NCBI RefSeq assembly: GCF_013359685.1
Contig: NZ_JABFMV010000012.1
Location: forward strand, 1 to 64,000
From: Leifsonia sp. C5G2
GTDB taxonomy: Bacteria; Actinomycetota; Actinomycetes; Actinomycetales; Microbacteriaceae
Direction: 5' to 3'
DNA length: 64,000 nt
Below the pieces are notes generated by a model. It had not been told where the DNA came from. It ran no database searches and was given only the letters and a program-made list of their open reading frames with translations. The translations under genes and the position numbers were made by a program. This document shows positions 1 through 64,000 of this stretch, one piece after another; the first letter of the stretch is position 1; each line of letters starts with the position of its first letter.

Positions 1-1158
1 GGGGGAGGCGGCGCGGGCGCGGCGGCGGGAGGCGCGCTCGGCGGCGGCGACGACGTAGGCGAGCACGACCACGGCGCAGGCGACCGTCGCCGCGGCGGGC
101 AGCACCGCTCCGAGCGGGACGAGCAGCAGCGACAGGACGACCGCGGGGACACCCCAGCGCAGCACCACCCGCCACTCGTCGCCATAGCGCCGCGAGATGA
201 CCGTGTTCGCGAAGTAGAACAGCGCGATCCCGCCGCCGAGACACAGCGAGAGCGCGAGCGGGAGCGGCTCGCCGGGATGCGCGATCGCCGCCGACAGCGC
301 TCCCGACAGCGCCGTCACCCCCGCCAGCAGCAGGAACGGCAGGAACGCCACCGTATCCCGGACGCCGCGGATGTCCCCGCGCGCGAGCAGCCGCTCCAGC
401 CCCTGGTGCATCGCATCCACCCCGTACAGGAAAAACGTCCACGCCAGCCCGGCGGCGATGAGCAGGCCGAGCAGGCCGACCAGCGCCCCGGCCACGGTCC
501 ACGTCGCGCTCACCGCCGCGACGATGCTCAGCACGGACTCGCCGAGCACGATGATCACCAGCAGCCCGAACCGTTCCGACAGGTGGTCCACGTTCAGTGT
601 CTCGAACGCTCCGGACGCCCAGCTCGACGCCGTCGTGATCAGCAGCACGACCTCGAGCGCGATGGCGACCGCCCACAGCACGTACCCGGCCGGCTCCGGC
701 AGCACGATCGAGACCAGCCAGAGCACCGCCGTCACGCCGTTGTACACGCTGATCCGGATGCGCGACGCCACCCCGTCCGCCCACGACAGCCGCACCCAGG
801 CCGCGAGCAGCACGATCCGGAGCGCCGCGTTCCCGGCAGCGAACAGCCAGGCACGCTTGCCGATCGCCTCGGGAGCGGCGACGGCCATCGCGCCGACCGC
901 CACCATCGCGAGCAGCATCACCAGCGACAGCCCGCGCCGGGTGAGCCGCCGCGACACGTTGACGACGAAGGTCAGGTTGCCCCACGACCACCACACCGCC
1001 GCGAACAACGCGAGGAAGACCCCGATCGCCGCGAACCCGGGATGCTCGTGCAAGCCGTGCGCCAGCTGCCCGACCAGCGCCACGAAGATCAGGTCGAAGA
1101 ACAGCTCCATCCAGTCGGCCCTGCCCGGGTCGCGGTCGCTGCTCCCGATCATCCTCAT
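1..1158 (-). CDS. LtrA-family membrane protein (3' end outside window)
   Basis: Low temperature requirement A (LtrA) family integral membrane protein, cut by the left window edge. Read from ATG 1158 it opens with a charged segment and then ELFFDLIFVALV, the family's first membrane helix. Many further hydrophobic segments follow. The family's signature stretch is visible as HLSERFGLLVIIVLGES at about residue 195. The substrate of this family is not established. The ATG overlaps the stop of the upstream Lrp-type regulator by 4 bases (ATGA), so the two are probably co-transcribed and translationally coupled. Family assignment is from recognised motifs; the role is unknown. Confidence 0.85.
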   Translation of the reverse strand, partial: MRMIGSSDRDPGRADWMELFFDLIFVALVGQLAHGLHEHPGFAAIGVFLALFAAVWWSWGNLTFVVNVSRRLTRRGLSLVMLLAMVAVGAMAVAAPEAIGKRAWLFAAGNAALRIVLLAAWVRLSWADGVASRIRISVYNGVTAVLWLVSIVLPEPAGYVLWAVAIALEVVLLITTASSWASGAFETLNVDHLSERFGLLVIIVLGESVLSIVAAVSATWTVAGALVGLLGLLIAAGLAWTFFLYGVDAMHQGLERLLARGDIRGVRDTVAFLPFLLLAGVTALSGALSAAIAHPGEPLPLALSLCLGGGIALFYFANTVISRRYGDEWRVVLRWGVPAVVLSLLLVPLGAVLPAAATVACAVVVLAYVVAAAERASRRRARAASP

Positions 1159-1583
1159 CGCAGGTCGTGGTCCTCGAACACGAGCGACGTCTTGGTGTCA
1201 CGCACGGAGGGGATCGCGGTGAGCTCTTCCAGCACCACGCGCCGCAGGTCCTCGTTGTCCCGGGCGCGCACGAGGAGGATGACGTCGAAGTCGCCGCCGA
1301 CCAGCGCGAAGTGCTCCACCTCCGGGATGCGCTGCAGCCGCTCGCGCAGGTCGTGCCAGTCGGCCTGCTCCACCCGCAGCGTCACGTACGCGGACGACGC
1401 CCGCCCCGACCGCCGCGGGTCCACCTTCGCCGTGAACCCGGTGATCACGCCCTCCGACACCAGCCGCGAGACCCGCGAGTAGGCGTTGGCGCGCGACACG
1501 TGGGCCGCCTCCGCCACGGACGTGATGGAGGCGCGGCCGTCCGCGCGCAGAGCGTCCAGGATCCGTACGTCGATGTCGTCCAT
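1155..1583 (-). CDS. Lrp/AsnC-family transcriptional regulator
   Basis: 142-residue Lrp/AsnC regulator. The N-terminal winged helix starts MDDIDVRILDALRADGR and contains SRANAYSRVSRL as recognition helix. The C-terminal half is the RAM/AsnC ligand-binding domain, with VGGDFDVILLVRARD matching the conserved G-D-x-D stretch. ATG 1583 is chosen because the fold begins there; the frame stays open upstream but codes for arginine/serine-rich noise. It is divergent from the 2-oxoacid dehydrogenase operon starting at 1711. That layout is typical of BkdR-like regulators that sense branched-chain amino acids, so control of that operon is a reasonable inference. Confidence 0.9.
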   Translation of the reverse strand: MDDIDVRILDALRADGRASITSVAEAAHVSRANAYSRVSRLVSEGVITGFTAKVDPRRSGRASSAYVTLRVEQADWHDLRERLQRIPEVEHFALVGGDFDVILLVRARDNEDLRRVVLEELTAIPSVRDTKTSLVFEDHDLR

Positions 1584-1710
1584 GGTGCTGGACAGTCTGG
1601 CACCGATTCCGGCCACGCGCACCCGTTCGTCTCGACTCGTGCGCACCCGTAGCGTTCCGCGTCTGCCGAAGTCATCCTGGGGAGGAGCGACGTCTTTCGA
1701 AGGAGAACAG

Positions 1711-2802
1711 ATGCACGCGGACGATCTGCTGCCCGGCGACACCCCGCTGCGGCTCATCGACCAGGATGGCGGGTCCCACCCGGACGACCGCCACCGGATG
1801 CCCGCCGCCGGCACCCTGCTGGAGGGGTACCGGCAGCTCGTGCTGGCCCGCCGGATCAACGATCAGGCCGACGCCCTGGTGCGCCAGGGCCGCCTCGCCG
1901 TCTATCCCTCGTCGCACGGCCAGGAGGCGTGCGAGGTCGCCGCCGCGATGGTCCTCGGCGGGCAGGACTGGCTGTTCCCGACCTACCGCGACACCGTCGC
2001 CGTCATCGCCCGCGGCGTCGACCCGTTCGAGGCGTTCGTGCTCCTGCGCGGCGACTGGCACTCCGGCTACGACCCGCACGAGCACCACGTGGCGCCGCAG
2101 TCCACGCCGCTCGCGACCCAGCTGCTGCATGCGGTCGGCTTCGCGCACGCCGCCCGGATGCGCGGCGAGGACACCGTCGTGCTCGCCCTGTGCGGCGACG
2201 GCGCCACGAGCGAGGGCGACTTCCACGAGGCGCTCAACTTCGCCGCCGTCTTCCACCTGCCGGTCGTCTTCCTGGTGCAGAACAACGGCTACGCCATCTC
2301 GGTTCCGCTCAGCAGGCAGACCGCCGCGCCCAGCATCGCCCACAAGGGCGTCGGCTACGGGATGCGCGGCCGGCTGGTCGACGGCAACGACCTGGCCGCG
2401 CTGCTCGCGGTGCTCGGCGAGGCGGTCGCAGAGGCGCGCGACGGCGGCGGCCCGACCCTGGTCGAGGCCCTGACCTACCGGATGAAGTCGCACACCAACG
2501 CCGACGACGCCACCCGCTACCGCACCGACGACGAGGTGGAGCCGTGGCGCGCCCGCGACCCGCTGCTCCGCCTGCGCGCCTGGCTGACGGCCGAGGGCGC
2601 GCTCACCGAGGGCGACGACGCCGAGGCGCACGCGCACGCCGAGCGCGTCGCCGCCGACCTCCGTGCGGCGATCACGACCGACGGGGAGCCGCATCCCGAA
2701 GACCTGTTCGCCCACGTCTACGCCAGCCCGACGCCGCAGCTGCGCGAGCAGGCCGAGCAGCTCGCCGCCGAGCTCGCCGCAGCGGAGGAGGCCGCACGAT
2801 GA
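1711..2802 (+). CDS. 2-oxoacid dehydrogenase E1 component, alpha subunit
   Basis: 363-residue thiamine-diphosphate-dependent E1 alpha subunit. It decarboxylates a 2-oxo acid and passes the acyl group to lipoylated E2. The ThDP motif runs from CGDGATSEGDFHEALN to QNNGYAIS, the usual GDG(x)nNN pattern. YRMKSHTNADDATRYR matches the phosphorylation-loop region of the family. ATG 1711 has a good ribosome binding site (GAAGGAGA, about 5 bases upstream). The gene overlaps E1 beta by 4 bases. The two-subunit E1 and the divergent Lrp regulator favour a branched-chain 2-oxoacid complex (bkdA-like) over pyruvate dehydrogenase, but the substrate cannot be fixed from sequence alone. Confidence 0.92.
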   Translation: MHADDLLPGDTPLRLIDQDGGSHPDDRHRMPAAGTLLEGYRQLVLARRINDQADALVRQGRLAVYPSSHGQEACEVAAAMVLGGQDWLFPTYRDTVAVIARGVDPFEAFVLLRGDWHSGYDPHEHHVAPQSTPLATQLLHAVGFAHAARMRGEDTVVLALCGDGATSEGDFHEALNFAAVFHLPVVFLVQNNGYAISVPLSRQTAAPSIAHKGVGYGMRGRLVDGNDLAALLAVLGEAVAEARDGGGPTLVEALTYRMKSHTNADDATRYRTDDEVEPWRARDPLLRLRAWLTAEGALTEGDDAEAHAHAERVAADLRAAITTDGEPHPEDLFAHVYASPTPQLREQAEQLAAELAAAEEAAR

Positions 2803-3824
2803 CCCTGATGCACGACGCCCCCGCGGAGCGGACCGCCGAGGCCCCGCCCACCTTGACGATGGCGCAGGCCCTCAATCGCGCGCTCGCCGACGCGCTCGCC
2901 GCCGACCCGTCCGTCGTCGTCTTCGGCGAGGACGTCGGACCGCTCGGCGGTGTCTTCCGCATCACCGACGGGCTGACCGCCCGCTTCGGCGAGGACCGCT
3001 GCTTCGACACCCCACTCGCCGAGGCCGGCATCGTCGGCACGGCCGTCGGGATGGCCATGAATGGGATGCGCCCGGTCGTCGAGATGCAGTTCGACGCCTT
3101 CGCCTACCCCGCGTTCGAGCAGATCGTCGACCACGTCGCGAAGATGGGCAACCGCACGCGCGGCCGGATGCGGCTGCCGCTGGTCATCCGCATCCCGTAC
3201 GCCGGCGGCATCGGCGGGGTCGAGCACCACTCCGACTCGTCGGAGGCGTACTACGTGCACACGCCCGGCCTGACGGTGGTGTCGCCGACGACCCCGCAGG
3301 ACGCGTACGGGCTACTGCGCGCCGCGATCGCGCATCCCGACCCGGTGATCTTCCTCGAGCCGAAGAAGCTGTACTGGTCGACGGGCGAGGTGGACACCCA
3401 GGCGCCGCTGCCCGAGATCGGCCGGGCGCGGGTCGCCCGGGAGGGCACGGACGCGACGCTCATCGCCTACGGGCCCTCGGTCCCGGTGGCGCTCGCCGCC
3501 GCGGAGGCCGCCGCGGAGGACGGTCGCAGCCTCGGCGTGATCGACCTGCGCTCCCTGGTGCCGTTCGACGACGAGACCGTGTGCGCCGCGGTGCGCGCGA
3601 CCGGCCGCGCAGTGGTCATCGCCGAGGCCCCGGGCTTCGCGAGCATGGCGGCCGAGATCGCCGCACGCGTCTCGGAGCGCTGCTTCCACCACCTGCTCGC
3701 CCCGGTGCGGCGCGTCACCGGCTTCGACACCCCGTTCGCACCGCCGAAGCTGGAGCGCTTCTACCTGCCGGATGTGGACCGCATCCTCGATGCCGTCGAC
3801 GCGTTGCAGTGGGAGGACGCGTGA
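2799..3824 (+). CDS. 2-oxoacid dehydrogenase E1 component, beta subunit
   Basis: 341-residue E1 beta subunit (transketolase pyrimidine-binding plus C-terminal domains). Seen: VVVFGEDVGPLGGVFRITDGL near residue 45, DTPLAEAGIVGTAVGMA, PVVEMQFDAFAYPAFEQI and the C-terminal PFAPPKLERFYLPDVDRI. These are conserved landmarks of BkdA2/PdhB-type subunits. It pairs with the alpha subunit to form the active site. The ATG overlaps the preceding stop (ATGA), and its own stop is overlapped by the GTG of E2, so the three genes form one translationally coupled unit. Confidence 0.93.
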   Translation: MTLMHDAPAERTAEAPPTLTMAQALNRALADALAADPSVVVFGEDVGPLGGVFRITDGLTARFGEDRCFDTPLAEAGIVGTAVGMAMNGMRPVVEMQFDAFAYPAFEQIVDHVAKMGNRTRGRMRLPLVIRIPYAGGIGGVEHHSDSSEAYYVHTPGLTVVSPTTPQDAYGLLRAAIAHPDPVIFLEPKKLYWSTGEVDTQAPLPEIGRARVAREGTDATLIAYGPSVPVALAAAEAAAEDGRSLGVIDLRSLVPFDDETVCAAVRATGRAVVIAEAPGFASMAAEIAARVSERCFHHLLAPVRRVTGFDTPFAPPKLERFYLPDVDRILDAVDALQWEDA

Positions 3825-5143
3825 CCGCCCGGGTGTTCACCCTCCCGGACCTGGGGGAGGGGCTGACCGACGCCGAGCTGGTCCGCTGGCTGGTCGCGGT
3901 CGGCGACACCGTCGTGACCGACCAGCCGATCGCCGAGGTGGAGACTGCGAAGTCGGTGGTGGAGGTGCCATCGCCGTTCGCCGGTCGGGTCGCGGCGCTG
4001 CACGGCGACGAGGGCGAGACGATCCTCGTCGGCGCCCCGCTGCTGGAGGTCGAGGAGGAAGCGGTTGTGGAGCCTGCCGCGTCCGGCTCCGGGCAGGTGC
4101 TCGTCGGGTACGGCACGACCGCGCACGGCGCCCGGCGGACGCGGGCGGCGCGCTCCGGCAGCGGGACCACGGCCGCGGCGACGGCCACCGCGCCCGCGCC
4201 GCCGTCGCGCGGCCGCATCGTCCCGGTCGTCTCCCCGGTGGTGCGCGCGCTGGCCCGCAGCCACGGCATCGACCTGGCGACGCTGCGGCCCAGCCGTCCC
4301 GACGGCGTGGTGACGAGGCGGGATGTGGAGGCTGCCTTCGCGACCGCGCCCGACGGCATGACGCCCTCGACGCAGAACGCTCCGGCGCCGCTGACCGACA
4401 CCGGCGCCCCCGACCCCCGCACCGGCCTCACGGTCGCCGCGACCACCCCGTTCTCGCGCCTCCGCCGCACCGTGGCCGAGACGATGTCCCGCAGTCGCTC
4501 CGAGATCCCGGAGGCGACCGTCTGGGTGGATGTGGACGCGACCGAGCTGTGGAACGGCCGCCGCCGGCTGGCCCGCGACGGCCGCGCCCCGTCGTTCCTC
4601 TCGTTCGTCGCGCGGTTCGCGCTCGCGGCGCTGGCGCGGCATCCCGAACTCGCGGGCCGCGTCGCCCCGGACGGCCAGGGCGTCGTCACCTTCGAGGGCG
4701 TGAACCTCGGCTTCGCCGCCGACACCGAGCGGGGACTGCTCGTGCCCGTCGTCCGCCGCGCCGACCGGCTCTCGGTGCGCGAACTCGACACCGAGCTCGA
4801 CCGGTTGGCGCGAGCCGCCCGCGAGGGGACGCTGCCCCCGGCCGACCTCGCCGGGTCGACCTTCACGATCAACAACTACGGCAGCCTCGGCGTCGACGGC
4901 AGCGCCGCGATCATCAACCACCCGGAGGTCGCCATCCTCGGACTCGGCCGCGCCATCGAGCGGCCCTGGGTGGTGGACGGCGCGATCGTGCCCCGGCGCA
5001 TCCTGCAGTTGTCGCTCGTCTTCGACCACCGCGTCACCGACGGGGGCGTCGCGGCGGGCTTCCTGCGCGAAGTGGCGGACGCGATCGAGTCGCCGCTCGG
5101 CGCCCTTGCCGACCTCCCCGGCGCCGTCGGCGGCCGGGCGTAG
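3821..5143 (+). CDS. Dihydrolipoamide acyltransferase E2 component
   Basis: 440-residue E2 acyltransferase core of the same complex. Domain order: one lipoyl domain (residues 1-80, lipoylation lysine in ETAKSVVEV); an Ala/Thr/Pro-rich linker; a peripheral subunit-binding domain (about 130-170, VSPVVRALARSHGIDL); and the catalytic domain ending with FDHRVTDGGVAAGFL, which carries the active-site His and Asp. There is a single lipoyl domain, as is common for branched-chain complexes. GTG 3821 overlaps the E1 beta stop. No E3 (dihydrolipoamide dehydrogenase) gene follows, so E3 must be encoded elsewhere. Confidence 0.93.
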   Translation: MTARVFTLPDLGEGLTDAELVRWLVAVGDTVVTDQPIAEVETAKSVVEVPSPFAGRVAALHGDEGETILVGAPLLEVEEEAVVEPAASGSGQVLVGYGTTAHGARRTRAARSGSGTTAAATATAPAPPSRGRIVPVVSPVVRALARSHGIDLATLRPSRPDGVVTRRDVEAAFATAPDGMTPSTQNAPAPLTDTGAPDPRTGLTVAATTPFSRLRRTVAETMSRSRSEIPEATVWVDVDATELWNGRRRLARDGRAPSFLSFVARFALAALARHPELAGRVAPDGQGVVTFEGVNLGFAADTERGLLVPVVRRADRLSVRELDTELDRLARAAREGTLPPADLAGSTFTINNYGSLGVDGSAAIINHPEVAILGLGRAIERPWVVDGAIVPRRILQLSLVFDHRVTDGGVAAGFLREVADAIESPLGALADLPGAVGGRA

Positions 5144-5152
5144 GGTGGCGGC

Positions 5153-5275
5153 ATGAGCGACAAGAAGAACGACGACGACTACGACCTCAGCGAGGAGAAG
5201 GAGGTCGCGCCGGAGGAGAACATCGACTGGCTGCCCCAGCCGGAGCCGACCGACGGCGAGGCTCCCGCTCCCTGA
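5153..5275 (+). CDS. Small acidic protein, 40 residues, unknown function
   Basis: A 40-codon frame starting MSDKKNDDDYDLSEEKE and ending EPTDGEAPAP, very acidic and without hydrophobic segments. It lies 9 bases after the E2 stop. A TAGGGT box at 5141-5146 sits 6 bases before the ATG, the layout of a leaderless actinobacterial transcript; no Shine-Dalgarno sequence is seen. The composition is protein-like and the frame is closed by a stop before the next gene, so I believe it is real. No function can be assigned. Confidence 0.55.
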   Translation: MSDKKNDDDYDLSEEKEVAPEENIDWLPQPEPTDGEAPAP

Positions 5276-5320
5276 GCTCCGGCGCGCGGGGCTCCCGCCT
5301 CACGGCCTAGGGTGGGAGGA

Positions 5321-6271
5321 GTGACCCCTCGCTCCCTCCCGCTCTGGCTCGCCCTCGTCCTCGCGCTCCTGTGCGGCGCGCTGGTGGCGATCCAGTCCCG
5401 CATCAACGGTGAGCTGGGCAGCAGGCTCGGCGACGGCTTCACCGCCGCGAGCATCTCGTTCGGGTCGGGCCTCGTCATCCTCTGCGTCGCCCTCGCCATC
5501 GCTCCGGTCGGTCGGCGTGGACTCGCGCGCGTCCGGGAGGCGCTCCGCGACCGCCGGCTGCGCTGGTGGTACGTCTGCGGCGGCGCCGCCGGGTCGTTCC
5601 TGGTGCTCTCGCAGGGACTGGCCGCAGCCGCCCTCGGTGTCGCCCTGTTCACCGTCGCGGTGGTCGCGGGCCAGACGATCAGCGGCCTCGTGCTCGACCG
5701 CGTCGGCATCGGCCCCGGCGGCCGCCGTCCGCTCACGGCCGCGCGGCTCGTCGGCGCGCTGCTCGCCCTGGTCGCCGTCACCTGGGCGGTGTCCGCCCAG
5801 TTCGGTGGGAGTGCGCCGGTCTGGCTCATGCTCCTGCCGTTCATCGCCGGCCTCGGCACCGGATGGCAGCAGGCGGTCAACGGTCAGGTGCGCGTCGTCG
5901 CCGAGAGCGCGCTCACCGCGACCTTCATCAACTTCGCCGTCGGCACGACAGTGCTCGTCGTGCTGATGCTGGTGCGGTGGGGCGTCGGCGGGATGCCGCA
6001 ACGCCTGCCTGCGGAGCCGTGGCTCTACATCGGCGGCGCGCTCGGCTGCGTGTTCATCGGCGTCACCGCGCTACTCGTCCGGATCACCGGCGTGCTGCTG
6101 CTCGGCCTCGCGACCGTCGCCGGCCAGCTCGCCGCCGCGCTGCTGCTCGACCTGCTGCTCCCGACCGCCGGCCACCAGCTGGCGTTCTCCACCATCGGCG
6201 GGACGCTGCTCGCCATCGTCGCCGTCGCGATCGCGAGCGTCAGGTGGCGCTGGCGGCGCACCGCGGCCTGA
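5321..6271 (+). CDS. DMT-superfamily permease, DUF606/YdcZ type
   Basis: 316-residue integral membrane protein made of two repeats of about five hydrophobic segments each. Each repeat has a QSRINGELG- or WQQAVNGQVR-like stretch after its first helix (residues 28-36 and about 185-195), the pattern of the DUF606/YdcZ family of drug/metabolite transporters. The substrate is unknown. GTG 5321 follows GGGAGGA closely, and a TAGGGT box lies at 5308-5313, so the transcript has almost no leader. It is not obviously part of the preceding operon. Confidence 0.85.
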   Translation: MTPRSLPLWLALVLALLCGALVAIQSRINGELGSRLGDGFTAASISFGSGLVILCVALAIAPVGRRGLARVREALRDRRLRWWYVCGGAAGSFLVLSQGLAAAALGVALFTVAVVAGQTISGLVLDRVGIGPGGRRPLTAARLVGALLALVAVTWAVSAQFGGSAPVWLMLLPFIAGLGTGWQQAVNGQVRVVAESALTATFINFAVGTTVLVVLMLVRWGVGGMPQRLPAEPWLYIGGALGCVFIGVTALLVRITGVLLLGLATVAGQLAAALLLDLLLPTAGHQLAFSTIGGTLLAIVAVAIASVRWRWRRTAA

Positions 6272-6280
6272 GCCGGCCGC

Positions 6281-6832
6281 TCACTCCAGCGTCGTCAGGA
6301 ACCGCTCCGGGTCGATCGTCGTGCGGTGACCCTCCTTGCCGTCGGCGGGGATCCCCCCGACGTACAGCCAGCCGAGCAGCCGCTCATTCTTCGCCAGACC
6401 GTGCATCCGGTGCACCGCCTTCGACCGGGTGTGGTGGCCGGTACGCCACATCACGCCCCAGCCCGCGTCGTGCAGCAAGAGGCTCAGGATGTGCGCGACA
6501 CCGGACGCGACGGCGTCCTGCTCCCAGCCGGGGACCTTGTCGCTCTTCGTCCGGACCGACACGATCGCGAGCAGCAGCGACGAACGCAGCGGCTTCGCGG
6601 CGAGCTTCTCCGCGTCGGCTCCGGTCGCCTTCGCATCCGCGACGAACGCCCGGCCCAGCCGCTCGCGCGCCTCGCCGCGCAGCTCGATGAGCCGCCAGGG
6701 GTGCAGCGCGCTGTGGTCGGCGACCCGGCCGGCGGCCGCGACGAGGGGCAGCAGCTCCTCGTGCGTCGGCGCGTCGGCCGTGACCCGCGAATACGACCGC
6801 CGCGCGGCGACGCGGCCCGCGAGGTCGGTCAT
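6281..6832 (-). CDS. Nitroreductase-family protein
   Basis: 183-residue FMN-binding nitroreductase-like protein. Visible landmarks are RRSYSRVTADAPTHEELL at the N terminus (the R-R-S/T-x-R phosphate contact), HPWRLIEL near residue 48, SGVAHILSLLLHDAGWGVMWRTG in the middle and LGWLYVGGIP near the C terminus. The family transfers electrons from NAD(P)H to diverse acceptors; the substrate here is unknown. ATG 6832 overlaps the msrB stop by 4 bases, so it is the second gene of an msrB-nitroreductase operon, possibly a redox-repair pair. Confidence 0.85.
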   Translation of the reverse strand: MTDLAGRVAARRSYSRVTADAPTHEELLPLVAAAGRVADHSALHPWRLIELRGEARERLGRAFVADAKATGADAEKLAAKPLRSSLLLAIVSVRTKSDKVPGWEQDAVASGVAHILSLLLHDAGWGVMWRTGHHTRSKAVHRMHGLAKNERLLGWLYVGGIPADGKEGHRTTIDPERFLTTLE

Positions 6833-7257
6833 CACGCCTCCGGCGTGAAGTTCAGCGAGATCGAGTTCATGCAGTAGCGGTCGCCGGTCGGCGTGCCGAA
6901 GCCGTCCGGGAACACGTGCCCCAGGTGCGAGCCGCAGCTCGCGCACCGCACCTCGGTGCGCACCGTCCCGAGGCTGGTGTCCTCGATCAGCTGCACCGCC
7001 TCCGGTCGCACCGACTCGTAGAAGCTCGGCCAGCCGCATCCCGAGTCGAACTTGGTGCCCGACTTGAACAGCTCGGCGCCGCACGCGGCACAGGTATAGA
7101 GGCCGGCGCGACCCTCGTCGAGCAGCTCGCCCGTCCACGGACGCTCCGTCCCCGCCTCGCGCAGCACCGCGTACTGCTCCGGGCTGAGCTCCTCGCGCCA
7201 CTCGTCCTCGCTCTTCGAGACCGTGTAGCCGTCCTCGGCGGTGTGGTTCTGTGACAT
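6832..7257 (-). CDS. msrB: Peptide-methionine (R)-S-oxide reductase MsrB
   Basis: 141-residue MsrB, which reduces methionine-R-sulfoxide in proteins. Two zinc-binding CxxC pairs (CAAC and CASC) flank the KFDSGCGWPSFYES motif. The catalytic cysteine lies in RYCMNSISLNF. Length and all key residues are those of a complete enzyme. ATG 7257 is the family start (MSQNHTAEDGYTVSKSEDEWREEL). It is the first gene of a two-gene unit with the nitroreductase, overlapping it by ATGA. Confidence 0.97.
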   Translation of the reverse strand: MSQNHTAEDGYTVSKSEDEWREELSPEQYAVLREAGTERPWTGELLDEGRAGLYTCAACGAELFKSGTKFDSGCGWPSFYESVRPEAVQLIEDTSLGTVRTEVRCASCGSHLGHVFPDGFGTPTGDRYCMNSISLNFTPEA

Positions 7258-7442
7258 GCCTGTCCCTTTCGTCGTCACCAGACTAAACGGCGCGCTTCCG
7301 CGTCGTGTTCCCGATTGCGTCCCGCGACGTGCCGCGGAGAAACGGGGAACACACAGGACCCGCGCCCTAGGATGACGTGCGAACGCGGGGACGACCGGGA
7401 TGCCGGACGCCCAGGCGTCCGCGACGAGGGAAGGCGGTGCGC

Positions 7443-7754
7443 GTGACCCGGTCAGCCGACGAACGGCCTGCCGACGAACGCGAGCCCTCGGGCGTGGACG
7501 GTCTGAGCGATCGGGATGCCGCGATCCTCGCTTTCGAACGCCAGTGGTGGCGTCACGCCGGAGCCAAGGAGCAGGCCATCCGCGAGGAATTCGGTCTGTC
7601 GGCGGCTCGGTACTATCAGTTGCTCGGTGCGCTGATCGACCGTCCGGCGGCACTGCGCCATGACCCCATGCTCGTCAAACGGCTGCTCCGGCTGCGCGAG
7701 GCGAGACTGGCCGCACGACACGCACGGACGCTCCCGTCCGGCGACCGACCCTGA
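7443..7754 (+). CDS. DUF3263 family protein
   Basis: About 103 residues, matching the actinobacterial DUF3263 family: LSDRDAAILAFERQWWRHAGAKEQAIREEFGLSAARYYQLLGALIDRP is its hallmark, a helix-turn-helix-like fold with a conserved WW. Function is uncharacterised; DNA binding is plausible. The family commonly sits just upstream of a LytR C-terminal-domain protein, as here (15-base gap). GTG 7443 follows a GAGGGAAGG ribosome binding site; GTG 7437 is also possible. Confidence 0.85.
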   Translation: MTRSADERPADEREPSGVDGLSDRDAAILAFERQWWRHAGAKEQAIREEFGLSAARYYQLLGALIDRPAALRHDPMLVKRLLRLREARLAARHARTLPSGDRP

Positions 7755-7769
7755 GGACCCCCACCCCCG

Positions 7770-8324
7770 ATGGCAGAGAAGTTCCCACGCGACCGGTTCG
7801 ACGAGATCCCGGGCGACCTCCAGCGCGTCGGCGCCCACCGTGCCCCGCGCCGTCGCGGCCGCGGCTGGATCGCCGTCGGCTGGGCGGCCCTCGCCACCGT
7901 CCTCCTGGTCGGGGCCGGCATCTTCGGGCTGTCGCTGGTGAACGGAAGCATCGACTTCCACGGCCCGACCGGCACGGGGTCGCGCACCGCGTCGGCGACG
8001 CCGACCTCGACGCCCACGCCCACCATCGTCCCGACCGTCAATCCGGCGCTCACCGTCAACGTGCTCAACGGCACCGCGAAGGAGGGCCTCGCGGCCGCGG
8101 TCGGCGACAAGCTGAAGGCCGCGGGCTGGAAGGTCGGAGCGCTCGCTAACGCCGACAAGACCGACCTCGCGGCGACCATCGTCTACTACGGGGACCCGGC
8201 CAATCAGGCCGCGGCGCTCGGCGTCGCGCAGTCGCTCCCCGGTGCCACCATCCAGCAGAGCACCGCCTTCAGCGACAGCGGCGCCGACATCACGGTGGTC
8301 ATCGGGGCGAACTACCCGGGCTGA
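7770..8324 (+). CDS. LytR_C domain membrane-anchored protein
   Basis: 184 residues. A basic cytoplasmic segment (RAPRRRGRG) precedes one membrane helix (about 33-55), then a Thr/Ser/Pro linker, and then a LytR_C domain (about 90-184) recognised by LTVNVLNGTAKEGLAAAVGDKLKAAGWKV and the DLAATIVYYG stretch. LytR_C domains occur outside the cell in envelope-assembly proteins, but this one lacks the LCP catalytic domain. Probably co-transcribed with the DUF3263 gene. The envelope role is inferred. Confidence 0.85.
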   Translation: MAEKFPRDRFDEIPGDLQRVGAHRAPRRRGRGWIAVGWAALATVLLVGAGIFGLSLVNGSIDFHGPTGTGSRTASATPTSTPTPTIVPTVNPALTVNVLNGTAKEGLAAAVGDKLKAAGWKVGALANADKTDLAATIVYYGDPANQAAALGVAQSLPGATIQQSTAFSDSGADITVVIGANYPG

Positions 8325-8481
8325 GCGCGCGTCAGCTCTTTGTTTCGCGCGTGTTTAAGTTCGGACACAATTCGGAACGGATTCCCGAAAACACTGGCGT
8401 CCACAGGCATTGCACGCATTAGGATCGGGAGTCAACGTGCGGCGTCGGATCGCGCGAGCGACACAGCAATGGGAGTAATGC

Positions 8482-8685
8482 ATGGCGAACGGGACCGTGA
8501 AGTGGTTCAACGCTGAGAAGGGCTACGGCTTCATCACCGTCGAAGGTGGGGGACAGGACGTTTTCGTTCATTACTCCGCGATCGACATGAACGGATACAA
8601 GGTTCTCGAAGAGGGCCAGCAGGTCGTGTTCGAGGTCGGCTCCGGGCAAAAGGGCCCGCAGGCCGAGTCGGTGCGCCTGGCCTGA
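8482..8685 (+). CDS. Cold-shock protein (CspA family)
   Basis: 67-residue single cold-shock domain that binds single-stranded RNA/DNA. Both RNP motifs are intact: KGYGFITV (RNP1) and DVFVHYSAI (RNP2). ATG 8482 follows GGGAG. The 157-base upstream intergenic region could hold the long leader typical of csp genes, but I cannot define a thermosensor from sequence. A strong hairpin follows at 8711. Confidence 0.95.
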
Positions 8686-8710
8686 GCGGCAGCGCGACGT
8701 AACCCGTGAG

Positions 8711-8736
8711 ACGCCGTCCCCTGCGGGGGGCGGCGT
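8711..8736 (+). terminator. Hairpin terminator after the cold-shock gene
   Basis: An 11-bp GC-rich stem (ACGCCGTCCCC with GGGGGCGGCGT, one G-T pair) around a 4-base loop, followed by TTT. It lies 25 bases after the csp stop and separates csp from the CIRCE-controlled groEL promoter. Confidence 0.7.
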
Positions 8737-8773
8737 TTCGCCGTTCCTCCTGCCTGGATGCTCCACCGCGCGC

Positions 8774-8799
8774 TTGCACTCTCCCGCCGCGAGTGCCAG
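8774..8799 (+). promoter_or_regulatory. Degenerate CIRCE element (HrcA operator) 1
   Basis: CTTGCACTC-type left arm (ending 8781), a 9-base spacer and GAGTGCCAG (8791-8799). It matches the CIRCE consensus at 7 of 9 positions in each arm. It lies 8 bases upstream of a perfect copy. Confidence 0.7.
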
Positions 8800-8806
8800 A
8801 ATCGCT

Positions 8807-10496
<1,690 letters not shown>

Positions 10497-10514
10497 GTCC
10501 CACCCACCACGAAG

Positions 10515-10546
10515 AGGGCGTCTCCCCACCAGGGGAGGCGCCCTTT
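10515..10546 (+). terminator. Rho-independent terminator after groEL
   Basis: A GGGCGTCTCCCC / GGGGAGGCGCCC stem with a short loop, followed by a TTTT run; 18 bases after the groEL stop. Confidence 0.9.
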
Positions 10547-10739
10547 TCGCGTCTCCGAGCCGGCGCGCCGTCGGTCAGAAGGGCTCGCAGAACACGTCAC
10601 GATCCGGGTCCGGCGGCGTCTTCATCAATGAGGCATGACGGCCAGAGGTGGCGCCATCGGCGCTGACAGCTGTCTTTCGCGGGTGAAATCGCGTTCCTAG
10701 CATGTGCCTCGAATGCCCGAGGTGAAGGAGAACGTTTGA

Positions 10740-13700
10740 ATGGCTGTGTTCCGAGGCGCACGATCGCTGGCGGTGGCCGCCCTCGTCTCCGCTCTGGTGT
10801 TCGAGACGGCGGGGGTCTCCCCGGCCGTCGCCGAGGGCGACGTCCGCGTCGCCTCCGAGGGTGTTGTCACGCGCTCCTCCGGTGACCCGTTCACCGATAC
10901 GTCGCTGGCGCGGGAGCCGCTGCCGGGCGCGCAGGTGCAGCTGGTCTGCGCCGACGACGGCCGGAGCCTCGCGCAGCAGTCGACCGACGATCTCGGTCGG
11001 TACTCCCTCTCCGCTTCCTCGGGATGCTCGTCGGTCTCGCTGCGGCTGTCGTCGACCGCGACGGCCGGCTTCTGGTCGGACGGCGCGGAGGCCCACGGCG
11101 CACTGAGCGCCGGTGAGGGCTGGCTGGCGGCGCCGGTGCCGTCGCCTGCCACCGCGGATCCGGGCACGCTCGATCTCGCCGTGGTCGACGCCGCGGCATC
11201 GCCGAGCACCGCCGGCCAGACCGACGCCGCAGATCCGGCGACGCCGGACCCGTCCGCATCCGAGACCCCTCCCGCATCGCCGCTCCCGGATACTCCGGAC
11301 CCGTCCGCGTCGGACGCGCCGCCCACCGGGAGCCCTGAGAACCAGGACGCGCCCCAGGCGCAGGCTGATGCGCGGCCGGAACTGCTGACCGTGACGAACA
11401 CGGCGATCCGCGTGGTGACCGACGGCACGCCGGTGTTCGATGCCGACGATGCGCCGGGCAACGACTCCAGCGCGAACAACGGCATCGTGCGCACCAACGA
11501 CACCGTGCAGTACCAGTTCCAGTTCAACACCGATGCGGCGTCGACGCAGCCGCGCATCGAGTCGACGCTGCCGGTGGGGATGCGCTGGCAGGGCGTCCCG
11601 CCGCAGTGCACCGGGAACGGGACGACGCCCCACGGTTCGGGCATCTACGACTCGGTGACCGGGCTTCCCGGCGGCGATTCGCGCCTGCTGGTGTGCCAGC
11701 TGCCCGATGCTCCTGTCCCTGCCACCCTCTCGGTGTCGCCGATTGCGATGGTCACGACGGACTCGCTGAACGGCCAGACCAAGTCGGTGCAGTTCACGGC
11801 CTCCGAGGTCAACGGCGGGGCGCCGGTGACCTCGGCCACCGCGGATGTGACGGTCTCGGCGGGCGCGTTCTACGACCTGGTCAAGGCCTCGTCGAGTGGG
11901 CCGAGTTTCGCACTGGGAGAGGACGGTACGACCCAGGGCTTCTATCGTCGCTACCAGCTGGGTATCAAGCTGGCCCCACCGGGGCGTACCGGCGACCAGC
12001 AGATCAAGGGCATGTCTCCGTTGGCCTCCCCCTTCACTTTCACCGATTCGCTCGCGCAGATGTCTCCGAACTCGCGGCTCTTCACCTGGGGGACGGAAGC
12101 CGGCCTTCCGTGTCGGCAGTCGAGTGGGAATGGCACGGGTATGCCGAATGGGGCAGTCGGAATCGTCACGGGCGCCACCACCGTGAATTCTGTGCCGAAC
12201 TCGGGGTCGATCTCGTGCGTCGGAACGGGATCGAATGTCGCCGTGACGGTGTCGGGACTCGACAGTTCAGGGTCGAGCTTCCCGACTCGCGCGGGCGACG
12301 GAGCGGCGCTCCCGGTGAACGATCGCTGGGTGGCTGCATACCAGATCTACATCTGGACACCCGCTCAGGATGTCGTGAACGGTGCCGACGGGGTTCCGGG
12401 AACCGGGGATGACAACGTGCTCAACCTGCGCAATACGGTGAGCGGGTTCGACCCGACCGATGTCACCGGGCAGTCGAACTTCGGTGCGGGCCAGGAACCT
12501 CTCGCCAACAACACCGTGGTGAGCACGCAGACCGCGACGGCCGGGTGGGGCAAATTCTACGAGGACTACGCACTGGGAAACGGTGTCCCGGTGCCGGGGA
12601 GTTCGGGGTTGCGCGCGGGTGACATCCGCGTCAGCATCGGTAGCAAGGTGCGGACGAGAGCCGACATGACGGCTGGAGCGGTGCCCGTGGAGAACGCGAT
12701 CCTGTGCGACGTCTTCGACAGCACCTCGCAGCGCTTGATCCAACTTCCGGGCAATGGCGGCTCGCCGACGCGCGGGGTGACGCAGGGCGGAGTCGGCTTC
12801 ACCCTCCAGTACGGAGCCGCCGTGGCGTCGCCCACGACGTTCGCGGGGATGCGCACGTCACGGTGCGATGACGGCGATGCGACCTGGAGCACCAGCCCGA
12901 CCGATCCAGCGCTGGGCGGTTCGCTGACCCCGAACGGGTTCCGCAGCACTATCGATCGGGTGCGGATGGTCTTCGCCGGACCCACTCTGCCATTCGCCTT
13001 CAACTACTTCGAGACAGGGTTGGAAGTCTATGCGAAGTCCTCGCTCGACCCGGCGCTGAATCCTGACGGTACCTGGGTATCGAACTTCGCCCAATTGAAG
13101 TCGGGTACCACTCCGGTATGGGCCACCAACAACTACAACCCCCTCGACAACTCGGGCGTTCCTCGAGGCGATCGGATGCAGATCGTGCCGGGTGAGGTTC
13201 GTCTGGTGAAGTCGCTGGTGGAGCAGTCGCCGGGCTCGGGGTCGCAGGTGTCACCGGGGTCGGATGTGGGATGGCGGATGCAGCCGGCGGTGGAGACGAC
13301 GGGTGTTCCGGGTGTTCCGCTGACGGATGTGACGGTGACGGATGTGCTGCCGGCGACCGCGCCGCGGTTGACGGTGAATCCTCTTTCCGTGACGCGTCCG
13401 CCGGGGGTCGGGGTCGAGTTCTGCGAGCTCTGCGACGGGTCGGACTGGTCGGCGACGGCGCAGAGCCCGAGCTACGGGGTGCGGTGGCTGTTCGGCGATG
13501 TGGTGCCGCGGACTCCGCTGCCCGCACTCGAGTTCACCGCCCGGGTGCCGTTGGCGGCACCGAACGGCGCGACGTACAGCAACACGGCGGTTGCGGGGTC
13601 GCCTGACGATCCGTCGTCGCTGTCGTTGCGGTCGTCGTCGGCGAACGCGCAGGTGGTCGCGGGCGCTGCCGTGCTGGCGACGAAGACGGCGGTCGCACCG

Positions 13701-15635
13701 GTGACGGGGCTCGAAGGCCCGTTGCAGTGGGATCTGGAGGCGCTGAACGCCTCCACCGACCCGATCACGCGCATCGATCTGATCGACGTGCTGCCGCGTC
13801 CCGGAGACGGGCGCACCCCGGCGACCACGGGGGTGGGCGGCTACTCCGCCATCAGTGTGTCGGGGCTTCCTGCGGGGGTGACGGCGTATGTGACCAGCGC
13901 GGACACGTCGGTGCTGAACGCTCAGGATGGCACCGATGACGGTTACGCGGATCCGGGTTCGCCGGGAGACGGCTGGTATGTGACGCCGGGTGCGGGCGCG
14001 TGGTCGTGCACGGTCGCGCAGGTGGGCTCTCCGGGGTGCCCGACCGCGGCGCAGGTGACCGCCGTCCGCTTCGCGACCGCGGAGGGTTCCAGCGCACCGG
14101 TCATCGCGGCGGGTGGGACGATGTCCATGCGGTTGTCGCTGACGCCGGTCGGCAACGCGAGCGGTCAGGACTACACGAACCGGTTCCAGTTGCGGGTGAA
14201 CCCGGAGGTGCTGGCGTTGCCGGTGCCGTCTCCGGATGCGACGGTGCGGGTGGTGGCGCCGTCGGTGTCGATCGCGAAGCAGACCTGCACGGCGGCCGAC
14301 ACGGTCCTGTGCGATCCCGCCGACGATGCGGTGTGGGCGGAAACCGACCTGGTCCGCCCGAGTGAGGCGGGCGTGTTCCGGCTGCGCGTGACCAACACCG
14401 GCCCTGTCGACGGCGACATCGAGGTCACCGATGTGCTTCCCACCGGACTGTCGTATGTGCCCGGCTCGGTGGCCTCCAGCGGCGGAGACGTGACGGCGTT
14501 CCCGTCGACCTGGACGATCGATGGCGTCGCGTCCGGGGAATCGGAGTGGTTGACGTTCCGTGCGGTCATTCCCGGAACGGGATCGGTGACCAACTCCGCG
14601 TCCGCGAAGATCACCGACGAGTTCGGGCAGACCGGCACGGCGTCGGACACGTCGGCGTTGGAAGCGGCGCCGACCGTCGTGAACGTGACGAAGACCCTCG
14701 AGAGCGCGACCGTCGACCAGGACGGGGCGGCCCAGCTGGTGTACCTGCTGACCGTGGCCAACACCGGCCGCCTCTCTTCGGTCTACGACCTGACCGACTC
14801 GCTGGCCTTCCCGAGCGGTGTCCAGGTGACAGCCGCTGAGGCCGTCAACACTGCGCCAGGGGATGTGGCGGTGAACCCCGGCTGGAACGGCGCCGACGAC
14901 GCCGCCATCGCCACGGGCGTCTCGATCGCGGCCCAGGCCACCCACACGTACCGCGTGACGGTGTCGGCGACCGTGCCCACGACGCTCTCGGGCGACGAGC
15001 GGTCCTGCGCCGCCGGCGGCGGGTTCGCGAACACCGCCGCGGTCTCAGGAGACGGAATCGACGACGACGCCTACGCGTGCGGCGACATCCCCGGAACCGG
15101 CCTGACGGTGGCCAAGAGCGGCCCCGCCACCCTGGAACTGGGTGCGGATCGGCTCACCTGGGAGATCTCGGTCGCGAATACCGGCGCGCTCACCCTGACC
15201 GATGTCCCGGTCACCGATGTGCTCCCCGACGGGATCGCATTCGTCTCCGCGACCGCGGGTGGCGCGGCCACCGGCCGGACCGTGGGGTGGACCATCCCCG
15301 AGCTGCTGCCCGGACAGACGGTCACGCTCAGCGTCACCGGAAGCGTGGACCGGGCCGCCATCGGCGCGGGTCCCATCCGGAACTGCGCCAGCGCGCAGCT
15401 CCCGGACGGCAGCGACCCGGTGACCGGCTGCGCCGCCACCACGATCACCCCGGCCGTCATCCCGCCGGCCCTCGTGCCGCCCCTGGCCACCGTGATCGGC
15501 GTCCCGGCAGCGCTGGCAGCCACCGGCAGCGACCTGTCCACCATCGCGGTCGCTCTCGCCGTCGCCGTCCTGCTCGCCGGATTCGCACTCCTGGTCATCA
15601 CCCGGATCCGCCGCCGCCGGCCGCGCCCCGAGTGA
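10740..15635 (+). CDS. Large cell-surface protein with DUF11 repeats and LAATG-type anchor
   Basis: 1631-residue secreted, wall-anchored protein. Signal peptide at residues 1-31 (hydrophobic core LAVAALVSALVF, cleavage after AVA). Residues 35-110 look like a SpaA/CNA-B-type fold (LPGAQVQLVCADDGRSL ... DLGRYSLSA). A Pro/Ser/Thr/Asp-rich linker spans about 140-205. The rest is a long array of beta-rich DUF11-like units, recognisable by recurring VTNTGPVDGDIEVTDVLPTG- and VANTGALTLTDVPVTDVLP-type segments. The C terminus has LAATGSD, a hydrophobic helix and RRRRPRPE, a sortase-like signal with LAATG in place of LPxTG. GAAGGAG precedes the ATG. No sortase gene is in the window. Probably an adhesin or surface-layer-like structural protein (inferred). 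Confidence 0.85.
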   Translation: MAVFRGARSLAVAALVSALVFETAGVSPAVAEGDVRVASEGVVTRSSGDPFTDTSLAREPLPGAQVQLVCADDGRSLAQQSTDDLGRYSLSASSGCSSVSLRLSSTATAGFWSDGAEAHGALSAGEGWLAAPVPSPATADPGTLDLAVVDAAASPSTAGQTDAADPATPDPSASETPPASPLPDTPDPSASDAPPTGSPENQDAPQAQADARPELLTVTNTAIRVVTDGTPVFDADDAPGNDSSANNGIVRTNDTVQYQFQFNTDAASTQPRIESTLPVGMRWQGVPPQCTGNGTTPHGSGIYDSVTGLPGGDSRLLVCQLPDAPVPATLSVSPIAMVTTDSLNGQTKSVQFTASEVNGGAPVTSATADVTVSAGAFYDLVKASSSGPSFALGEDGTTQGFYRRYQLGIKLAPPGRTGDQQIKGMSPLASPFTFTDSLAQMSPNSRLFTWGTEAGLPCRQSSGNGTGMPNGAVGIVTGATTVNSVPNSGSISCVGTGSNVAVTVSGLDSSGSSFPTRAGDGAALPVNDRWVAAYQIYIWTPAQDVVNGADGVPGTGDDNVLNLRNTVSGFDPTDVTGQSNFGAGQEPLANNTVVSTQTATAGWGKFYEDYALGNGVPVPGSSGLRAGDIRVSIGSKVRTRADMTAGAVPVENAILCDVFDSTSQRLIQLPGNGGSPTRGVTQGGVGFTLQYGAAVASPTTFAGMRTSRCDDGDATWSTSPTDPALGGSLTPNGFRSTIDRVRMVFAGPTLPFAFNYFETGLEVYAKSSLDPALNPDGTWVSNFAQLKSGTTPVWATNNYNPLDNSGVPRGDRMQIVPGEVRLVKSLVEQSPGSGSQVSPGSDVGWRMQPAVETTGVPGVPLTDVTVTDVLPATAPRLTVNPLSVTRPPGVGVEFCELCDGSDWSATAQSPSYGVRWLFGDVVPRTPLPALEFTARVPLAAPNGATYSNTAVAGSPDDPSSLSLRSSSANAQVVAGAAVLATKTAVAPVTGLEGPLQWDLEALNASTDPITRIDLIDVLPRPGDGRTPATTGVGGYSAISVSGLPAGVTAYVTSADTSVLNAQDGTDDGYADPGSPGDGWYVTPGAGAWSCTVAQVGSPGCPTAAQVTAVRFATAEGSSAPVIAAGGTMSMRLSLTPVGNASGQDYTNRFQLRVNPEVLALPVPSPDATVRVVAPSVSIAKQTCTAADTVLCDPADDAVWAETDLVRPSEAGVFRLRVTNTGPVDGDIEVTDVLPTGLSYVPGSVASSGGDVTAFPSTWTIDGVASGESEWLTFRAVIPGTGSVTNSASAKITDEFGQTGTASDTSALEAAPTVVNVTKTLESATVDQDGAAQLVYLLTVANTGRLSSVYDLTDSLAFPSGVQVTAAEAVNTAPGDVAVNPGWNGADDAAIATGVSIAAQATHTYRVTVSATVPTTLSGDERSCAAGGGFANTAAVSGDGIDDDAYACGDIPGTGLTVAKSGPATLELGADRLTWEISVANTGALTLTDVPVTDVLPDGIAFVSATAGGAATGRTVGWTIPELLPGQTVTLSVTGSVDRAAIGAGPIRNCASAQLPDGSDPVTGCAATTITPAVIPPALVPPLATVIGVPAALAATGSDLSTIAVALAVAVLLAGFALLVITRIRRRRPRPE

Positions 15636-15643
15636 GCTGGACT

Positions 15644-15675
15644 CCCGTGGGGGTGCCGGGGGGCACCCCCACGGG
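15644..15675 (+). terminator. Hairpin after the surface-protein gene
   Basis: A perfect 14-bp inverted repeat (CCCGTGGGGGTGCC with GGCACCCCCACGGG) starting 9 bases after the stop. There is no T-run, but stem strength and position fit an actinobacterial I-shaped terminator. Confidence 0.75.
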
Positions 15676-15758
15676 ACCCGAGGGCTTCTCAGCAGCGCCG
15701 AGCGGGATGCTGCATCCGGAATACATGGCCCCCTATGCTCGGATCGCGGGGTGGACCC

Positions 15759-16859
15759 GTGTCACACCGAGTTCGGGGGGTCCGGGTGCGTCGTTTCCGT
15801 CCCGGCCGCGCAGCGGCCGCCATCCTCATCGTCGCGCTGGCTCTCGCGGGTTGTGCACCTGTCGCGGCCGGCGATCCCCAGCGCAGCAGTTCAACGGGGC
15901 GGCCGACCGGCTCGGCATCGCCCATGCCCGTCCGAACGGCCGCGCCGGCGTGCGATGCGCTCGCGACCCCGCAACAGGCCGTCGCCCTTGTCGGCGGGTC
16001 GGGTGAGCCGCAGCGCTTCGAGCACCTCCCGTCGGGTTTCCTGCAGTCCTCGTGGGCCGCACTGGCCGCGAACGGCGCCGTCTGCGGTTGGGGTGAGAAC
16101 GGCCTCCACGAACTCGTCGGATCGACCGGAACGCCCTGGGTCTTCGTCCGTGTCGTCCCGGGACTCGCCGACGAGTGGAAGACTCTCGCGGCGGAACTGT
16201 CCCCGTCCGCGGGCGCCGGCTACGACGGCGGCGTGTCCCGCGGCGGCTCGTGCGAGCAGATCTGCAGCACGGATGTCCTGGTCGGCGACGCATGGCTGTC
16301 CGTCGAGGCGAACGCCGCGACGACACCCCTCGACGAAGCAGCCTTCCACACGTTCGTGCAGGGGATCGTCTCGCGTTACCGCTCTCTTCCCCAGCCGACA
16401 CCGGTGGCCATGCATGCGCCCCGGTCGTGCGAGGACGACCGTGTCCGCAGCGCGGTCTCCGCTGCGTTCGGGAGCAAGGGGGTCGTCCACTCCAACCCTC
16501 CCGTCTTCTCCCTCGGCGAGGCGCTGCAGCGCGCGGGACTGTACACGTCGTGCGCGTACTTCTCCGGCGGCGATCGCGACACCTGGGAGACCTGGATCAC
16601 CGTCGTGGATCACGCCGACCCGTCGCTCCTCGCCACCTACCGGGCTGCCGTGGACCATCCGGAAGCCCGGTCCGTCGACGCGTCATCCCTCCCCGCCGGT
16701 GCCTTCGCGCTGTTCGAGCCGTCGGTCGATTCGCAGCGGACCATCGTGGACACGCTGAGCGGCTCGTCCTGGATCGACGTGGTCACCTACATCACCTCCG
16801 ACTCGGCCGCCAGCGTCGGCCTCGCCTCCGCTCTGACGCACAGCGCCTGGCTCGGCTGA
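15759..16859 (+). CDS. Predicted lipoprotein, unknown function
   Basis: About 366 residues. An arginine-rich N terminus is followed by AAAAILIVALALAGCAP, a lipobox (LALAGC), so the mature protein is expected to be lipid-anchored outside the membrane. The mature part has two similar halves, each with a conserved cysteine pattern (SCEQICS, SCEDDRV, TSCAYF). I do not recognise a named domain. Start choice: a TATGCT -10-like box at 15734-15739 overlaps the more upstream ATG at 15735, so GTG 15759 (or GTG 15780/15786) is more likely. Monocistronic between two terminator-like hairpins. Confidence 0.75.
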   Translation: MSHRVRGVRVRRFRPGRAAAAILIVALALAGCAPVAAGDPQRSSSTGRPTGSASPMPVRTAAPACDALATPQQAVALVGGSGEPQRFEHLPSGFLQSSWAALAANGAVCGWGENGLHELVGSTGTPWVFVRVVPGLADEWKTLAAELSPSAGAGYDGGVSRGGSCEQICSTDVLVGDAWLSVEANAATTPLDEAAFHTFVQGIVSRYRSLPQPTPVAMHAPRSCEDDRVRSAVSAAFGSKGVVHSNPPVFSLGEALQRAGLYTSCAYFSGGDRDTWETWITVVDHADPSLLATYRAAVDHPEARSVDASSLPAGAFALFEPSVDSQRTIVDTLSGSSWIDVVTYITSDSAASVGLASALTHSAWLG

Positions 16860-16865
16860 CGACCG

Positions 16866-16889
16866 GCCGCCGTCAACCAGACGGGCGGC
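16866..16889. terminator. Possible bidirectional hairpin between convergent genes
   Basis: GCCGCC(GTC)...(GAC)GGGCGGC symmetry in the 40-base gap between the convergent lipoprotein and histidine-kinase stops. Weak evidence: no T-run. Confidence 0.35.
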
Positions 16890-16899
16890 GTCGGCGGCG

Positions 16900-18600
16900 T
16901 TACGGGGCGAGCGGCTTCGGGGCGGCGGGGGAGCCCGCCAGCGGCAGGGACACGCGGAACGTCGCGCCGCCGCCCTCGGTGTCGACGACCTCCACGGTGC
17001 CGTTGTGAGCGGCCACGATCGACGACACGATCGCCAGGCCCAGGCCGCTGCCGCCGGTCTCCCGGGCGCGGGACGTGTCGGCGCGCCAGAAGCGCTGGAA
17101 GATCTTCTCCCGCATCTGCGGCGGGATGCCCTCGCCGTGGTCCCGCACCTCCAGGGTCGCCCGCTCGTTGCGGTGGTCGATCTGCACGGCGATCTCGATC
17201 GGGCTGCCCTCCGGCGTGTAGCGCAGAGCGTTCCCCATCAGGTTGGTGACGACTTGGCGGAGCTTGTTCTCCTCCGCGAGCACGACGGCGGGCTCGGTCG
17301 GCGGGTGCTGCGCGAGCACCACCTTCTCGGTCGTGCTGATCGGCAGCGTGCCGGTGGACCCGCGACGGCTGCGTCCGCGTCGCAGCCGGGCGAGCGCCGA
17401 GCCGGCGAAGGCGATCGGCCCCGTCGCGTTCGACGGCCGGCCACTCAGGTCGGGCACCGTCATGGGCACGGTGTCGACGCCGGGCTCCGGCTCCTCGTCC
17501 CGCCCTCGCTGCACCGGCTCGGGCGTGAGCACGGTGACGACGCGGCCGGGCGCCCCGGCCATGGTGTCCATCGCGGCGTCCTGGGCGATCTTCACCAGGT
17601 CGACGCGCGTGAGGTCGAGCGGCTTGGTCTCGTCGAGGCGGGCGAGCTCCAGGAGGTCCTCGACGAGGGTCCCCATGCGGATCGCCTCCTTCTCGATGCG
17701 GTCCATGGCCTGCGCCACGTCCTCCGGAGTCTGCAGCGCGCCCATCCGGTACAGCTCGGCGTAGCCGCGCACCGAGACGAGAGGTGTGCGCAGCTCGTGC
17801 GACGCATCGCCGACGAAGCGCCGCATCTGGTCGATGGTGCGCGCGCGATCGCTGAACGCGCGGTCGATGCGGTTCAGCATGGTGTTGAGGGAACGGTTCA
17901 GCCGCCCCACCTCGGTGTTCGGCGTCGCGCCGCCGAGACGTTGGCTGAAGTCGCCGTCGGCGATGGCCGCCGCGGTCTCCTCCACCTCCCGCAGCGGGGC
18001 GAACGTCGTCGTCACCAGCATGCGGGTGAGGCCGGCGCCGACGATGACGACGATCACACCGAACCCGAGGAAGATCGCGAGGAAGCTCGCCATCACCGTG
18101 TCGATCTGGGAGGTGGTGGTCGCCACGATCGCCGTCGCCAGCTCGCCCGAGTTGGCGAACGTCTGCGTGGTGGCGAGCGCACGGTACGTGGTGCGGCCGT
18201 CGTTGCTCTGCAGCGTGAAGGGCCCGAGCATGCCCTTGGCCTCGGGCAGCGTCAGCGTCTTCGGGATGTCGGGGCGGTGCGCGTACGGGATGTTCTGCCA
18301 GTTGTACGTGACCAGCTTGCCGTTGGAGTCGTACAGCGCCGCGAAGTAGTCGGACGGGCTCGAGTCGGTCGCGATCTTGTCGCCGTCCTTCGAGGAGCTG
18401 AACAGGTAGGTGTTCAGGTACGACGCCCCGGACGCCGCCGACAGCTGCGCATCCAGCTGGTCGAGCAGCACCGGCTTCAGCATCGACATCGTGCCGATGC
18501 CGGTCACGAGCAGCCCGAGCGTCAGCATCAGCACGGTCACGCCCGTGATCTTCGTGCGGAGGGAGATCGCGTTCCAGCGGTCGAGCAGGCGTGAGTGCAT
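16900..18600 (-). CDS. Two-component sensor histidine kinase
   Basis: 566-residue membrane histidine kinase. TM1 about 17-40; extracellular sensor about 41-165 (no recognised ligand motif); TM2 about 168-190; HAMP; HisKA with SHELRTPLVSVRGYAELY (phosphorylated His); then the HATPase domain with NLMGNALRYTP (N box), DHGEGIP (G1) and GGSGLGLAIV (G2). Odd: about 90 residues of Arg/Pro/Thr-rich, probably disordered sequence are inserted between HisKA and the N box. It lies directly downstream of its response regulator (60-base gap) in the usual RR-HK order. Confidence 0.93.
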   Translation of the reverse strand: MHSRLLDRWNAISLRTKITGVTVLMLTLGLLVTGIGTMSMLKPVLLDQLDAQLSAASGASYLNTYLFSSSKDGDKIATDSSPSDYFAALYDSNGKLVTYNWQNIPYAHRPDIPKTLTLPEAKGMLGPFTLQSNDGRTTYRALATTQTFANSGELATAIVATTTSQIDTVMASFLAIFLGFGVIVVIVGAGLTRMLVTTTFAPLREVEETAAAIADGDFSQRLGGATPNTEVGRLNRSLNTMLNRIDRAFSDRARTIDQMRRFVGDASHELRTPLVSVRGYAELYRMGALQTPEDVAQAMDRIEKEAIRMGTLVEDLLELARLDETKPLDLTRVDLVKIAQDAAMDTMAGAPGRVVTVLTPEPVQRGRDEEPEPGVDTVPMTVPDLSGRPSNATGPIAFAGSALARLRRGRSRRGSTGTLPISTTEKVVLAQHPPTEPAVVLAEENKLRQVVTNLMGNALRYTPEGSPIEIAVQIDHRNERATLEVRDHGEGIPPQMREKIFQRFWRADTSRARETGGSGLGLAIVSSIVAAHNGTVEVVDTEGGGATFRVSLPLAGSPAAPKPLAP

Positions 18601-18660
18601 CAGGCCGTCAGTCTATGCGGGGGATGCTGAGCCGGGCATGTGTGCTCCCGGTGACCCGGC

Positions 18661-19362
18661 TCAGGCCTTGGCCGCCTTGAGCATGTAGCCGAACCCGCGC
18701 TTGGTCTGGATGAGCGGCTCGCTGGAGTGCGCATCCACCTTGCGGCGCAGGTACGAGATGTACGACTCGACGATGCCGGCGTCTCCGTTGAAGTCGTACT
18801 CCCAGACGTGGTCGAGGATCTGCGCCTTCGACAGCACGCGGTTGGGGTTGAGCATCAGGTAGCGCAGCAGCTTGAACTCGGTCGGCGAGAGCTCGATCGG
18901 GGTGTCGCCCACGAAGACCTCGTGCGTGTCCTGGTCCATCGTCAGCTCGCCCGCGCGGATGACCGCGTCTTCGTCGGCCTGCATCGTGCGGCGCAGGATG
19001 GCCTTGATGCGGGCGACGATCTCGTCGAGGCTGAACGGCTTGGTCACGTAGTCGTCGCCGCCGACCGTGAGGCCGGTGATCTTGTCCTCCGTGTCGTCCT
19101 TCGCCGTGAGGAAGAGGATGGGCGCGGTGTAGCCGGCGCCGCGGAGCCGCTTGGTGACGCCGAACCCGTTCATGTCGGGGAGCATGACGTCGAGGATGAT
19201 GAGGTCTGGCTCCTCTTCGAGGACCGCGGAGATCGCCTGCGCCCCGTTGCCGACCGCCCGGACGGCGAACCCGGCGAAACGGAGACTGGTGGTGAGGAGA
19301 TCGCGGATGTTCGGCTCGTCGTCGACGATGAGAATGCGGGGTCCGGCGTTCATGCGCACCAT
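18661..19362 (-). CDS. OmpR/PhoB-family response regulator
   Basis: 233 residues. The receiver domain (VDDEPN acidic pocket, phospho-acceptor Asp in LIILDVMLPDMNG, Thr in FLTAKDD, Lys in TKPFS) is followed by the OmpR-type winged helix (TPIELSPTEFKLLRYLMLNPNRVLSKAQILDHVW and SYISYLRRKV). First gene of the pair with the sensor kinase. Closest in appearance to actinobacterial TcrA/MprA-like regulators; targets are unknown. Start ATG 19362 or 19353. Confidence 0.95.
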   Translation of the reverse strand: MVRMNAGPRILIVDDEPNIRDLLTTSLRFAGFAVRAVGNGAQAISAVLEEEPDLIILDVMLPDMNGFGVTKRLRGAGYTAPILFLTAKDDTEDKITGLTVGGDDYVTKPFSLDEIVARIKAILRRTMQADEDAVIRAGELTMDQDTHEVFVGDTPIELSPTEFKLLRYLMLNPNRVLSKAQILDHVWEYDFNGDAGIVESYISYLRRKVDAHSSEPLIQTKRGFGYMLKAAKA

Positions 19363-19457
19363 TATCTGCGCGTGGGCTGAGTCCTACCTGTGAGCCGTCG
19401 GTGCGCGATGGGTGCGCGGGTCTGGCGCCCGCAGTGTGAAGAGTGGATGCTGAGGTC

Positions 19458-20678
19458 ATGTCGAATCCCACCGTCGTCATCGCGGGCGCCGGCCTGGCCG
19501 GTGCGACCGTCGCGACCGAGCTGCGCGAGCGCGGCTTCGAGGGGCGGATCCTGCTGCTCGGCGCCGAGGAGCACCGTCCCTACATCCGGCCGCCGCTGTC
19601 GAAGGAGTATCTGAAGGGCGACGCGTCCATCGACGACGCCGACGTCCATCCGGGGCACTGGTACGCCGAGCACGCCGTCGAGTTCCTGCCCGGCGTCACG
19701 GCGGGCTCCTTCGACCCGGGAGCGCACGAGCTGTTCGTCTCGGACGGCGGGCGCATCACGTACGACAGCCTGGTGCTGGCCACGGGTGCGAGCGCGCGGC
19801 CGCTGGGCGTGCCGGGCAGCGGGCACGGCGCCGTCTTCCCGCTGCGCACCCGCGAGGACGCGAGCTGGCTGCGCGCCGCCCTCGAGGTCGGCGGCCGCCG
19901 CGTCGTCGTGGTCGGATCGGGCTGGATCGGGCTCGAGGTGGCCGCGGCGGCGCGCGGCTACGGCAACGAGGTCACCGTGCTCGGCCGCGCAGCCGTGCCG
20001 CTGAGCGCCGCGATCGGCCCGGAGCTCGGCGCGGTGTTCGAGCGGCTGCACCGCGACAACGGCGTCTCGGTCCGCAATGGTGCAAAGGTCGTCGGCGTCG
20101 ACGGCGGCGCCGAGCAGGTGGTCGTGCTCGACTCGGGCGAGCGCGTCCCCGCCGACGTGGTCGTGGCCGGTGTCGGCGCGACGCCGAACACGCAGGTGGC
20201 GGAGCGCAGCGGCGTGCGCCTCTCGAACGGCGTGCTCACCGACAAGGGGATGCGGACCAGCATCGAGGACGTGTACGCCGTCGGCGACGTGGCCAACCCG
20301 TTCCTCCCCGCGCTCGGTCGCCACTACCGCAACGAGCACTGGGCGAACGCGATCGCCGGCGGCACGGTGGCCGCGCACGCCATCCTCGGCGAGCGCGCCT
20401 CGTACGACGACATCCCGTACTTCTACTCCGACCAATACGATCTGGGCATGGAGTATTCGGGCTACCCGCCGCTGGCCGCCGGCAGCCGCGTCGTCTACCG
20501 GGGCGACGTGGAGGCGCGCGAGTTCATCGCGTTCTGGCTGCGCAACGACCGCGTCGTCGCCGGCATGAACGTGAACGTCTGGGACGTGCAGGACGACATC
20601 CAGCGCCTCATCCGAGGCGGTGAACGGGTGGATGCCGACCGGCTCGCCGACCAGAGCGTCGACCTTGCCGCCGTCTGA
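19458..20678 (+). CDS. FAD-dependent ferredoxin/rubredoxin reductase-like protein
   Basis: 406-residue pyridine-nucleotide-disulfide-fold flavoprotein. FAD-binding VVIAGAGLAGATVATELRERG at the N terminus, PPLSKEYLKG, LVLATGA, the second dinucleotide fold VVVVGSGWIGLEVAAAA (NADH) and the FAD-binding DVYAVGDVAN. The C-terminal reductase domain has DQYDLGMEYSG. It lacks a CxxC redox disulfide, which fits ferredoxin or putidaredoxin reductases. The partner ferredoxin is not in the window. ATG 19458 is chosen over the in-frame GTG 19443, which adds five atypical residues. Confidence 0.88.
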   Translation: MSNPTVVIAGAGLAGATVATELRERGFEGRILLLGAEEHRPYIRPPLSKEYLKGDASIDDADVHPGHWYAEHAVEFLPGVTAGSFDPGAHELFVSDGGRITYDSLVLATGASARPLGVPGSGHGAVFPLRTREDASWLRAALEVGGRRVVVVGSGWIGLEVAAAARGYGNEVTVLGRAAVPLSAAIGPELGAVFERLHRDNGVSVRNGAKVVGVDGGAEQVVVLDSGERVPADVVVAGVGATPNTQVAERSGVRLSNGVLTDKGMRTSIEDVYAVGDVANPFLPALGRHYRNEHWANAIAGGTVAAHAILGERASYDDIPYFYSDQYDLGMEYSGYPPLAAGSRVVYRGDVEAREFIAFWLRNDRVVAGMNVNVWDVQDDIQRLIRGGERVDADRLADQSVDLAAV

Positions 20679-21591
20679 GGCGCGGAGCGCGGAGCCGTAC
20701 CTCCCTCCGCTGCGCGTCCCGGTGCGGACCATCGGCGCCCGCACCTTCGACTTCTCCCGCCGGGTGGCGGTGATGGCCGTCGTCAACCGCACGCCCGACT
20801 CCTTCTTCGACCAGGGCCGGACCTACGCCTTCGACCGTGCCGTGGACGCCTGCTTCAAGGCGGTCGCGCTCGGCGCCGACTGGGTCGACATCGGCGGAGC
20901 GCCCTTCGCACCGGGGGAGCCCGTCCCGGTCGAGGAGGAGGTGGAGCGGGTGGTCCCGGTCGTCGGGGCGCTGCGGGCCGGCTCCGACGTCGTCATCTCG
21001 GTGGACACCTTCCACTCGACCGTCGCCCGGCACGCGATCGCTGCGGGCGCGACCGTCATCAACGACACCACCGGGCTCAGCGACCCGGAGCTCGCGCCGG
21101 TCGTCGCCGACAGCGACGCGACCCTCGTCATCACGCACAGCCTGGCGGAGCCGCGGCGGCCGTACCCGCGCCCGCACTACGACGACGTCGTCGCCGACGT
21201 GTCGCGGTTCCTGCTGGAGCGGGTGGAGCGCGCGCTGGCGGCCGGCGTGCCGGAGGAGCGCATCATCCTGGACCCCGGCCACGACCTGAACAAGAACACG
21301 CTGCACTCGCTGGAGCTGACCCGCAGGCTGTCCGAGATCGCCGACCTCGGGTTCCCGACCCTCGCCGCCGTCTCGAACAAGGACTTCATCGGCGAGACCC
21401 TCGACGCCCCGCGCTCCGAGCGGCTGGAGGGGTCGCTCGCGGCCGCGGTCATCAGCGTGATGAACGGTGCGCGTATCGTGCGGATGCACGACGTGCGCGC
21501 CTCGGTGGCCGCCATGCGGATGACGGAGGCGGTGCTCGGCCTCCGTGCGCCGGCCTACCTCAAGCACAACATGGGAGACGTGAATGACTGA
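20632..21591 (+). CDS. Dihydropteroate synthase (FolP-like)
   Basis: About 319 residues, a TIM-barrel dihydropteroate synthase family member. Seen: VMAVVNRTPDSFFDQGRTY (pterin/phosphate loop; NRTPDSF matches N-x-T-P-D-S-F), DWVDIGGAPFAPG, VISVDTF, INDTTGLSD, LDPGHDLNKNT and RIVRMHDVRASVAAM (R-x-H phosphate site). DWVDIGG replaces the usual DIGGEST, so this may be the divergent FolP2-type paralogue rather than the main enzyme. The start is uncertain: ATG 20632 overlaps the upstream gene by 47 bases; TTG 20665 is the alternative. It overlaps the next gene by 8 bases. Confidence 0.8.
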   Translation: MPTGSPTRASTLPPSEARSAEPYLPPLRVPVRTIGARTFDFSRRVAVMAVVNRTPDSFFDQGRTYAFDRAVDACFKAVALGADWVDIGGAPFAPGEPVPVEEEVERVVPVVGALRAGSDVVISVDTFHSTVARHAIAAGATVINDTTGLSDPELAPVVADSDATLVITHSLAEPRRPYPRPHYDDVVADVSRFLLERVERALAAGVPEERIILDPGHDLNKNTLHSLELTRRLSEIADLGFPTLAAVSNKDFIGETLDAPRSERLEGSLAAAVISVMNGARIVRMHDVRASVAAMRMTEAVLGLRAPAYLKHNMGDVND

Positions 21592-22345
21592 CCCTGCGGT
21601 CCCCGCCATCCACCGGCTGTCGCCGCTGCCCTCGCAGACCGGCCTGGCCGACGAGGAGATCGCGGCGCTGTACCGCGAGGGCGCGGGCGACCCGTGGCTG
21701 CGGGTGAACTTCGTCACCAGTGTGGACGGCGCGGCAACTCACCAGGGCCTCTCCGGAGGCCTGTCGAACGACGTCGACGCCCGGGTGTTCGAGATCCTCC
21801 GCCGGCTGTGCGACGTCGTGCTGGTCGGCGCCGGGACCGTGCGCGCCGAGGGCTACGGGGCCATGCGGGTGGATGCGGCGTCGGCGCGGGCGCGCAGCGG
21901 CGCCGGCATGACCGCGCATCCGGTCTTCGCGATCGTCTCGGCCGGACTCGACCTCGACCCGCGCAGCAGCATCTTCCAGGACGCCCCGGAGCGCCCGCTC
22001 GTGCTGACGACCGAGCTGTCGCGTCCGGAAGCGCGGGAGGCGCTCAGCGACGTCGCGGACGTCGTGATCTGCGGCCGGGAGCGCGTGCAGGCCGAGCGCG
22101 GGCTCGCGGTGCTGCACGAGCGCGGGCTGACGCGCATCCACTGCGAGGGGGGCCCGCACCTGTTCGCCGACCTGATCGCGGCGCGCGCGGTCGACGAGCT
22201 GTGCCTGACGGTCAGCCCCCGCCTCGAAGGCGGCACGTCGCCGCGCATTGCGACCGGCGCCGCTCCGATCGCACCGCTCGGGCTGCGGCTCGCCCACACC
22301 CTGGCGGGAGACGACACGCTGCTGCTGCGGTATGTGCGCGGCTGA
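21584..22345 (+). CDS. RibD C-terminal / dihydrofolate-reductase-fold pyrimidine reductase
   Basis: 253-residue stand-alone RibD_C (pyrimidine reductase) family protein. LRVNFVTSVDGAATHQGLSGGLSNDVDARVFEILRRLCDVVLVGAGTVRAEGYG is the classic NADPH/substrate region, and RIHCEGGPHLFADLIAARAVDELCLTVSPRL is the C-terminal signature. It overlaps the folP-like gene, so a role in pteridine or flavin metabolism is plausible, but no deaminase domain is present and the substrate is uncertain. Confidence 0.88.
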   Translation: MTDPAVPAIHRLSPLPSQTGLADEEIAALYREGAGDPWLRVNFVTSVDGAATHQGLSGGLSNDVDARVFEILRRLCDVVLVGAGTVRAEGYGAMRVDAASARARSGAGMTAHPVFAIVSAGLDLDPRSSIFQDAPERPLVLTTELSRPEAREALSDVADVVICGRERVQAERGLAVLHERGLTRIHCEGGPHLFADLIAARAVDELCLTVSPRLEGGTSPRIATGAAPIAPLGLRLAHTLAGDDTLLLRYVRG

Positions 22346-23207
22346 GCTGCGCCCGGAGATCGACGCCGCGCTGGTGCGGCGGCTCGTCGACGCGCAGTTC
22401 CCGCAGTGGCGGGAGCTGCCCATCCGGCCCGTCGACCACGATGGGTGGGACAACCGCACCTTCCGTCTCGGGGAGGCGCTGAGCGTCCGGCTGCCGAGCG
22501 CCGAGGGGTACGTCGAGCAGGTCGCGAAGGAGCAGCGCTGGCTGCCGCGGCTGGCCGACCTCCTGCCGGCGGCGATCCCGCAGCCCGTGGCGCAGGGCGA
22601 GCCGGGGGAGGGGTACCCGTTCCCCTGGTCGGTCTACCGCTGGCTGCCGGGCACGCCGGTAGTGCTCGCCGGCGACGTGTCGCGGGATGCGGAGCTCGCC
22701 GACGCCATCGGCCGGTTCCTGGTCGCGCTGCGCGCCGCGCCGACGGCGGGAGCGCCGAGGCCCGGGACGCACAACTTCTTCCGCGGGGCGTCACCCGCCG
22801 TCTACGAGGAGGAGGCGCTCGCGGCGTTCGCGCTGCTCGACGAGCCGTGGCGCGGTCGCGCGCGGGCGCTCTGGGAGGAGGCGAGCGCATCTCTGTGGCA
22901 GGGCGAGCCGGTGTGGTTCCACGGCGACGTGGCGCCGGGCAACCTGCTGCTGGATGCGTCGGGCGCGCTGTCCGCCGTGATCGACTTCGGAACTTCGGGC
23001 GTCGGGGACGCCGCCTGCGACCTGGTCCCGGCCTGGACGATGTTCGAGGGGGAGGCCCGGCACGCGTTCGTCGCGGCCGCCGGCCTCGACGGGCCGACGT
23101 GGTCGCGCGCCCGCGGCTGGGCGCTCTGGAAGTCGGCGATCACCGTGCGCGACCGCCCGGCCGACGCCGAGGCGCGCGCCACCCTCGCGCGCATCCTCAC
23201 CCCCTGA
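22332..23207 (+). CDS. Aminoglycoside phosphotransferase-family kinase
   Basis: 291-residue APH-fold small-molecule kinase. VDHDGWDNRTFRLGEALSVRLPS is the nucleotide-binding N lobe. The catalytic loop VWFHGDVAPGNLLLD has the HGD-x4-N pattern, followed by AVIDFGTSGVGDAACDL with the metal-binding Asp. The family includes antibiotic, choline and sugar kinases. In this chromosomal setting resistance is not implied. The ATG overlaps the upstream stop by 14 bases. Confidence 0.88.
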   Translation: MCAAELRPEIDAALVRRLVDAQFPQWRELPIRPVDHDGWDNRTFRLGEALSVRLPSAEGYVEQVAKEQRWLPRLADLLPAAIPQPVAQGEPGEGYPFPWSVYRWLPGTPVVLAGDVSRDAELADAIGRFLVALRAAPTAGAPRPGTHNFFRGASPAVYEEEALAAFALLDEPWRGRARALWEEASASLWQGEPVWFHGDVAPGNLLLDASGALSAVIDFGTSGVGDAACDLVPAWTMFEGEARHAFVAAAGLDGPTWSRARGWALWKSAITVRDRPADAEARATLARILTP

Positions 23208-23253
23208 CGCGCGCGCCGTTACGCGCCTGCCGCGCCGCGCCCGCCCCGGCATG

Positions 23254-23416
23254 ACTCGTCACGAACTGGCGCGATTCGTCACGAACGGGCGTGATTCGTG
23301 ACGAACCCCGCGCTCGTCGCACGCGACGGTCCGCGCACGCGCGGCGCCCGCAGGGCAGCGTTGGTCACGAACGGGCGCGATTCGTCACGAACGGTTGCGA
23401 TTCGTCACGAACCGCG
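23254..23416. repeat. Six palindromic repeats (TTCGTSACGAA) with 20-base period
   Basis: In the gap between two convergent genes there are six copies of an 11-bp palindrome, TTCGTCACGAA or its complement TTCGTGACGAA (the first copy starts CTCGT and the fourth TTGGT). They sit in two blocks of three, each block with a period of about 20 bases and a GGGCGCGA-like spacer between palindromes. The blocks are separated by about 55 bases. This is not a CRISPR: units are too short and too regular. It could be a REP-like element or a protein-binding array. Confidence 0.85.
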
Positions 23417-23423
23417 CGAAGCG

Positions 23424-25067
23424 CTACGCGGCCTCGAGCGCGTGCGCGTCGAGGATCGTGTACGAGTAGCCCTGCTCGGCGAGGAAGCGCTGGCGGTTCT
23501 GCGCGAAGTCCTGGTCGACCGTGTCGCGTGCGACAAGCGTGTAGAAGTTCGCCGACAGGCCCGACTCCTTCGGGCGCAGCAGCCGTCCGAGGCGCTGGGC
23601 CTCCTCCTGCCGGCTGCCGTACGACCCGGAGACCTGGATGGCGACCGTCGCCTCGGGCAGGTCGACCGAGAAGTTCGCGACCTTGCTGACCACGAGCACC
23701 TTCGTCCGGCCGTCCCGGAACTCCTGGAACAGCCGCTCGCGCTCGTCGACCGGCGTCGCGCCGGTCAGCTGCGGAGCATCCAGCGCCTCCGCCAGCTCGT
23801 CGATCTGGTCGAGGTACTGCCCGATGATCAGGATGCGCTCCCCCTCGTGCCGCGCCACCAGCTGCCGCACGATGTCGAGCTTCGCGGGGGCCGTCGCGGC
23901 CAGACGGTAGCGCTCGTCGTCCGGTGCGGCCGCGTAGCTGAGCCGCTCCGAGGCCGGCAGGTCGACGCGCACCTCGTAGCATGCGGCGGGGGAGATGAAG
24001 CCCTGGGCCTCGATCTCCTTCCACGGCGCGTCGAAGCGCTTCGGGCCGATCAGGCTGAACACGTCGCCCTCGCGGCCGTCCTCGCGCACCAGCGTCGCGG
24101 TCAGCCCGAGCCGACGGCGGGCCTGCAGCTCGGCCGTCAGCTTGAACACCGGCGCCGGGAGCAGGTGGACCTCGTCGTAGACCACGAGTCCCCAGTCGAG
24201 TGCGTCGAGCAGCGCCAGGTGCGCGTACTCGCCCTTCCGCTTGGCCGTCAGGATCTGGTAGGTCGCGATCGTGACCGGCTTGACCTCCTTCACCTGCCCC
24301 GAGTACTCGCCGATCTCCTCCGCGGTCAGCGTCGTGCGCTTCAGCAGCTCGTCGCGCCACTGCCGGGCCGAGACGGTGTTGGTGACCAGGATGAGCGTCG
24401 TCGTCTTCGCGGTCGCCATCGCGCCCGCGCCGACCAGGGTCTTGCCCGCGCCGCAGGGGAGCACGACGACGCCCGAGCCGCCGTCGAAGAAGTTCGTGAT
24501 CGCCTTGCGCTGGTAGTCGCGCAGCGCCCAGTCGTCCTCCTGCAGCCCGATGTCGTGCGGGGTGCCGGGCGTGTAGCCCGCCAGGTCCTCCGCCGGCCAG
24601 CCGAGCTTGACCAGCTCCTGCTTCAGCTGCCCGCGCGCCCACGCCTCCACGACGAAGGTCTCGTCGTCACGGCGCTCCAGCAGCAGCGGGGAGATCCGCT
24701 TCGCGCTCGCGACCTCGGTCAGCACGGCGAGGTCGGTGGAGCGCAGCAGCAGCGTCCCCTCGTCGTCGCGTTCGATGACCAGCCGGCCGTAGCGGGCGAC
24801 GGTCTCGCTCACATCCACCGAGACGGTCTGCGGGATGGGGAACTTCGAGTACCGCTCCAGCGTCCCGAGCATGTCCTCCGCGGTGTGGCCGGCGGCCCGC
24901 GCGTTCCACAGGCCGAGCCGGGTGATCCGGTAGGTGTGGATGTGCTCGGGCGCCCGCTCCAGCTCGGCGAAGACGGCGAGGTCGTGGCGGGCGTCCTCTG
25001 CGGCCGGGTGCGCCACCTCGAGCAGCACGGTGCGGTCGCTCTGGACGATCAGGGGGCCATCGGACAT
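23424..25067 (-). CDS. XPB/Ssl2-like DNA repair helicase
   Basis: 547-residue superfamily 2 helicase of the bacterial XPB type. An N-terminal damage-recognition-like domain (about 1-150) precedes LRDYQRKAITNFF (Q-motif region), Walker A VVLPCGAGKTLVGAGAM, Walker B VVYDEVHLLPA, motif III LGLTATLVREDG and motif VI QRLGRLLRPKESG. Complete length. It unwinds DNA 3'-5' and is implicated in repair in actinobacteria. Downstream, in the same direction, of the helicase-associated-domain gene at 25634, which commonly accompanies it. Confidence 0.93.
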   Translation of the reverse strand: MSDGPLIVQSDRTVLLEVAHPAAEDARHDLAVFAELERAPEHIHTYRITRLGLWNARAAGHTAEDMLGTLERYSKFPIPQTVSVDVSETVARYGRLVIERDDEGTLLLRSTDLAVLTEVASAKRISPLLLERRDDETFVVEAWARGQLKQELVKLGWPAEDLAGYTPGTPHDIGLQEDDWALRDYQRKAITNFFDGGSGVVVLPCGAGKTLVGAGAMATAKTTTLILVTNTVSARQWRDELLKRTTLTAEEIGEYSGQVKEVKPVTIATYQILTAKRKGEYAHLALLDALDWGLVVYDEVHLLPAPVFKLTAELQARRRLGLTATLVREDGREGDVFSLIGPKRFDAPWKEIEAQGFISPAACYEVRVDLPASERLSYAAAPDDERYRLAATAPAKLDIVRQLVARHEGERILIIGQYLDQIDELAEALDAPQLTGATPVDERERLFQEFRDGRTKVLVVSKVANFSVDLPEATVAIQVSGSYGSRQEEAQRLGRLLRPKESGLSANFYTLVARDTVDQDFAQNRQRFLAEQGYSYTILDAHALEAA

Positions 25068-25104
25068 AGCTCACCAGCCTACGCCCTGACGGTGTGCTCC
25101 CTGC

Positions 25105-25521
25105 TCAGGGTGTGGGGACCGCTCCGCACAGCGGGCACGACGGCATCGCGTCGAGCGGCGTCTCGAGCAGCGGATGGTTGCGCCCCTCGGCGGCGAGCCA
25201 CGGCACGTCGGAGCGCGACGCCTCGGCGATCAGGGCGCGATCGGTGAACAGCCGGACGCGCGCCGCGAGCCAGACGCGGGCGGAGCCGCCAACCTCGGTG
25301 CGGCTGAGTGCCAGCACCATCCGGGCGACGCCGTGGCGCGACCCCGTGGCCAGGTCGAGCCGGTCGAGCAGTTGATCGATCGTCACCGCGACGATCTCCA
25401 GCGGAGGAGCGGTGGGATCCGCGTCGGGCACGACCGTGGCGAACAGCACGTCGTCCCGCTCGTCGTAGCCCCAGGAACTCGCCGCGGAGTAGCCCGCGAT
25501 GTCCAGCACGTACTCGTCCAC
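25105..25521 (-). CDS. Conserved hypothetical protein, 138 residues
   Basis: A complete frame with normal high-GC codon usage, between the two XPB-related genes and on the same strand. Starts MDEYVLDIAGYSAASSWGYDERDDVLFA and ends with a CPLCG motif, half of a possible zinc site. No recognised domain. Probably in the same operon as the helicase genes. Confidence 0.65.
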   Translation of the reverse strand: MDEYVLDIAGYSAASSWGYDERDDVLFATVVPDADPTAPPLEIVAVTIDQLLDRLDLATGSRHGVARMVLALSRTEVGGSARVWLAARVRLFTDRALIAEASRSDVPWLAAEGRNHPLLETPLDAMPSCPLCGAVPTP

Positions 25522-25633
25522 GGGCCCCCGTCTCTCTCCGACCTGGACAAGCTATTCCGCCCCGGCAGGGCGGCGGAAGGGAGCGGCAGAGAGAATGCTG
25601 GCATACCTTTCGGAGCCCTCGCCCGGCGGTCGA

Positions 25634-27505
25634 TCAGGGCGCCGGACGCACCCCGCGCACGCTCGACAGCGGCAGCGTCCGCTCGATGTCGGCCGCCCGG
25701 TCCCGCCCGCGCAGCCGGCCCCCGCCGACCCCGGTCGGTTCGAGCAGGTAGTCGACCACGCGGCCGTCCGGCATCGCCACCTCGATCACGATCGGCGACC
25801 GCGACCGCACCGCGAGGTCGAGCTGGCGCGCCAGCCAGCGCTCGCCGGTGTCGTCGCCCGCCTCCTCCTCCGCTGTGCGCAGGCGCGCCACCAGCTCCGC
25901 GTCGCGGTCCTCGACGGCTTCGGCCCGCGCCCGGGCGACGCGCTGGCGGCGCAGGATCACCTCGCGGCCCCCCGCATCCTCCGCGACCACGGGATAGCGG
26001 GCGTCGCTGAGCGCCCAGAACACCACATCCCGCGGGAACCGGCTGAGCAGCTCGCCGTCGCCGCCCTGCGAGAGCCTCAGCGAGCCGAGCGCCTGGTCCA
26101 CCTGGATGGTGCGCAGCAGCGTCCCGTCCGCCGACCGCACGGCCGACCGCGCGCCGTCGGTCCCCTCCGCCTCGCGGACGCGCACCCGCCCGTGCCGCTC
26201 CGCCGCGTCGGTGACGAGGTAGTCGAGCGGCTGGGGGAGGCCGGTGAGCGAGATCGAGGAGAGGAACTCCCGGATCCCGTCGGCCGTCTCGCCCGCCGTC
26301 AGCGCCCGGTCCACCGACGCGGCCGAGAGGCGGAACGTCGACGCCAGGGCGCGCGACTCGAGGTCCGCGATGCCGCGCAGCCGCGTCTCCACCTCCGGCG
26401 CCAGCGGCCCGGGGGAGACGATGGTCAGGTCGTGCTGCAGGTAGACGCGGTCCACCTCGGCCGGGAACAGCTCCGCCATCGCCGCGGCCGCCGCCTCCGG
26501 CCCCTGCTCGACCAGGGCGGCCCCGGCGGTGCTGGGCGCCTGGTGCGCCGTGATCCCGAGCCAGTCGGCCAGCCGGGTGTGCGCGTCCACCCGCTCCTGC
26601 GCCTCCTCGACCGCCGCGGGATGGAGCCACGCGACGTGCTCGCGCAGGCTCTCTCCCCACGCGGCCCGGCTGCGGAGGGCGAGCAGCGACCGGACGTCGT
26701 CCGGCAGCGCCTCCAGCCACGCCGTGGCGAGCGCGCGCCAGCGCTCCGGCGTCGGGGCGTGCGACCAGGAGGCGGCGCGGTCGGTCGGCAGCCACATCCC
26801 GTCGTCCACCGCCGCGAGGCCGGCGCGCTCGGCCGCGGAGAGCGCGACCGGCACCAGCTCGGCGTCGACCGACATCGCCTCGGCGAGACGCTTGATCGCA
26901 GGCAGGGCGACACCGCCCTTCTGCAGCCGTCGTGCGCCCTCCCTGGCGAGCTCGGCGAGCAGCTCGGACACCGCGGTGACCGCCTCGAACGCGCGCTCGG
27001 CCGCCAGCCGGTCGGTGAACCGCCGCTCGGTGTCGGGCACCGGCGCCAGCGCGGGCGGCGGCGCGGTGCGCAGCAGCTCGTCGGGGGAGGGGATGCCGAG
27101 GTCGGCCCACGCGTCCAGCTGGGCGGTGACCGCGTCGTAGACCGCGAAGCGCCGGGGGTCGCCGTCGGCGGGCTGCGCGAGCAGCAGTCCGGTGAGGTCC
27201 TCCAGGGCAGCGGTCACCGCGTCGACCGCGATCCCGGCCGTGGCCGGTTCGGCGGCGAGGCGTGCGGCGACCTCCTCGGCGCTCAGCGGCTCTGGCGCCC
27301 GGCCCAGCACGACAACCGTGGCGAGCCTCGGCCGGTCCAGCGGCACGAGCGCGCGCTGCACCGAGTCCGCGTCCAGCAGCGCGTCGGCGAGGTCGAAGAA
27401 GTCGGAGACCCCCGTCCGCCGGTAGGCGCGGCGGTGCAGCGCGCCGACGAGTGCGGCGTCGTCCAGCTCCCGCAGCCGGGCTGCGAGAGCGAGGGTGGTC
27501 GTCAT
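25634..27505 (-). CDS. XPB-associated N-terminal/Helicase_C_3-type protein
   Basis: 623-residue protein resembling actinobacterial helicase-associated proteins (Helicase_C_3 / XPB_DRD-like). No Walker A or DEAD box is visible, so it is not itself a helicase. Features: LAARLRELDDAALVGALHRR at the N terminus; winged-helix-like segments with SAEEVAARLA and GGVALPAIKRLAEAM; VYLQHDLTIVSPGPL near residue 355, a family hallmark; and a C-terminal segment LDLAVRSRSPIVIEVAMPDGRVVDYLLEPTGVGGGRLRG that looks WYL-like. Likely a partner of the XPB helicase downstream. Confidence 0.82.
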   Translation of the reverse strand: MTTTLALAARLRELDDAALVGALHRRAYRRTGVSDFFDLADALLDADSVQRALVPLDRPRLATVVVLGRAPEPLSAEEVAARLAAEPATAGIAVDAVTAALEDLTGLLLAQPADGDPRRFAVYDAVTAQLDAWADLGIPSPDELLRTAPPPALAPVPDTERRFTDRLAAERAFEAVTAVSELLAELAREGARRLQKGGVALPAIKRLAEAMSVDAELVPVALSAAERAGLAAVDDGMWLPTDRAASWSHAPTPERWRALATAWLEALPDDVRSLLALRSRAAWGESLREHVAWLHPAAVEEAQERVDAHTRLADWLGITAHQAPSTAGAALVEQGPEAAAAAMAELFPAEVDRVYLQHDLTIVSPGPLAPEVETRLRGIADLESRALASTFRLSAASVDRALTAGETADGIREFLSSISLTGLPQPLDYLVTDAAERHGRVRVREAEGTDGARSAVRSADGTLLRTIQVDQALGSLRLSQGGDGELLSRFPRDVVFWALSDARYPVVAEDAGGREVILRRQRVARARAEAVEDRDAELVARLRTAEEEAGDDTGERWLARQLDLAVRSRSPIVIEVAMPDGRVVDYLLEPTGVGGGRLRGRDRAADIERTLPLSSVRGVRPAP

Positions 27506-27528
27506 CGCGCGGACCGCCGCGATCGCGG

Positions 27529-27831
27529 CTAGCGCCGGCCCTTGGAGTCGCCGGGCCGAGAGTCGCCGGACCGGTTGGCCGCCCTGTTCCGCACAGCGCT
27601 CACGATCAGCAGCACGATGATCAGCACGAAGGCGATCGGCAGGGCCACGAGCGGGAAGAAGAAGACCGTCGGCCAGATGCCCTGCCCCGAGCCCTGCTGC
27701 GCGAATTGGCCCGCCGCGGTGCCGATCAGGATGGCCGCGATGCAGACCAGGGAGACGATGACGAGCGCCGCGACGATGTACGACAGGATGCGCTGGAGCC
27801 GCGATGCCGGCGGCGGGGTCTGCTGGGTCAC
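27529..27831 (-). CDS. Small membrane protein, two helices
   Basis: 100 residues. A short polar N terminus, two long hydrophobic helices (about 15-40 and 52-80) and a basic Ser/Gly-rich tail. GTG 27831 lies 7 bases after a TATCCT box on the minus strand, so a leaderless transcript is likely. Divergent from the cold-shock gene. Function unknown. Confidence 0.65.
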   Translation of the reverse strand: MTQQTPPPASRLQRILSYIVAALVIVSLVCIAAILIGTAAGQFAQQGSGQGIWPTVFFFPLVALPIAFVLIIVLLIVSAVRNRAANRSGDSRPGDSKGRR

Positions 27832-27887
27832 GAAATCAAGGATAATTGAGGCTGGTCATTCGATCCCCCATGCGAAGTGAGGTTCCC

Positions 27888-28268
27888 ATGCCAACCGGCA
27901 AGGTCAAGTTCTACGACGAGGAGAAAGGCTTCGGCTTCATCAGCTCCGATGACGGCCAGGAAGTCTTCCTGCACGCCTCGGCCCTTCCCGCCGGCGCCGT
28001 CGTGAAATCGGGGACCCGTCTGGAGTTCGGCATCGCCGACGGCAAGCGCGGCGCCCAGGCGCTGTCCGTTCGCGTGCTCGACGCCCCGCCGAGCCTCGTC
28101 AAGCTGAAGCGCAAGTCGGCCGACGACATGGCGATCATCGTCGAAGACCTCGTGAAGCTGCTCGACGGCATCGGCGCCAACCTGCGCCGCGGCAAGTACC
28201 CGGACAAGGCGCACGGCGCGAAGATCGCGGCCGTGCTGCGCAAGGTCGCGGACGACCTGGATGCCTGA
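27888..28268 (+). CDS. Cold-shock domain protein with C-terminal extension
   Basis: 126 residues. Residues 1-65 are a cold-shock domain with RNP1-like KGFGFISS and RNP2-like EVFLHASAL. The remaining 60 residues form a helical, Lys-rich extension (LVKLKRKSADDMAIIVEDLVKLLDGIG ... AAVLRKVADDLDA) typical of the long actinobacterial Csp that precedes DUF3027. ATG 27888 follows GTGAGG. The gene overlaps DUF3027 by 8 bases, so they are coupled. Confidence 0.92.
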   Translation: MPTGKVKFYDEEKGFGFISSDDGQEVFLHASALPAGAVVKSGTRLEFGIADGKRGAQALSVRVLDAPPSLVKLKRKSADDMAIIVEDLVKLLDGIGANLRRGKYPDKAHGAKIAAVLRKVADDLDA

Positions 28269-28947
28269 GCTCGGCGACGAGGTCGACCCGGCGGCGGAGA
28301 CGCCGGCCGGGCCGACGGACGCGCCCGCGGAGGGTGTCGAGGCTCGGGAGGCTGCCGAGCCCGAGGTCGAGCTGGTCGCCGATCCCGAGCTGGTGGCCGC
28401 CGTTCCGCTGGCGCGGCAGGCGCTCGCCGAGATCACGCCGGAGCGCACGATCGGCGAGCCCCTCGGCCACGTCGTGGAGGCGCCGGGCGTCGTGTCGCTG
28501 CTGTTCGCGAGCCTGCTGCCCGGCTACCCGGACTGGCGCTGGACCGTCACCGTCGGCCGCACCGGCGACGACGAGGAGCCGACCGTGCTGGAGGCCGAGC
28601 TGATGCCCGGCGACGGCTCCCTGCTCGCGCCCGACTGGGTGCCGTGGTCGGAGCGGCTCGCCGAGTACCAGGCCGCCCAGGAGGCGCTCGCGGCACAGGC
28701 GGGCGAGACCGCTGAGGACGGCGACGAGGCTGAGGACGAGGACGACGACGTCGAGGACGACGACGTGCATGATCTGCACGCCGACGACGACCTGGACGGC
28801 GTCGACATCGACAGTGTGGATGTCGAATTCGACGAGGAGACCGATGTGGACTCCGACCTCGACCTGGAGGCCGAGGAGGCGGCGGCGCTCGCCGACGCGG
28901 ACGGCGACGACGCGGATGAGGACGACGACTCCGACGAGGAGGAGTGA
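28261..28947 (+). CDS. DUF3027 family protein with very acidic tail
   Basis: 228 residues. The conserved DUF3027 core (about 35-145) is recognised by AARQALAEIT-like and GEPLGHVVEAPGVVSLLFASLLPGYPDWRWTVTVGR stretches plus LAPDWVPWSERLAEYQ. The last 85 residues are almost entirely Asp and Glu, a disordered polyacidic tail. Function is unknown; the overlap with the cold-shock gene and the shared conservation suggest an RNA-related role (inference). Confidence 0.88.
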   Translation: MPELGDEVDPAAETPAGPTDAPAEGVEAREAAEPEVELVADPELVAAVPLARQALAEITPERTIGEPLGHVVEAPGVVSLLFASLLPGYPDWRWTVTVGRTGDDEEPTVLEAELMPGDGSLLAPDWVPWSERLAEYQAAQEALAAQAGETAEDGDEAEDEDDDVEDDDVHDLHADDDLDGVDIDSVDVEFDEETDVDSDLDLEAEEAAALADADGDDADEDDDSDEEE

Positions 28948-28968
28948 CCCCTCACCGCCGTTGCGCGG

Positions 28969-29193
28969 TCACCGTCGCCGGCGTGTGACCGTCAGGTAGC
29001 CCATCCCGAGCGCGCCGAGCGCCAGCCCGACCACCACGGTCCACATCGCGGTGGTCCCGCCGCCGCCGACGGCGAGCACGACGATCAGGGCGACCGCCCA
29101 CAGCACGAGGCCGACGAGCACCGCCCGCCGGTCGTCCGTCTTCGCGGGGACCGGGTCGGGCCGGCGCTCGTCGTCGCGCAACCACAGGCGCAT
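28969..29193 (-). CDS. DUF2530 family membrane protein
   Basis: 74 residues: polar N terminus (MRLWLRDDERRPDP), two hydrophobic helices (about 24-44 and 48-68), and a basic RRRR end. Matches the small actinobacterial DUF2530 family. No known function. It ends 8 bases upstream of the next frame's territory and runs towards DUF3027. Confidence 0.75.
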   Translation of the reverse strand: MRLWLRDDERRPDPVPAKTDDRRAVLVGLVLWAVALIVVLAVGGGGTTAMWTVVVGLALGALGMGYLTVTRRRR

Positions 29194-29201
29194 GGCTTCG
29201 C

Positions 29202-31141
<1,940 letters not shown>

Positions 31142-31178
31142 TCGCCGTTACCGATTCGTTAAAAAGCGGCCGAAACGT

Positions 31179-31207
31179 GTGACAAACGGCGGCGCTTCCC
31201 CTAGGCT
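31179..31207 (+). promoter_or_regulatory. Housekeeping promoter for the NlpC/P60 gene
   Basis: GTGACA, exactly 17 bases, TAGGCT: a good match to the actinobacterial primary sigma-factor promoter. It places the transcript start near 31214 and gives a leader of about 150 bases before TTG 31365. Confidence 0.7.
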
Positions 31208-31213
31208 CTAACG

Positions 31214-31364
31214 AGTCCGAACGGGTCAGAAGCCGGCCCATCAGGACCCCGGATCGTGACGCTCCACCCCCCTATGACCCGTCTCGCGATCCGTGAAGCC
31301 GAAGCCACCCAGCTTGGGACGGGGGCAGCATCCCTAGTGCTGCCGGAGCGCTGGAGGTCACACT
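31214..31364 (+). promoter_or_regulatory. Structured 5' leader of the NlpC/P60 gene (candidate cis-regulatory RNA)
   Basis: About 150 bases without a gene. It contains ACGGGTCA (31221-31228) complementary to TGACCCGT (31275-31282), a small CCCA/TGGG hairpin at 31308-31318, and a 7-bp hairpin GGCAGCA/TGCTGCC at 31324-31344 ending 9 bases before the GGAGG ribosome binding site. NlpC/P60 genes in actinobacteria often carry a c-di-AMP (ydaO) riboswitch. I do not see that motif's conserved core, so the class is unknown. Confidence 0.4.
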
Positions 31365-32252
31365 TTGGCACTGTCGAGCACGCCCGGTCCCGACAAGGAC
31401 CGTACGAACCCGGACCAGAGCACCACGGACATCTCGTCTTCCCCCGCCGTCTCGCGTCGCGTCGCGCGCGCTGCGTCGCGTCCGACCGCGGTCTCCACCG
31501 CGACCGGCTCGACCGCCGCGCAGTCGAAGAAGAAGCGCAAGGGCGGCTGGATCCTGAACGCCGGCGTCATCACCGTCGCCACCGGGCTCATCGCGACCAT
31601 GTCGCTCCCCGCCTTCGCCTTCAACCCGGACAGCGCCGAGAACGCCGCTTTCGGCCCGAGCGCCGCCGACTCCATGAAGAAGGCCCAGTCGCAGACCGTC
31701 GAGGTGGGCGGTGTCGCCTCCTCCGCGGTCACCCGTGACGCCGCGTCGGCCACCAGCGAGGAGCAGCTCAACGCCCAGAAGGCAGCCGCTGCCGCCGCCG
31801 CAGCAGCCGAGGCCGCCCGCCGCCAGGCCGCCATCCAGCTCACCAGCTACGCCAGCAAGTCGTCCTCCGGCCCGTCCGTCTCCGACTTCCTCGCCAACCC
31901 GCCGTACCCGAACTTCAGCCTCTCGCAGGTGTTCTCGGTCGCGCAGCAGTACATCGGCACCCCCTACGTCTACGGCGGCTCCAGCCCGGCCGGTTTCGAC
32001 TGCTCCGGCTACGTGATGTACGTCTACGCCCAGTTCGGCATCTCGCTGCCGCACTCCGTCTCCGGCCAGGCCGCGGCGGGCAAGCGCATCTCGATCGCGG
32101 ACGCCCAGCCGGGCGACCTGGTCATCATGTCGGGCCACGACGGCTTCTACGCCGGCAACGGCAACATCCTGGACGCGCCCACCGAGGGCAAGTCGGTGTC
32201 CATCCGCCCCATCTGGACCAGCGACTACTACATCGTCCGCCTCGGCATCTGA
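31365..32252 (+). CDS. NlpC/P60 peptidoglycan endopeptidase
   Basis: 295 residues, exported cell-wall hydrolase. A long basic N terminus (KKKRKGG near 55) precedes one hydrophobic signal (about 60-85, ending AFAF). An Ala-rich coiled-coil linker follows at 110-150. The C-terminal NlpC/P60 domain (about 170-295) has the catalytic triad: Cys in GFDCSGYVMYVYAQFGI, His in MSGHDGFY and a later polar residue in GNILDAP. TTG 31365 is chosen because GGAGG lies 9 bases upstream. It cleaves D-Glu-to-diamino-acid peptide bonds in peptidoglycan (family knowledge). Confidence 0.93.
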   Translation: MALSSTPGPDKDRTNPDQSTTDISSSPAVSRRVARAASRPTAVSTATGSTAAQSKKKRKGGWILNAGVITVATGLIATMSLPAFAFNPDSAENAAFGPSAADSMKKAQSQTVEVGGVASSAVTRDAASATSEEQLNAQKAAAAAAAAAEAARRQAAIQLTSYASKSSSGPSVSDFLANPPYPNFSLSQVFSVAQQYIGTPYVYGGSSPAGFDCSGYVMYVYAQFGISLPHSVSGQAAAGKRISIADAQPGDLVIMSGHDGFYAGNGNILDAPTEGKSVSIRPIWTSDYYIVRLGI

Positions 32253-32396
32253 GCGAGGTTGTCGAACCGGCGTCGAGCCGGTGAACATTCAGCACCACAG
32301 CACCGGAACGGCGTGCCACGAATAGGTGGCGCGCCGTTTCTGGGTTACCCTGGCGTTCTGACGCTGCGTCACCGCAGTTGCTGATCGGAGGATCCG

Positions 32397-32651
32397 ATGG
32401 CCGGAACGCGTTCCGCCGGGTCGCTGAGTGCGACCGGGTGGGACGAGCGCGGCCTCCGACCGGGATCGAGCATCGAGCTCTCCCGCTGGGGAGACTTCCT
32501 CGCCTGCCGTCACCACGTCGAGGCCTGCCACCGCCACCATGTGGCGTGCCGCCACCATGCCGCCTCCTCCTTGGGCGCTGTCCGCACGGACAGTGCCCTT
32601 TTTGTTTGCCCTTCAGCCCGCTCCCGCCTTTTCCCGGAAGGTCGCCCATGA
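32397..32651 (+). CDS. Candidate leader peptide with three ACRHHV repeats
   Basis: 84-codon frame. ATG 32397 follows GGAGGATCCG, a strong ribosome binding site. Residues 36-56 contain a triple repeat (ACRHHVE, ACHRHHV, ACRHHAA) rich in His and Cys. The stop TGA overlaps the ATG of the HNH gene (ATGA), so translation is coupled. A terminator hairpin with T-run lies inside the frame at 32573. The layout resembles transcription attenuation controlled by ribosome movement over His/Cys codons. It could instead be an ordinary small protein. Confidence 0.45.
   Translation: MAGTRSAGSLSATGWDERGLRPGSSIELSRWGDFLACRHHVEACHRHHVACRHHAASSLGAVRTDSALFVCPSARSRLFPEGRP
32573..32605 (+). terminator. Intrinsic terminator/attenuator upstream of the HNH gene
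   Basis: GGGCGCTGTCCG, a 2-base loop and CGGACAGTGCCC, followed by TTTTTGTTT. A strong rho-independent terminator placed 43 bases before the HNH start and inside the preceding small frame. It would stop transcription unless opened by translating ribosomes. Confidence 0.75.
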
Positions 32652-33163
32652 AGACTCTGGTTCTCAACGCCAGCTACGAACCCCTCGGCGTCATCTCGAC
32701 GCGGCGGGCGGTCATGCTCGTGCTGGCCGGCAAAGCATCCACGATCGCCGGCAGCGGTGCGCAGCTGCACAGCCGGTCCCTGGTGCTGGATGCGCCGAGC
32801 GTCGTGCTCCTGAACCAGTTCATCAAGGTCCCGCACCGCCGTATCCCGCTGACCCGCAAGTCGGCCCTGGAGCGCTACGGCCACGTCTGCGCCTACTGCG
32901 GCAAGTACGGCGACACCCTCGACCACGTCATCCCGCGCGCCCGCGGCGGCACGCACACCTGGGACAACGTCGTCATCGCGTGCTTCCGCTGCAACAACGT
33001 CAAGTCGGACCGCCTGCTCGCCGACCTCGGCTGGAAGCTCCCCTTCGAACTGAAGGAGCCGCACCTCAACATGGCGTCCCTGATCAGCATGCGCTGGAAC
33101 GACCCCAACTGGGAGGAGTTCACCGAGCCCTGGCGCCGCCACGAGCTGCAGCTGGCCGGTTAG
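32648..33163 (+). CDS. HNH endonuclease
   Basis: 171 residues. MKTLVLNASYEPLGVISTRRAVMLVLAGKA is the usual start of the chromosomal actinobacterial/cyanobacterial HNH family. The nuclease motif is at residues 78-122: CAYCGK, LDHVIPRARGGTHTWDNVV and CFRCNNVKSDR, giving two CxxC zinc pairs and the catalytic His. Core-genome members are of unclear role. The ATG overlaps the stop of the His/Cys-rich leader frame. Confidence 0.92.
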   Translation: MKTLVLNASYEPLGVISTRRAVMLVLAGKASTIAGSGAQLHSRSLVLDAPSVVLLNQFIKVPHRRIPLTRKSALERYGHVCAYCGKYGDTLDHVIPRARGGTHTWDNVVIACFRCNNVKSDRLLADLGWKLPFELKEPHLNMASLISMRWNDPNWEEFTEPWRRHELQLAG

Positions 33164-33194
33164 CGCGTGGCCGTTCGCTAGACTTGCGGGGCCA

Positions 33195-33266
33195 GCCTCT
33201 GTAGCTCAATGGAAGAGCAGTTCCGTCCTAAGGAAACGGTTGGGGGTTCGAGTCCCTCCAGGGGCA
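33195..33266 (+). tRNA. tRNA-Arg (anticodon CCT)
   Basis: 72-base cloverleaf. The acceptor stem GCCTCTG pairs with CAGGGGC, followed by discriminator A. D arm GCTC/GAGC; anticodon loop GTCCTAA with CCT; T arm GGGGG-TTCGAGT-CCCTC. The first pair of the anticodon stem is mismatched (G-A). No CCA is encoded. A TAGACT -10-like box lies at 33179-33184. The last 18 bases before the discriminator region are duplicated at 60402, so this is the island's integration site. Confidence 0.95.
33247..33264 (+). repeat. Left attachment-site repeat (within tRNA-Arg)
   Basis: TTCGAGTCCCTCCAGGGG, covering the T loop to the acceptor stem of tRNA-Arg. Identical to 60402-60419. Insertion leaves the tRNA intact, as expected for tyrosine-integrase islands. 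Confidence 0.9.
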
Positions 33267-33334
33267 CTTTCGGTCGACAGTAAAAGTGCTGGTCAGAGGC
33301 GCATTTCGACCGATAAATAACACTCACTATCCAC

Positions 33335-33357
33335 GATTTGCCCACAATTTGCCCACA
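33335..33357 (+). repeat. Left 23-bp terminal repeat (candidate integrase arm site)
   Basis: Two tandem ATTTGCCCACA units preceded by G. The same 23 bases recur in the same orientation at 60273-60295. It lies 70 bases inside the left attachment repeat. Paired 11-bp direct repeats near attachment sites are the expected form of integrase arm-type sites. Beside it, AAACTCTAAG is tandemly repeated at 33369-33388. The rest of 33267-33676 holds no gene that I can support. Confidence 0.75.
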
Positions 33358-33676
33358 GGGCCGCCGAAAAACTCTAAGAAACTCTAAGAGCGTCGCGGAG
33401 ATGACCGTGCAACGTTTGGCATCACATGTCCGTGGCCCCTAGAAAGGGCCGCTTTCGTGCGGTCGTTTGCCTGGCGTTTGGATCGCCGGGCTGGGATTGC
33501 CTTTGGCGAAACCCTAACCGGGACTTTGTTGGAGGCCCTCGCGCCGGCCATTCTCAGCAAAACCGGTATGTTCTTTCTGTCTCCAACACGTGCTGGTGAG
33601 ACCTTGTGATGCCCGAAGTCACAGACGAGAGTCAGTCGCTATTCGGGACATGGACGCTAACGCAAAGGAGCAGGGC

Positions 33677-35896
33677 ATGAAGCCTGACAAAGTGAACCCG
33701 CGGGAAGTCTTTTATCAACCCTCCCGAATGGTCGTGCCTCTCTTCCAGCGTCCCTACGTATGGTCCCGTGACCGCCAGTGGCAGCCGTTATGGGAAGACA
33801 TTGCGCGGCTCGCCGAAGTTCTCGAGACGAAGAATCCCACGGCCACCCACTTCTTGGGCGCTTTTGTAGTTCAGCAGCTGCCGTCCACGCTCGGGGCCAT
33901 GCCCGAGTGGAGTGTGATTGACGGTCAGCAAAGGCTTACGACACTGCAGATTCTGCTCGATGCGCTGCACTCGCAGCTGGAGGCAAAGGGAATGCCTATG
34001 CTGGCTGCGCAGATCGAGCCCCTCATCGTGAACCCAGCAGCGTTCCACAAGAAGTCCGAGGATCGGTTCAAGGTTTGGCCGACAAATCACGATCGCGCCG
34101 GCTTCGAGTCAGTGATGAGCGCACCCGTCCCGGTCGACTACTCGGCTGTAGTTCCATCGCGTCTAGCCGAGGCGCACGAATACTTCAGCTCGGCGATCGA
34201 GGAATGGCTCGGAAGAGAGGGCAACGTTGAGGTGCGTGGAAAGCTGCTCGTTGATGCAGTGTCCGGCCAGCTCGAGATTGTGAGTATCCGCCTCGACGCG
34301 ACCGAGGATGCGCAGGCGATCTTCGAAACGCTGAACGCTCGCGGTGAGCCGCTAAGCGCCGCCGATCTCATCAAGAACTTTGTCTTCCAGAACCATCCTG
34401 GTTCCGAAAGTGAGGTGGAGCAGGCCTACCTCGCCTACTGGGCAGAGCTGGAGACACCGTGGTGGATTACTCCGATCACCGCGGGTCGCGTGACGCACCC
34501 GCGTGCTTCATGGTTTTTGTGGCACTGGCTTCGTGCAAGGCTGCTTGAAGACTTTCCCATTCGCGAGCTCTTCGCGCAGTTCAAGGACTACATCGCCGAC
34601 TCTGGCATAGGGCTCGCGACATTGCTTCCCGAGGTGAAAGCCGCCGCCGATCGCTACCGCTTCCTCGTTGAAGGCTCGCAGGCAGAGAGCGGCACGCTCA
34701 CCCGTGCTCAGTGGTTCACCTATCGAGTGGGGACACTCGATTCCGAGGTGATGAGACCGTTGCTGATCTGGCTCGACGAGTCCTCTCAAGCGGACGTCCC
34801 CGATGGCGAGAAGACTAACATTTTGAAATCGCTGGAAAGCTGGTCCGTGCGACGGGCGCTCGTTAAGGCGCCGTCTCAGGGCTCCAACAGGTTCATCGTT
34901 GACCTCATGGTGCACCTGAGCAAGCAACCGCATGATGCTCTGGCGGCTGAAACCGAGGCCTATCTTGCGTCGAACAAGACACCTGTGGGTTATTGGCCGG
35001 ACGACGGCGAAGTGACACACGCGCTCTGGACTGCGCCGGCCTACAACAAATACGTACGCGCTCGTCTACGCATGGTCCTCGAAGCGCTAGAAGACCATCG
35101 GCGTGGTTATCCAGATTGGAAGGCATTCGGGATGGGGCCGGTGCCGCGCGGCGTTGGAACGATCGAGCACCTTCTACCCCAAGCGTGGCGAGCGAATTGG
35201 CCGCTTGCTGCGACGGCGGATGAGCGACCGGCGAAAGAAGCCGCGAGGGATCGGGCCTTGCAACAACTGGGAAACCTGACTCTCGTCACGCAGAAACTGA
35301 ACTCCAAAGTGTCGAACGGCGCGTGGGAAACAAAGCTCGCGCACTTTCAGCAGTACAACGACGTGCTCATTACCAACGACGTGATCCAGAATCACGCGGA
35401 CGGATGGGACGAGGACCTGATCGCGGAGCGCACGGCAAAGCTGACCGAAGCGATTCTCGAGATTTGGCCCACGCCTCCTGGGCACGTTGGCTTGGCGGCT
35501 CGGGTAGCCGAGGCTCCGGCCGCGGCAGCGGCCGGGGACGTTGATGTTGCCGTCTTGGTCTCAGCGGGGCTGATCGAACCGGGGGCCCTCCTCATCGCCC
35601 GACCGGCAGTTCTCGCAGGCACGACAGCAGCAGTCGGCATCGACGGGCGCATCTTTGTCGGAGAGCAGGGCTTCGATACTCCCAGCGCCGCGGCAGTCGC
35701 GGTGAACAGCGAGGGGCTCTACAAAGGGGGAATTAACGGCTGGCGGTTCTGGAAAGTGCGGGAGACGGGGAGGTCGCTGTGGCAGATTCGTGATGAGTAT
35801 CGCTTGAGCCTCGGCGAAGAAGTCGAGGAAGAGTCCGAGGAGATTGAGGAAGAACTAGCGGTTTCTGAGAGCGTCGGCGACGCGCTTCGGCTGTAG
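33677..35896 (+). CDS. GmrSD-like DUF262/DUF1524 nuclease with RAMA-like C terminus
   Basis: 739 residues. The N-terminal DUF262 (GmrS-like, ParB-fold NTPase) has VPLFQRPYVWSRDRQWQPLWEDI and WSVIDGQQRLTTLQILLDAL. The middle region is helical. DUF1524 (GmrD-like HNH nuclease, about 500-600) has TIEHLLPQAW and LQQLGNLTLVTQKLNSKVSN. The C-terminal 90 residues (VLVSAGLIEPGALLIA ... INGWRFWKV) resemble the RAMA domain found in restriction proteins. GmrSD-type enzymes are type IV restriction systems cutting modified phage DNA. ATG 33677 follows AAAGGAG; upstream in-frame starts are not conserved-looking. First island cargo gene. Confidence 0.85.
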   Translation: MKPDKVNPREVFYQPSRMVVPLFQRPYVWSRDRQWQPLWEDIARLAEVLETKNPTATHFLGAFVVQQLPSTLGAMPEWSVIDGQQRLTTLQILLDALHSQLEAKGMPMLAAQIEPLIVNPAAFHKKSEDRFKVWPTNHDRAGFESVMSAPVPVDYSAVVPSRLAEAHEYFSSAIEEWLGREGNVEVRGKLLVDAVSGQLEIVSIRLDATEDAQAIFETLNARGEPLSAADLIKNFVFQNHPGSESEVEQAYLAYWAELETPWWITPITAGRVTHPRASWFLWHWLRARLLEDFPIRELFAQFKDYIADSGIGLATLLPEVKAAADRYRFLVEGSQAESGTLTRAQWFTYRVGTLDSEVMRPLLIWLDESSQADVPDGEKTNILKSLESWSVRRALVKAPSQGSNRFIVDLMVHLSKQPHDALAAETEAYLASNKTPVGYWPDDGEVTHALWTAPAYNKYVRARLRMVLEALEDHRRGYPDWKAFGMGPVPRGVGTIEHLLPQAWRANWPLAATADERPAKEAARDRALQQLGNLTLVTQKLNSKVSNGAWETKLAHFQQYNDVLITNDVIQNHADGWDEDLIAERTAKLTEAILEIWPTPPGHVGLAARVAEAPAAAAAGDVDVAVLVSAGLIEPGALLIARPAVLAGTTAAVGIDGRIFVGEQGFDTPSAAAVAVNSEGLYKGGINGWRFWKVRETGRSLWQIRDEYRLSLGEEVEEESEEIEEELAVSESVGDALRL

Positions 35897-36184
35897 GGTT
35901 CCCATCCGGTCGGACGCAAGAATCGAGCTGCAGAGCAGACGCCTCATCCGCCGTTCGAGCGAATGCGACTTTCCTTGGATGGGCGAGCACGCCAATGCTG
36001 CTCCCTGGCTTACAGGCGTTCCGGGGCACGTTTGCCCGATCCTCTTGATCCTCAACGTCGTCTGCTCCGTGCGCCAACACAGGGGCTGACCGTTCCGAGT
36101 CCCTCCTAATGGGCGTATCGGCACTACTCACGCGGCAGGGAGACTGGGTACCGAGATCTGCGACAGGCCGCTTGGGGGTGCGTT

Positions 36185-38236
36185 TTGGGATCGGCAGGAC
36201 ATTCCGCCGGTGAAGAAGGGCGAAGACTCAGCGCCTTGGCGGCCGAGCACGACCGACTTGCTGCAGAGGCTCGAGAAGCCGCGGAGCGCTGGATGATTGC
36301 GCACCGAACCGAACGGCAAGTCGCCGGCAGCTTGGCGCCACTCTCTGCGGCTGGCTACTCCTTTCTTCACGACCGAGGATGGCCTGGCTCCCGGTCTCGC
36401 GCCCAGATTGATCATGTGCTCGTTGGGCCTGGCGGCCTGTTCATCGTCGACACGAAAGCGTGGGCGGACGTGGAGATCGCGGCCGGTCGCATCTTCCGAG
36501 GTCAAGCGGACGTGACGGACGACCTGGGTGCTTTAGCTGACGTCGGCTATGGGACCGAAGCGGTCATGGCGGAACTGGGTTTGGCGCCCGGGGAAGTGCA
36601 CGTCGTTGTAGTGCTGGCTGGTCGCCGCATGCCGCCGACAGAGGTGGGTGGTGCCGTCGTGGTTGGTGAACGACAGGCCGCAACCTACATCAATTCGTAT
36701 GGGCGACGTCTGACGGATGTGCAGGTCAATGCTGTCCTCAGCGCGGCGCTCAACCACTTCCCGGTCCTGAGCTCGTCGCCCGCGGGGTTGGACACTAGCG
36801 TCCCTGAGCCAGTCCTGGTGGAGTCAGAGCCGGAGCCGCTGCTGGAGATCGAGGAAGTGACGGACATCCTTCTCGCGGGTCTGATGGCTGAGCCGATCGA
36901 GGAGTGGATGGCTTTCTTGCACCCGAGTCAGGCAAAGCTCGTGAGACGCGGTTTCAATGGTCCAGCGCGCATCCGGGGTGCTGCTGGTACAGGCAAGACG
37001 GTGGTAGGTCTTCATCGGGCCGCCTATCTGGCACGGTCACAGCGGTCCAAGGTTTTGGTTACGTCGTTCGTTCGAACGTTGCCGGACGTGCTGAGTAATC
37101 TCCTGGCCCGGCTCGCGCCTGACGCTGCGGACAACGTTGAGTTCGTCGGAGTCCATGCGTTCGCGCTGCGTCTACTCAAGCAGCGCGGCATCCGGGTCAA
37201 CCTTGACGGCTCGGAGGCCGCCTTGGCGTTCTCATCAGCCTGGCTAAGTGTGGCCGCCGGCGGCCCACTCGCCGGCGTCGATTCGAATCCGCACTACTGG
37301 CAAGACGAAATCAGTTACGTGATCAAAGGGCGCGGACTGTGGCGCTTCGAGCAGTACGCGGACCTGGTCCGGACGGGACGCCGCCGGCCGCTGAACGTCG
37401 ATCAGCGACGTGAAGTATGGAAACTCTTTCTGGCTTACGAGGAAGAGCTTCGAGAACGGAAAATCCACGACTTCGATGATGTGATTCTGCGGGCCGAAGC
37501 TTCGCTGCGTTCCCAACCAATCACCGAATATGGCGGCGTGATCATCGACGAGGCCCAAGACCTGACCTGTGCGATGGTGCGCATGTTGTACCTGCTCGTC
37601 GGAGACAAGCCAGATGGGCTCACGCTTATCGGGGATGGACAGCAGACCATCTACCCGGGTGGATTCTCTCTAACCGAAGCGGGCGTTTCGATCGCGGGCC
37701 GGGGAGTCGTGATGTCGACCAATTACCGGAACACGAAGGAGATTGTTGACTTTGCCGCGGCACTGGTCGACGGCGACGAGTTCACTGACATCGAAGGCGA
37801 CATCCTCGGTCGAGACGCATTCGACGATGTGCCGAGGTCAGGCCCCGAGCCAATCTCCCAGCGCTTCGCCGATCGAGCGACCCACGACAAGCACCTGATC
37901 GCCTACTTCGCCGGTTTGGAATGCCCGCCCGGCGACGTGGGCGTGCTGTGCCTCACGAACCAAGGGGTCCGAGACGCAATTCGAGCTCTTAGCTCGGCGG
38001 GTGTCCCCGTCCTTGAGCTGACGAAGTATGCGGGAATACCGGTCGACGCGGTGAAGGTTGGCACGATCAAGCGTGCGAAAGGTCTCGAATTCAAGCATGT
38101 TCTTCTGCCGCGAGTTCCCCCCTCGCTGCTCGATTCCGTCGACCGCGACGACGAGACCGCCACGATCCATCGGCGAGAGCTGTACGTGGGGATGACTCGG
38201 GCACGAGATGGGCTCTGGGTTGGTGTTTGTCCATAG
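36185..38236 (+). CDS. NERD nuclease-related domain fused to UvrD/Rep-type helicase
   Basis: 683 residues. The N-terminal NERD domain (about 40-190) has QIDHVLVGPGGLFIVDTKAW, with D and D-x-K like the PD-(D/E)XK core. The superfamily 1 helicase follows: Walker A ARIRGAAGTGKTVVGLHRAAYL, VLVTSFVRTLPDVL, Walker B GGVIIDEAQDLT, GDGQQTIYPGGFSL, and motif VI-like ELYVGMTRARDGLWV. NERD-helicases occur in phage defence and on plasmids. The start is uncertain (TTG 36185; TTG 36236 and ATG 36293 are alternatives). The 288-base gap from the GmrSD-like gene has no visible terminator. Confidence 0.85.
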   Translation: MGSAGHSAGEEGRRLSALAAEHDRLAAEAREAAERWMIAHRTERQVAGSLAPLSAAGYSFLHDRGWPGSRSRAQIDHVLVGPGGLFIVDTKAWADVEIAAGRIFRGQADVTDDLGALADVGYGTEAVMAELGLAPGEVHVVVVLAGRRMPPTEVGGAVVVGERQAATYINSYGRRLTDVQVNAVLSAALNHFPVLSSSPAGLDTSVPEPVLVESEPEPLLEIEEVTDILLAGLMAEPIEEWMAFLHPSQAKLVRRGFNGPARIRGAAGTGKTVVGLHRAAYLARSQRSKVLVTSFVRTLPDVLSNLLARLAPDAADNVEFVGVHAFALRLLKQRGIRVNLDGSEAALAFSSAWLSVAAGGPLAGVDSNPHYWQDEISYVIKGRGLWRFEQYADLVRTGRRRPLNVDQRREVWKLFLAYEEELRERKIHDFDDVILRAEASLRSQPITEYGGVIIDEAQDLTCAMVRMLYLLVGDKPDGLTLIGDGQQTIYPGGFSLTEAGVSIAGRGVVMSTNYRNTKEIVDFAAALVDGDEFTDIEGDILGRDAFDDVPRSGPEPISQRFADRATHDKHLIAYFAGLECPPGDVGVLCLTNQGVRDAIRALSSAGVPVLELTKYAGIPVDAVKVGTIKRAKGLEFKHVLLPRVPPSLLDSVDRDDETATIHRRELYVGMTRARDGLWVGVCP

Positions 38237-38248
38237 GTCCGTGCCGCG

Positions 38249-39409
38249 CTAAGTCCAGAGGCTGCCTCCGCTCTCGGCGATCACGCGTTCGTTAAGCCGA
38301 TCAGCGACAGACCCTAGATCGTCCTCGAAGAGATCGGCGTAGGTGTCCAGCGTCATCGCGGCCGACTTGTGACCGAGCATGCGCTGAAGGGCTTTGACGT
38401 TCGCACCGGCGCTGACGGCCAGGCTAGCGGCGGTGTGCTTGAGGTCGTGCGGCGTCATGTGCTCAAGTCCGGCATCGCGCAGCGCGGTCAGCCACCAGGA
38501 TTGCCGGTTCAGGGCGGTGTCTGGTCGAGCGAGGTAGCCGCCGGCGCGGGCAGGGAATACGAGGTCGCTACGCTTCTTTCCGGCGATCAGCGCCTCGAGA
38601 CGAGGCGCAAGGAACGCTGGGAACGGTACCGAACGGGCCTCCCAACTCTTCGGCGGCCCCACGTGGATGAGCCCGTCCACTTCTGTAGCGGTTTGGTGGA
38701 TGGCGAGACGGCAACGTTCCAGGTCGATGTCGTTGACCGTGAGCGCGACAGCTTCACCCCACCGGATGCCGGTGTAGGCGAGAGTCAGGACGAGGACGCT
38801 TCGCATGTCGTCGGGCACGGCGTGTGCGAATCGGAAGACTTCCTCGTTGGTCAGGTATCGGCGACGCTTCTTGGTTCCCTTGCGCGGAAGGTTGCTCGCG
38901 CCGCGAGCGGGGTTCGCTGGAATCCTGCCGTCGCGCACAGCAACGTCGAGGATGCCCGCGAGGATCCCTACCGCGCGGAGAACGACGCCGGCCGATCGTG
39001 GCTTACCGGCGTTACCTTCGCGGACCCGAACCGTGACAGCCTTGCCTTGGCTTAGCTCGCGGATCCACTTCTCGACGGCCGACGGCCGGATCGCGCCGAT
39101 CGGAGTCGCCGCCCAGCGCGGCTCGACGTACACGCGCCATGCAATGCGAATGGGCGAGAAGCTTGAGGGCTTAAGGGCTTGCTCCTTGTTGGCGAGCCAC
39201 TCCGAGGCGAGCTCACCGACGGTGATCTTCGACTGGGATGCCTCGAAGTAGGTTCCTCTTGCCATTGCCACTTCGACCGTAGCGTTGTACAGCTCTGCTT
39301 CGCGCTTGGTACGAAACCCGCGCTTCTCACGCTGTTGGTGTTCGGGGTCGCGCCAGCGCACGCGATAGCGCCGGCCCTTGGCCGACTCGTATGCGTCGAT
39401 GCTTCCCAC
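38249..39409 (-). CDS. Tyrosine-type site-specific integrase
   Basis: 386-residue phage-type integrase. N-terminal AMP-binding-like arm domain (YRVRWRDPEHQQREKRGFRTKREAE), SAM-like core-binding domain (about 60-160), and catalytic domain with Arg in YTGIRWGEAVAL, the HDLKHTAAS box and the Tyr in AAMTLDTYADLF. The second catalytic Arg of the usual HDLRH box is Lys here. It lies about 5 kb from the left att site rather than next to it, convergent with the NERD-helicase (12-base gap). It should catalyse excision and integration at tRNA-Arg. Confidence 0.93.
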   Translation of the reverse strand: MGSIDAYESAKGRRYRVRWRDPEHQQREKRGFRTKREAELYNATVEVAMARGTYFEASQSKITVGELASEWLANKEQALKPSSFSPIRIAWRVYVEPRWAATPIGAIRPSAVEKWIRELSQGKAVTVRVREGNAGKPRSAGVVLRAVGILAGILDVAVRDGRIPANPARGASNLPRKGTKKRRRYLTNEEVFRFAHAVPDDMRSVLVLTLAYTGIRWGEAVALTVNDIDLERCRLAIHQTATEVDGLIHVGPPKSWEARSVPFPAFLAPRLEALIAGKKRSDLVFPARAGGYLARPDTALNRQSWWLTALRDAGLEHMTPHDLKHTAASLAVSAGANVKALQRMLGHKSAAMTLDTYADLFEDDLGSVADRLNERVIAESGGSLWT

Positions 39410-39505
39410 TTCCAGAACCTAACTCGAGCCACCGACGACGTCGGCTTGCGTTGATGCAGGCAAGCTAGCTCGTCGGTTATCCGACGATGGGTGCACTCTG
39501 GACGT

Positions 39506-39901
39506 GTGAGAGTGACGCCTGAACCAAGACCGCGCGGAGCGACAGACGATGAGGCAGTCGAGTTGTGCAGAGATTGGATGTGCTTCCTCGGTGCCACAGA
39601 CGCAGTCGTGGCGAAGGGTGAGTCGCGCCAGTCCTGCGACCTGTATGCCTCCGGCTATCTTGGCTGGGTTGAAAACAAGCGAGGGAACCTCGGATTGGAG
39701 GCCGTGGAGCGAGCTGCGCTGGTTGTCGCTGCAGACGGGCGCCGGGGCTTGATCTTCATTCGCGCAGGAGCTCTCCCGCAAGCGGTCGACAGAGCTGACG
39801 CCCTGGGCATCGCAATCTTCGGCTTCGATCCTGAAGGCGGCACGTTGGATGGGGTAAATCTGGTCGGCCGAGAGTTGTGCGCGGTTGGTATTGGCGGCTA
39901 G
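39506..39901 (+). CDS. Small PD-(D/E)XK nuclease-like protein
   Basis: About 131 residues. CDLYASGYLGWVENKRG fits a restriction-endonuclease-fold D-x(n)-E-x-K active site (Mrr_cat-like), followed by an alpha/beta segment ERAALVVAADGRRGLIFIRAGALPQAVDRADALGIAIFGF typical of the fold. No separate DNA-recognition domain is present. Between integrase and relaxase, divergent from the integrase (96-base gap). Start GTG 39506, 39512 or 39491; no clear ribosome binding site. It may act in element transfer or defence; unknown. Confidence 0.6.
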   Translation: MRVTPEPRPRGATDDEAVELCRDWMCFLGATDAVVAKGESRQSCDLYASGYLGWVENKRGNLGLEAVERAALVVAADGRRGLIFIRAGALPQAVDRADALGIAIFGFDPEGGTLDGVNLVGRELCAVGIGG

Positions 39902-39915
39902 CGCTGTCGACCCGG

Positions 39916-42648
39916 TCATTGGAGGCCAATCGCGGTGAGTTGGGTTTCGGTCACCGCGGTTATCGGTTCGGCAGACGACCGAGCAGCCCGCCGAAGCTCG
40001 ACCTGAGCCGCCGCCCGCGATTTCCTCATGGTCTCTTCCGTCGGCTGGCGTTGCATCATCTCGACCAGCTGCGCCTTGGCCGAGTCCGCGTCGGCAGCCA
40101 CTAGCACCGCCGTGTTGTGCTGCTTGCCTCGAGTCAGACCGACGTAAAGTCCGGCTGCGTCCACTCCGGGTCCGACAAGGGCGCGGTCAGTCGTCTCACC
40201 CTGAACGCCGTAGACGGTTGTGGCATAGGCGAGGTGGATGTGCGACGCAGCGTAGTCGAGGCTGACCTTCCTCAAATCGGTTGTGTCGGTGCTCGCGGCC
40301 AGGATCACGTGGTCCTTGGCGATCGTCTTCACGACCCAGTTCTGGCGGTTTTGCACGTCCGAAGCGCTGTCGTTGCGTCGGGTCTGGACCACGTCACCAA
40401 CGAAGATCGCCTGGCCGGATTGTCCACTAAGTGTTTGGCTAGTGTGAATTGCCCCGGCCTCAATGCGTCGGCGTTGTATAGCCTCGCTGATCTCCTGCGC
40501 TTCACTGTGAGTCGCTGTCACCAACGCGATTGTCTCCCGGCACTGCAGAGCCTCAAACCATCCTTCGACCATCGTTTCGCGTGCGGCGACGTCGCTATCG
40601 GCCATCACGATATGGTCTGTTTGAACGAGGGCCTCAGCGATGTCTCGACTTTGGTCCTCGCTGTACGGGTGCCGGAGCCGAAGCGTCATGGCTGCCCACG
40701 TCTCATCGTTGAAGCGGTGAGTAGTCGTGAGCTCAATGCGCCGCGATGACCGGTGCCAGAACAGCGCCATGGCCCCCGAGTGCCCGACTGGCAAGGCTTG
40801 ATACTGGTCACCCACGAGCGCAACTCCCGCGCCGGTGGCGCGGACGATGTCGCAAAGCGCAGACGCCGCCTCGAGGTCCAGCATGCCAGCCTCGTCCACG
40901 ACAATGCGATCACCAGGGTCGATGCGGGTGCGGGGGCCGCGATAGCTGCCGCCCGTGGGCGGGTCGACCTCGCCAATCGAGAGTCGCCGCCACTCGGTTG
41001 CGCCGGATGCGGTAGTCGCCCAACGCCATCCGAACTCGTGGAGAAGCTGGTGGAGCGACGATGATGCGCTCATTGTTTCGCGTCCGGCGACAGACGAAGC
41101 CTTCTTAGTTGGCGCGACGATGATCATCTTGTGGCCGCGCCGCCGAAGCGCTGCGCCGGCCACTTTGAGCATCGTGGTCTTTCCGGTGCCGGCGGGGCCG
41201 GAGATAACGACGTTGCGAGACGTGCCGCCGATCGCGGCCGCGCCAGCCAGCTGGGCTTCATCGAGCGTCCGATCGGGCTCAATCGCCCGTCCGATCGCGG
41301 CGACCTCATCCGTGTCCAGGGTCTGCCCCGGCTCGGAGAACGCGTCGACCTTCTGAGCGAGGGTGGCTTTCAATGTGGCGGTGGTGACGGCCATCAGGTG
41401 CTTGACGTGCTTCGGGACGTCCGGCTCGGAGATCAGTGTCACCGTGTGCGAGCGCGCCACGACTTCCTCAGCGAGATTCGCGAGGACGTCCCGCTCGGCG
41501 ACAACGCCGGTGGCGGCGATCGCCCGGAGCGCACCCGCCCGCACATCCATCGCGCTGAAGCGACCACCGCTGCCGGTTGAGCGGGCATCCGCGTCGACAA
41601 CGGCCTTGGCTGCCAGCAATCCGATGTCGAGTTCCTCGACGGCAAGAGGACTCAGTGTCGCAGGAGAATGCTGCCTTCCAATGGTCGGGTCGGCGGAATG
41701 CAGTTCCTTGCGGACGAGGGCGGCCCAGTCGTCTTCGTTCAACTCGCCCGGCTTGTTGGGTCGGCCGACCGCCCACGCCCAGTGGTCGATCTGGCTGAGC
41801 ACATCGTGGGAAGGTTCCTGCCCGGGGTGCTGCCGCCTCCACCAAGCGGTGCGGGCAATCTTGTTGGCCTCGATCTGCGCGGACCGCTTCGACAGCGGTC
41901 GCACGAGGTGCTGGAGCTGGGTGATCTCTCCGTCCTCGTTGAGGGTGAACCCCTTAGCAGCGAGAGCGCCGATCCATGCTGGGTCGGTGCGGGAGGCGAG
42001 GTCGCCTTCGGCATTGATGACGTTCTGAAACCGCAAGGCCACCCTCGTGTCGATGTTGGACCATTTGCCGTCTTGGCCTTGCACTTTGACATTCAGCCAG
42101 AGGTGGCGGTGCTTATGCGGGTCCAAGGAACGGGAACGTTCGTGGCGTAGCTCGACGACCTCGACCCGGGCAAGGTTCTCCCAGATGGATCCGCCCTTGC
42201 CGCGGCGAGCGTTGAGCTCGGACTGCCACAGCTTGATAATCCGGTCGCGGAGCCGGTCTTGGAGATCTTCGTACGCGGCGGCCAGGTCGGCGTCGAGCAT
42301 GGCGACGATCGAGAACGACTTCGGGGCGTTGATCGTCGCATCCAAGATCAGGTCCGCGACGGGCGACTCGAGGTCGCGGCCCCGGCGTTCCCCGGTAAGC
42401 GGGTCGAGTCCGTCGACCCATTCCTTCAACTGGGAGCGGGTAAGCAGGTCGTCGCGGATCGCCCCGTTCTCGACGATGTACCGCGTCATGACGGCGTCGG
42501 CGTAGCCGGCGGCCGCGATCACGCCGTCGGCGGTCTTGGCGGTGAGGGTGGCGTCACAGACCCCGGAGAAGGCGTAGTTGACCGCTTGCTTGACCCCGTG
42601 GGACTGCTGTCCCCGCTTCCATCTGGCTACTCCGCCTCGCACCCGCAC
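39916..42648 (-). CDS. MobF-family relaxase/helicase (TrwC/TraA type)
   Basis: 910 residues. The N-terminal TrwC relaxase domain (about 1-300) has candidate tyrosines in QAVNYAFSG and GYADAVMTRY and the three-histidine metal site DPHKHRHLWLNV. The C-terminal superfamily 1 helicase has Walker A VVISGPAGTGKTTMLKVAG, Walker B IVVDEAGMLDLEAA, GDQYQALPVG and AYATTVYGVQGET. It nicks at oriT and unwinds the transferred strand. GTG 42648 follows GGGAGGTGA. No type IV coupling protein or mating-channel gene is in the island, so transfer would need a helper. Convergent with the gene at 39506 (15-base gap). Confidence 0.92.
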   Translation of the reverse strand: MRVRGGVARWKRGQQSHGVKQAVNYAFSGVCDATLTAKTADGVIAAAGYADAVMTRYIVENGAIRDDLLTRSQLKEWVDGLDPLTGERRGRDLESPVADLILDATINAPKSFSIVAMLDADLAAAYEDLQDRLRDRIIKLWQSELNARRGKGGSIWENLARVEVVELRHERSRSLDPHKHRHLWLNVKVQGQDGKWSNIDTRVALRFQNVINAEGDLASRTDPAWIGALAAKGFTLNEDGEITQLQHLVRPLSKRSAQIEANKIARTAWWRRQHPGQEPSHDVLSQIDHWAWAVGRPNKPGELNEDDWAALVRKELHSADPTIGRQHSPATLSPLAVEELDIGLLAAKAVVDADARSTGSGGRFSAMDVRAGALRAIAATGVVAERDVLANLAEEVVARSHTVTLISEPDVPKHVKHLMAVTTATLKATLAQKVDAFSEPGQTLDTDEVAAIGRAIEPDRTLDEAQLAGAAAIGGTSRNVVISGPAGTGKTTMLKVAGAALRRRGHKMIIVAPTKKASSVAGRETMSASSSLHQLLHEFGWRWATTASGATEWRRLSIGEVDPPTGGSYRGPRTRIDPGDRIVVDEAGMLDLEAASALCDIVRATGAGVALVGDQYQALPVGHSGAMALFWHRSSRRIELTTTHRFNDETWAAMTLRLRHPYSEDQSRDIAEALVQTDHIVMADSDVAARETMVEGWFEALQCRETIALVTATHSEAQEISEAIQRRRIEAGAIHTSQTLSGQSGQAIFVGDVVQTRRNDSASDVQNRQNWVVKTIAKDHVILAASTDTTDLRKVSLDYAASHIHLAYATTVYGVQGETTDRALVGPGVDAAGLYVGLTRGKQHNTAVLVAADADSAKAQLVEMMQRQPTEETMRKSRAAAQVELRRAARSSAEPITAVTETQLTAIGLQ

Positions 42649-42664
42649 TCACCTCCCTCACGCG

Positions 42665-42766
42665 TGGTTTCTGGACTTCCGAAACCAGGCAGTCTCGTCC
42701 TGTCGGAAACTGCCCTCTACTTATTACTTCCGGTTCGGCGATGGGTTTGGCGCGCATTTGGCGCGC
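42665..42766. other. Candidate origin of transfer (oriT)
   Basis: Directly upstream of the relaxase start: inverted repeat TGGTTTC / GAAACCA (42665-42671 and 42681-42687), an adjacent inverted repeat GGCAGT / ACTGCC (42688-42693 and 42709-42714), and a 10-bp direct repeat TTTGGCGCGC at 42746-42755 and 42757-42766. Inverted repeats next to the relaxase gene are the expected oriT layout; no nick site can be named. Confidence 0.5.
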
Positions 42767-42971
42767 GCTGCTGCTTTTCCCCGAAGCCGCGCCCTCCGGG
42801 AACGGCGGCGACCGGCCGCACCCGGCACGCTGGCGATCTGCGTTGCGGTACTGCCTCCGGATTGAATGCCCTCATACCTACACGTTGTGTTTCCACGCCG
42901 GTTTTGACGCGCAAAACCGAAATCAGTTGGGTCCGGCCCGAGCAGAGGCCCCTGCCGGGTGATACCGAGGG

Positions 42972-43181
42972 CTAAGCCGATTCCCTTTGGAACCACGGAT
43001 GCGCGGCGAGCCGGGCCAGATTCACGAAGGGCACGCACGCTGTTTCGGCGGTGAGTGCGGCCAGCCATCCGATGTAGGTGTGCGGGTCGGCGGCGATCGC
43101 CCACCCATCCGCCACATAGTGGCTGACGGTCTCCACGCATTCCTGCTTCTCAGCGGCAGTCGGGTTCGAGGACCCTTCCAC
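42972..43181 (-). CDS. Small hypothetical protein, 69 residues (uncertain)
   Basis: GTG 43181 reads VEGSSNPTAAEKQECVETVSHYVADGWAIA and ends HPWFQRESA, a soluble, protein-like composition. A second reading frame with a stronger ribosome binding site starts at ATG 43243 (MRVFIIDTSNMPQNCEAD) but degenerates into Arg/Pro-rich sequence after about 20 residues. The two halves together look like one gene split by a frameshift. No domain recognised. Confidence 0.35.
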   Translation of the reverse strand: MEGSSNPTAAEKQECVETVSHYVADGWAIAADPHTYIGWLAALTAETACVPFVNLARLAAHPWFQRESA

Positions 43182-43684
43182 CCCGATGAGTCCGCCTCGC
43201 AGTTCTGGGGCATATTGCTGGTGTCGATGATGAATACCCGCATCCCACCCATCCCCTCTCGGGTCGATCGTCTTTGAGTGCCTTTCCGGCGGGTGATCGA
43301 GAGCGAGTGGGAGGTGCGCAGTGCCGGGTCCGTGGAGTACCGGGGGAGCGAAGCGGAGGAGGATACGCCGCGAAAGCCCGGCACGCAGCACCGGGAGGAA
43401 GCTACGATCGGGCGGCGGAAAGGCCCTCAACCCTGAAACCGCGCCGCTGGCGGTGTCTTCGACGAGAGACGCCCGGATGTACTTGTGCCCCGGTCGCTCG
43501 TTGTGGACCGCTTGTAGCTGACGCACCTTTACCGCCTGGTGCACGGGCCGCTGCACCGCGCTAGTGAGGTGACGATACCCCTCGTTTGCGGGGCCGCGAA
43601 AATACCGAACGTCCAGTAACCTCTTGCCTGCGCCCGGGCGACCAGAAGCCCGCTGCGTCAACCGCACCCGACCCAGGAGTTACT
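43182..43684. other. Intergenic region without a clear gene
   Basis: About 500 bases between the uncertain small gene and the membrane protein at 43685. Open frames exist on both strands but are Arg/Pro-rich and lack good starts. The only candidate element is the ATG-43243 minus-strand frame noted with the preceding gene. Confidence 0.5.
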
Positions 43685-44497
43685 CTGTCCGAGAATCTGT
43701 CACCCCAGGTACCAACCATCCCGCAAGACCCTCGAGCTCCTCAACCGCCGGCCTCGGGCAACGGCTTCGGGATCGCCTCGATGATTCTCGGAATCGTCAC
43801 CATGGTGGGCTTCGCGATTCCGTTCCTCAACTACATCACCATCGTCACAGGTATCGCGGGGGTAATCCTCGGAATCGTCGGTCTGGTTATCAAGTTCCGT
43901 CCGCGCAAGGCGGCCATTGCCGGCGTTATTCTGTCGGGTCTCGGTTTGGTCCTCTCGATCATCCTGGTGGTCGTCTACACGGCGGTGTTCGTCGGCGCGG
44001 CGTCTGCGCTCAGCGAAGAGAAGGTGCCCCTGGCCTCTGCGTCGCCCAGCACTTCCAGCTCGACGGATAAGCAAGCCGACAGCTCGAGTTCGTTCGCTAA
44101 CGGGGTGTTGACCACGTCGAACATGAAGATTACGATTACCGACCACAAGGTGATCCCGGTCGGGGCCCCTGGTAACGAGTACGGCACCAAGCCGGTCCTT
44201 GCATTCTGGTACTCAGTCACGAATCTGACGGACAAGAAGCTCGATCCGACGACCGCTTGGATTGGCACGATCACCGCCATTCAGGACAACAATCCGAACG
44301 CGGTGAACAAGCTCGAGGTGGGCTCGCTGCCTGACCAGACGTTCCTCGACACCCAGCTGGAAGACATCAAGAGCGGCGGCACGGTGCAGAACGCGGTCGC
44401 CTACGAGCTCACGGACACGACAACCCCCGTGGATCTAGTTGCGTCCGACGACCTCGGCATGACGACGATCGGCAAGCTCAGCTACGCCGTTCAATAG
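43685..44497 (+). CDS. DUF4190/DUF5067-like membrane-anchored protein
   Basis: About 270 residues. Polar N terminus, then two or three hydrophobic segments (NGFGIASMILGIVTMVGFAIPFLNYITIVTGIAGVILGIVGLVIKF and AAIAGVILSGLGLVLSIILVVVYTAVFVG), the DUF4190 pattern. A Ser-rich linker follows, then an extracellular domain (ITDHKVIPVGAPGNEYGTKPVLAFWYSVTNLTDKKLDP) like DUF5067/DUF4352. CTG 43685 is suggested by CAGGAG five bases upstream; otherwise TTG 43586 opens the frame. Gram-positive mobile elements often carry such surface proteins; function unknown. Confidence 0.65.
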   Translation: MSENLSPQVPTIPQDPRAPQPPASGNGFGIASMILGIVTMVGFAIPFLNYITIVTGIAGVILGIVGLVIKFRPRKAAIAGVILSGLGLVLSIILVVVYTAVFVGAASALSEEKVPLASASPSTSSSTDKQADSSSSFANGVLTTSNMKITITDHKVIPVGAPGNEYGTKPVLAFWYSVTNLTDKKLDPTTAWIGTITAIQDNNPNAVNKLEVGSLPDQTFLDTQLEDIKSGGTVQNAVAYELTDTTTPVDLVASDDLGMTTIGKLSYAVQ

Positions 44498-44523
44498 AGG
44501 TCGGTCAGCCGTCTCAACGATGT

Positions 44524-44558
44524 GAAGCAGCTCCCGCCAGCATGGCGGGGGCTGCTTC
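44524..44558 (+). terminator. Rho-independent terminator
   Basis: GAAGCAGC-TCCCGCC, 5-base loop, GGCGGGG-GCTGCTTC followed by GTTTA. A 15-bp stem starting 26 bases after the preceding stop. Confidence 0.85.
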
Positions 44559-44981
44559 GTTTACTCTGAGCACAGCTGGAAACTCCCGATTAGGGGGCGA
44601 AGTTGCTTCGGTTACCTCTGGGGTGATGCTGGCCGTTTCACTTGAGTGCCTACGTGCATTCGCTCTTAGTACATTCGCTCTTAGTACATTCGCTCTTAGT
44701 ACCTCCTTCGTCTGTTTGCCTGGTCGTGTCCTCCCACATTCGTCCTCAACGCGTTCTTCTCGTTTCGCCTCCTCGATTTCCGTTCAGGCCCCTCTCTCCC
44801 TTCCCGCTCGTCTCTTGGCATTGCGCCAGGAATCTGTTGCCGATGGCTGACCGGCCACAAGATACGGAAACGGATGCACAAGACAGCAACCAACTGCGAC
44901 GCTCCAGCGCGCGACCGAGGCCCCCGAAGTGGGGCAGATCCGGTCGGTTCCCCCGCTCGATCCCATCGCTAGATTCGACGC
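44559..44981. other. Intergenic region with a 15-bp triple repeat and a leaderless promoter
   Basis: No gene I can support. CATTCGCTCTTAGTA occurs three times in exact tandem at 44657-44701. The downstream part is pyrimidine-rich. A TAGATT box at 44970-44975 lies 6 bases before the kinase ATG, with no Shine-Dalgarno, so the kinase transcript is probably leaderless. Confidence 0.6.
44657..44701 (+). repeat. Tandem 15-bp repeat, three exact copies
   Basis: CATTCGCTCTTAGTA at 44657, 44672 and 44687. The period is a multiple of three, but the surrounding frame is not convincingly coding. Upstream of the kinase gene. Confidence 0.9.
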
Positions 44982-45830
44982 ATGACGGTTCCTAACGACG
45001 TTCTTATCCAGGAAGCCGTTCAGGCGCTCGGCTTGAAGGACCTCGGTCCGATCGGGGCAGTCGGCGGGCAGAAGGCCGTGCGACTGGTAGACGCCGCAAA
45101 TGGGGAACGTCAGGTACTTGAGGTGATCGCGGTGGATTTCGCCACAGACGAAGCGCTGAAGCGCGCCGAACGCGAAGTTTCGTTGCTTCGTTCGATCGCA
45201 AACGCGAATGTAGTCTTGGTGACGTCAGAGCTCGTTGAATTGGGAAACCCGCCGCACGGTGCTGCGTGGGTTGAGGAATACCTCGATGGCGACGACTTCG
45301 GGGCGATCGTTGGCGCGGACCCATGGAGTTGGGATGCCACACGGTCGATGGGGATCGACGTCTGTAATGGTCTTGCCGAAGCGCATAAACGTTCCGTAAT
45401 TCACCGCGACCTCAGCGCAAACAACATTCGGCGGCTGGGCGACGGCAGTTACAAGGTTCTGGATTTCGGGTTTGCACGACATACGCTTTTGTCGGGAGTG
45501 ACCGTCGCCGGGCAGCCGGGAACTCCCGGATTCCTGTCGCCAGAACATCTGAATAGTTACAGCGGGGGACCTATGAAGATGTCGGATGTCTTTCAGGTTG
45601 GCAATCTGATGTATAGAGCGCTCACTGGGGTACTCCCAATTCCATATGCGGGCGACGATTTTGAGTACGTGGAACGGGTGCGCAGGGCCGCGGTGACACC
45701 GCTCCAGACGTTGCGGTCGGATCTCAGCGCTAATCAAGCGGGCGTTGTCATGCGCGCGCTACACCCGCAGCCGGCTCGGCGATTTCTTGATGCCGCGGCG
45801 CTCCGCAACGCATTGATCGGAACCCCGTGA
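44982..45830 (+). CDS. Protein kinase-like protein lacking the ATP-binding lysine
   Basis: 282 residues, Hanks-type kinase fold. Catalytic loop H141-R142-D143 ... N148 (VIHRDLSANNI), D161-F162-G163 and the GTPGFLSPEHL activation segment are all present. In the N lobe, GAVGGQKAVRLV is the glycine loop, but the VAIK-type lysine is replaced by Glu47 (RQVLEVI). ATP binding would therefore be altered, or a nearby Lys31 may substitute. No transmembrane or sensor domain. The next gene starts at GTGA across its stop, so the two are coupled. Leaderless promoter at 44970. Confidence 0.85.
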   Translation: MTVPNDVLIQEAVQALGLKDLGPIGAVGGQKAVRLVDAANGERQVLEVIAVDFATDEALKRAEREVSLLRSIANANVVLVTSELVELGNPPHGAAWVEEYLDGDDFGAIVGADPWSWDATRSMGIDVCNGLAEAHKRSVIHRDLSANNIRRLGDGSYKVLDFGFARHTLLSGVTVAGQPGTPGFLSPEHLNSYSGGPMKMSDVFQVGNLMYRALTGVLPIPYAGDDFEYVERVRRAAVTPLQTLRSDLSANQAGVVMRALHPQPARRFLDAAALRNALIGTP

Positions 45831-47002
45831 CAACACTCATTGAAGACAGTCCACGTGCGAACTTGGCGGGGTGGATCGGCGAGGCCGTGCAAAACGGAAC
45901 CGCCTCTGGAGCGGTGTTGACGCCGTGGGCCTCGCCATACGTTCATCGGGGTGGCCCGGGCCTGAAGCCGGGCATCGGTAAGCGAACGGAAGAGCTTCGG
46001 GACTCCGGCATACCATACTGGTTTGATCCGATGACTCATGTCCTCCAGATGACTGGAGTTGGTGATTACCGCTACTACCGCGAGTATCCACTCTGGGGCG
46101 GCCCGCAGGGCGATCTGACGCTTGACTCATATAGGCGTGAACACGTTCGTCGTGTCTTTCGTTTGCAGAATGAGGTCGGTGCGTTGCATCTGGCTCCGGC
46201 TCCGCTGCTGCCTTCGGGCCTGAATAATTTGAGCACTCTCGCTCTCGACACGGCCAAGGCTGCGATGGATTTGGAGCCCGATACCTACTTGACTATCGCT
46301 GGCACATCGAGCTTTTGGAGCGATGCCGGCGATTTAGACGCGCACGTGGGAGCGCTTGCCGCATTGCAGCCGAGCGGATGGTTCATCTCCTTCGTTCAAC
46401 CGAGCAATGACCTTCCGCCGGCGGTGACGGCAGATGAAGTATTCGGTGTGGCTCGTACCGTAAGAGCCTTGAGTGAGTACGCGCCAGTCCACATTTCGCA
46501 TGGAGACTTCGCGGCCCTTCCAGCTGTGGCGGCGGGGGCTTATTCCGTCGGTACCGGGTGGGACAAGCGTCAACGTGTCGTTGCGTATAGCGACTACGGT
46601 CCAAGGCCCGTTCCGGTTCCCGGCGAGCAACAGATGGGTGGGTGGCTTGAAAGGCCAACGCTCGCAGGGCTGCTTGGCTCGCTGGGCAAGTCAGATGGGG
46701 CACTGTTGTCGCGCCAAGACCCTGCGCTGGCGACTCGTCTGGGTGGACTGCCGTCCGCCCCCGGGGCCAAAGATGCGTACCTGCACCACGTCGCCCAACT
46801 CCAGTTCGCGATCAGCCGAGTAGAAGGCGCCGCGACGTATGAACAGCGTTTCAGGGATTTGGACGCCATGTACACCGCCGCGGCGGTCAATTGGGCCGCG
46901 CTACAGACCTCCACTGGCATCCGCGATGCTTCAAGTAGGTGGATCTTCCCCTACCAGCAGGGCCTTCGAATGTATGCACTAAGTGAAGGTTGGACCGCCT
47001 AA
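45827..47002 (+). CDS. Unrecognised protein, possibly an alpha/beta barrel
   Basis: 391 residues, no domain I can name with confidence. Regular strand-like segments (ASGAVLTPWAS, GIPYWFDPMTHV, GALHLAPAPLL, DTYLTIAGTSSFW, GWFISFVQPSND, APVHISHGDFAALPAVAAGAYSVGTGW), each followed by a helix, suggest a TIM-barrel-like enzyme. The late glycine-rich strand recalls tRNA-guanine transglycosylase-like proteins, but I cannot support that. Translationally coupled to the kinase-like protein, so it is probably its partner or substrate. Its 3' end overlaps the convergent gene by 24 bases. Confidence 0.7.
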   Translation: MTTLIEDSPRANLAGWIGEAVQNGTASGAVLTPWASPYVHRGGPGLKPGIGKRTEELRDSGIPYWFDPMTHVLQMTGVGDYRYYREYPLWGGPQGDLTLDSYRREHVRRVFRLQNEVGALHLAPAPLLPSGLNNLSTLALDTAKAAMDLEPDTYLTIAGTSSFWSDAGDLDAHVGALAALQPSGWFISFVQPSNDLPPAVTADEVFGVARTVRALSEYAPVHISHGDFAALPAVAAGAYSVGTGWDKRQRVVAYSDYGPRPVPVPGEQQMGGWLERPTLAGLLGSLGKSDGALLSRQDPALATRLGGLPSAPGAKDAYLHHVAQLQFAISRVEGAATYEQRFRDLDAMYTAAAVNWAALQTSTGIRDASSRWIFPYQQGLRMYALSEGWTA

Positions 47003-47704
47003 TCCTGCCTTGGTCGCTGAGGAGAACATTTCGGAAGCTTGGAAACGTCGCCATCCCACCGGTGGCTCGATTCGCGGGCGCGCGAGCCATCTGCCATCGA
47101 CCACGAGACCGCCGCGATCTTGGTTCACCTCAGCGAGCAGAGCGTTGGAGCCTCGATTCGAGATGTCACTCATTACGAGTACGTAGGCATCTGCCCAGGT
47201 ACGGTATGTGCGAGCTTGGCGGAGCGCCTTTCGCCAGTCCTGAAGCTTAGTTTCAATTGCGTACAGCCGTCCCTGTACCGCAAGTTCCGCCGGGCGGATA
47301 AAGCTACCCGGGCTTCGTTCTATGAGAGCGCCAGAAGCGACTAAACGTCTAATCCGTCCTGCCACCGTCTGGGTCGGCCAACCCAGCGCAGACGCGAGCG
47401 CGTTTACGTTGCGGCCGCGGTTGATGAGGGCGACGGAGAGGATACCGGCGTCAATGTCACTGACAACGGGTGGCACCCCGAGCGACTGTCGCGCCCTGAG
47501 ACTCGTGACAGGCCCGACATAGGCAGTGAAGTCCGGCACTCCCAAGGACCCGGCGAATTCAGGAACGACAACTAGGCCCCGCTGCGCACCATGGAGCGAC
47601 TCCGCAGCAGCCAATGCGGCCTCATGCAGTCGCCGCTCGTGCGTAGGCTCAAATCGCTTGCCAGGGCGCGGGGTAGATGTTTCGATGTGGAGAGCGTTTG
47701 TCAT
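46979..47704 (-). CDS. Winged-helix PD-(D/E)XK-like protein
   Basis: 241 residues. VVPEFAGSLGVPDFTAYVG supplies an Asp and YAIETKLQDWRKALRQARTYRTWADAYVLVM supplies E-x-K plus the following helix of a restriction-endonuclease-like fold. A winged helix (NVNALASALGWPTQTVAGRIRRLVASGALI) is inserted between the two. Architecture suggests a DNA-binding nuclease or a sensor. It overlaps the 3' end of the unrecognised gene on the other strand. Function unknown; a defence role is inferred from location. Confidence 0.65.
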   Translation of the reverse strand: MTNALHIETSTPRPGKRFEPTHERRLHEAALAAAESLHGAQRGLVVVPEFAGSLGVPDFTAYVGPVTSLRARQSLGVPPVVSDIDAGILSVALINRGRNVNALASALGWPTQTVAGRIRRLVASGALIERSPGSFIRPAELAVQGRLYAIETKLQDWRKALRQARTYRTWADAYVLVMSDISNRGSNALLAEVNQDRGGLVVDGRWLARPRIEPPVGWRRFQASEMFSSATKAGLGGPTFT

Positions 47705-48439
47705 TTGGCCTTCTCGCTCACCCCTCCAAGCGTAGCCGAATCCAAATTGTGAGTCTCACGTGGCTGCCCGCAACTGATGTAGCGGGCCACGCAGCGGCCT
47801 GCCATCACTATTCAACTTAAGTACTTTGTGGCTGCTGTCGTATAGCTCAGGCGACGGGAAGCATCGGACGACGAGTGCGACGACTAGGTCGATAGCTGCG
47901 CCCGATGGGACCGATCATCAGTGCCATCGGGCGACCGGCTTTCCGCGCCCCCGAGCTGGGATTCGTCGCTGACACTATCGGATCCTGATGCCGCATCCGG
48001 CTCGTCTTCGGCTCGGCGTCACGGTCGCGCCGAATTGCCGCACTGCCTCGACAGAACGGCGACCGATCTCGATTGCGTCGTCGTTGGCGTCCCTGGCGGC
48101 GGGCAGCCACGGCTTTGCCTTGAGAGCGGATCGGCTCGAGTCGATGCCAAGCCGCTCGTGAAACGTGATGACGTCGTCCGCAACCTCGTTGCCGGAGCGT
48201 ACGACGCGTCCGACCGCAAGCGGGTGAGAGAGTACCTGCTCATTTCGCGCCTGCCGCAGGTGCATCCATCCGGGCTAGCAGCCGCTGAGTGGCGGCGACA
48301 TGCATGGCGCGAGCGCGGAGAGGACGGGCGGGGAGAGTTCGCCGCGCCGTGTTTAGGGTGACATGTCCCTTGCCTGTGTGGCTCGGTAGGCTGAGGACAA
48401 CTATCTTCCTGGAGGACCGGGAAGCGACGAGGGAGCGCC
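47705..48439. other. Long gap, possibly degenerate coding sequence
   Basis: 735 bases without a well-supported gene. A minus-strand frame at 47975-48265 contains a protein-like stretch (EVADDVITFHERLGIDSSRSALKA) but has no good start and may be a decayed gene. A TAGGCT box at 48387-48392 is the likely -10 of the helicase-methyltransferase operon. Confidence 0.5.
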
Positions 48440-51400
48440 GTGACCCGGATCTTCGACAACATCGAGCTCCGCCTGGGAGAACACCTGCAGGCGACGCTGC
48501 GCGACTTCGATCGCATGGACGTCGCGGTCGGTTACTTCAATCTCCGTGGCTGGAATGAGTTCGATGAAATTGTTGCCGCGAAGCAAGTAACGAACGGACC
48601 CGTTGCTCGCATCCTGATCGGAATGGTGTTCGCCGGTCCCGAGCAGGAGACCCTCGACCAGCTCCAAGCAACCGTCGACGGCCAGCCGCGCCCTGACGCG
48701 GACGCTCAAGTATCAAAGGAGCGAAAAGCCCAACTTCTCGAGCACCTCCGGGTCCAGCTCATGCGAGGCGCACCGTCTGCGGAAGACCGTAGAACCCTCG
48801 GTGCGCTCCGCGAACATTTGGAGTCAGGAAGGGTAGAGGTCAAGGTCTTCACACGGCGGCCACTCCACGGAAAGACATTCATCTTCCACCGGCAGGATCT
48901 CAATTCGCCCATTATGGGATTCGTCGGCAGCAGCAACCTGACGCCGTCGGGCCTGAATGCCAACCTAGAACTGAACGTTGACGTGCCGGACGCATTCGGG
49001 GGCGGCAAGGATCTCGCGACATGGTTTGAAGCACGCTGGAACGATGCGCACAGCCGAGTCGTCACCGCGGATCTGCTCGCACTGCTCGACGAATCATGGG
49101 CATCGGTGCACCCGAAGTCGCCTTACGAGGTCTTTCTCAAGCTCTGCTACGACCTCTCCCGGGACGTCCGCGAAGGCCAGGAGGAGTATTCAGTACCGAT
49201 TGAGGTGCAGTCCGAGCTGCTTGAATACCAGGCAACCGCCGTGCGCACCCTTGCCCGACGCATCGTTACGCGGGGTGGGACCATGTTAGGCGACGTAGTC
49301 GGGCTCGGAAAGACCATTACGGCGGTCGCCGTTGCGCTGATGCTCCGCGAGGAACACGGCTACCTCCCGCTCGTCGTCTGCCCAAAGAACCTCAAGCAGA
49401 TGTGGGAGGACTATTTCGACGCGTACGAGGTGCCCGGCAGGGTCGTGTCCTACACCGAGGCGCACACCGTGTTACCGGCCATTAGCCGTTACCGATTTGT
49501 CATTGTTGATGAGTCGCACACGCTTCGAAACGACAAGCGCCGCGACTATCAGGCGGTCCTTGAGTACCTGGACCGCGTCGGAGCGAAGGCGCTTTTGCTG
49601 ACTGCGACGCCCTACAACCGGCGCTTCGAAGACGTGGCCAACCAGCTCGGGCTCTTCATCCAACCCGATGACGACCTGGGTATCTCGCCTGTCAACGCGC
49701 TCGCGGCGGACCCGAGGCTGGCCGACCGAGTCGACGGCAAGATCACGACGTTGCAAGCGTTCAAGCGCTCCGATGACCCGGACGACTGGAAACGCCTCAT
49801 GAGCGAACACCTCGTGCGGCGGACGCGCTCGTTCATCAAGAACAACTATTCGGACACGGACGAGGATGGGTCGAAGTTCCTGCGATTTGCCGACGGGACG
49901 AAGTTTCGCTTTCCCGAGCGGATTCCCCTTCCAATCGATCACCCGTTCGAGGGCGACGACCCGGCCGCCCTCATGGTCAGCGACAACACCTTAAACACTC
50001 TCCAGGACCTAGTCCTGCCGCGGTACTCGCTGATCGCATACGTGGACGAGACGCACAAGTCGGAGTGGTCCGATGAGGACAAGCAATTGGTTGATAATTT
50101 GCGTCGAGCCCGCGGGCAGGTAGCAGGGTTCGTGCGCACCACTCTGTATAAGCGGCTGTCTTCTGGCGGCTACGCCTTCATCCTGTCTTTGCGGCGCCAC
50201 GTTGCTCGTAATGAGTTGTTCCTCTACGCAATCGACAACGGACTTCCGCTGCCGATCGGCACTATCCAGGAAGCCGACCTGCTCGAGGACGACGACATCG
50301 TGGAGCATGAGGTCGACGACACCGAACGTCTTGGCGATGCGGTGGCGCAGCGCTACAAATCTCTGGTAGATGCAGCCCCCGGCTACATCACCTGGGTGCG
50401 ACCAGAGCTATTTAAGACATCGCTGCGAGACGCCCTGCTTGCCGATACAGAGGCGTTGTCTGCACTGCTAGACGCCTACGGGCCATGGGAGGTAAGTCGC
50501 GATTCGAAACTCGCGGCGCTGGCGCAGCTTGTCACGGAGCAGCACCCGGACGAGAAGGTTTTGGTGTTCACCGAGTATAAGGACACCGCAAACTACGTTG
50601 CCGCGGCGCTACGCTCGATGGGTGTCGACGCGGTCGATTCTGCTACGGGAGACGACGAAGATCCAACGAAGCTCGCTCGGCTCTTTTCCCCCGAATCCAA
50701 TAAATTGCGTGGCAAGCCTGATGCGGATACGGCCGGCGACGAGCTCCGGGTACTCATTTCGACCGACGTTCTCAGCGAGGGGCAAAACCTTCAAGACGCT
50801 CACATCGTCGTCAATTACGACCTTCCCTGGGCGATCGTGCGCCTCATTCAACGCGCGGGACGAGTTGACCGCGTCGGCCAGGCGTCACCCGAAGTTCTGA
50901 TTTACTCGATCTTCCATGGCTCGCTGAATAACGTGCTGTCGCTTCGTCAGCGCATCGCGGACCGACTTCAGCAGAACGCACAAGCGTTCGGTTCGGACGA
51001 GGCTTTCTTCGGCTCCGAAGATGAAGTCCGGACAATCACAGATCTGTATGACGGCACGTTAGACGAAGCGGAGGATGTCGAGGAAATCGACGCCGCCAGC
51101 CTCGCTTTCCAGTATTGGAGCAATGCGCTGCAGCAAACTCCGGAGGCTGCCGAGCGCGCACGGCGGCTGCCGGATTTGGTGGACGCCACGAGATCGAAGC
51201 GCGTCACGGACACAGAAGACGGGGTGGCCTGCTACGTGCGCACCGAGGCCGGACTCGACGGATTCGGTTGGACGACCGTCGACGGCGAGACCCGGCTGCT
51301 AACAGGCTTCGAGACGCTTCGGTTGTTCGAGAGCACGCCCGATGAGCCGTCCGCGGACCGGATCGCGAATCACGACGAGTTGGTTGGAGCGCTGGTTAGG

Positions 51401-51709
51401 GGCCCACTGGCGAACCCGCCCACCGCTGCCGGACGCCTGCGGGGCGTCCGTCGCCAGATCTGGAAGCGCCTAGGCGAGAGCCTCTTCGAGTTCGGACCCG
51501 AAGCATCAGCAGCGCTCGACCTGCTGTACCAGCACCCGCTCACGAACGAATCCGACCGTCGACTTCGGAATGCCATCCGGAACGGAGCCTCGGACGATGA
51601 ACTCGCAAACCGCGTCACTGCGTTGGCTCGTGAAGACAAGCTTGTCATCGAGCGTCGTTCGGGAAACGACTCGATCCGGATCGTTAGCACTATGGGAGTG
51701 AATCACTAG
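48440..51709 (+). CDS. PLD nuclease fused to SNF2-type helicase (restriction component)
   Basis: 1089 residues. The N-terminal phospholipase-D-type nuclease (about 20-205) has H143-x-K145 in LHGKTFIFH and GFVGSSNLTPSGL. The SNF2-like helicase has MLGDVVGLGKTITAVAVAL (Walker A), VIVDESHTLRND (DEAH-like), LLLTATPYNR, LISTDVLSEGQNLQDA and LIQRAGRVDRVGQ. The C-terminal third is a helical extension. GTG 48440 follows GAGGGAG. The stop overlaps the methyltransferase GTG by one base. CglI/NgoAVII-type restriction systems also combine a PLD nuclease, a helicase and a methyltransferase, but on separate polypeptides. Confidence 0.9.
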   Translation: MTRIFDNIELRLGEHLQATLRDFDRMDVAVGYFNLRGWNEFDEIVAAKQVTNGPVARILIGMVFAGPEQETLDQLQATVDGQPRPDADAQVSKERKAQLLEHLRVQLMRGAPSAEDRRTLGALREHLESGRVEVKVFTRRPLHGKTFIFHRQDLNSPIMGFVGSSNLTPSGLNANLELNVDVPDAFGGGKDLATWFEARWNDAHSRVVTADLLALLDESWASVHPKSPYEVFLKLCYDLSRDVREGQEEYSVPIEVQSELLEYQATAVRTLARRIVTRGGTMLGDVVGLGKTITAVAVALMLREEHGYLPLVVCPKNLKQMWEDYFDAYEVPGRVVSYTEAHTVLPAISRYRFVIVDESHTLRNDKRRDYQAVLEYLDRVGAKALLLTATPYNRRFEDVANQLGLFIQPDDDLGISPVNALAADPRLADRVDGKITTLQAFKRSDDPDDWKRLMSEHLVRRTRSFIKNNYSDTDEDGSKFLRFADGTKFRFPERIPLPIDHPFEGDDPAALMVSDNTLNTLQDLVLPRYSLIAYVDETHKSEWSDEDKQLVDNLRRARGQVAGFVRTTLYKRLSSGGYAFILSLRRHVARNELFLYAIDNGLPLPIGTIQEADLLEDDDIVEHEVDDTERLGDAVAQRYKSLVDAAPGYITWVRPELFKTSLRDALLADTEALSALLDAYGPWEVSRDSKLAALAQLVTEQHPDEKVLVFTEYKDTANYVAAALRSMGVDAVDSATGDDEDPTKLARLFSPESNKLRGKPDADTAGDELRVLISTDVLSEGQNLQDAHIVVNYDLPWAIVRLIQRAGRVDRVGQASPEVLIYSIFHGSLNNVLSLRQRIADRLQQNAQAFGSDEAFFGSEDEVRTITDLYDGTLDEAEDVEEIDAASLAFQYWSNALQQTPEAAERARRLPDLVDATRSKRVTDTEDGVACYVRTEAGLDGFGWTTVDGETRLLTGFETLRLFESTPDEPSADRIANHDELVGALVRGPLANPPTAAGRLRGVRRQIWKRLGESLFEFGPEASAALDLLYQHPLTNESDRRLRNAIRNGASDDELANRVTALAREDKLVIERRSGNDSIRIVSTMGVNH

Positions 51710-54501
51710 TGCAGAGCGCAGCGCACCTAGGCCTCGTCGATCGGCGCGAGTTCCGTGATCTCTTCGTTGATCACCTTGGTTGGAGCAACCCCGACCAAGC
51801 CGAACTCGGCGTCGAAGCGGACGACGGTGTTCACACGCTGACTCAGGTCGCGGGGTTCAAGGGCCTCCGCGTCTGGTTCCACGACGGCGTGCCCACTCGC
51901 TCCGTTCAGCGGCAGATAGATCAGGCGGTCGGCGCCAAGAGTCTCGAACGTCTTGTCATCTTCGCCGACGAACACAACCAGGCATGGCGCTGGCCGAGGC
52001 GCGCGCAGATGGGCGGGGCCAACGCCAAGCTAGTGCTCCACGAACACCGGGTGGGAGACAGCGACGCTCGGCTCGTGCGTCAGCTCGAAGCCATCTCGAT
52101 CGGCTTCGATGAGGAGATCACGCTGGTTGACCTTCTCGCTCGCATGCGCGGGGCGTTCGACCGCGAGGCTGAGACGACCGCTGCTCAGGCGGCGCGACTC
52201 ATGAGCACTCTGTATGCTGAGCTCGAGTCCGCCGGTTGGGACCAACACAACGCCACACTGCTTCTTGCCCGCCTCCTCTTTCTCTATTTCGCCGACGACT
52301 CGGGTATGTGGAAGCAAACGGGGAGCCCTGACAAGTTCCAGGCGTTCCTCGTCGACTACACGACCCCCGAAACACTTGCCGGAGATCTCTCTGGGTTGTT
52401 TGAGGCACTCAGCCACCAGCATCGACGCCCTGAGCTACCCGAAGTAGTCCGCGAGTTCCGTTACGTCAACGGCGGTCTTTTCGCTGACAACTTCGTGATG
52501 GGAGTTCTCACCCCAGCCTTCCGAGACGAGTTGATCGAGGCCGGCAAATTCGATTGGTCGGTGATCTCGCCGGCCGTTTTCGGATCGATGTTCCAGACGG
52601 TCAAGACGCGGTCTGATCGACGAGGCGGAGGTGAGCACTACACAACCGAGACGAACATTCTCAGGACGATCAACCCGCTCTTCATGGACAGTTTGCGGGA
52701 TCGGTTAGAGCGCTCGTGGAACGACCACGGACAGTTAACGCGGCTTCACAATGACTTGGCAAAGATCCGAGTGCTTGATCCTGCGTGTGGATGCGGCAAC
52801 TTTTTGATCGTCGCGTACCGCGAGCTCCGCGCACTCGAGCTGGAACTTCTCCTTCGTCAGCGTGAGCTGAATCTCCAAGCAAAGGGTCGCGACTACGCCC
52901 AATTGTCGTTCGACGTCACTGGTGATTTGAAAGTCACGCTCGACCACTTCTATGGGATCGAGATCGAGGAATGGCCCGCGCGTATCGCAGAAACTGCGAT
53001 GCTTCTGGTTGACCACTTGGCGAACCAGCGCATGGCGGAAGATTTTGGGCTCGCTCCAGACCGGCTCCCGATCCAAATCGCGCCCAAAATCCACCTCGGT
53101 AGCGCCCTATCGACTGATTGGAACGTCGTCGTTCCCGCAGCGGACCTGGCCTATATTGTGGGCAACCCGCCGTTCAACGGTTCGCGGACCATGAGCGCCG
53201 CCCAGAAGGCGGAGCTTCGAGCCGTTGCCCACGGAATTCGAGAAGCTGGATTCCTGGACTACGTGGCCGGATGGTATCTGAAGGCTGGCCGCATAATGAG
53301 CCAGAACCCCACAATCAAGTGTGCCCTGGTGTCAACCAATTCGGTTGCGCAAGGCGAGCAGCCGGCGATCATTTGGCGACGGCTCTACGACGGTGGCATG
53401 CACATTAACTTTGCACACCAGACGTTCGAGTGGGATAACGAGTCGCCCGACGCGGCAGCTGTGCACTGTGTGATTATTGGCTTCTCCTCCGAGGACTCCG
53501 CCATTAAGCGCTTGTTTTCGTATACGCGGGGACGAGGCGAGCCCGCAGAGAGCAAGGTGGGGAGTATCAGCCCCTACCTCCTAGAGGGAATCGAGTATGC
53601 CGTCGGCAACCGTCAATCCCAGATCTCAGGTCGCGCTGAAATGGCTTTTGGCAACATGCCGGCCGACGAAGGATCGCTTATCCTGTCGCCCGAGGAGCGC
53701 GTCAGACTTCTTGCCGACTATCCGCAGGCTACTTCGTGGGTGCTTCCGCTATATGGTTCGCGGGAGTTCATCCGGGACCGTCCACGGTTCTGCCTTTGGC
53801 TCGATGGCGTGCCGGAGGAGGAGTGGCGAGCTGTTCCACCAGTCGCCGCGCGGGTTGATGCGAATGAGCGCATACGGGCAACCTCATCGCGACCCAAGCT
53901 TGCACTAATCCCACACCTCTTTGCCCAAATCACCCAGCGTCCGGACCGAACGTTCCTGCTGATCCCGAGCACCTCGTCGGAGCGACGGGACTACATACCG
54001 ATGGGATTCTTCGGCGCTGGGGTGGTGGCGTCGAACTCATGCCTCGTTATTGAAGACGCCGATATAGCGGACTTCGCGGTGCTGACTAGTCGAATGCATA
54101 TGGACTGGGTCCGCGCCGTAGGTGGTCGCCTCAAGAGCGATTACCGTTATTCGAAGGACGTGATCTACAACAACTTCGTGTTTCCAACGACTGATTCGGC
54201 AGCGCTAGACACGTTGGACAAGCTAGGTCGAGCAGTCCTTGAGACGCGCGACAATCACGAGCAGACGCTTGAGTGGCTCTATGCTTCGAGCACCATGCCC
54301 GGCGATCTGCGGTTGGCCCACGCCGAACTCGATGCGTTCGTCGACGAGCTCTATAGGACCGGGGGCTTCTCTAGCGTCAGCGAGCGGGTCGATCATCTTC
54401 TCGAACTTCACCGGTCGCACGAGGCTGGCCTCTTGCGCTCGATCTCAGCTCAACCAGGGACGAGGTCGGCCCTCCCCCGCAGACGTCGCTCGACTGGATG
54501 A
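51709..54501 (+). CDS. Eco57I/MmeI-like class DNA adenine methyltransferase
   Basis: 930 residues. Helical N-terminal region (LARLLFLYFADDSGMW near 190); FGSMFQTVKTRSDRRGGGEHYTTETNILR, typical of the MmeI-like spacer leading into the MTase; SAM motif I VLDPACGCGNFLIVAYREL; catalytic motif IV YIVGNPPFNG (N-P-P-F, amino-methyltransferase); FEWDNESPDAAAVHCVIIGF; and a C-terminal target-recognition region. It should methylate adenine at the restriction site of the paired PLD-helicase. No PD-(D/E)XK cleavage domain is obvious at the N terminus, so cleavage would come from the partner. Confidence 0.9.
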   Translation: MQSAAHLGLVDRREFRDLFVDHLGWSNPDQAELGVEADDGVHTLTQVAGFKGLRVWFHDGVPTRSVQRQIDQAVGAKSLERLVIFADEHNQAWRWPRRAQMGGANAKLVLHEHRVGDSDARLVRQLEAISIGFDEEITLVDLLARMRGAFDREAETTAAQAARLMSTLYAELESAGWDQHNATLLLARLLFLYFADDSGMWKQTGSPDKFQAFLVDYTTPETLAGDLSGLFEALSHQHRRPELPEVVREFRYVNGGLFADNFVMGVLTPAFRDELIEAGKFDWSVISPAVFGSMFQTVKTRSDRRGGGEHYTTETNILRTINPLFMDSLRDRLERSWNDHGQLTRLHNDLAKIRVLDPACGCGNFLIVAYRELRALELELLLRQRELNLQAKGRDYAQLSFDVTGDLKVTLDHFYGIEIEEWPARIAETAMLLVDHLANQRMAEDFGLAPDRLPIQIAPKIHLGSALSTDWNVVVPAADLAYIVGNPPFNGSRTMSAAQKAELRAVAHGIREAGFLDYVAGWYLKAGRIMSQNPTIKCALVSTNSVAQGEQPAIIWRRLYDGGMHINFAHQTFEWDNESPDAAAVHCVIIGFSSEDSAIKRLFSYTRGRGEPAESKVGSISPYLLEGIEYAVGNRQSQISGRAEMAFGNMPADEGSLILSPEERVRLLADYPQATSWVLPLYGSREFIRDRPRFCLWLDGVPEEEWRAVPPVAARVDANERIRATSSRPKLALIPHLFAQITQRPDRTFLLIPSTSSERRDYIPMGFFGAGVVASNSCLVIEDADIADFAVLTSRMHMDWVRAVGGRLKSDYRYSKDVIYNNFVFPTTDSAALDTLDKLGRAVLETRDNHEQTLEWLYASSTMPGDLRLAHAELDAFVDELYRTGGFSSVSERVDHLLELHRSHEAGLLRSISAQPGTRSALPRRRRSTG

Positions 54502-54688
54502 AATCTGGCGGCGCGGTAGCGGTTCGCTGAGGAGTGCGTCAAGCTGAGCCGCGCGCGAAGTCGAGTGCGGGTCCCACGCTCGTCGAAATGCACCAAACGT
54601 TCGGCGTCACGTGGCTCAGCGCCACGCCTAAAGCTTCCGATACCTGCGCCCATGTCAATTGCGAAAGATGTTGCAGCCGGGAGTGGAT

Positions 54689-55135
54689 TTAGTCGCGCGC
54701 ACGGCGCCCCGCCTGGCGACGTGGGGTCCCCTTGATTGTCTTGACTCGTGCGCGAAACTCGTCCTTGCTGGCCCGGATGTCGACGCGTCCGTCCTTAACA
54801 AGCAGCAAGTTCAGGGCGACGAATCCGATGAGGGCCCCAACCACAAGAACGAACAATCCGATGGCTTCAGCGTAATGCGCGCTCAACAGCATCACGATGA
54901 AGCCGGCGGCACCCACCAAGGCCACGAAGATGGCCAAGCATGATGCCAGTCGGTTGATCGAGATGGAGAGGCGCTTTCGGACCGCATCGGGCTCCCGTGC
55001 AGCTCCCTTATTCGAAGTGCGGCACGGCAACTTGCGTGCGGCCCTCCCGCAGTCGAGGTGTTCAACCCCGAACTCTGATGCGCGGCAGGGTGGGTTCCGA
55101 TCGGCCAAGTCCGGCCGCTCTCTGCTTGTCAACAT
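54689..55135 (-). CDS. Small membrane protein with a two-helix hairpin
   Basis: 148 residues. The N-terminal 70 residues are polar and Arg-rich. Two hydrophobic helices follow (LASCLAIFVALVGAAGFIVMLL and AIGLFVLVVGALIGFVALNLLLV), then a basic tail. ATG 55135 is chosen because GAGGAGG lies 5-7 bases upstream on this strand. Divergent from the four-gene operon at 55359 across an operator-like region, so it may be co-regulated with it. The preceding 54502-54688 holds nothing recognisable. Confidence 0.6.
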   Translation of the reverse strand: MLTSRERPDLADRNPPCRASEFGVEHLDCGRAARKLPCRTSNKGAAREPDAVRKRLSISINRLASCLAIFVALVGAAGFIVMLLSAHYAEAIGLFVLVVGALIGFVALNLLLVKDGRVDIRASKDEFRARVKTIKGTPRRQAGRRARD

Positions 55136-55235
55136 GGCGTCCCTCCTCAACGTGAGTCCGACGCGACTTGTCGAACCTAGAGCCCCAGTCGAACATCCGG
55201 CCGTGGACGATCTCGGGTATCTGCGATGGCGGAGC

Positions 55236-55283
55236 AGTGGTACCACTAATTTGAGGTATTCTCACGTTTCACCGGCGTTTCAC
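55236..55283. promoter_or_regulatory. Operator-like symmetry between divergent genes
   Basis: A perfect 12-bp palindrome AGTGGTACCACT at 55236-55247 and two direct repeats CGTTTCAC at 55265-55272 and 55276-55283 (start-to-start spacing 11 bases, about one helical turn). They lie 76-123 bases upstream of the regulator GTG. The regulator itself is a candidate ligand. Confidence 0.55.
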
Positions 55284-55358
55284 AAGTCCTTCATTCGCCG
55301 GTCGTAGCGTCTGGGTAGACCCCGACCCAGGTACACGAAAAAGATTTGGGAGGCTCCA

Positions 55359-56774
55359 GTGATAAAGATTTGCACTAGCAGCCCCACCGTCCTGAACCGG
55401 GCTGGCGTGGAGGTAGACGTGAAGGAGCGGGCCGGCGTACTCCTGCGGATTCTGTTGCTCGATCCGGACCCGCGAGTTCCGGTCGAAGGTGCTGCTGCTG
55501 TCATGGGAATTGCGACCTCGGGATTTGGCCAGTACTTGGCGCAACTACGTCGCTCCTTCGGGGACGACGCTCTCGTGCCGCGAGCCAACGGGCACGTCTG
55601 GTTCGCCGGTGATCGCGAAGGCAACGATGCCGCGCTCATCAAATCCATCCACAGCGAGGTCGCGCATGAATATCCAGATTCAGCGGCTTTGAGCCCAGAG
55701 ACTGCAGGGCGGATCATGCCGGGCCTCGAGCGGATTGAGCGACTGTATGCGGGCAATCCGGCCATGGGTCTTTCGGGCTTCAGCATCGATGACGTGCCGG
55801 ACCAGTATGTGCAATGGGCGATCGCACTCGACGACGTGGTGTCCGAGTGGATGGAACGTTGGAGCTCGGTGCAGCTTTTGCTCGCGGATTGCAGAATGAC
55901 TTTGGCGCCGGATCGTCAAACGGGTCGCCGCGTACTTGCTGACTTGCTCAAAATAGCTCGCAACCGCGATCCGGATGAAGAGGTTTTTCCACGCCTCCTC
56001 CGCGCGGCCAAAATGTCCCAGGACATTCGCCAGCATCGCAATGCGTGGGAGTTGGTACGGAGATTCTATGAGCAAGAACGCATAGATTTTCCGGATGAAC
56101 TGTCGGAGCTGGCTCCGAGAGTTTCGAGCCTGCCCAACACTCCTTGGGCGCCGCACAGGGCACGGCCGCTCAGCGAGCCGCTGGAATCCGGGATCAAGGT
56201 TGAGGATCATCTTCACGAAATCGCTCGACTGCTCGGGATCACGACCGATTCGACACTCGCGCTACGCGGTGCGGAGGTGGAACCAGCGGAATGCATCGCA
56301 CGAACCACTCGTCGGCTCTACTTCTCAGGGATCTTGGCGTCAAAGTGGGTTATGGAGCCTGGCCTCCGAAGCGAATTCGATGAAATGCTGATTCGCCTAG
56401 ACGGAGAACGCGACGAGCCAGGCGACGTGCGATTTATGATAATCGACCCAGATGGGGACGCGTACAAAGAGCTATTGCAATTACGCGGGGGTCGTCTGAG
56501 CAAGGAGTCGGTTCCTCATCTGCGCGACCTCGCATCGCGGCACCCGTCCTTCGAGGTGCGGGTAGTGAACTCTCTGCCGGCCTTCCGCATCGTGGTTATC
56601 GACGACGATGTGGTCAGTTTCTCGCCTTACGCGCTTGAGGGAGAACGCTATGCCACGAGCAAGCTCGGCTGGGAAGCTCCGCACGTGCTGCTTGACCCCC
56701 TCGCGCCATACCCGCTCGCAGACGCCTTCCGGCTCTACTTCGAGGAACGGTGGCTAAGCGCGAAGGTGCTCTAG
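55359..56774 (+). CDS. Winged-helix regulator with PLD-like C-terminal domain
   Basis: 471 residues. The N-terminal winged-helix-like domain (about 5-85: AGVLLRILLLDPDPRVPVEGAAAVMGIATSGFGQYLAQLRRSFGDDALV) resembles SARP/OmpR-type output domains. The middle is a helical region (about 90-290). The C-terminal 140 residues (ARTTRRLYFSGILAS ... VRFMIIDPDG ... FEVRVVNSLPAFRIVVIDDDVVSFSPYA) resemble the PLD-fold sensor domains found behind HTH domains; the HxK motifs of active PLD enzymes are not seen. GTG 55359 follows TGGGAGG. First gene of the four-gene operon; likely its regulator or sensor. Confidence 0.7.
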   Translation: MIKICTSSPTVLNRAGVEVDVKERAGVLLRILLLDPDPRVPVEGAAAVMGIATSGFGQYLAQLRRSFGDDALVPRANGHVWFAGDREGNDAALIKSIHSEVAHEYPDSAALSPETAGRIMPGLERIERLYAGNPAMGLSGFSIDDVPDQYVQWAIALDDVVSEWMERWSSVQLLLADCRMTLAPDRQTGRRVLADLLKIARNRDPDEEVFPRLLRAAKMSQDIRQHRNAWELVRRFYEQERIDFPDELSELAPRVSSLPNTPWAPHRARPLSEPLESGIKVEDHLHEIARLLGITTDSTLALRGAEVEPAECIARTTRRLYFSGILASKWVMEPGLRSEFDEMLIRLDGERDEPGDVRFMIIDPDGDAYKELLQLRGGRLSKESVPHLRDLASRHPSFEVRVVNSLPAFRIVVIDDDVVSFSPYALEGERYATSKLGWEAPHVLLDPLAPYPLADAFRLYFEERWLSAKVL

Positions 56775-56817
56775 TTACAAGCAACTGGCGAAACTCTGGA
56801 TCTTGGGAGGAACTGGA

Positions 56818-57375
56818 ATGGTACAGAACGGCATCGTGCTTGGGCGGTTTCAACCGCTACACCTCGGGCATGTTGAATACCTGGATGCGGCCCGCGCTCG
56901 ATGCGTTCGCCTCTTCATTGGCATCACCAATCCTGACCCAAGCCCTTCTTTGATCGTGGAGAGCGACTCGAAGAGGTCGGAAACAGCGAGCAACCCCTTC
57001 ACATACATCGATCGCCACCTAATGATCGAGCAGGGCTTGATTGAGCTGGGCTGGGCGCGTCAAGACTTCTGTTTGATGGCTGCTCCCATTACCGATCCGA
57101 AACGCTTATCGTCGTACCTCCCGTCCCCCAGGACATCTGAGTTCTTTGTCACCATTTACGACGACTGGGGCGACCAAAAGGCGCGCGAGATTACCGCGCT
57201 CGGTTACACCACTACCACCTTGTGGCGACGAACGCACGATCAGCGCCTGACGTCTGGGACCGAAATTAGAGCGGCGATGCGGTCAGGGCAACCCTGGCGA
57301 CATCTGGTACCCACCGGGGTAGCGGACTACATCGTCGAGAATGAGCTCGAAAGTGCAGTGGCGGCGAAGTCATGA
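56818..57375 (+). CDS. NadM-like nucleotidyltransferase
   Basis: 185-residue HxGH nucleotidyltransferase. GRFQPLHLGH (H15, H18) is the nucleotide-binding loop; NPFTYIDRHLMI, TSGTEIRAAMRSGQPWRHLVP (the second, S/T-G-T-x-I-R motif) and VADYIVE match archaeal-type NMN adenylyltransferases (NadM) closely in order. The substrate pocket differs, so the acceptor may be NMN or another phosphorylated compound. The reaction should release pyrophosphate. ATG 56818 follows TGGGAGG. It overlaps the next gene by 4 bases and follows the regulator by 43 bases. Confidence 0.82.
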   Translation: MVQNGIVLGRFQPLHLGHVEYLDAARARCVRLFIGITNPDPSPSLIVESDSKRSETASNPFTYIDRHLMIEQGLIELGWARQDFCLMAAPITDPKRLSSYLPSPRTSEFFVTIYDDWGDQKAREITALGYTTTTLWRRTHDQRLTSGTEIRAAMRSGQPWRHLVPTGVADYIVENELESAVAAKS

Positions 57376-59222
57376 TCGACCTATCAGAGGGCCTAGCCGA
57401 TCCCGCCAAGTATGGTTGGAAAGCGCACTACTTGAGCCTTATGCTCGTCGGCGGGTTTGCTGTACCGCACGCGATCGCGATCGATCCCGAGGAGGACCTG
57501 CACGGTCTGCCATTCGATGAGCAAACAGTCTTAGCGGTTAGAAGTTCTGGATTCGGCGAAGACGATACGTCTGAATCTCACGCAGGCCGGTTTACGACGG
57601 TGTTGAACGTCGACGGGGAAGATGCCGTCAGGATCGCCGTCCACAGCGTCAGGGCAAGCGGAGACAACGAAATGCCGATGGGTGTTGTTATCCAGGAAAT
57701 GGTCGAAGCGCCCATTCTGTCGGGTGTGGCGTTTTCATGTCATCCGATCACGCTCGACCCTGAGCTCATAACGATCTCTTGGGTAGCTGGGTTGGGTGTG
57801 GGGCTCGTTGACGGTACCGCGAAAGCGTGCGAGCTCGAGGTTCGTCGCATCGATGGGGCAATCGCCTCGGGTGACTGGCCCCTTTCCGCCGAGTTACTAA
57901 CCGAGCTAGTGCACGCGGTGATTGCACTCGATGGCATTCTCGACAGTCCAGTCGACGTCGAGTGGACGATTGATTCTGATGGAGCATTGTTGCTTCTTCA
58001 AGTGAGGCCGGTCGTGATCGGGCCAGCCTTATGCGTCGACCTCGACCGTGCTCAAGCGTTCGATAGCCTTCCGGGCCCCGTGAAAAGCCATAACAAGATA
58101 TCCCTCCGTCGCGATGCCGTAAGGTTGCATATTCCTATGTCACGAGCGCGCGCGGTGGTGGCCACCCGCGGCGATAGCCGTCCGTCGATACCGGAGATGG
58201 TGCCGAGCGAGGAGTCGTCGGGCCGTAGCGTCGTCCTGCTTCATCCGCGCCGCGTGAATGGACGCATCGTACGAAAGTTCTCGATGGACCGCCCTATGGA
58301 TGTAGAGCTAGCTTTGCGCGGATGCGAACGATATGCGATACGTCAGTATCCCGATCCGAACTTCGCTGTCGGTGCGGTAGAACGCGTCCTAGCAACGGGT
58401 CTCGAAGCGAGCCCGCTTTCGTGTGTCATCGAGCAAGAACTGTTGTATGCCTATGCCACCGGCATCCTGCGGCGCACGCGTGAGGGCTATCTGATCGAGC
58501 TCGCCGTTGGGCACTTCGTGCCCAAAGGATACGTAGAGACATGCACGTTTGTACTCAACGAGCAAGGCGAGGTGTTGTTGCGCTCGCGGCCCTTGCAGTC
58601 CAAGGCGTATCAGTTCGTGAACGGGCACGTTGTAGTTGAGTCACCGCCGTTCGAACAGCTAGATGTCTCGGACATCGACCTGGAGAGAACCGTAAGTACT
58701 CTCGTTCCACTTATCAACGAGCGACCCAGCGCGGCGATCGAATTTGGCCTGCTTGGAGTCCCCGGCCGTTTGGCCCCCTACATGATTGATATTGCCGAAA
58801 GCGACGATAAGGGTGGTCGGATGTCTTCGGTCGAAATTGAGCGAGGGATAGTCTCGTCTGGGTCAGCTGTAGGGACGGTTGTCGATCTCCGAGTCGCGCC
58901 GTCGCTGATCGATCTAGATTCCCATTTGCACGACGGTGTGTCCCCTAGTCGAAAGGTTTCCACCGAGTCCTCCATTTATGTCGCACGGCGGGCTTCTGTG
59001 GAACTTCTCACCCTCGTTAGGACCTGTCATCCGTCCAGCGGCTTCGTGTTCGAGCAGGCATCGCTACTGTCTCACCTCGCCGTGGTCATGCGAGAGCGGG
59101 GTATTGCGGGACTGATTGCGAGTCCCGAGGTACTCGATCGTCTTACCTCTTCAGGCGGCCGATGGCGGCTCGATACCTCAAAGAAGGACCCTGTCACCCC
59201 GGCGGAAGTGAGTGCAAATTGA
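57372..59222 (+). CDS. PPDK/rifampin-phosphotransferase-like dikinase
   Basis: 616 residues. The N-terminal ATP-grasp (PPDK_N, about 1-220) has VLAVRSSGFGEDDTSESHAGRFTTVLNV, GVAFSCHPITLDPE and DSDGALLLLQVRPVV. A middle domain of about 280 residues has no recognised family. The C-terminal swivelling phosphohistidine domain has His568 in LLSHLAVVMRERGIAGLI. The PEP/pyruvate TIM barrel of PEP synthase is missing, so the architecture is that of rifampin phosphotransferase: ATP to AMP plus phosphohistidine, with phosphate passed to a small molecule. The acceptor is unknown. ATG overlaps upstream; the stop is overlapped by the DHH gene. Confidence 0.78.
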   Translation: MIDLSEGLADPAKYGWKAHYLSLMLVGGFAVPHAIAIDPEEDLHGLPFDEQTVLAVRSSGFGEDDTSESHAGRFTTVLNVDGEDAVRIAVHSVRASGDNEMPMGVVIQEMVEAPILSGVAFSCHPITLDPELITISWVAGLGVGLVDGTAKACELEVRRIDGAIASGDWPLSAELLTELVHAVIALDGILDSPVDVEWTIDSDGALLLLQVRPVVIGPALCVDLDRAQAFDSLPGPVKSHNKISLRRDAVRLHIPMSRARAVVATRGDSRPSIPEMVPSEESSGRSVVLLHPRRVNGRIVRKFSMDRPMDVELALRGCERYAIRQYPDPNFAVGAVERVLATGLEASPLSCVIEQELLYAYATGILRRTREGYLIELAVGHFVPKGYVETCTFVLNEQGEVLLRSRPLQSKAYQFVNGHVVVESPPFEQLDVSDIDLERTVSTLVPLINERPSAAIEFGLLGVPGRLAPYMIDIAESDDKGGRMSSVEIERGIVSSGSAVGTVVDLRVAPSLIDLDSHLHDGVSPSRKVSTESSIYVARRASVELLTLVRTCHPSSGFVFEQASLLSHLAVVMRERGIAGLIASPEVLDRLTSSGGRWRLDTSKKDPVTPAEVSAN

Positions 59223-60142
59223 CGACGATAGTCACCTCGTATGTCAATCCGGATCTAGACGGCGTAGCGTCGGCGATCCTGGTCGCCGGCTACCTCATGC
59301 CGGCCGCCTCGTTGAGGTTTGCCGGCCGTCTCAATGCCGAAACGCTCGGCGTTCTCGGCGCTTTGAGACTGCAGTCCGACCTTGGCGATTTCCTACAGCC
59401 GGTCACAAACCCCGCAAACTTCGTTCTTGTGGATTGCCACCATCCCGCTCAGCTGCCCAGCTTTGTCCGGCCCGAAGACGTCATACAGGTAATCGACCAT
59501 CACCCGGACGGGCATCCCGAGGCGTTTCCCAATGCCGTCGTACAAAACGAGAAGGTCGGTGCCGCGACGACCTTGGTGGTCGAACACGTGCTTCTCCGGC
59601 CGGCGTCGCCGCTACCAGCTATTTCGGCGCATCACGCAGGCCTAGTTGCATGCGCAATCGCATCGAACACACTCGATTTCACCGCACCATCGACAAGCGC
59701 TCGCGACATGAAAGTTTTCGGCTTGGTCCGTCGCTTGGCGCAAGGCATCGAACTTGATCCTCTTCTTGCCTCGATGAGAGAATGGCGCGCGCAAATTCTC
59801 TCCGCCTCAACTCGTGAAGCGGTAGAACACGACGTAAAAGTTATCGACTCCAGTTTGGGCAAGGTTGCGGTAGCGCAGATAGAAGCACACGGCGCTCGGG
59901 TCCTGATTCATCGACCTGAGCTCCGACAAGAACTCGAGGCGCTGGCATCTAGCCGCGGTGCCATTTCGGCCTTGCTCAGCTTGGTAGACACGGAGGAGGG
60001 CACGACGACTCTCTTTGTCACGAATTCAGAAGTTGGCAAGCTAGTCGCCGCGCTACACCCTTCCTCGCAGAGCGAATTCGTTTTTAAGCTTCCCTACATC
60101 GCACTCCGCAAGACCCACGTAATCCCCGCGTTGCAAGGCTGA
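59219..60142 (+). CDS. DHH phosphoesterase resembling family II pyrophosphatase
   Basis: 307 residues. DHH domain: NPDLDGVASAI (residues 10-20), VDCHHPAQLP (71-80), VIDHHPDGHPEAF (91-103), GAATTLV, ACAIASNTLDFTAPSTSARD. The order and the last motif are those of manganese-dependent inorganic pyrophosphatases. A DHHA2-like C-terminal domain ends LRKTHVIPAL where the family has SRKKQ-x-PPL. Tyr8 replaces the usual first metal-binding His, as in Prune/PPX1-type relatives, so substrate may be PPi, polyphosphate or a nucleotide. TTG 59219 overlaps the upstream stop (TTGA). Last gene of the operon and of the island. Confidence 0.82.
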   Translation: MTTIVTSYVNPDLDGVASAILVAGYLMPAASLRFAGRLNAETLGVLGALRLQSDLGDFLQPVTNPANFVLVDCHHPAQLPSFVRPEDVIQVIDHHPDGHPEAFPNAVVQNEKVGAATTLVVEHVLLRPASPLPAISAHHAGLVACAIASNTLDFTAPSTSARDMKVFGLVRRLAQGIELDPLLASMREWRAQILSASTREAVEHDVKVIDSSLGKVAVAQIEAHGARVLIHRPELRQELEALASSRGAISALLSLVDTEEGTTTLFVTNSEVGKLVAALHPSSQSEFVFKLPYIALRKTHVIPALQG

Positions 60143-60272
60143 GATCGACGCAGCCATTCATTCCAGACCCTGACTAAGCGTTGAAGACTGGCTAAACGCA
60201 ATAGAACCATTCTGACTACGGATCTTCACCATTGACTGGGTCGTCGACTCTCTCACCGGATTCAAGGAAGAA

Positions 60273-60295
60273 GATTTGCCCACAATTTGCCCACA
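60273..60295 (+). repeat. Right 23-bp terminal repeat (candidate integrase arm site)
   Basis: Identical in sequence and orientation to 33335-33357: G plus two ATTTGCCCACA units. It lies 106 bases inside the right attachment repeat. Confidence 0.75.
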
Positions 60296-60401
60296 ATCGA
60301 GCGAGTTCCTGTGTGATCGCGGTCATCTCCTGAGGTCAAAAAGCGCGGAATTCCGCGGTTTTCGGACCCTTGCTGGTAGGGACTAGATGGTGGTCGCAGT
60401 T

Positions 60402-60419
60402 TTCGAGTCCCTCCAGGGG
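60402..60419 (+). repeat. Right attachment-site repeat
   Basis: TTCGAGTCCCTCCAGGGG, identical to the 3' part of tRNA-Arg(CCT) at 33247-33264. It marks the right end of the island; sequence after it returns to chromosome-type composition. Confidence 0.9.
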
Positions 60420-60534
60420 ACGCCGACGTGCACGACGGTCGCCAGGGCGCTCCAGAGGCTCTGACGGCGCCCTCACCGACGGTTGGGATGGCGACGGGAA
60501 TGATCGGCTGCTCGCGGTGGGCTACCATTCCGGC

Positions 60535-60762
60535 ATGACGAACTCCGCCCACATCGAAGACATCCCGATCGGCGGTGAGGGCATCCGCCTCGGGCAGTTC
60601 CTAAAGTTCGCCGGGCTCCTCGACTCGGGCGGCAACGTCAAGGAAGCCATCATCGACGGCTACGTCACCGTGAACGGCGAGGTCGATCGCCGGCGCGGAC
60701 GGCAGCTGCAGCTCGGCGACGTCGTGACGTTCGAGGGGCGCAGCGTCCGCGTCTCTGCGTAG
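60535..60762 (+). CDS. S4-domain RNA-binding protein
   Basis: 75 residues, a stand-alone S4 domain of the YbcJ/YaaA type: IRLGQFLKFAGLLDSGGNVKEAIIDGYVTVNGEVDRRRGRQLQLGDVVTF. It binds structured RNA, probably ribosome-related. ATG 60535 lies 8 bases after a TACCAT box and lacks a Shine-Dalgarno sequence, so it is probably leaderless. First chromosomal gene right of the island. Confidence 0.9.
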   Translation: MTNSAHIEDIPIGGEGIRLGQFLKFAGLLDSGGNVKEAIIDGYVTVNGEVDRRRGRQLQLGDVVTFEGRSVRVSA

Positions 60763-60830
60763 GTCGCCCGACGGGGCGTGCCCCAGCGGCAGGCCCTGGA
60801 CACCGCCCGCAATCGATGAGACCCTGCCCC

Positions 60831-61190
60831 ATGTCCGCAGCCGACCACCAGACCCTCCGCATCCTCGACGGCCACTACGTCCTCGAGCGTCTGACCACCG
60901 CTGCCCCGCAGACCGACGTGCTCGCCACCGTCCACGGCCCCGACGGCGGCGCCCGGATGCGGCGCGACGACTCCGCCACCGCCGACACCTGGGTCGCCCT
61001 CTGGAACGGCGACGCCGCGCATCCGCCGGAGGCGACGGGCATGCTCGCCGCGATCGTCGCGTCGCTCGCGGCGGGCGGTGTGCCGGTGTGGACGGCCGCG
61101 AGCTACGACGGCGACATCGTCCTCGTGCCGCAGGACCGCTTCGCGGACGCCACGCAGCTGCTCCGCGGCGCCGGCCACGCCATCAGCTGA
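60831..61190 (+). CDS. ACT-domain protein
   Basis: 119 residues resembling the two-lobed ACT_7/CASTOR-like domain. LRILDGHYVLERL opens the first lobe, TWVALWNGDAAHPPEATGMLAAIVASLAAGGVPVWTAASYDGDIVLVPQDRFADATQLLRGAGHAI is the typical C-terminal half. Such stand-alone proteins bind amino acids or related ligands; the ligand is unknown. Start ATG 60831, or ATG 60816 five codons earlier. Confidence 0.8.
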   Translation: MSAADHQTLRILDGHYVLERLTTAAPQTDVLATVHGPDGGARMRRDDSATADTWVALWNGDAAHPPEATGMLAAIVASLAAGGVPVWTAASYDGDIVLVPQDRFADATQLLRGAGHAIS

Positions 61191-61200
61191 CGGCCCGGCC

Positions 61201-61662
61201 TCACACTTCCAGCGACATGTCCAGCACGTTGCCGTGCTCCGGGTCGCCGCCGCGAACCAGCACGTACCGGTGCAGGATCCGTGCCTGGTAGACGTCCATC
61301 GGGCCTCCCGCGTTGACGTCGGCCGGTGAGAGCGCACGACCGGACGGGAGACGGTCGTTGAGCGCACGCAGGGCCGCATCCACCTCGTCCGCCGGGACGC
61401 GGGAGGCCGTCGCGTCGAAGTACGCCGCCTCCGCGCTCCCCACCGGGACCGTCGAGTCGAAGACCGTCACGGCGACCGACGAGCGGGACGCGATGTTCCG
61501 GGAGTGCCGCGCGTCCGCGCCGGACACCCAGCACAGCCGGTCGCCGCCGAGCGGGGCGAAGAACACGGGCGTCGCCCACGGGCGTCCCGAGGCATCGGCG
61601 GTGGCCAGCACGCAGTAGCGGTTCGCGGTCAGGATGCGGTCGATGGTGGCGCGATCGGTCAT
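61201..61662 (-). CDS. Pyridoxamine 5'-phosphate oxidase-family (split-barrel flavin) protein
   Basis: 153 residues. The split-barrel FMN-binding fold is indicated by ILTANRYCVLATADASGRPWATPVFF, DRLCWVSGADARHSRNI and SSVAVTVFDSTVPVG. The family contains oxidases and F420/FMN-dependent reductases. The substrate is unknown. It faces the ACT gene across a 10-base gap. An AGGAGG ribosome binding site precedes ATG 61662. Confidence 0.85.
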   Translation of the reverse strand: MTDRATIDRILTANRYCVLATADASGRPWATPVFFAPLGGDRLCWVSGADARHSRNIASRSSVAVTVFDSTVPVGSAEAAYFDATASRVPADEVDAALRALNDRLPSGRALSPADVNAGGPMDVYQARILHRYVLVRGGDPEHGNVLDMSLEV

Positions 61663-61682
61663 GGCGACCTCCTCAAAGAAAA

Positions 61683-61790
61683 TCAGTGATGCGGGGCGCC
61701 CAGCGGCGCGTGGGCCGGCGACGGAACCGGGCGGCCCGACGGGCGGGCGAACAGCGTCCGGATGGTTCGGGCGACGGTTGTGCGTTCCAT
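61683..61790 (-). CDS. 35-residue peptide, copy 1 of a duplicated small gene
   Basis: Starts MERTTVARTIRTLFARPSG and ends PLGAPHH. GGAGG lies 7 bases upstream on the minus strand, a strong ribosome binding site. A near-identical copy lies at 63869-63976. Basic N-terminal amphipathic stretch; no recognised family. In copy 1 it sits just downstream of an MFS-like gene tail. Confidence 0.55.
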   Translation of the reverse strand: MERTTVARTIRTLFARPSGRPVPSPAHAPLGAPHH

Positions 61791-61814
61791 GATGACCTCC
61801 GAAGAGACGAGACG
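61683..61814. repeat. 132-bp direct repeat, copy 1
   Basis: Matches 63869-64000 with three mismatches over 132 bases and continues beyond the window edge in copy 2, so the true length is unknown. It contains the 35-residue gene and its ribosome binding site. Confidence 0.92.
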
Positions 61815-61821
61815 GGTGGAT

Positions 61822-61914
61822 TCAGTGCGCCGGCACCGCGGCCGGCTTCCGCACCAGCAGCGCCAGCGCGATGACCGCCAGCGACAGCACGCCGCCGGCG
61901 ACGAACGCCAGGTG
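61822..61914 (-). pseudogene. 3' tail of an MFS-type transporter gene
   Basis: The minus strand reads AFVAGGVLSLAVIALALLVRKPA and then PAH-stop, a typical last helix and tail of an MFS drug transporter. Upstream (higher coordinates) the frame changes to non-transporter sequence at about 61914, so only about 30 codons remain. Confidence 0.55.
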
Positions 61915-62208
61915 CGCTCTTTCGGCGTGCTCATCCGGGTGATGGTGTCGCTCATGCGCAGGCTTGCCCCGTGGCAGGTCGCCGACGCCAAGGCCATCGC
62001 CGACCCCGGGAACCGTCTGTCCGCCGACACCGCGATCGCGTCGCCGGCCCTGCTCATGGGAGGGTCGCGGATTCCCGCGCGCCTCGGGCGTCGGCTCGGC
62101 TCTATGGCGACCATGCTTCCGCAGATCTTCGGTGTCGTGATCGAGGGCCAGGGGCACAGCGCGAACTCCCGGGACACAGAAGCAGATAGTATATTGGTAC
62201 TTCGGTAA
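61911..62208 (+). pseudogene. 3' fragment of an alpha/beta-hydrolase-like gene
   Basis: The plus-strand frame reads PWQVADAKAIADPG, ASPALLMGGSRIPARLGRRL and LPQIFGVVIEGQGHSANSRDTE, which looks like the acid-His end of an alpha/beta hydrolase (strand with GGS, then catalytic His in EGQGH). No start or nucleophile elbow precedes it; the frame enters the transporter tail. Closed by a stop at 62208. Confidence 0.5.
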
Positions 62209-62336
62209 AAAGTCTTGAGTACTAGACCTCACGCTGGTAGCTTCGGGCTTCCGGGGGTCGCCGACTTGAGTTCGCTCCAGAGGGGTTGCGAACTGCTGTC
62301 TACGCCATTGGTCTCAACGACGAAAGTTGCTACACA

Positions 62337-63272
62337 ATGCAGATGAAGAAGTACATGGGGGGAATCGCTCTCGCCGCGTCGGCCGCGCTGACCATGGGGC
62401 TGCTCGGGGCGTCTCGTGCGCTAGCGGATACCGCGACGGACGATCCGCTCGGCGCCGTCACCAGCGCGACGCCGTCAACGGCAAACAATGCCGCAACGGT
62501 GACCACGAAGGAGACAGGCGAAAACGCTATTTCCGCAACCGTGGCCGGCGCCGACGTCACTGTTCCCATTGACCCGTCCTCGGGAATCTCCCTCGGTACG
62601 AGCGCTGGCGACCTCACCGTTTCGCTTCCGTTTGCCGCGAAGGCTGACGACGCGGCAGCAGAGAAGAAGGGCGTCGTCTCCTACGACAACAACAACGGCT
62701 CGACGACGGTCCCGGTTGTGACCAAGGACGGCTCGCTGCAGGTCAACGCCGTCATCTCTGCTGCGACTGCGCCGAAGCGCTACACCTACGACCTCACCCT
62801 TCCGGCGGGAGGCCAGATCGTCCAGGCGGGGGAGGGCTACTTCATAGTCAATGCCGAGAGCAACGCGGTGGCGTATGTCTCTGCCCCTTGGGCGAAGGAC
62901 GCCAACGGCGCGCAGGTCCCGACTCATTACGAACTGAGTGGCAGCACGCTGACTCAGGTGGTGGACTTCACGTCCACGACAGCGTTTCCGGTCGTGGCTG
63001 ACCCGCAGTTCGCCTGGCACGGCATCCTGCCCTCGGTCAAGCTCACCCGCGCCGAGACGAAGACTGCAACGACACTCACGGGCATGGCAACCGTGTGTGG
63101 CTGGGTCGGGCGATACACGAGTGCCGCGGGCGCTGCTCTGTGCGGTCTCAATGCGGCGTCTATCATCGTGAACACGCAGCGCATCTACTTCAACGAGAAG
63201 CGCTGCGCGCAGCTTCTCGTAGGCCCTGGGGTCATCGGAACCATCGGTTATTCGGGAGGGTACTGCAAGTGA
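62337..63272 (+). CDS. Secreted protein of unknown function
   Basis: 311 residues. Signal peptide (MQMKKYMGGIALAASAALTMGLLGASRALA, cleaved about residue 30). The mature part has a beta-rich region (about 50-215) and a region opening FPVVADPQFAWHGILPSVKLTRAETKTA, a pattern I have seen in actinobacterial exported proteins, with later cysteines (VCGWVG, LCGLNA, KRCAQL, GGYC) that could form disulfides. The stop overlaps the GTG of the next gene (GTGA). A toxin-like or envelope role is possible but unsupported. Confidence 0.7.
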   Translation: MQMKKYMGGIALAASAALTMGLLGASRALADTATDDPLGAVTSATPSTANNAATVTTKETGENAISATVAGADVTVPIDPSSGISLGTSAGDLTVSLPFAAKADDAAAEKKGVVSYDNNNGSTTVPVVTKDGSLQVNAVISAATAPKRYTYDLTLPAGGQIVQAGEGYFIVNAESNAVAYVSAPWAKDANGAQVPTHYELSGSTLTQVVDFTSTTAFPVVADPQFAWHGILPSVKLTRAETKTATTLTGMATVCGWVGRYTSAAGAALCGLNAASIIVNTQRIYFNEKRCAQLLVGPGVIGTIGYSGGYCK

Positions 63273-63505
63273 AGATTCGTGATGCATTCCGCTCGGACGC
63301 GCGACGGGCTATAAACGCCACGCCCGCCCGTCGGATTGCGTCGTTCGGTTCGATGCTCGTGCTGGTCGCGCTAGCAGTGGCATTCGGATCTGTCGCTCCC
63401 TGGTGGGTGTGGCCGGTGCTAGTAGTCCTTGAGGGAATCGTCTTTCTTGTTCTCGGGAACCACTGGGCCGGACAGGATGCACTCGCTAGAGAACCTCAAG
63501 AGTGA
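63269..63505 (+). CDS. Small two-helix membrane protein
   Basis: 78 residues: basic N terminus (MKIRDAFRSDARRAINATPARRI), two hydrophobic helices (about 25-43 and 45-63) and an acidic tail. Translationally coupled (GTGA) to the upstream secreted protein, so it may act as a partner, for example immunity or anchoring (inference). GGGAGGG upstream serves as ribosome binding site. Confidence 0.65.
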   Translation: MKIRDAFRSDARRAINATPARRIASFGSMLVLVALAVAFGSVAPWWVWPVLVVLEGIVFLVLGNHWAGQDALAREPQE

Positions 63506-63868
63506 AGCGAGGGGGTGTGGCCAACGGCTGCGCCCCTTCCGCTCTCAGCGCCGAACGTTTGTCAGGATGCTGTCGGCGATCGCCACGAACACCTCGCCAA
63601 CGCGGGACACCCACAACTTGATCGTCCACTTTCGGCCCGGTTCGCGCTTATGCATCTACCGCCCTCCTAGTGCAGACCGAGGGTAGCGCATGTGGCTCCT
63701 GGTTCCGATGGGAGCCCGAAGAGATGGCTCGACTCATCAACGAGTTCTCCCTGGCGTGCTCGGCCCGGACGTCTCCTCCCGGCTGTCCGACCGGGTGCGC
63801 ACGGCCGGGGGCGGCCCTGCTGACGTGTCACGATCGGTCATGGTGGCGTCTCCAGGCCGAGTGAGCGG
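63506..63868. other. Intergenic region, no gene seen
   Basis: 363 bases between the membrane protein and the second 132-bp repeat. Short frames only; no RNA gene, repeat or convincing terminator recognised. Confidence 0.5.
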
Positions 63869-63976
63869 TCAGTGGTGCGGGGCGCCCAGCGGCGCGTGGG
63901 CCGGCGGCGGAACCGGGCGGCCCGACGGACGGGCGAACAGCGTCCGGATGGTTCGGGCGACGGTTGTGCGTTCCAT
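63869..63976 (-). CDS. 35-residue peptide, copy 2 of a duplicated small gene
   Basis: Same length, start, stop and ribosome binding site as 61683-61790; one amino-acid change is visible (VPSP to VPPP). In this copy the upstream neighbour lies outside the window and may be the intact transporter gene. Confidence 0.55.
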   Translation of the reverse strand: MERTTVARTIRTLFARPSGRPVPPPAHAPLGAPHH

Positions 63977-64000
63977 GATGACCTCCGAAGAGACGAGACG
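63869..64000. repeat. 132-bp direct repeat, copy 2 (runs off the window)
   Basis: Offset 2186 bases from copy 1, same orientation, three mismatches. The repeat reaches the last base of the window. Confidence 0.92.

Follow-up and report, generated by a model that had tools for sequence, protein, structure and literature searches.

The right end of the DNA stretch analyzed here (the window, 64,000 nucleotides of Leifsonia sp. C5G2) raises the question of whether four adjacent genes belong together and, if so, what they might make. The preliminary description had placed four genes of the same direction at this site, and their bounds, checked on the sequence, are the following:

55359–56774, + strand: regulator of 471 aa, GTG start, SARP/BTAD-like as read by eye
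56818–57375, + strand: HxGH nucleotidyltransferase (NTase; PF01467) of 185 aa, ATG start
57372–59222, + strand: dikinase of 616 aa, AMP-forming by family, ATG start, comprising PPDK_N and a C-terminal swivelling phosphohistidine domain
59219–60142, + strand: DHH/DHHA2 phosphoesterase (PF01368 and PF02833), TTG start

The last three genes are indeed joined by four-base overlaps, ATGA at 57372–57375 and TTGA at 59219–59222, and the regulator is separated from the NTase gene by a gap of 43 bases, with no overlap. Two starts differ from those in the list of open reading frames. For the NTase, ATG 56818, with GGGAGGA upstream, is preferred to the listed TTG 56803, and for the DHH gene TTG 59219 is preferred to the listed ATG 59162, since it produces the TTGA overlap and agrees with the relatives.

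The genes had also been assigned to the end of a defense-rich island, rightly so, as they are the last cargo at the right end of the first element below, which carries the second:

33247–60419, no strand assigned: tRNA-Arg-integrated genomic island of 27 kb, delimited by exact repeats, tRNA-Arg and a drop in GC
38249–39409, − strand: integrase-like ORF, read by eye

The att core, TTCGAGTCCCTCCAGGGG, consists of 18 bases of the 3′ end of the tRNA-Arg gene (gene at 33195–33267, core at 33247–33264) and is duplicated at 60402–60419; a second pair of island repeats is located at 33335 and 60273. GC in 1500-base windows is 0.58–0.66 within the island, 0.68–0.73 to its left and 0.63–0.70 to its right, and since the contrast on the right is weaker, the repeats mark that border better than GC does. 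Among those island proteins that were given to PADLOC, the cargo includes a type IIG restriction-modification enzyme (E 1.9e-251), an Orf5/type IV restriction-like protein (E 1.3e-83), a PLD/SNF2 helicase, and other PADLOC matches.

A check for co-occurrence of the gene families, which the preliminary description had proposed, found adjacent NTase and dikinase genes at seven distinct loci in three phyla (represented by Actinomycetota, Treponema, and Enterococcus) and the four-gene set at three of them. In addition to the window, these loci are:

L019, Rhodococcus pyridinivorans pRJH2: regulator, NTase, dikinase, DHH
L020, R. opacus B4 pKNR: regulator, NTase, dikinase, radical SAM
L021, Treponema saccharophilum pTS2: NTase, dikinase, cysteine desulfurase, viperin
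L022, Enterococcus gilvus pCR1A: NTase, dikinase, with a recombinase about 1 kb on
L073, from a genome scan: regulator, NTase, dikinase, DHH
L074, from a genome scan: regulator, NTase, dikinase, radical SAM

The regulator is thus also present in five of the seven loci, and the gene order is identical in all five actinobacterial ones. In a tblastn search of the window dikinase against 72,556 plasmid records, 124 matched, and the four with a query coverage of 80% or more were opened. L019, L021, and L022 came from plasmids only and L020 from both kinds of search, a bias in what these loci say of mobility and context; L072, a contig of identical length (111160) to L020 with its match at an identical position, is that plasmid again and was dropped from the counts. 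Plasmid gene tables are incomplete, and the genes of L073 and L074 are ORFs picked by us, not annotation. No ORF over 48 aa is present between the dikinase and recombinase genes of L022.

The linkage within these loci is tight. NTase and dikinase genes overlap by 4 to 11 bases in five of them and lie 2 and 3 bases apart in the other two, and the third gene, where present, starts between 4 bases before and 5 bases after the dikinase end (the TTG starts of the dikinase in L020 and L074 are our choice). The pairwise distances of the two proteins across the seven loci follow each other closely, with a Mantel r of 0.92 that is reached by one of 5040 relabelings, the true one. Compared all against all, the flanks are largely unrelated, with no further gene conserved beside the cassette across loci; apart from a phosphoribosyltransferase, 39% identical between L019 and L074, what they share is generic (an SDR, an ABC transporter, a response regulator, and a weak glycoside-hydrolase pair). 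That the genes are chance neighbors without shared function has nothing in its favor beyond the rarity of the set, and in the face of the common order, the congruent divergence, and the overlapping or near-touching genes it is scarcely credible. They form a real, conserved, mobile cassette.

The set is rare, with four carrier genomes in the samples of Actinomycetota. With a profile of the middle and swivel parts of the dikinase (A3) and an E threshold of 1e-10, the positive genomes were 3 of 401 from one actinobacterial family (those of L073, L074, and pKNR) and, among 394 genomes of the class, 396 of the phylum, and 297 of the order, only that of the window itself; in each genus sample, only the genome on which the sample was centered was positive (1/28, 1/9, and 1/14). 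These samples overlap and are not summed, and as the scans scored a handful of top candidates in each genome, carriers may be missed. At a threshold of 0.001, the class sample yielded 41 more genomes, all matching only the C-terminal swivel part. The window dikinase had no second full-length match among 60 relatives, and nine other positive genomes matched its ATP-binding domain.

Outside Actinomycetota, the search covered one scan of genome contigs with the window dikinase, as well as collections of plasmids, phages, and viruses. Eight matches in the contig scan share the ATP-binding domain, and three of them, from Variovorax, also the swivel motif; two of the eight (L011 and L012) were considered as cassettes, proved on testing to have no NTase, and were not counted. 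In viral contigs, the dikinase profile found no relatives among 46 candidate stretches; relatives of the NTase occur in 10 contigs, and in the two that were inspected (L029 and L030) no dikinase or DHH gene was seen by eye. Phage records contained two partial matches to the dikinase domain, with 26% identity, and no match to the Treponema NTase. Among the literature matches listed, no named system or description has this combination, as had been claimed.

What the unit might do depends on its two core enzymes. The dikinase has a PPDK_N (PF01326) ATP-binding domain with 92.5 bits against a cut-off of 27 (E 4.1e-26). At the C terminus, PF00391 (PEP-utilizers) is below threshold, with 20 against 23.1 bits, and His568, invariant in seven rows, aligns with the catalytic His of PEP synthases of known structure, the domain scores being weak. 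The middle of the chain (about residues 225–490) matches no Pfam family, even with E values up to 1 allowed; its motifs had led us to suspect a second ATP-grasp copy, which was rejected after hhalign between the parts gave a probability of 0.6%. The mean pLDDT of the predicted structure (of the window protein together with three Variovorax relatives) is 31. The term RPH-like is justified for the ATP-binding domain and, less clearly, for the swivelling one, but not for the protein as a whole, which scores 44.4 bits on the Rph model NF041857 against a cut-off of 999, with the best stretch limited to residues 31–159. While both of these domains are common to rifampin phosphotransferase and PEP synthase, the window protein, with its 616 aa, matches the substrate domain of neither family. 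A detoxification role, in which a Rph-like dikinase would inactivate a drug with the help of accessory genes, could appeal to the domains common to this group; the low Rph score and the presence of an NTase companion at all seven loci make it very unlikely.

The NTase belongs to PF01467 (28.1 bits against a cut-off of 21, E 2.6e-6), and its closest structural relatives are archaeal NMN adenylyltransferases (1f9a, E 4e-19). The HxGH motif and the C-terminal motif of SGTxxR type, both in common with NadM, are intact (HLGH and SGTEIR in the window), and residues H15, G17, H18, S146, G147, and R151 are invariant across the seven dikinase-linked rows. The label NadM-like is therefore acceptable as a fold label, but not beyond it, since on the archaeal NadM model TIGR01527 the protein scores 54.8 bits (49.6 in the genome scan) against a curated cut-off of 181.2, and the Trp of the NadM LW motif, present in both NadM rows, is replaced by Leu in all seven dikinase-linked NTases. 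This Trp presumably stacks against NMN at the NMN site. It is kept, however, in all five rows of the NTases linked to SelD, described below, so its loss argues only mildly against NMN and is no sure marker.

In a tree of 22 NTases, which included the seven dikinase-linked and two NadM rows, the dikinase-linked enzymes group together at 94/90, below the star level of the tool, and stand apart both from NadM, whose two rows split off at 100/100, and from the SelD-linked NTases. DHH-linked (93/98) and radical-SAM-linked (99/99) NTases form subgroups. An NAD-related module, with the dikinase leading to NMN or a relative, the NTase to NAD or an analog, and the DHH enzyme removing PPi, would agree with the structural kinship and the intact motifs of the NTase, whereas the missed NadM cut-off, the separate branch, and, mildly, the exchange of Trp for Leu speak against it; we consider such a module improbable.

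Both the DHH (PF01368) and DHHA2 (PF02833) domains of the fourth protein are above the Pfam cut-offs, and to this extent it is DHH pyrophosphatase-like, as first described. It shares with the family II (Mn) inorganic pyrophosphatases these two domains, the DHH motif, and the C-terminal Arg-Lys pair. Each of the four aligned members retains the pair; the motif itself is conserved in the three from actinobacteria and reads DHR in the Halorussus row. On the other hand, the score on the Mn-pyrophosphatase model NF003877 is 106 bits against a cut-off of 283, and when aligned to B. subtilis pyrophosphatase (1k23), all four members have Tyr in place of His9 and Asn in place of Asp149, two residues that we take to be metal ligands of that enzyme. 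With these positions altered, a plain pyrophosphatase activity is uncertain. The idea that the DHH enzyme pulls the reaction forward by removing PPi retains in its favor a DHHA2 enzyme in three loci, but is unproven because two ligands are changed and the DHH gene is absent from four loci of the seven.

The slot behind the NTase–dikinase pair is in fact the variable part of the cassette. Across the seven loci it holds a DHH protein (three), a MoaA/viperin-like radical SAM protein (two), a cysteine desulfurase followed by viperin (one), or nothing (one). The viperin of L021 is well supported (243.4 bits against an NCBIfam cut-off of 180; PADLOC E 9.4e-67), and the genes of this Treponema operon, in the order NTase, dikinase, cysteine desulfurase, viperin, overlap by 11, 4, and 4 bases. 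The radical SAM protein of L020 passes neither the MoaA (105.8 against 284 bits) nor the viperin model (64.5 against 180), and that of L074 is its homolog. No viperin is found among the four genes of the window, and in the seven loci it occurs only in L021; relatives of the Treponema viperin occur in 14 plasmid records, of which one (pTS2) also shows a dikinase match with a coverage of 80% or more. An interchangeable third enzyme that includes viperin is the strongest new clue. Viperin is an enzyme known from antiviral defense, and its presence in one operon with the core pair in a distant relative means that the cassette may represent an undescribed phage-defense pathway. In the operon with viperin, L021 resembles the prokaryotic viperins (pVip), some of which have nucleotide kinases, and both themes concern modified nucleotides, but the window cassette lacks viperin, and the PADLOC description of pVip, with or without kinases, includes neither an HxGH NTase nor a dikinase of the PEP-synthase type.

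The surroundings of the loci are in part defensive. None of the four cassette proteins matches any defense model of PADLOC 2.0.0 at E 0.01, and clear defense genes are found at three of the seven loci, namely in the window island, in L019, where IetAS (IetA E 1.5e-69, IetS E 3.6e-34) is encoded on the opposite strand, 297 bases downstream of the cassette, and in L021 with its viperin. In L074, a PD-Lambda-2_B-like protein (E 5e-10) is encoded about 3 kb upstream of the regulator, with weak helicase matches downstream, and in L020 one of three scanned proteins beyond the cassette has a PADLOC match, an ABC-type ATPase. These flank scans took in, incompletely, the window, L019, L020, L073, and L074. 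Given the island cargo, IetAS beside L019, and the viperin of L021, a role of the cassette in anti-phage defense is plausible.

Relatives of the NTase point in another direction. With the NTase profile and an E threshold of 1e-12, eight of the 388 genomes in the class sample were positive, that of the window and seven others, and in all seven others the NTase is accompanied by SelD, an iPGM-like protein, and an acyl-CoA dehydrogenase; the four carrier genomes have one such NTase each, sited at its dikinase. The Treponema NTase matches 16 plasmid records, four of which are the known NTase–dikinase loci. Of the remaining 12, five were opened; four of these have the arrangement with acyl-CoA dehydrogenase and the iPGM-like protein, the fifth, from Halorussus, having a SelD-related and a DHHA2 protein. 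SelD accompanies related NTases in L025, L027, and all seven MAG-type loci, whereas the label SelD-related denotes scores under the model cut-off in L023 and L024 and an assignment assumed by position in L026. On the model of PhpG phosphonoformyl transferase, the iPGM-like protein has a sub-threshold score of 186.9 bits (cut-off 545). Among the loci opened, no NTase of the dikinase-linked type was seen without its dikinase. Since SelD is an AMP-forming dikinase, its operon, found on Rhodococcus plasmids and in actinobacterial MAG-type genomes, likewise places a related NTase beside such an enzyme; SelD is, however, not homologous to the window dikinase, and its operon has extra metabolic genes and NTases of other groups.

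As related NTases are part of this apparently chromosomal metabolic operon, a plain biosynthetic role is possible also for the cassette, which might be a mobile biosynthetic or catabolic unit for a specialized metabolite (an antibiotic, or a phosphonate-like or thio/seleno-phosphate compound), using the same activation chemistry with no part in phage defense. Besides the SelD, acyl-CoA dehydrogenase, and iPGM-like neighbors, this alternative finds support in L073, where the five ORFs scanned with PADLOC gave one match, of methyltransferase type, and no convincing defense gene, and in the regulator, as antibiotic clusters are often controlled by regulators of the SARP type. According to PMC6697681, the family PF01467 includes PhpF and Fom1 of phosphonate antibiotic pathways. 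Four genes are nevertheless short for a cluster, no further neighbor is conserved across loci, and viperin in the third slot and IetAS or restriction-modification genes nearby suit defense better; we regard a metabolite pathway as a serious, if not the favored, possibility.

The regulator is 33–61% identical to the four regulators found in the same position at other loci, with the C-terminal half conserved among the members. Nothing in the five members exceeds any Pfam cut-off; BTAD appears in one of them, below its cut-off (E 0.00087), and the supposed PLD-like part has Pfam support in none of the five. A usable solved-structure relative was sought and not found, and the predicted structure has a mean pLDDT of 35.

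Observed directly in this cassette are the gene set and its order, the co-inheritance, the intact signature motifs of the NTase and dikinase, and the swap of the third gene. The earlier proposal that the set builds a nucleotide-like compound gains from its co-occurrence as a unit and from a coherent family chemistry, although the proteins do not reach the curated cut-offs behind the NadM, Rph, and pyrophosphatase labels. Enzymes of the dikinase family yield a phosphorylated substrate, AMP, and Pi, and those of the NTase family a nucleotide conjugate and PPi. Judging from the domains, the dikinase would phosphorylate a small substrate S, recognized by its middle domain, by means of the ATP-binding domain and the swivelling His568 (S + ATP → S-P + AMP + Pi), and the HxGH NTase would then couple the product to a nucleotide (S-P + NTP → S-P-P-nucleoside + PPi). 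A swappable third enzyme would finish or drive the pathway; in the window this would be the DHH/DHHA2 phosphoesterase, hydrolyzing PPi or a phosphorylated by-product, and elsewhere a MoaA/viperin-like radical SAM enzyme, or viperin with cysteine desulfurase. As the third gene varies, its enzyme could either drive or tailor, and the SARP-like regulator would switch the cassette on. Viperin and MoaA act on nucleotides, and from this we infer a nucleotide-like product; the four-gene set probably builds an unusual compound of this kind. As to its purpose, we tentatively favor, on the basis of sequence, a mobile cassette making a nucleotide-like small molecule against phages, either an analog made on demand or a signal. 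We can speculate further, although we think it rather unlikely, that it represents a new anti-phage class, in which the dikinase and HxGH NTase build an activated nucleotide scaffold and an interchangeable finisher (DHH, MoaA-like radical SAM, or viperin) turns it into chain terminators or signal dinucleotides with no known counterpart.

If an antiviral nucleotide is made, the chemistry of viperin would be linked to a wholly different supply route, and the pathway would be modular, with the finishing enzyme swapped between lineages. Even if the cassette does not serve defense, it defines a new enzyme pair, and because HxGH NTases repeatedly lie beside an AMP-forming dikinase, be it of the PEP-synthase or the SelD fold, there is a testable clue to the class of substrate.

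The tRNA-Arg island that carries the cassette at its right end also contains a tyrosine-integrase-like ORF, recognized by eye, together with several restriction and helicase genes.

33247–60419 of the window, tRNA-Arg-integrated island of 27 kb, in which the repeat GATTTGCCCACAATTTGCCCACA occurs at both 33335 and 60273

Phosphoribosyltransferases located close to the cassette in two relatives, Rhodococcus pyridinivorans pRJH2 (L019, 1950–2480) and L074 (13505–14095), are related (39% identity) but lie on differing sides of it, and may represent a loose accessory gene.

Proteins that match parts of the dikinase also occur outside the cassette. In the Leifsonia genome itself, a protein in a 282-codon frame (G000:C8:11349–12086) matches only the N-terminus, with 37% identity over residues 3–226, and another genome of the genus (G001) encodes a 282-codon-frame protein matching in the same manner. 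In a planctomycete MAG protein (L011, 6698–8635), encoded next to an isochorismatase-like gene, an ATP-binding domain of the dikinase type precedes repeats resembling, by eye, the toroid of a prenyltransferase or squalene cyclase. A dikinase that has the swivel motif FEQASMLCHLA in common with that of the cassette is present in a Variovorax cluster (L012–L014).

L012, 8607–18146, Variovorax cluster (labels by eye): two dCTP-deaminase-like genes, dikinase, nucleotide-kinase-like, phosphatase-superfamily and HAD-like genes

Related NTases belong to a distinct conserved operon, separate from the cassette, on plasmids (L024–L027) and in MAG-type genomes (L087–L093), several of the latter copies additionally including MmgE/PrpD-like and isochorismatase-like genes (labels by eye). 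The iPGM-like proteins of L024 and L025 scored below threshold with the PhpG model.

L025, 6675–10871, SelD-linked operon: acyl-CoA dehydrogenase, SelD or SelD-related protein, HxGH NTase, iPGM-like protein

Another gene row is found on a Halorussus salilacus plasmid, with an adenylate kinase-like gene close by.

L023, 5618–10763, consecutive SelD-related protein, NTase and DHHA2 protein (DHH motif reading DHR)

This row is an archaeal parallel to the dikinase–NTase–DHH logic of the window.
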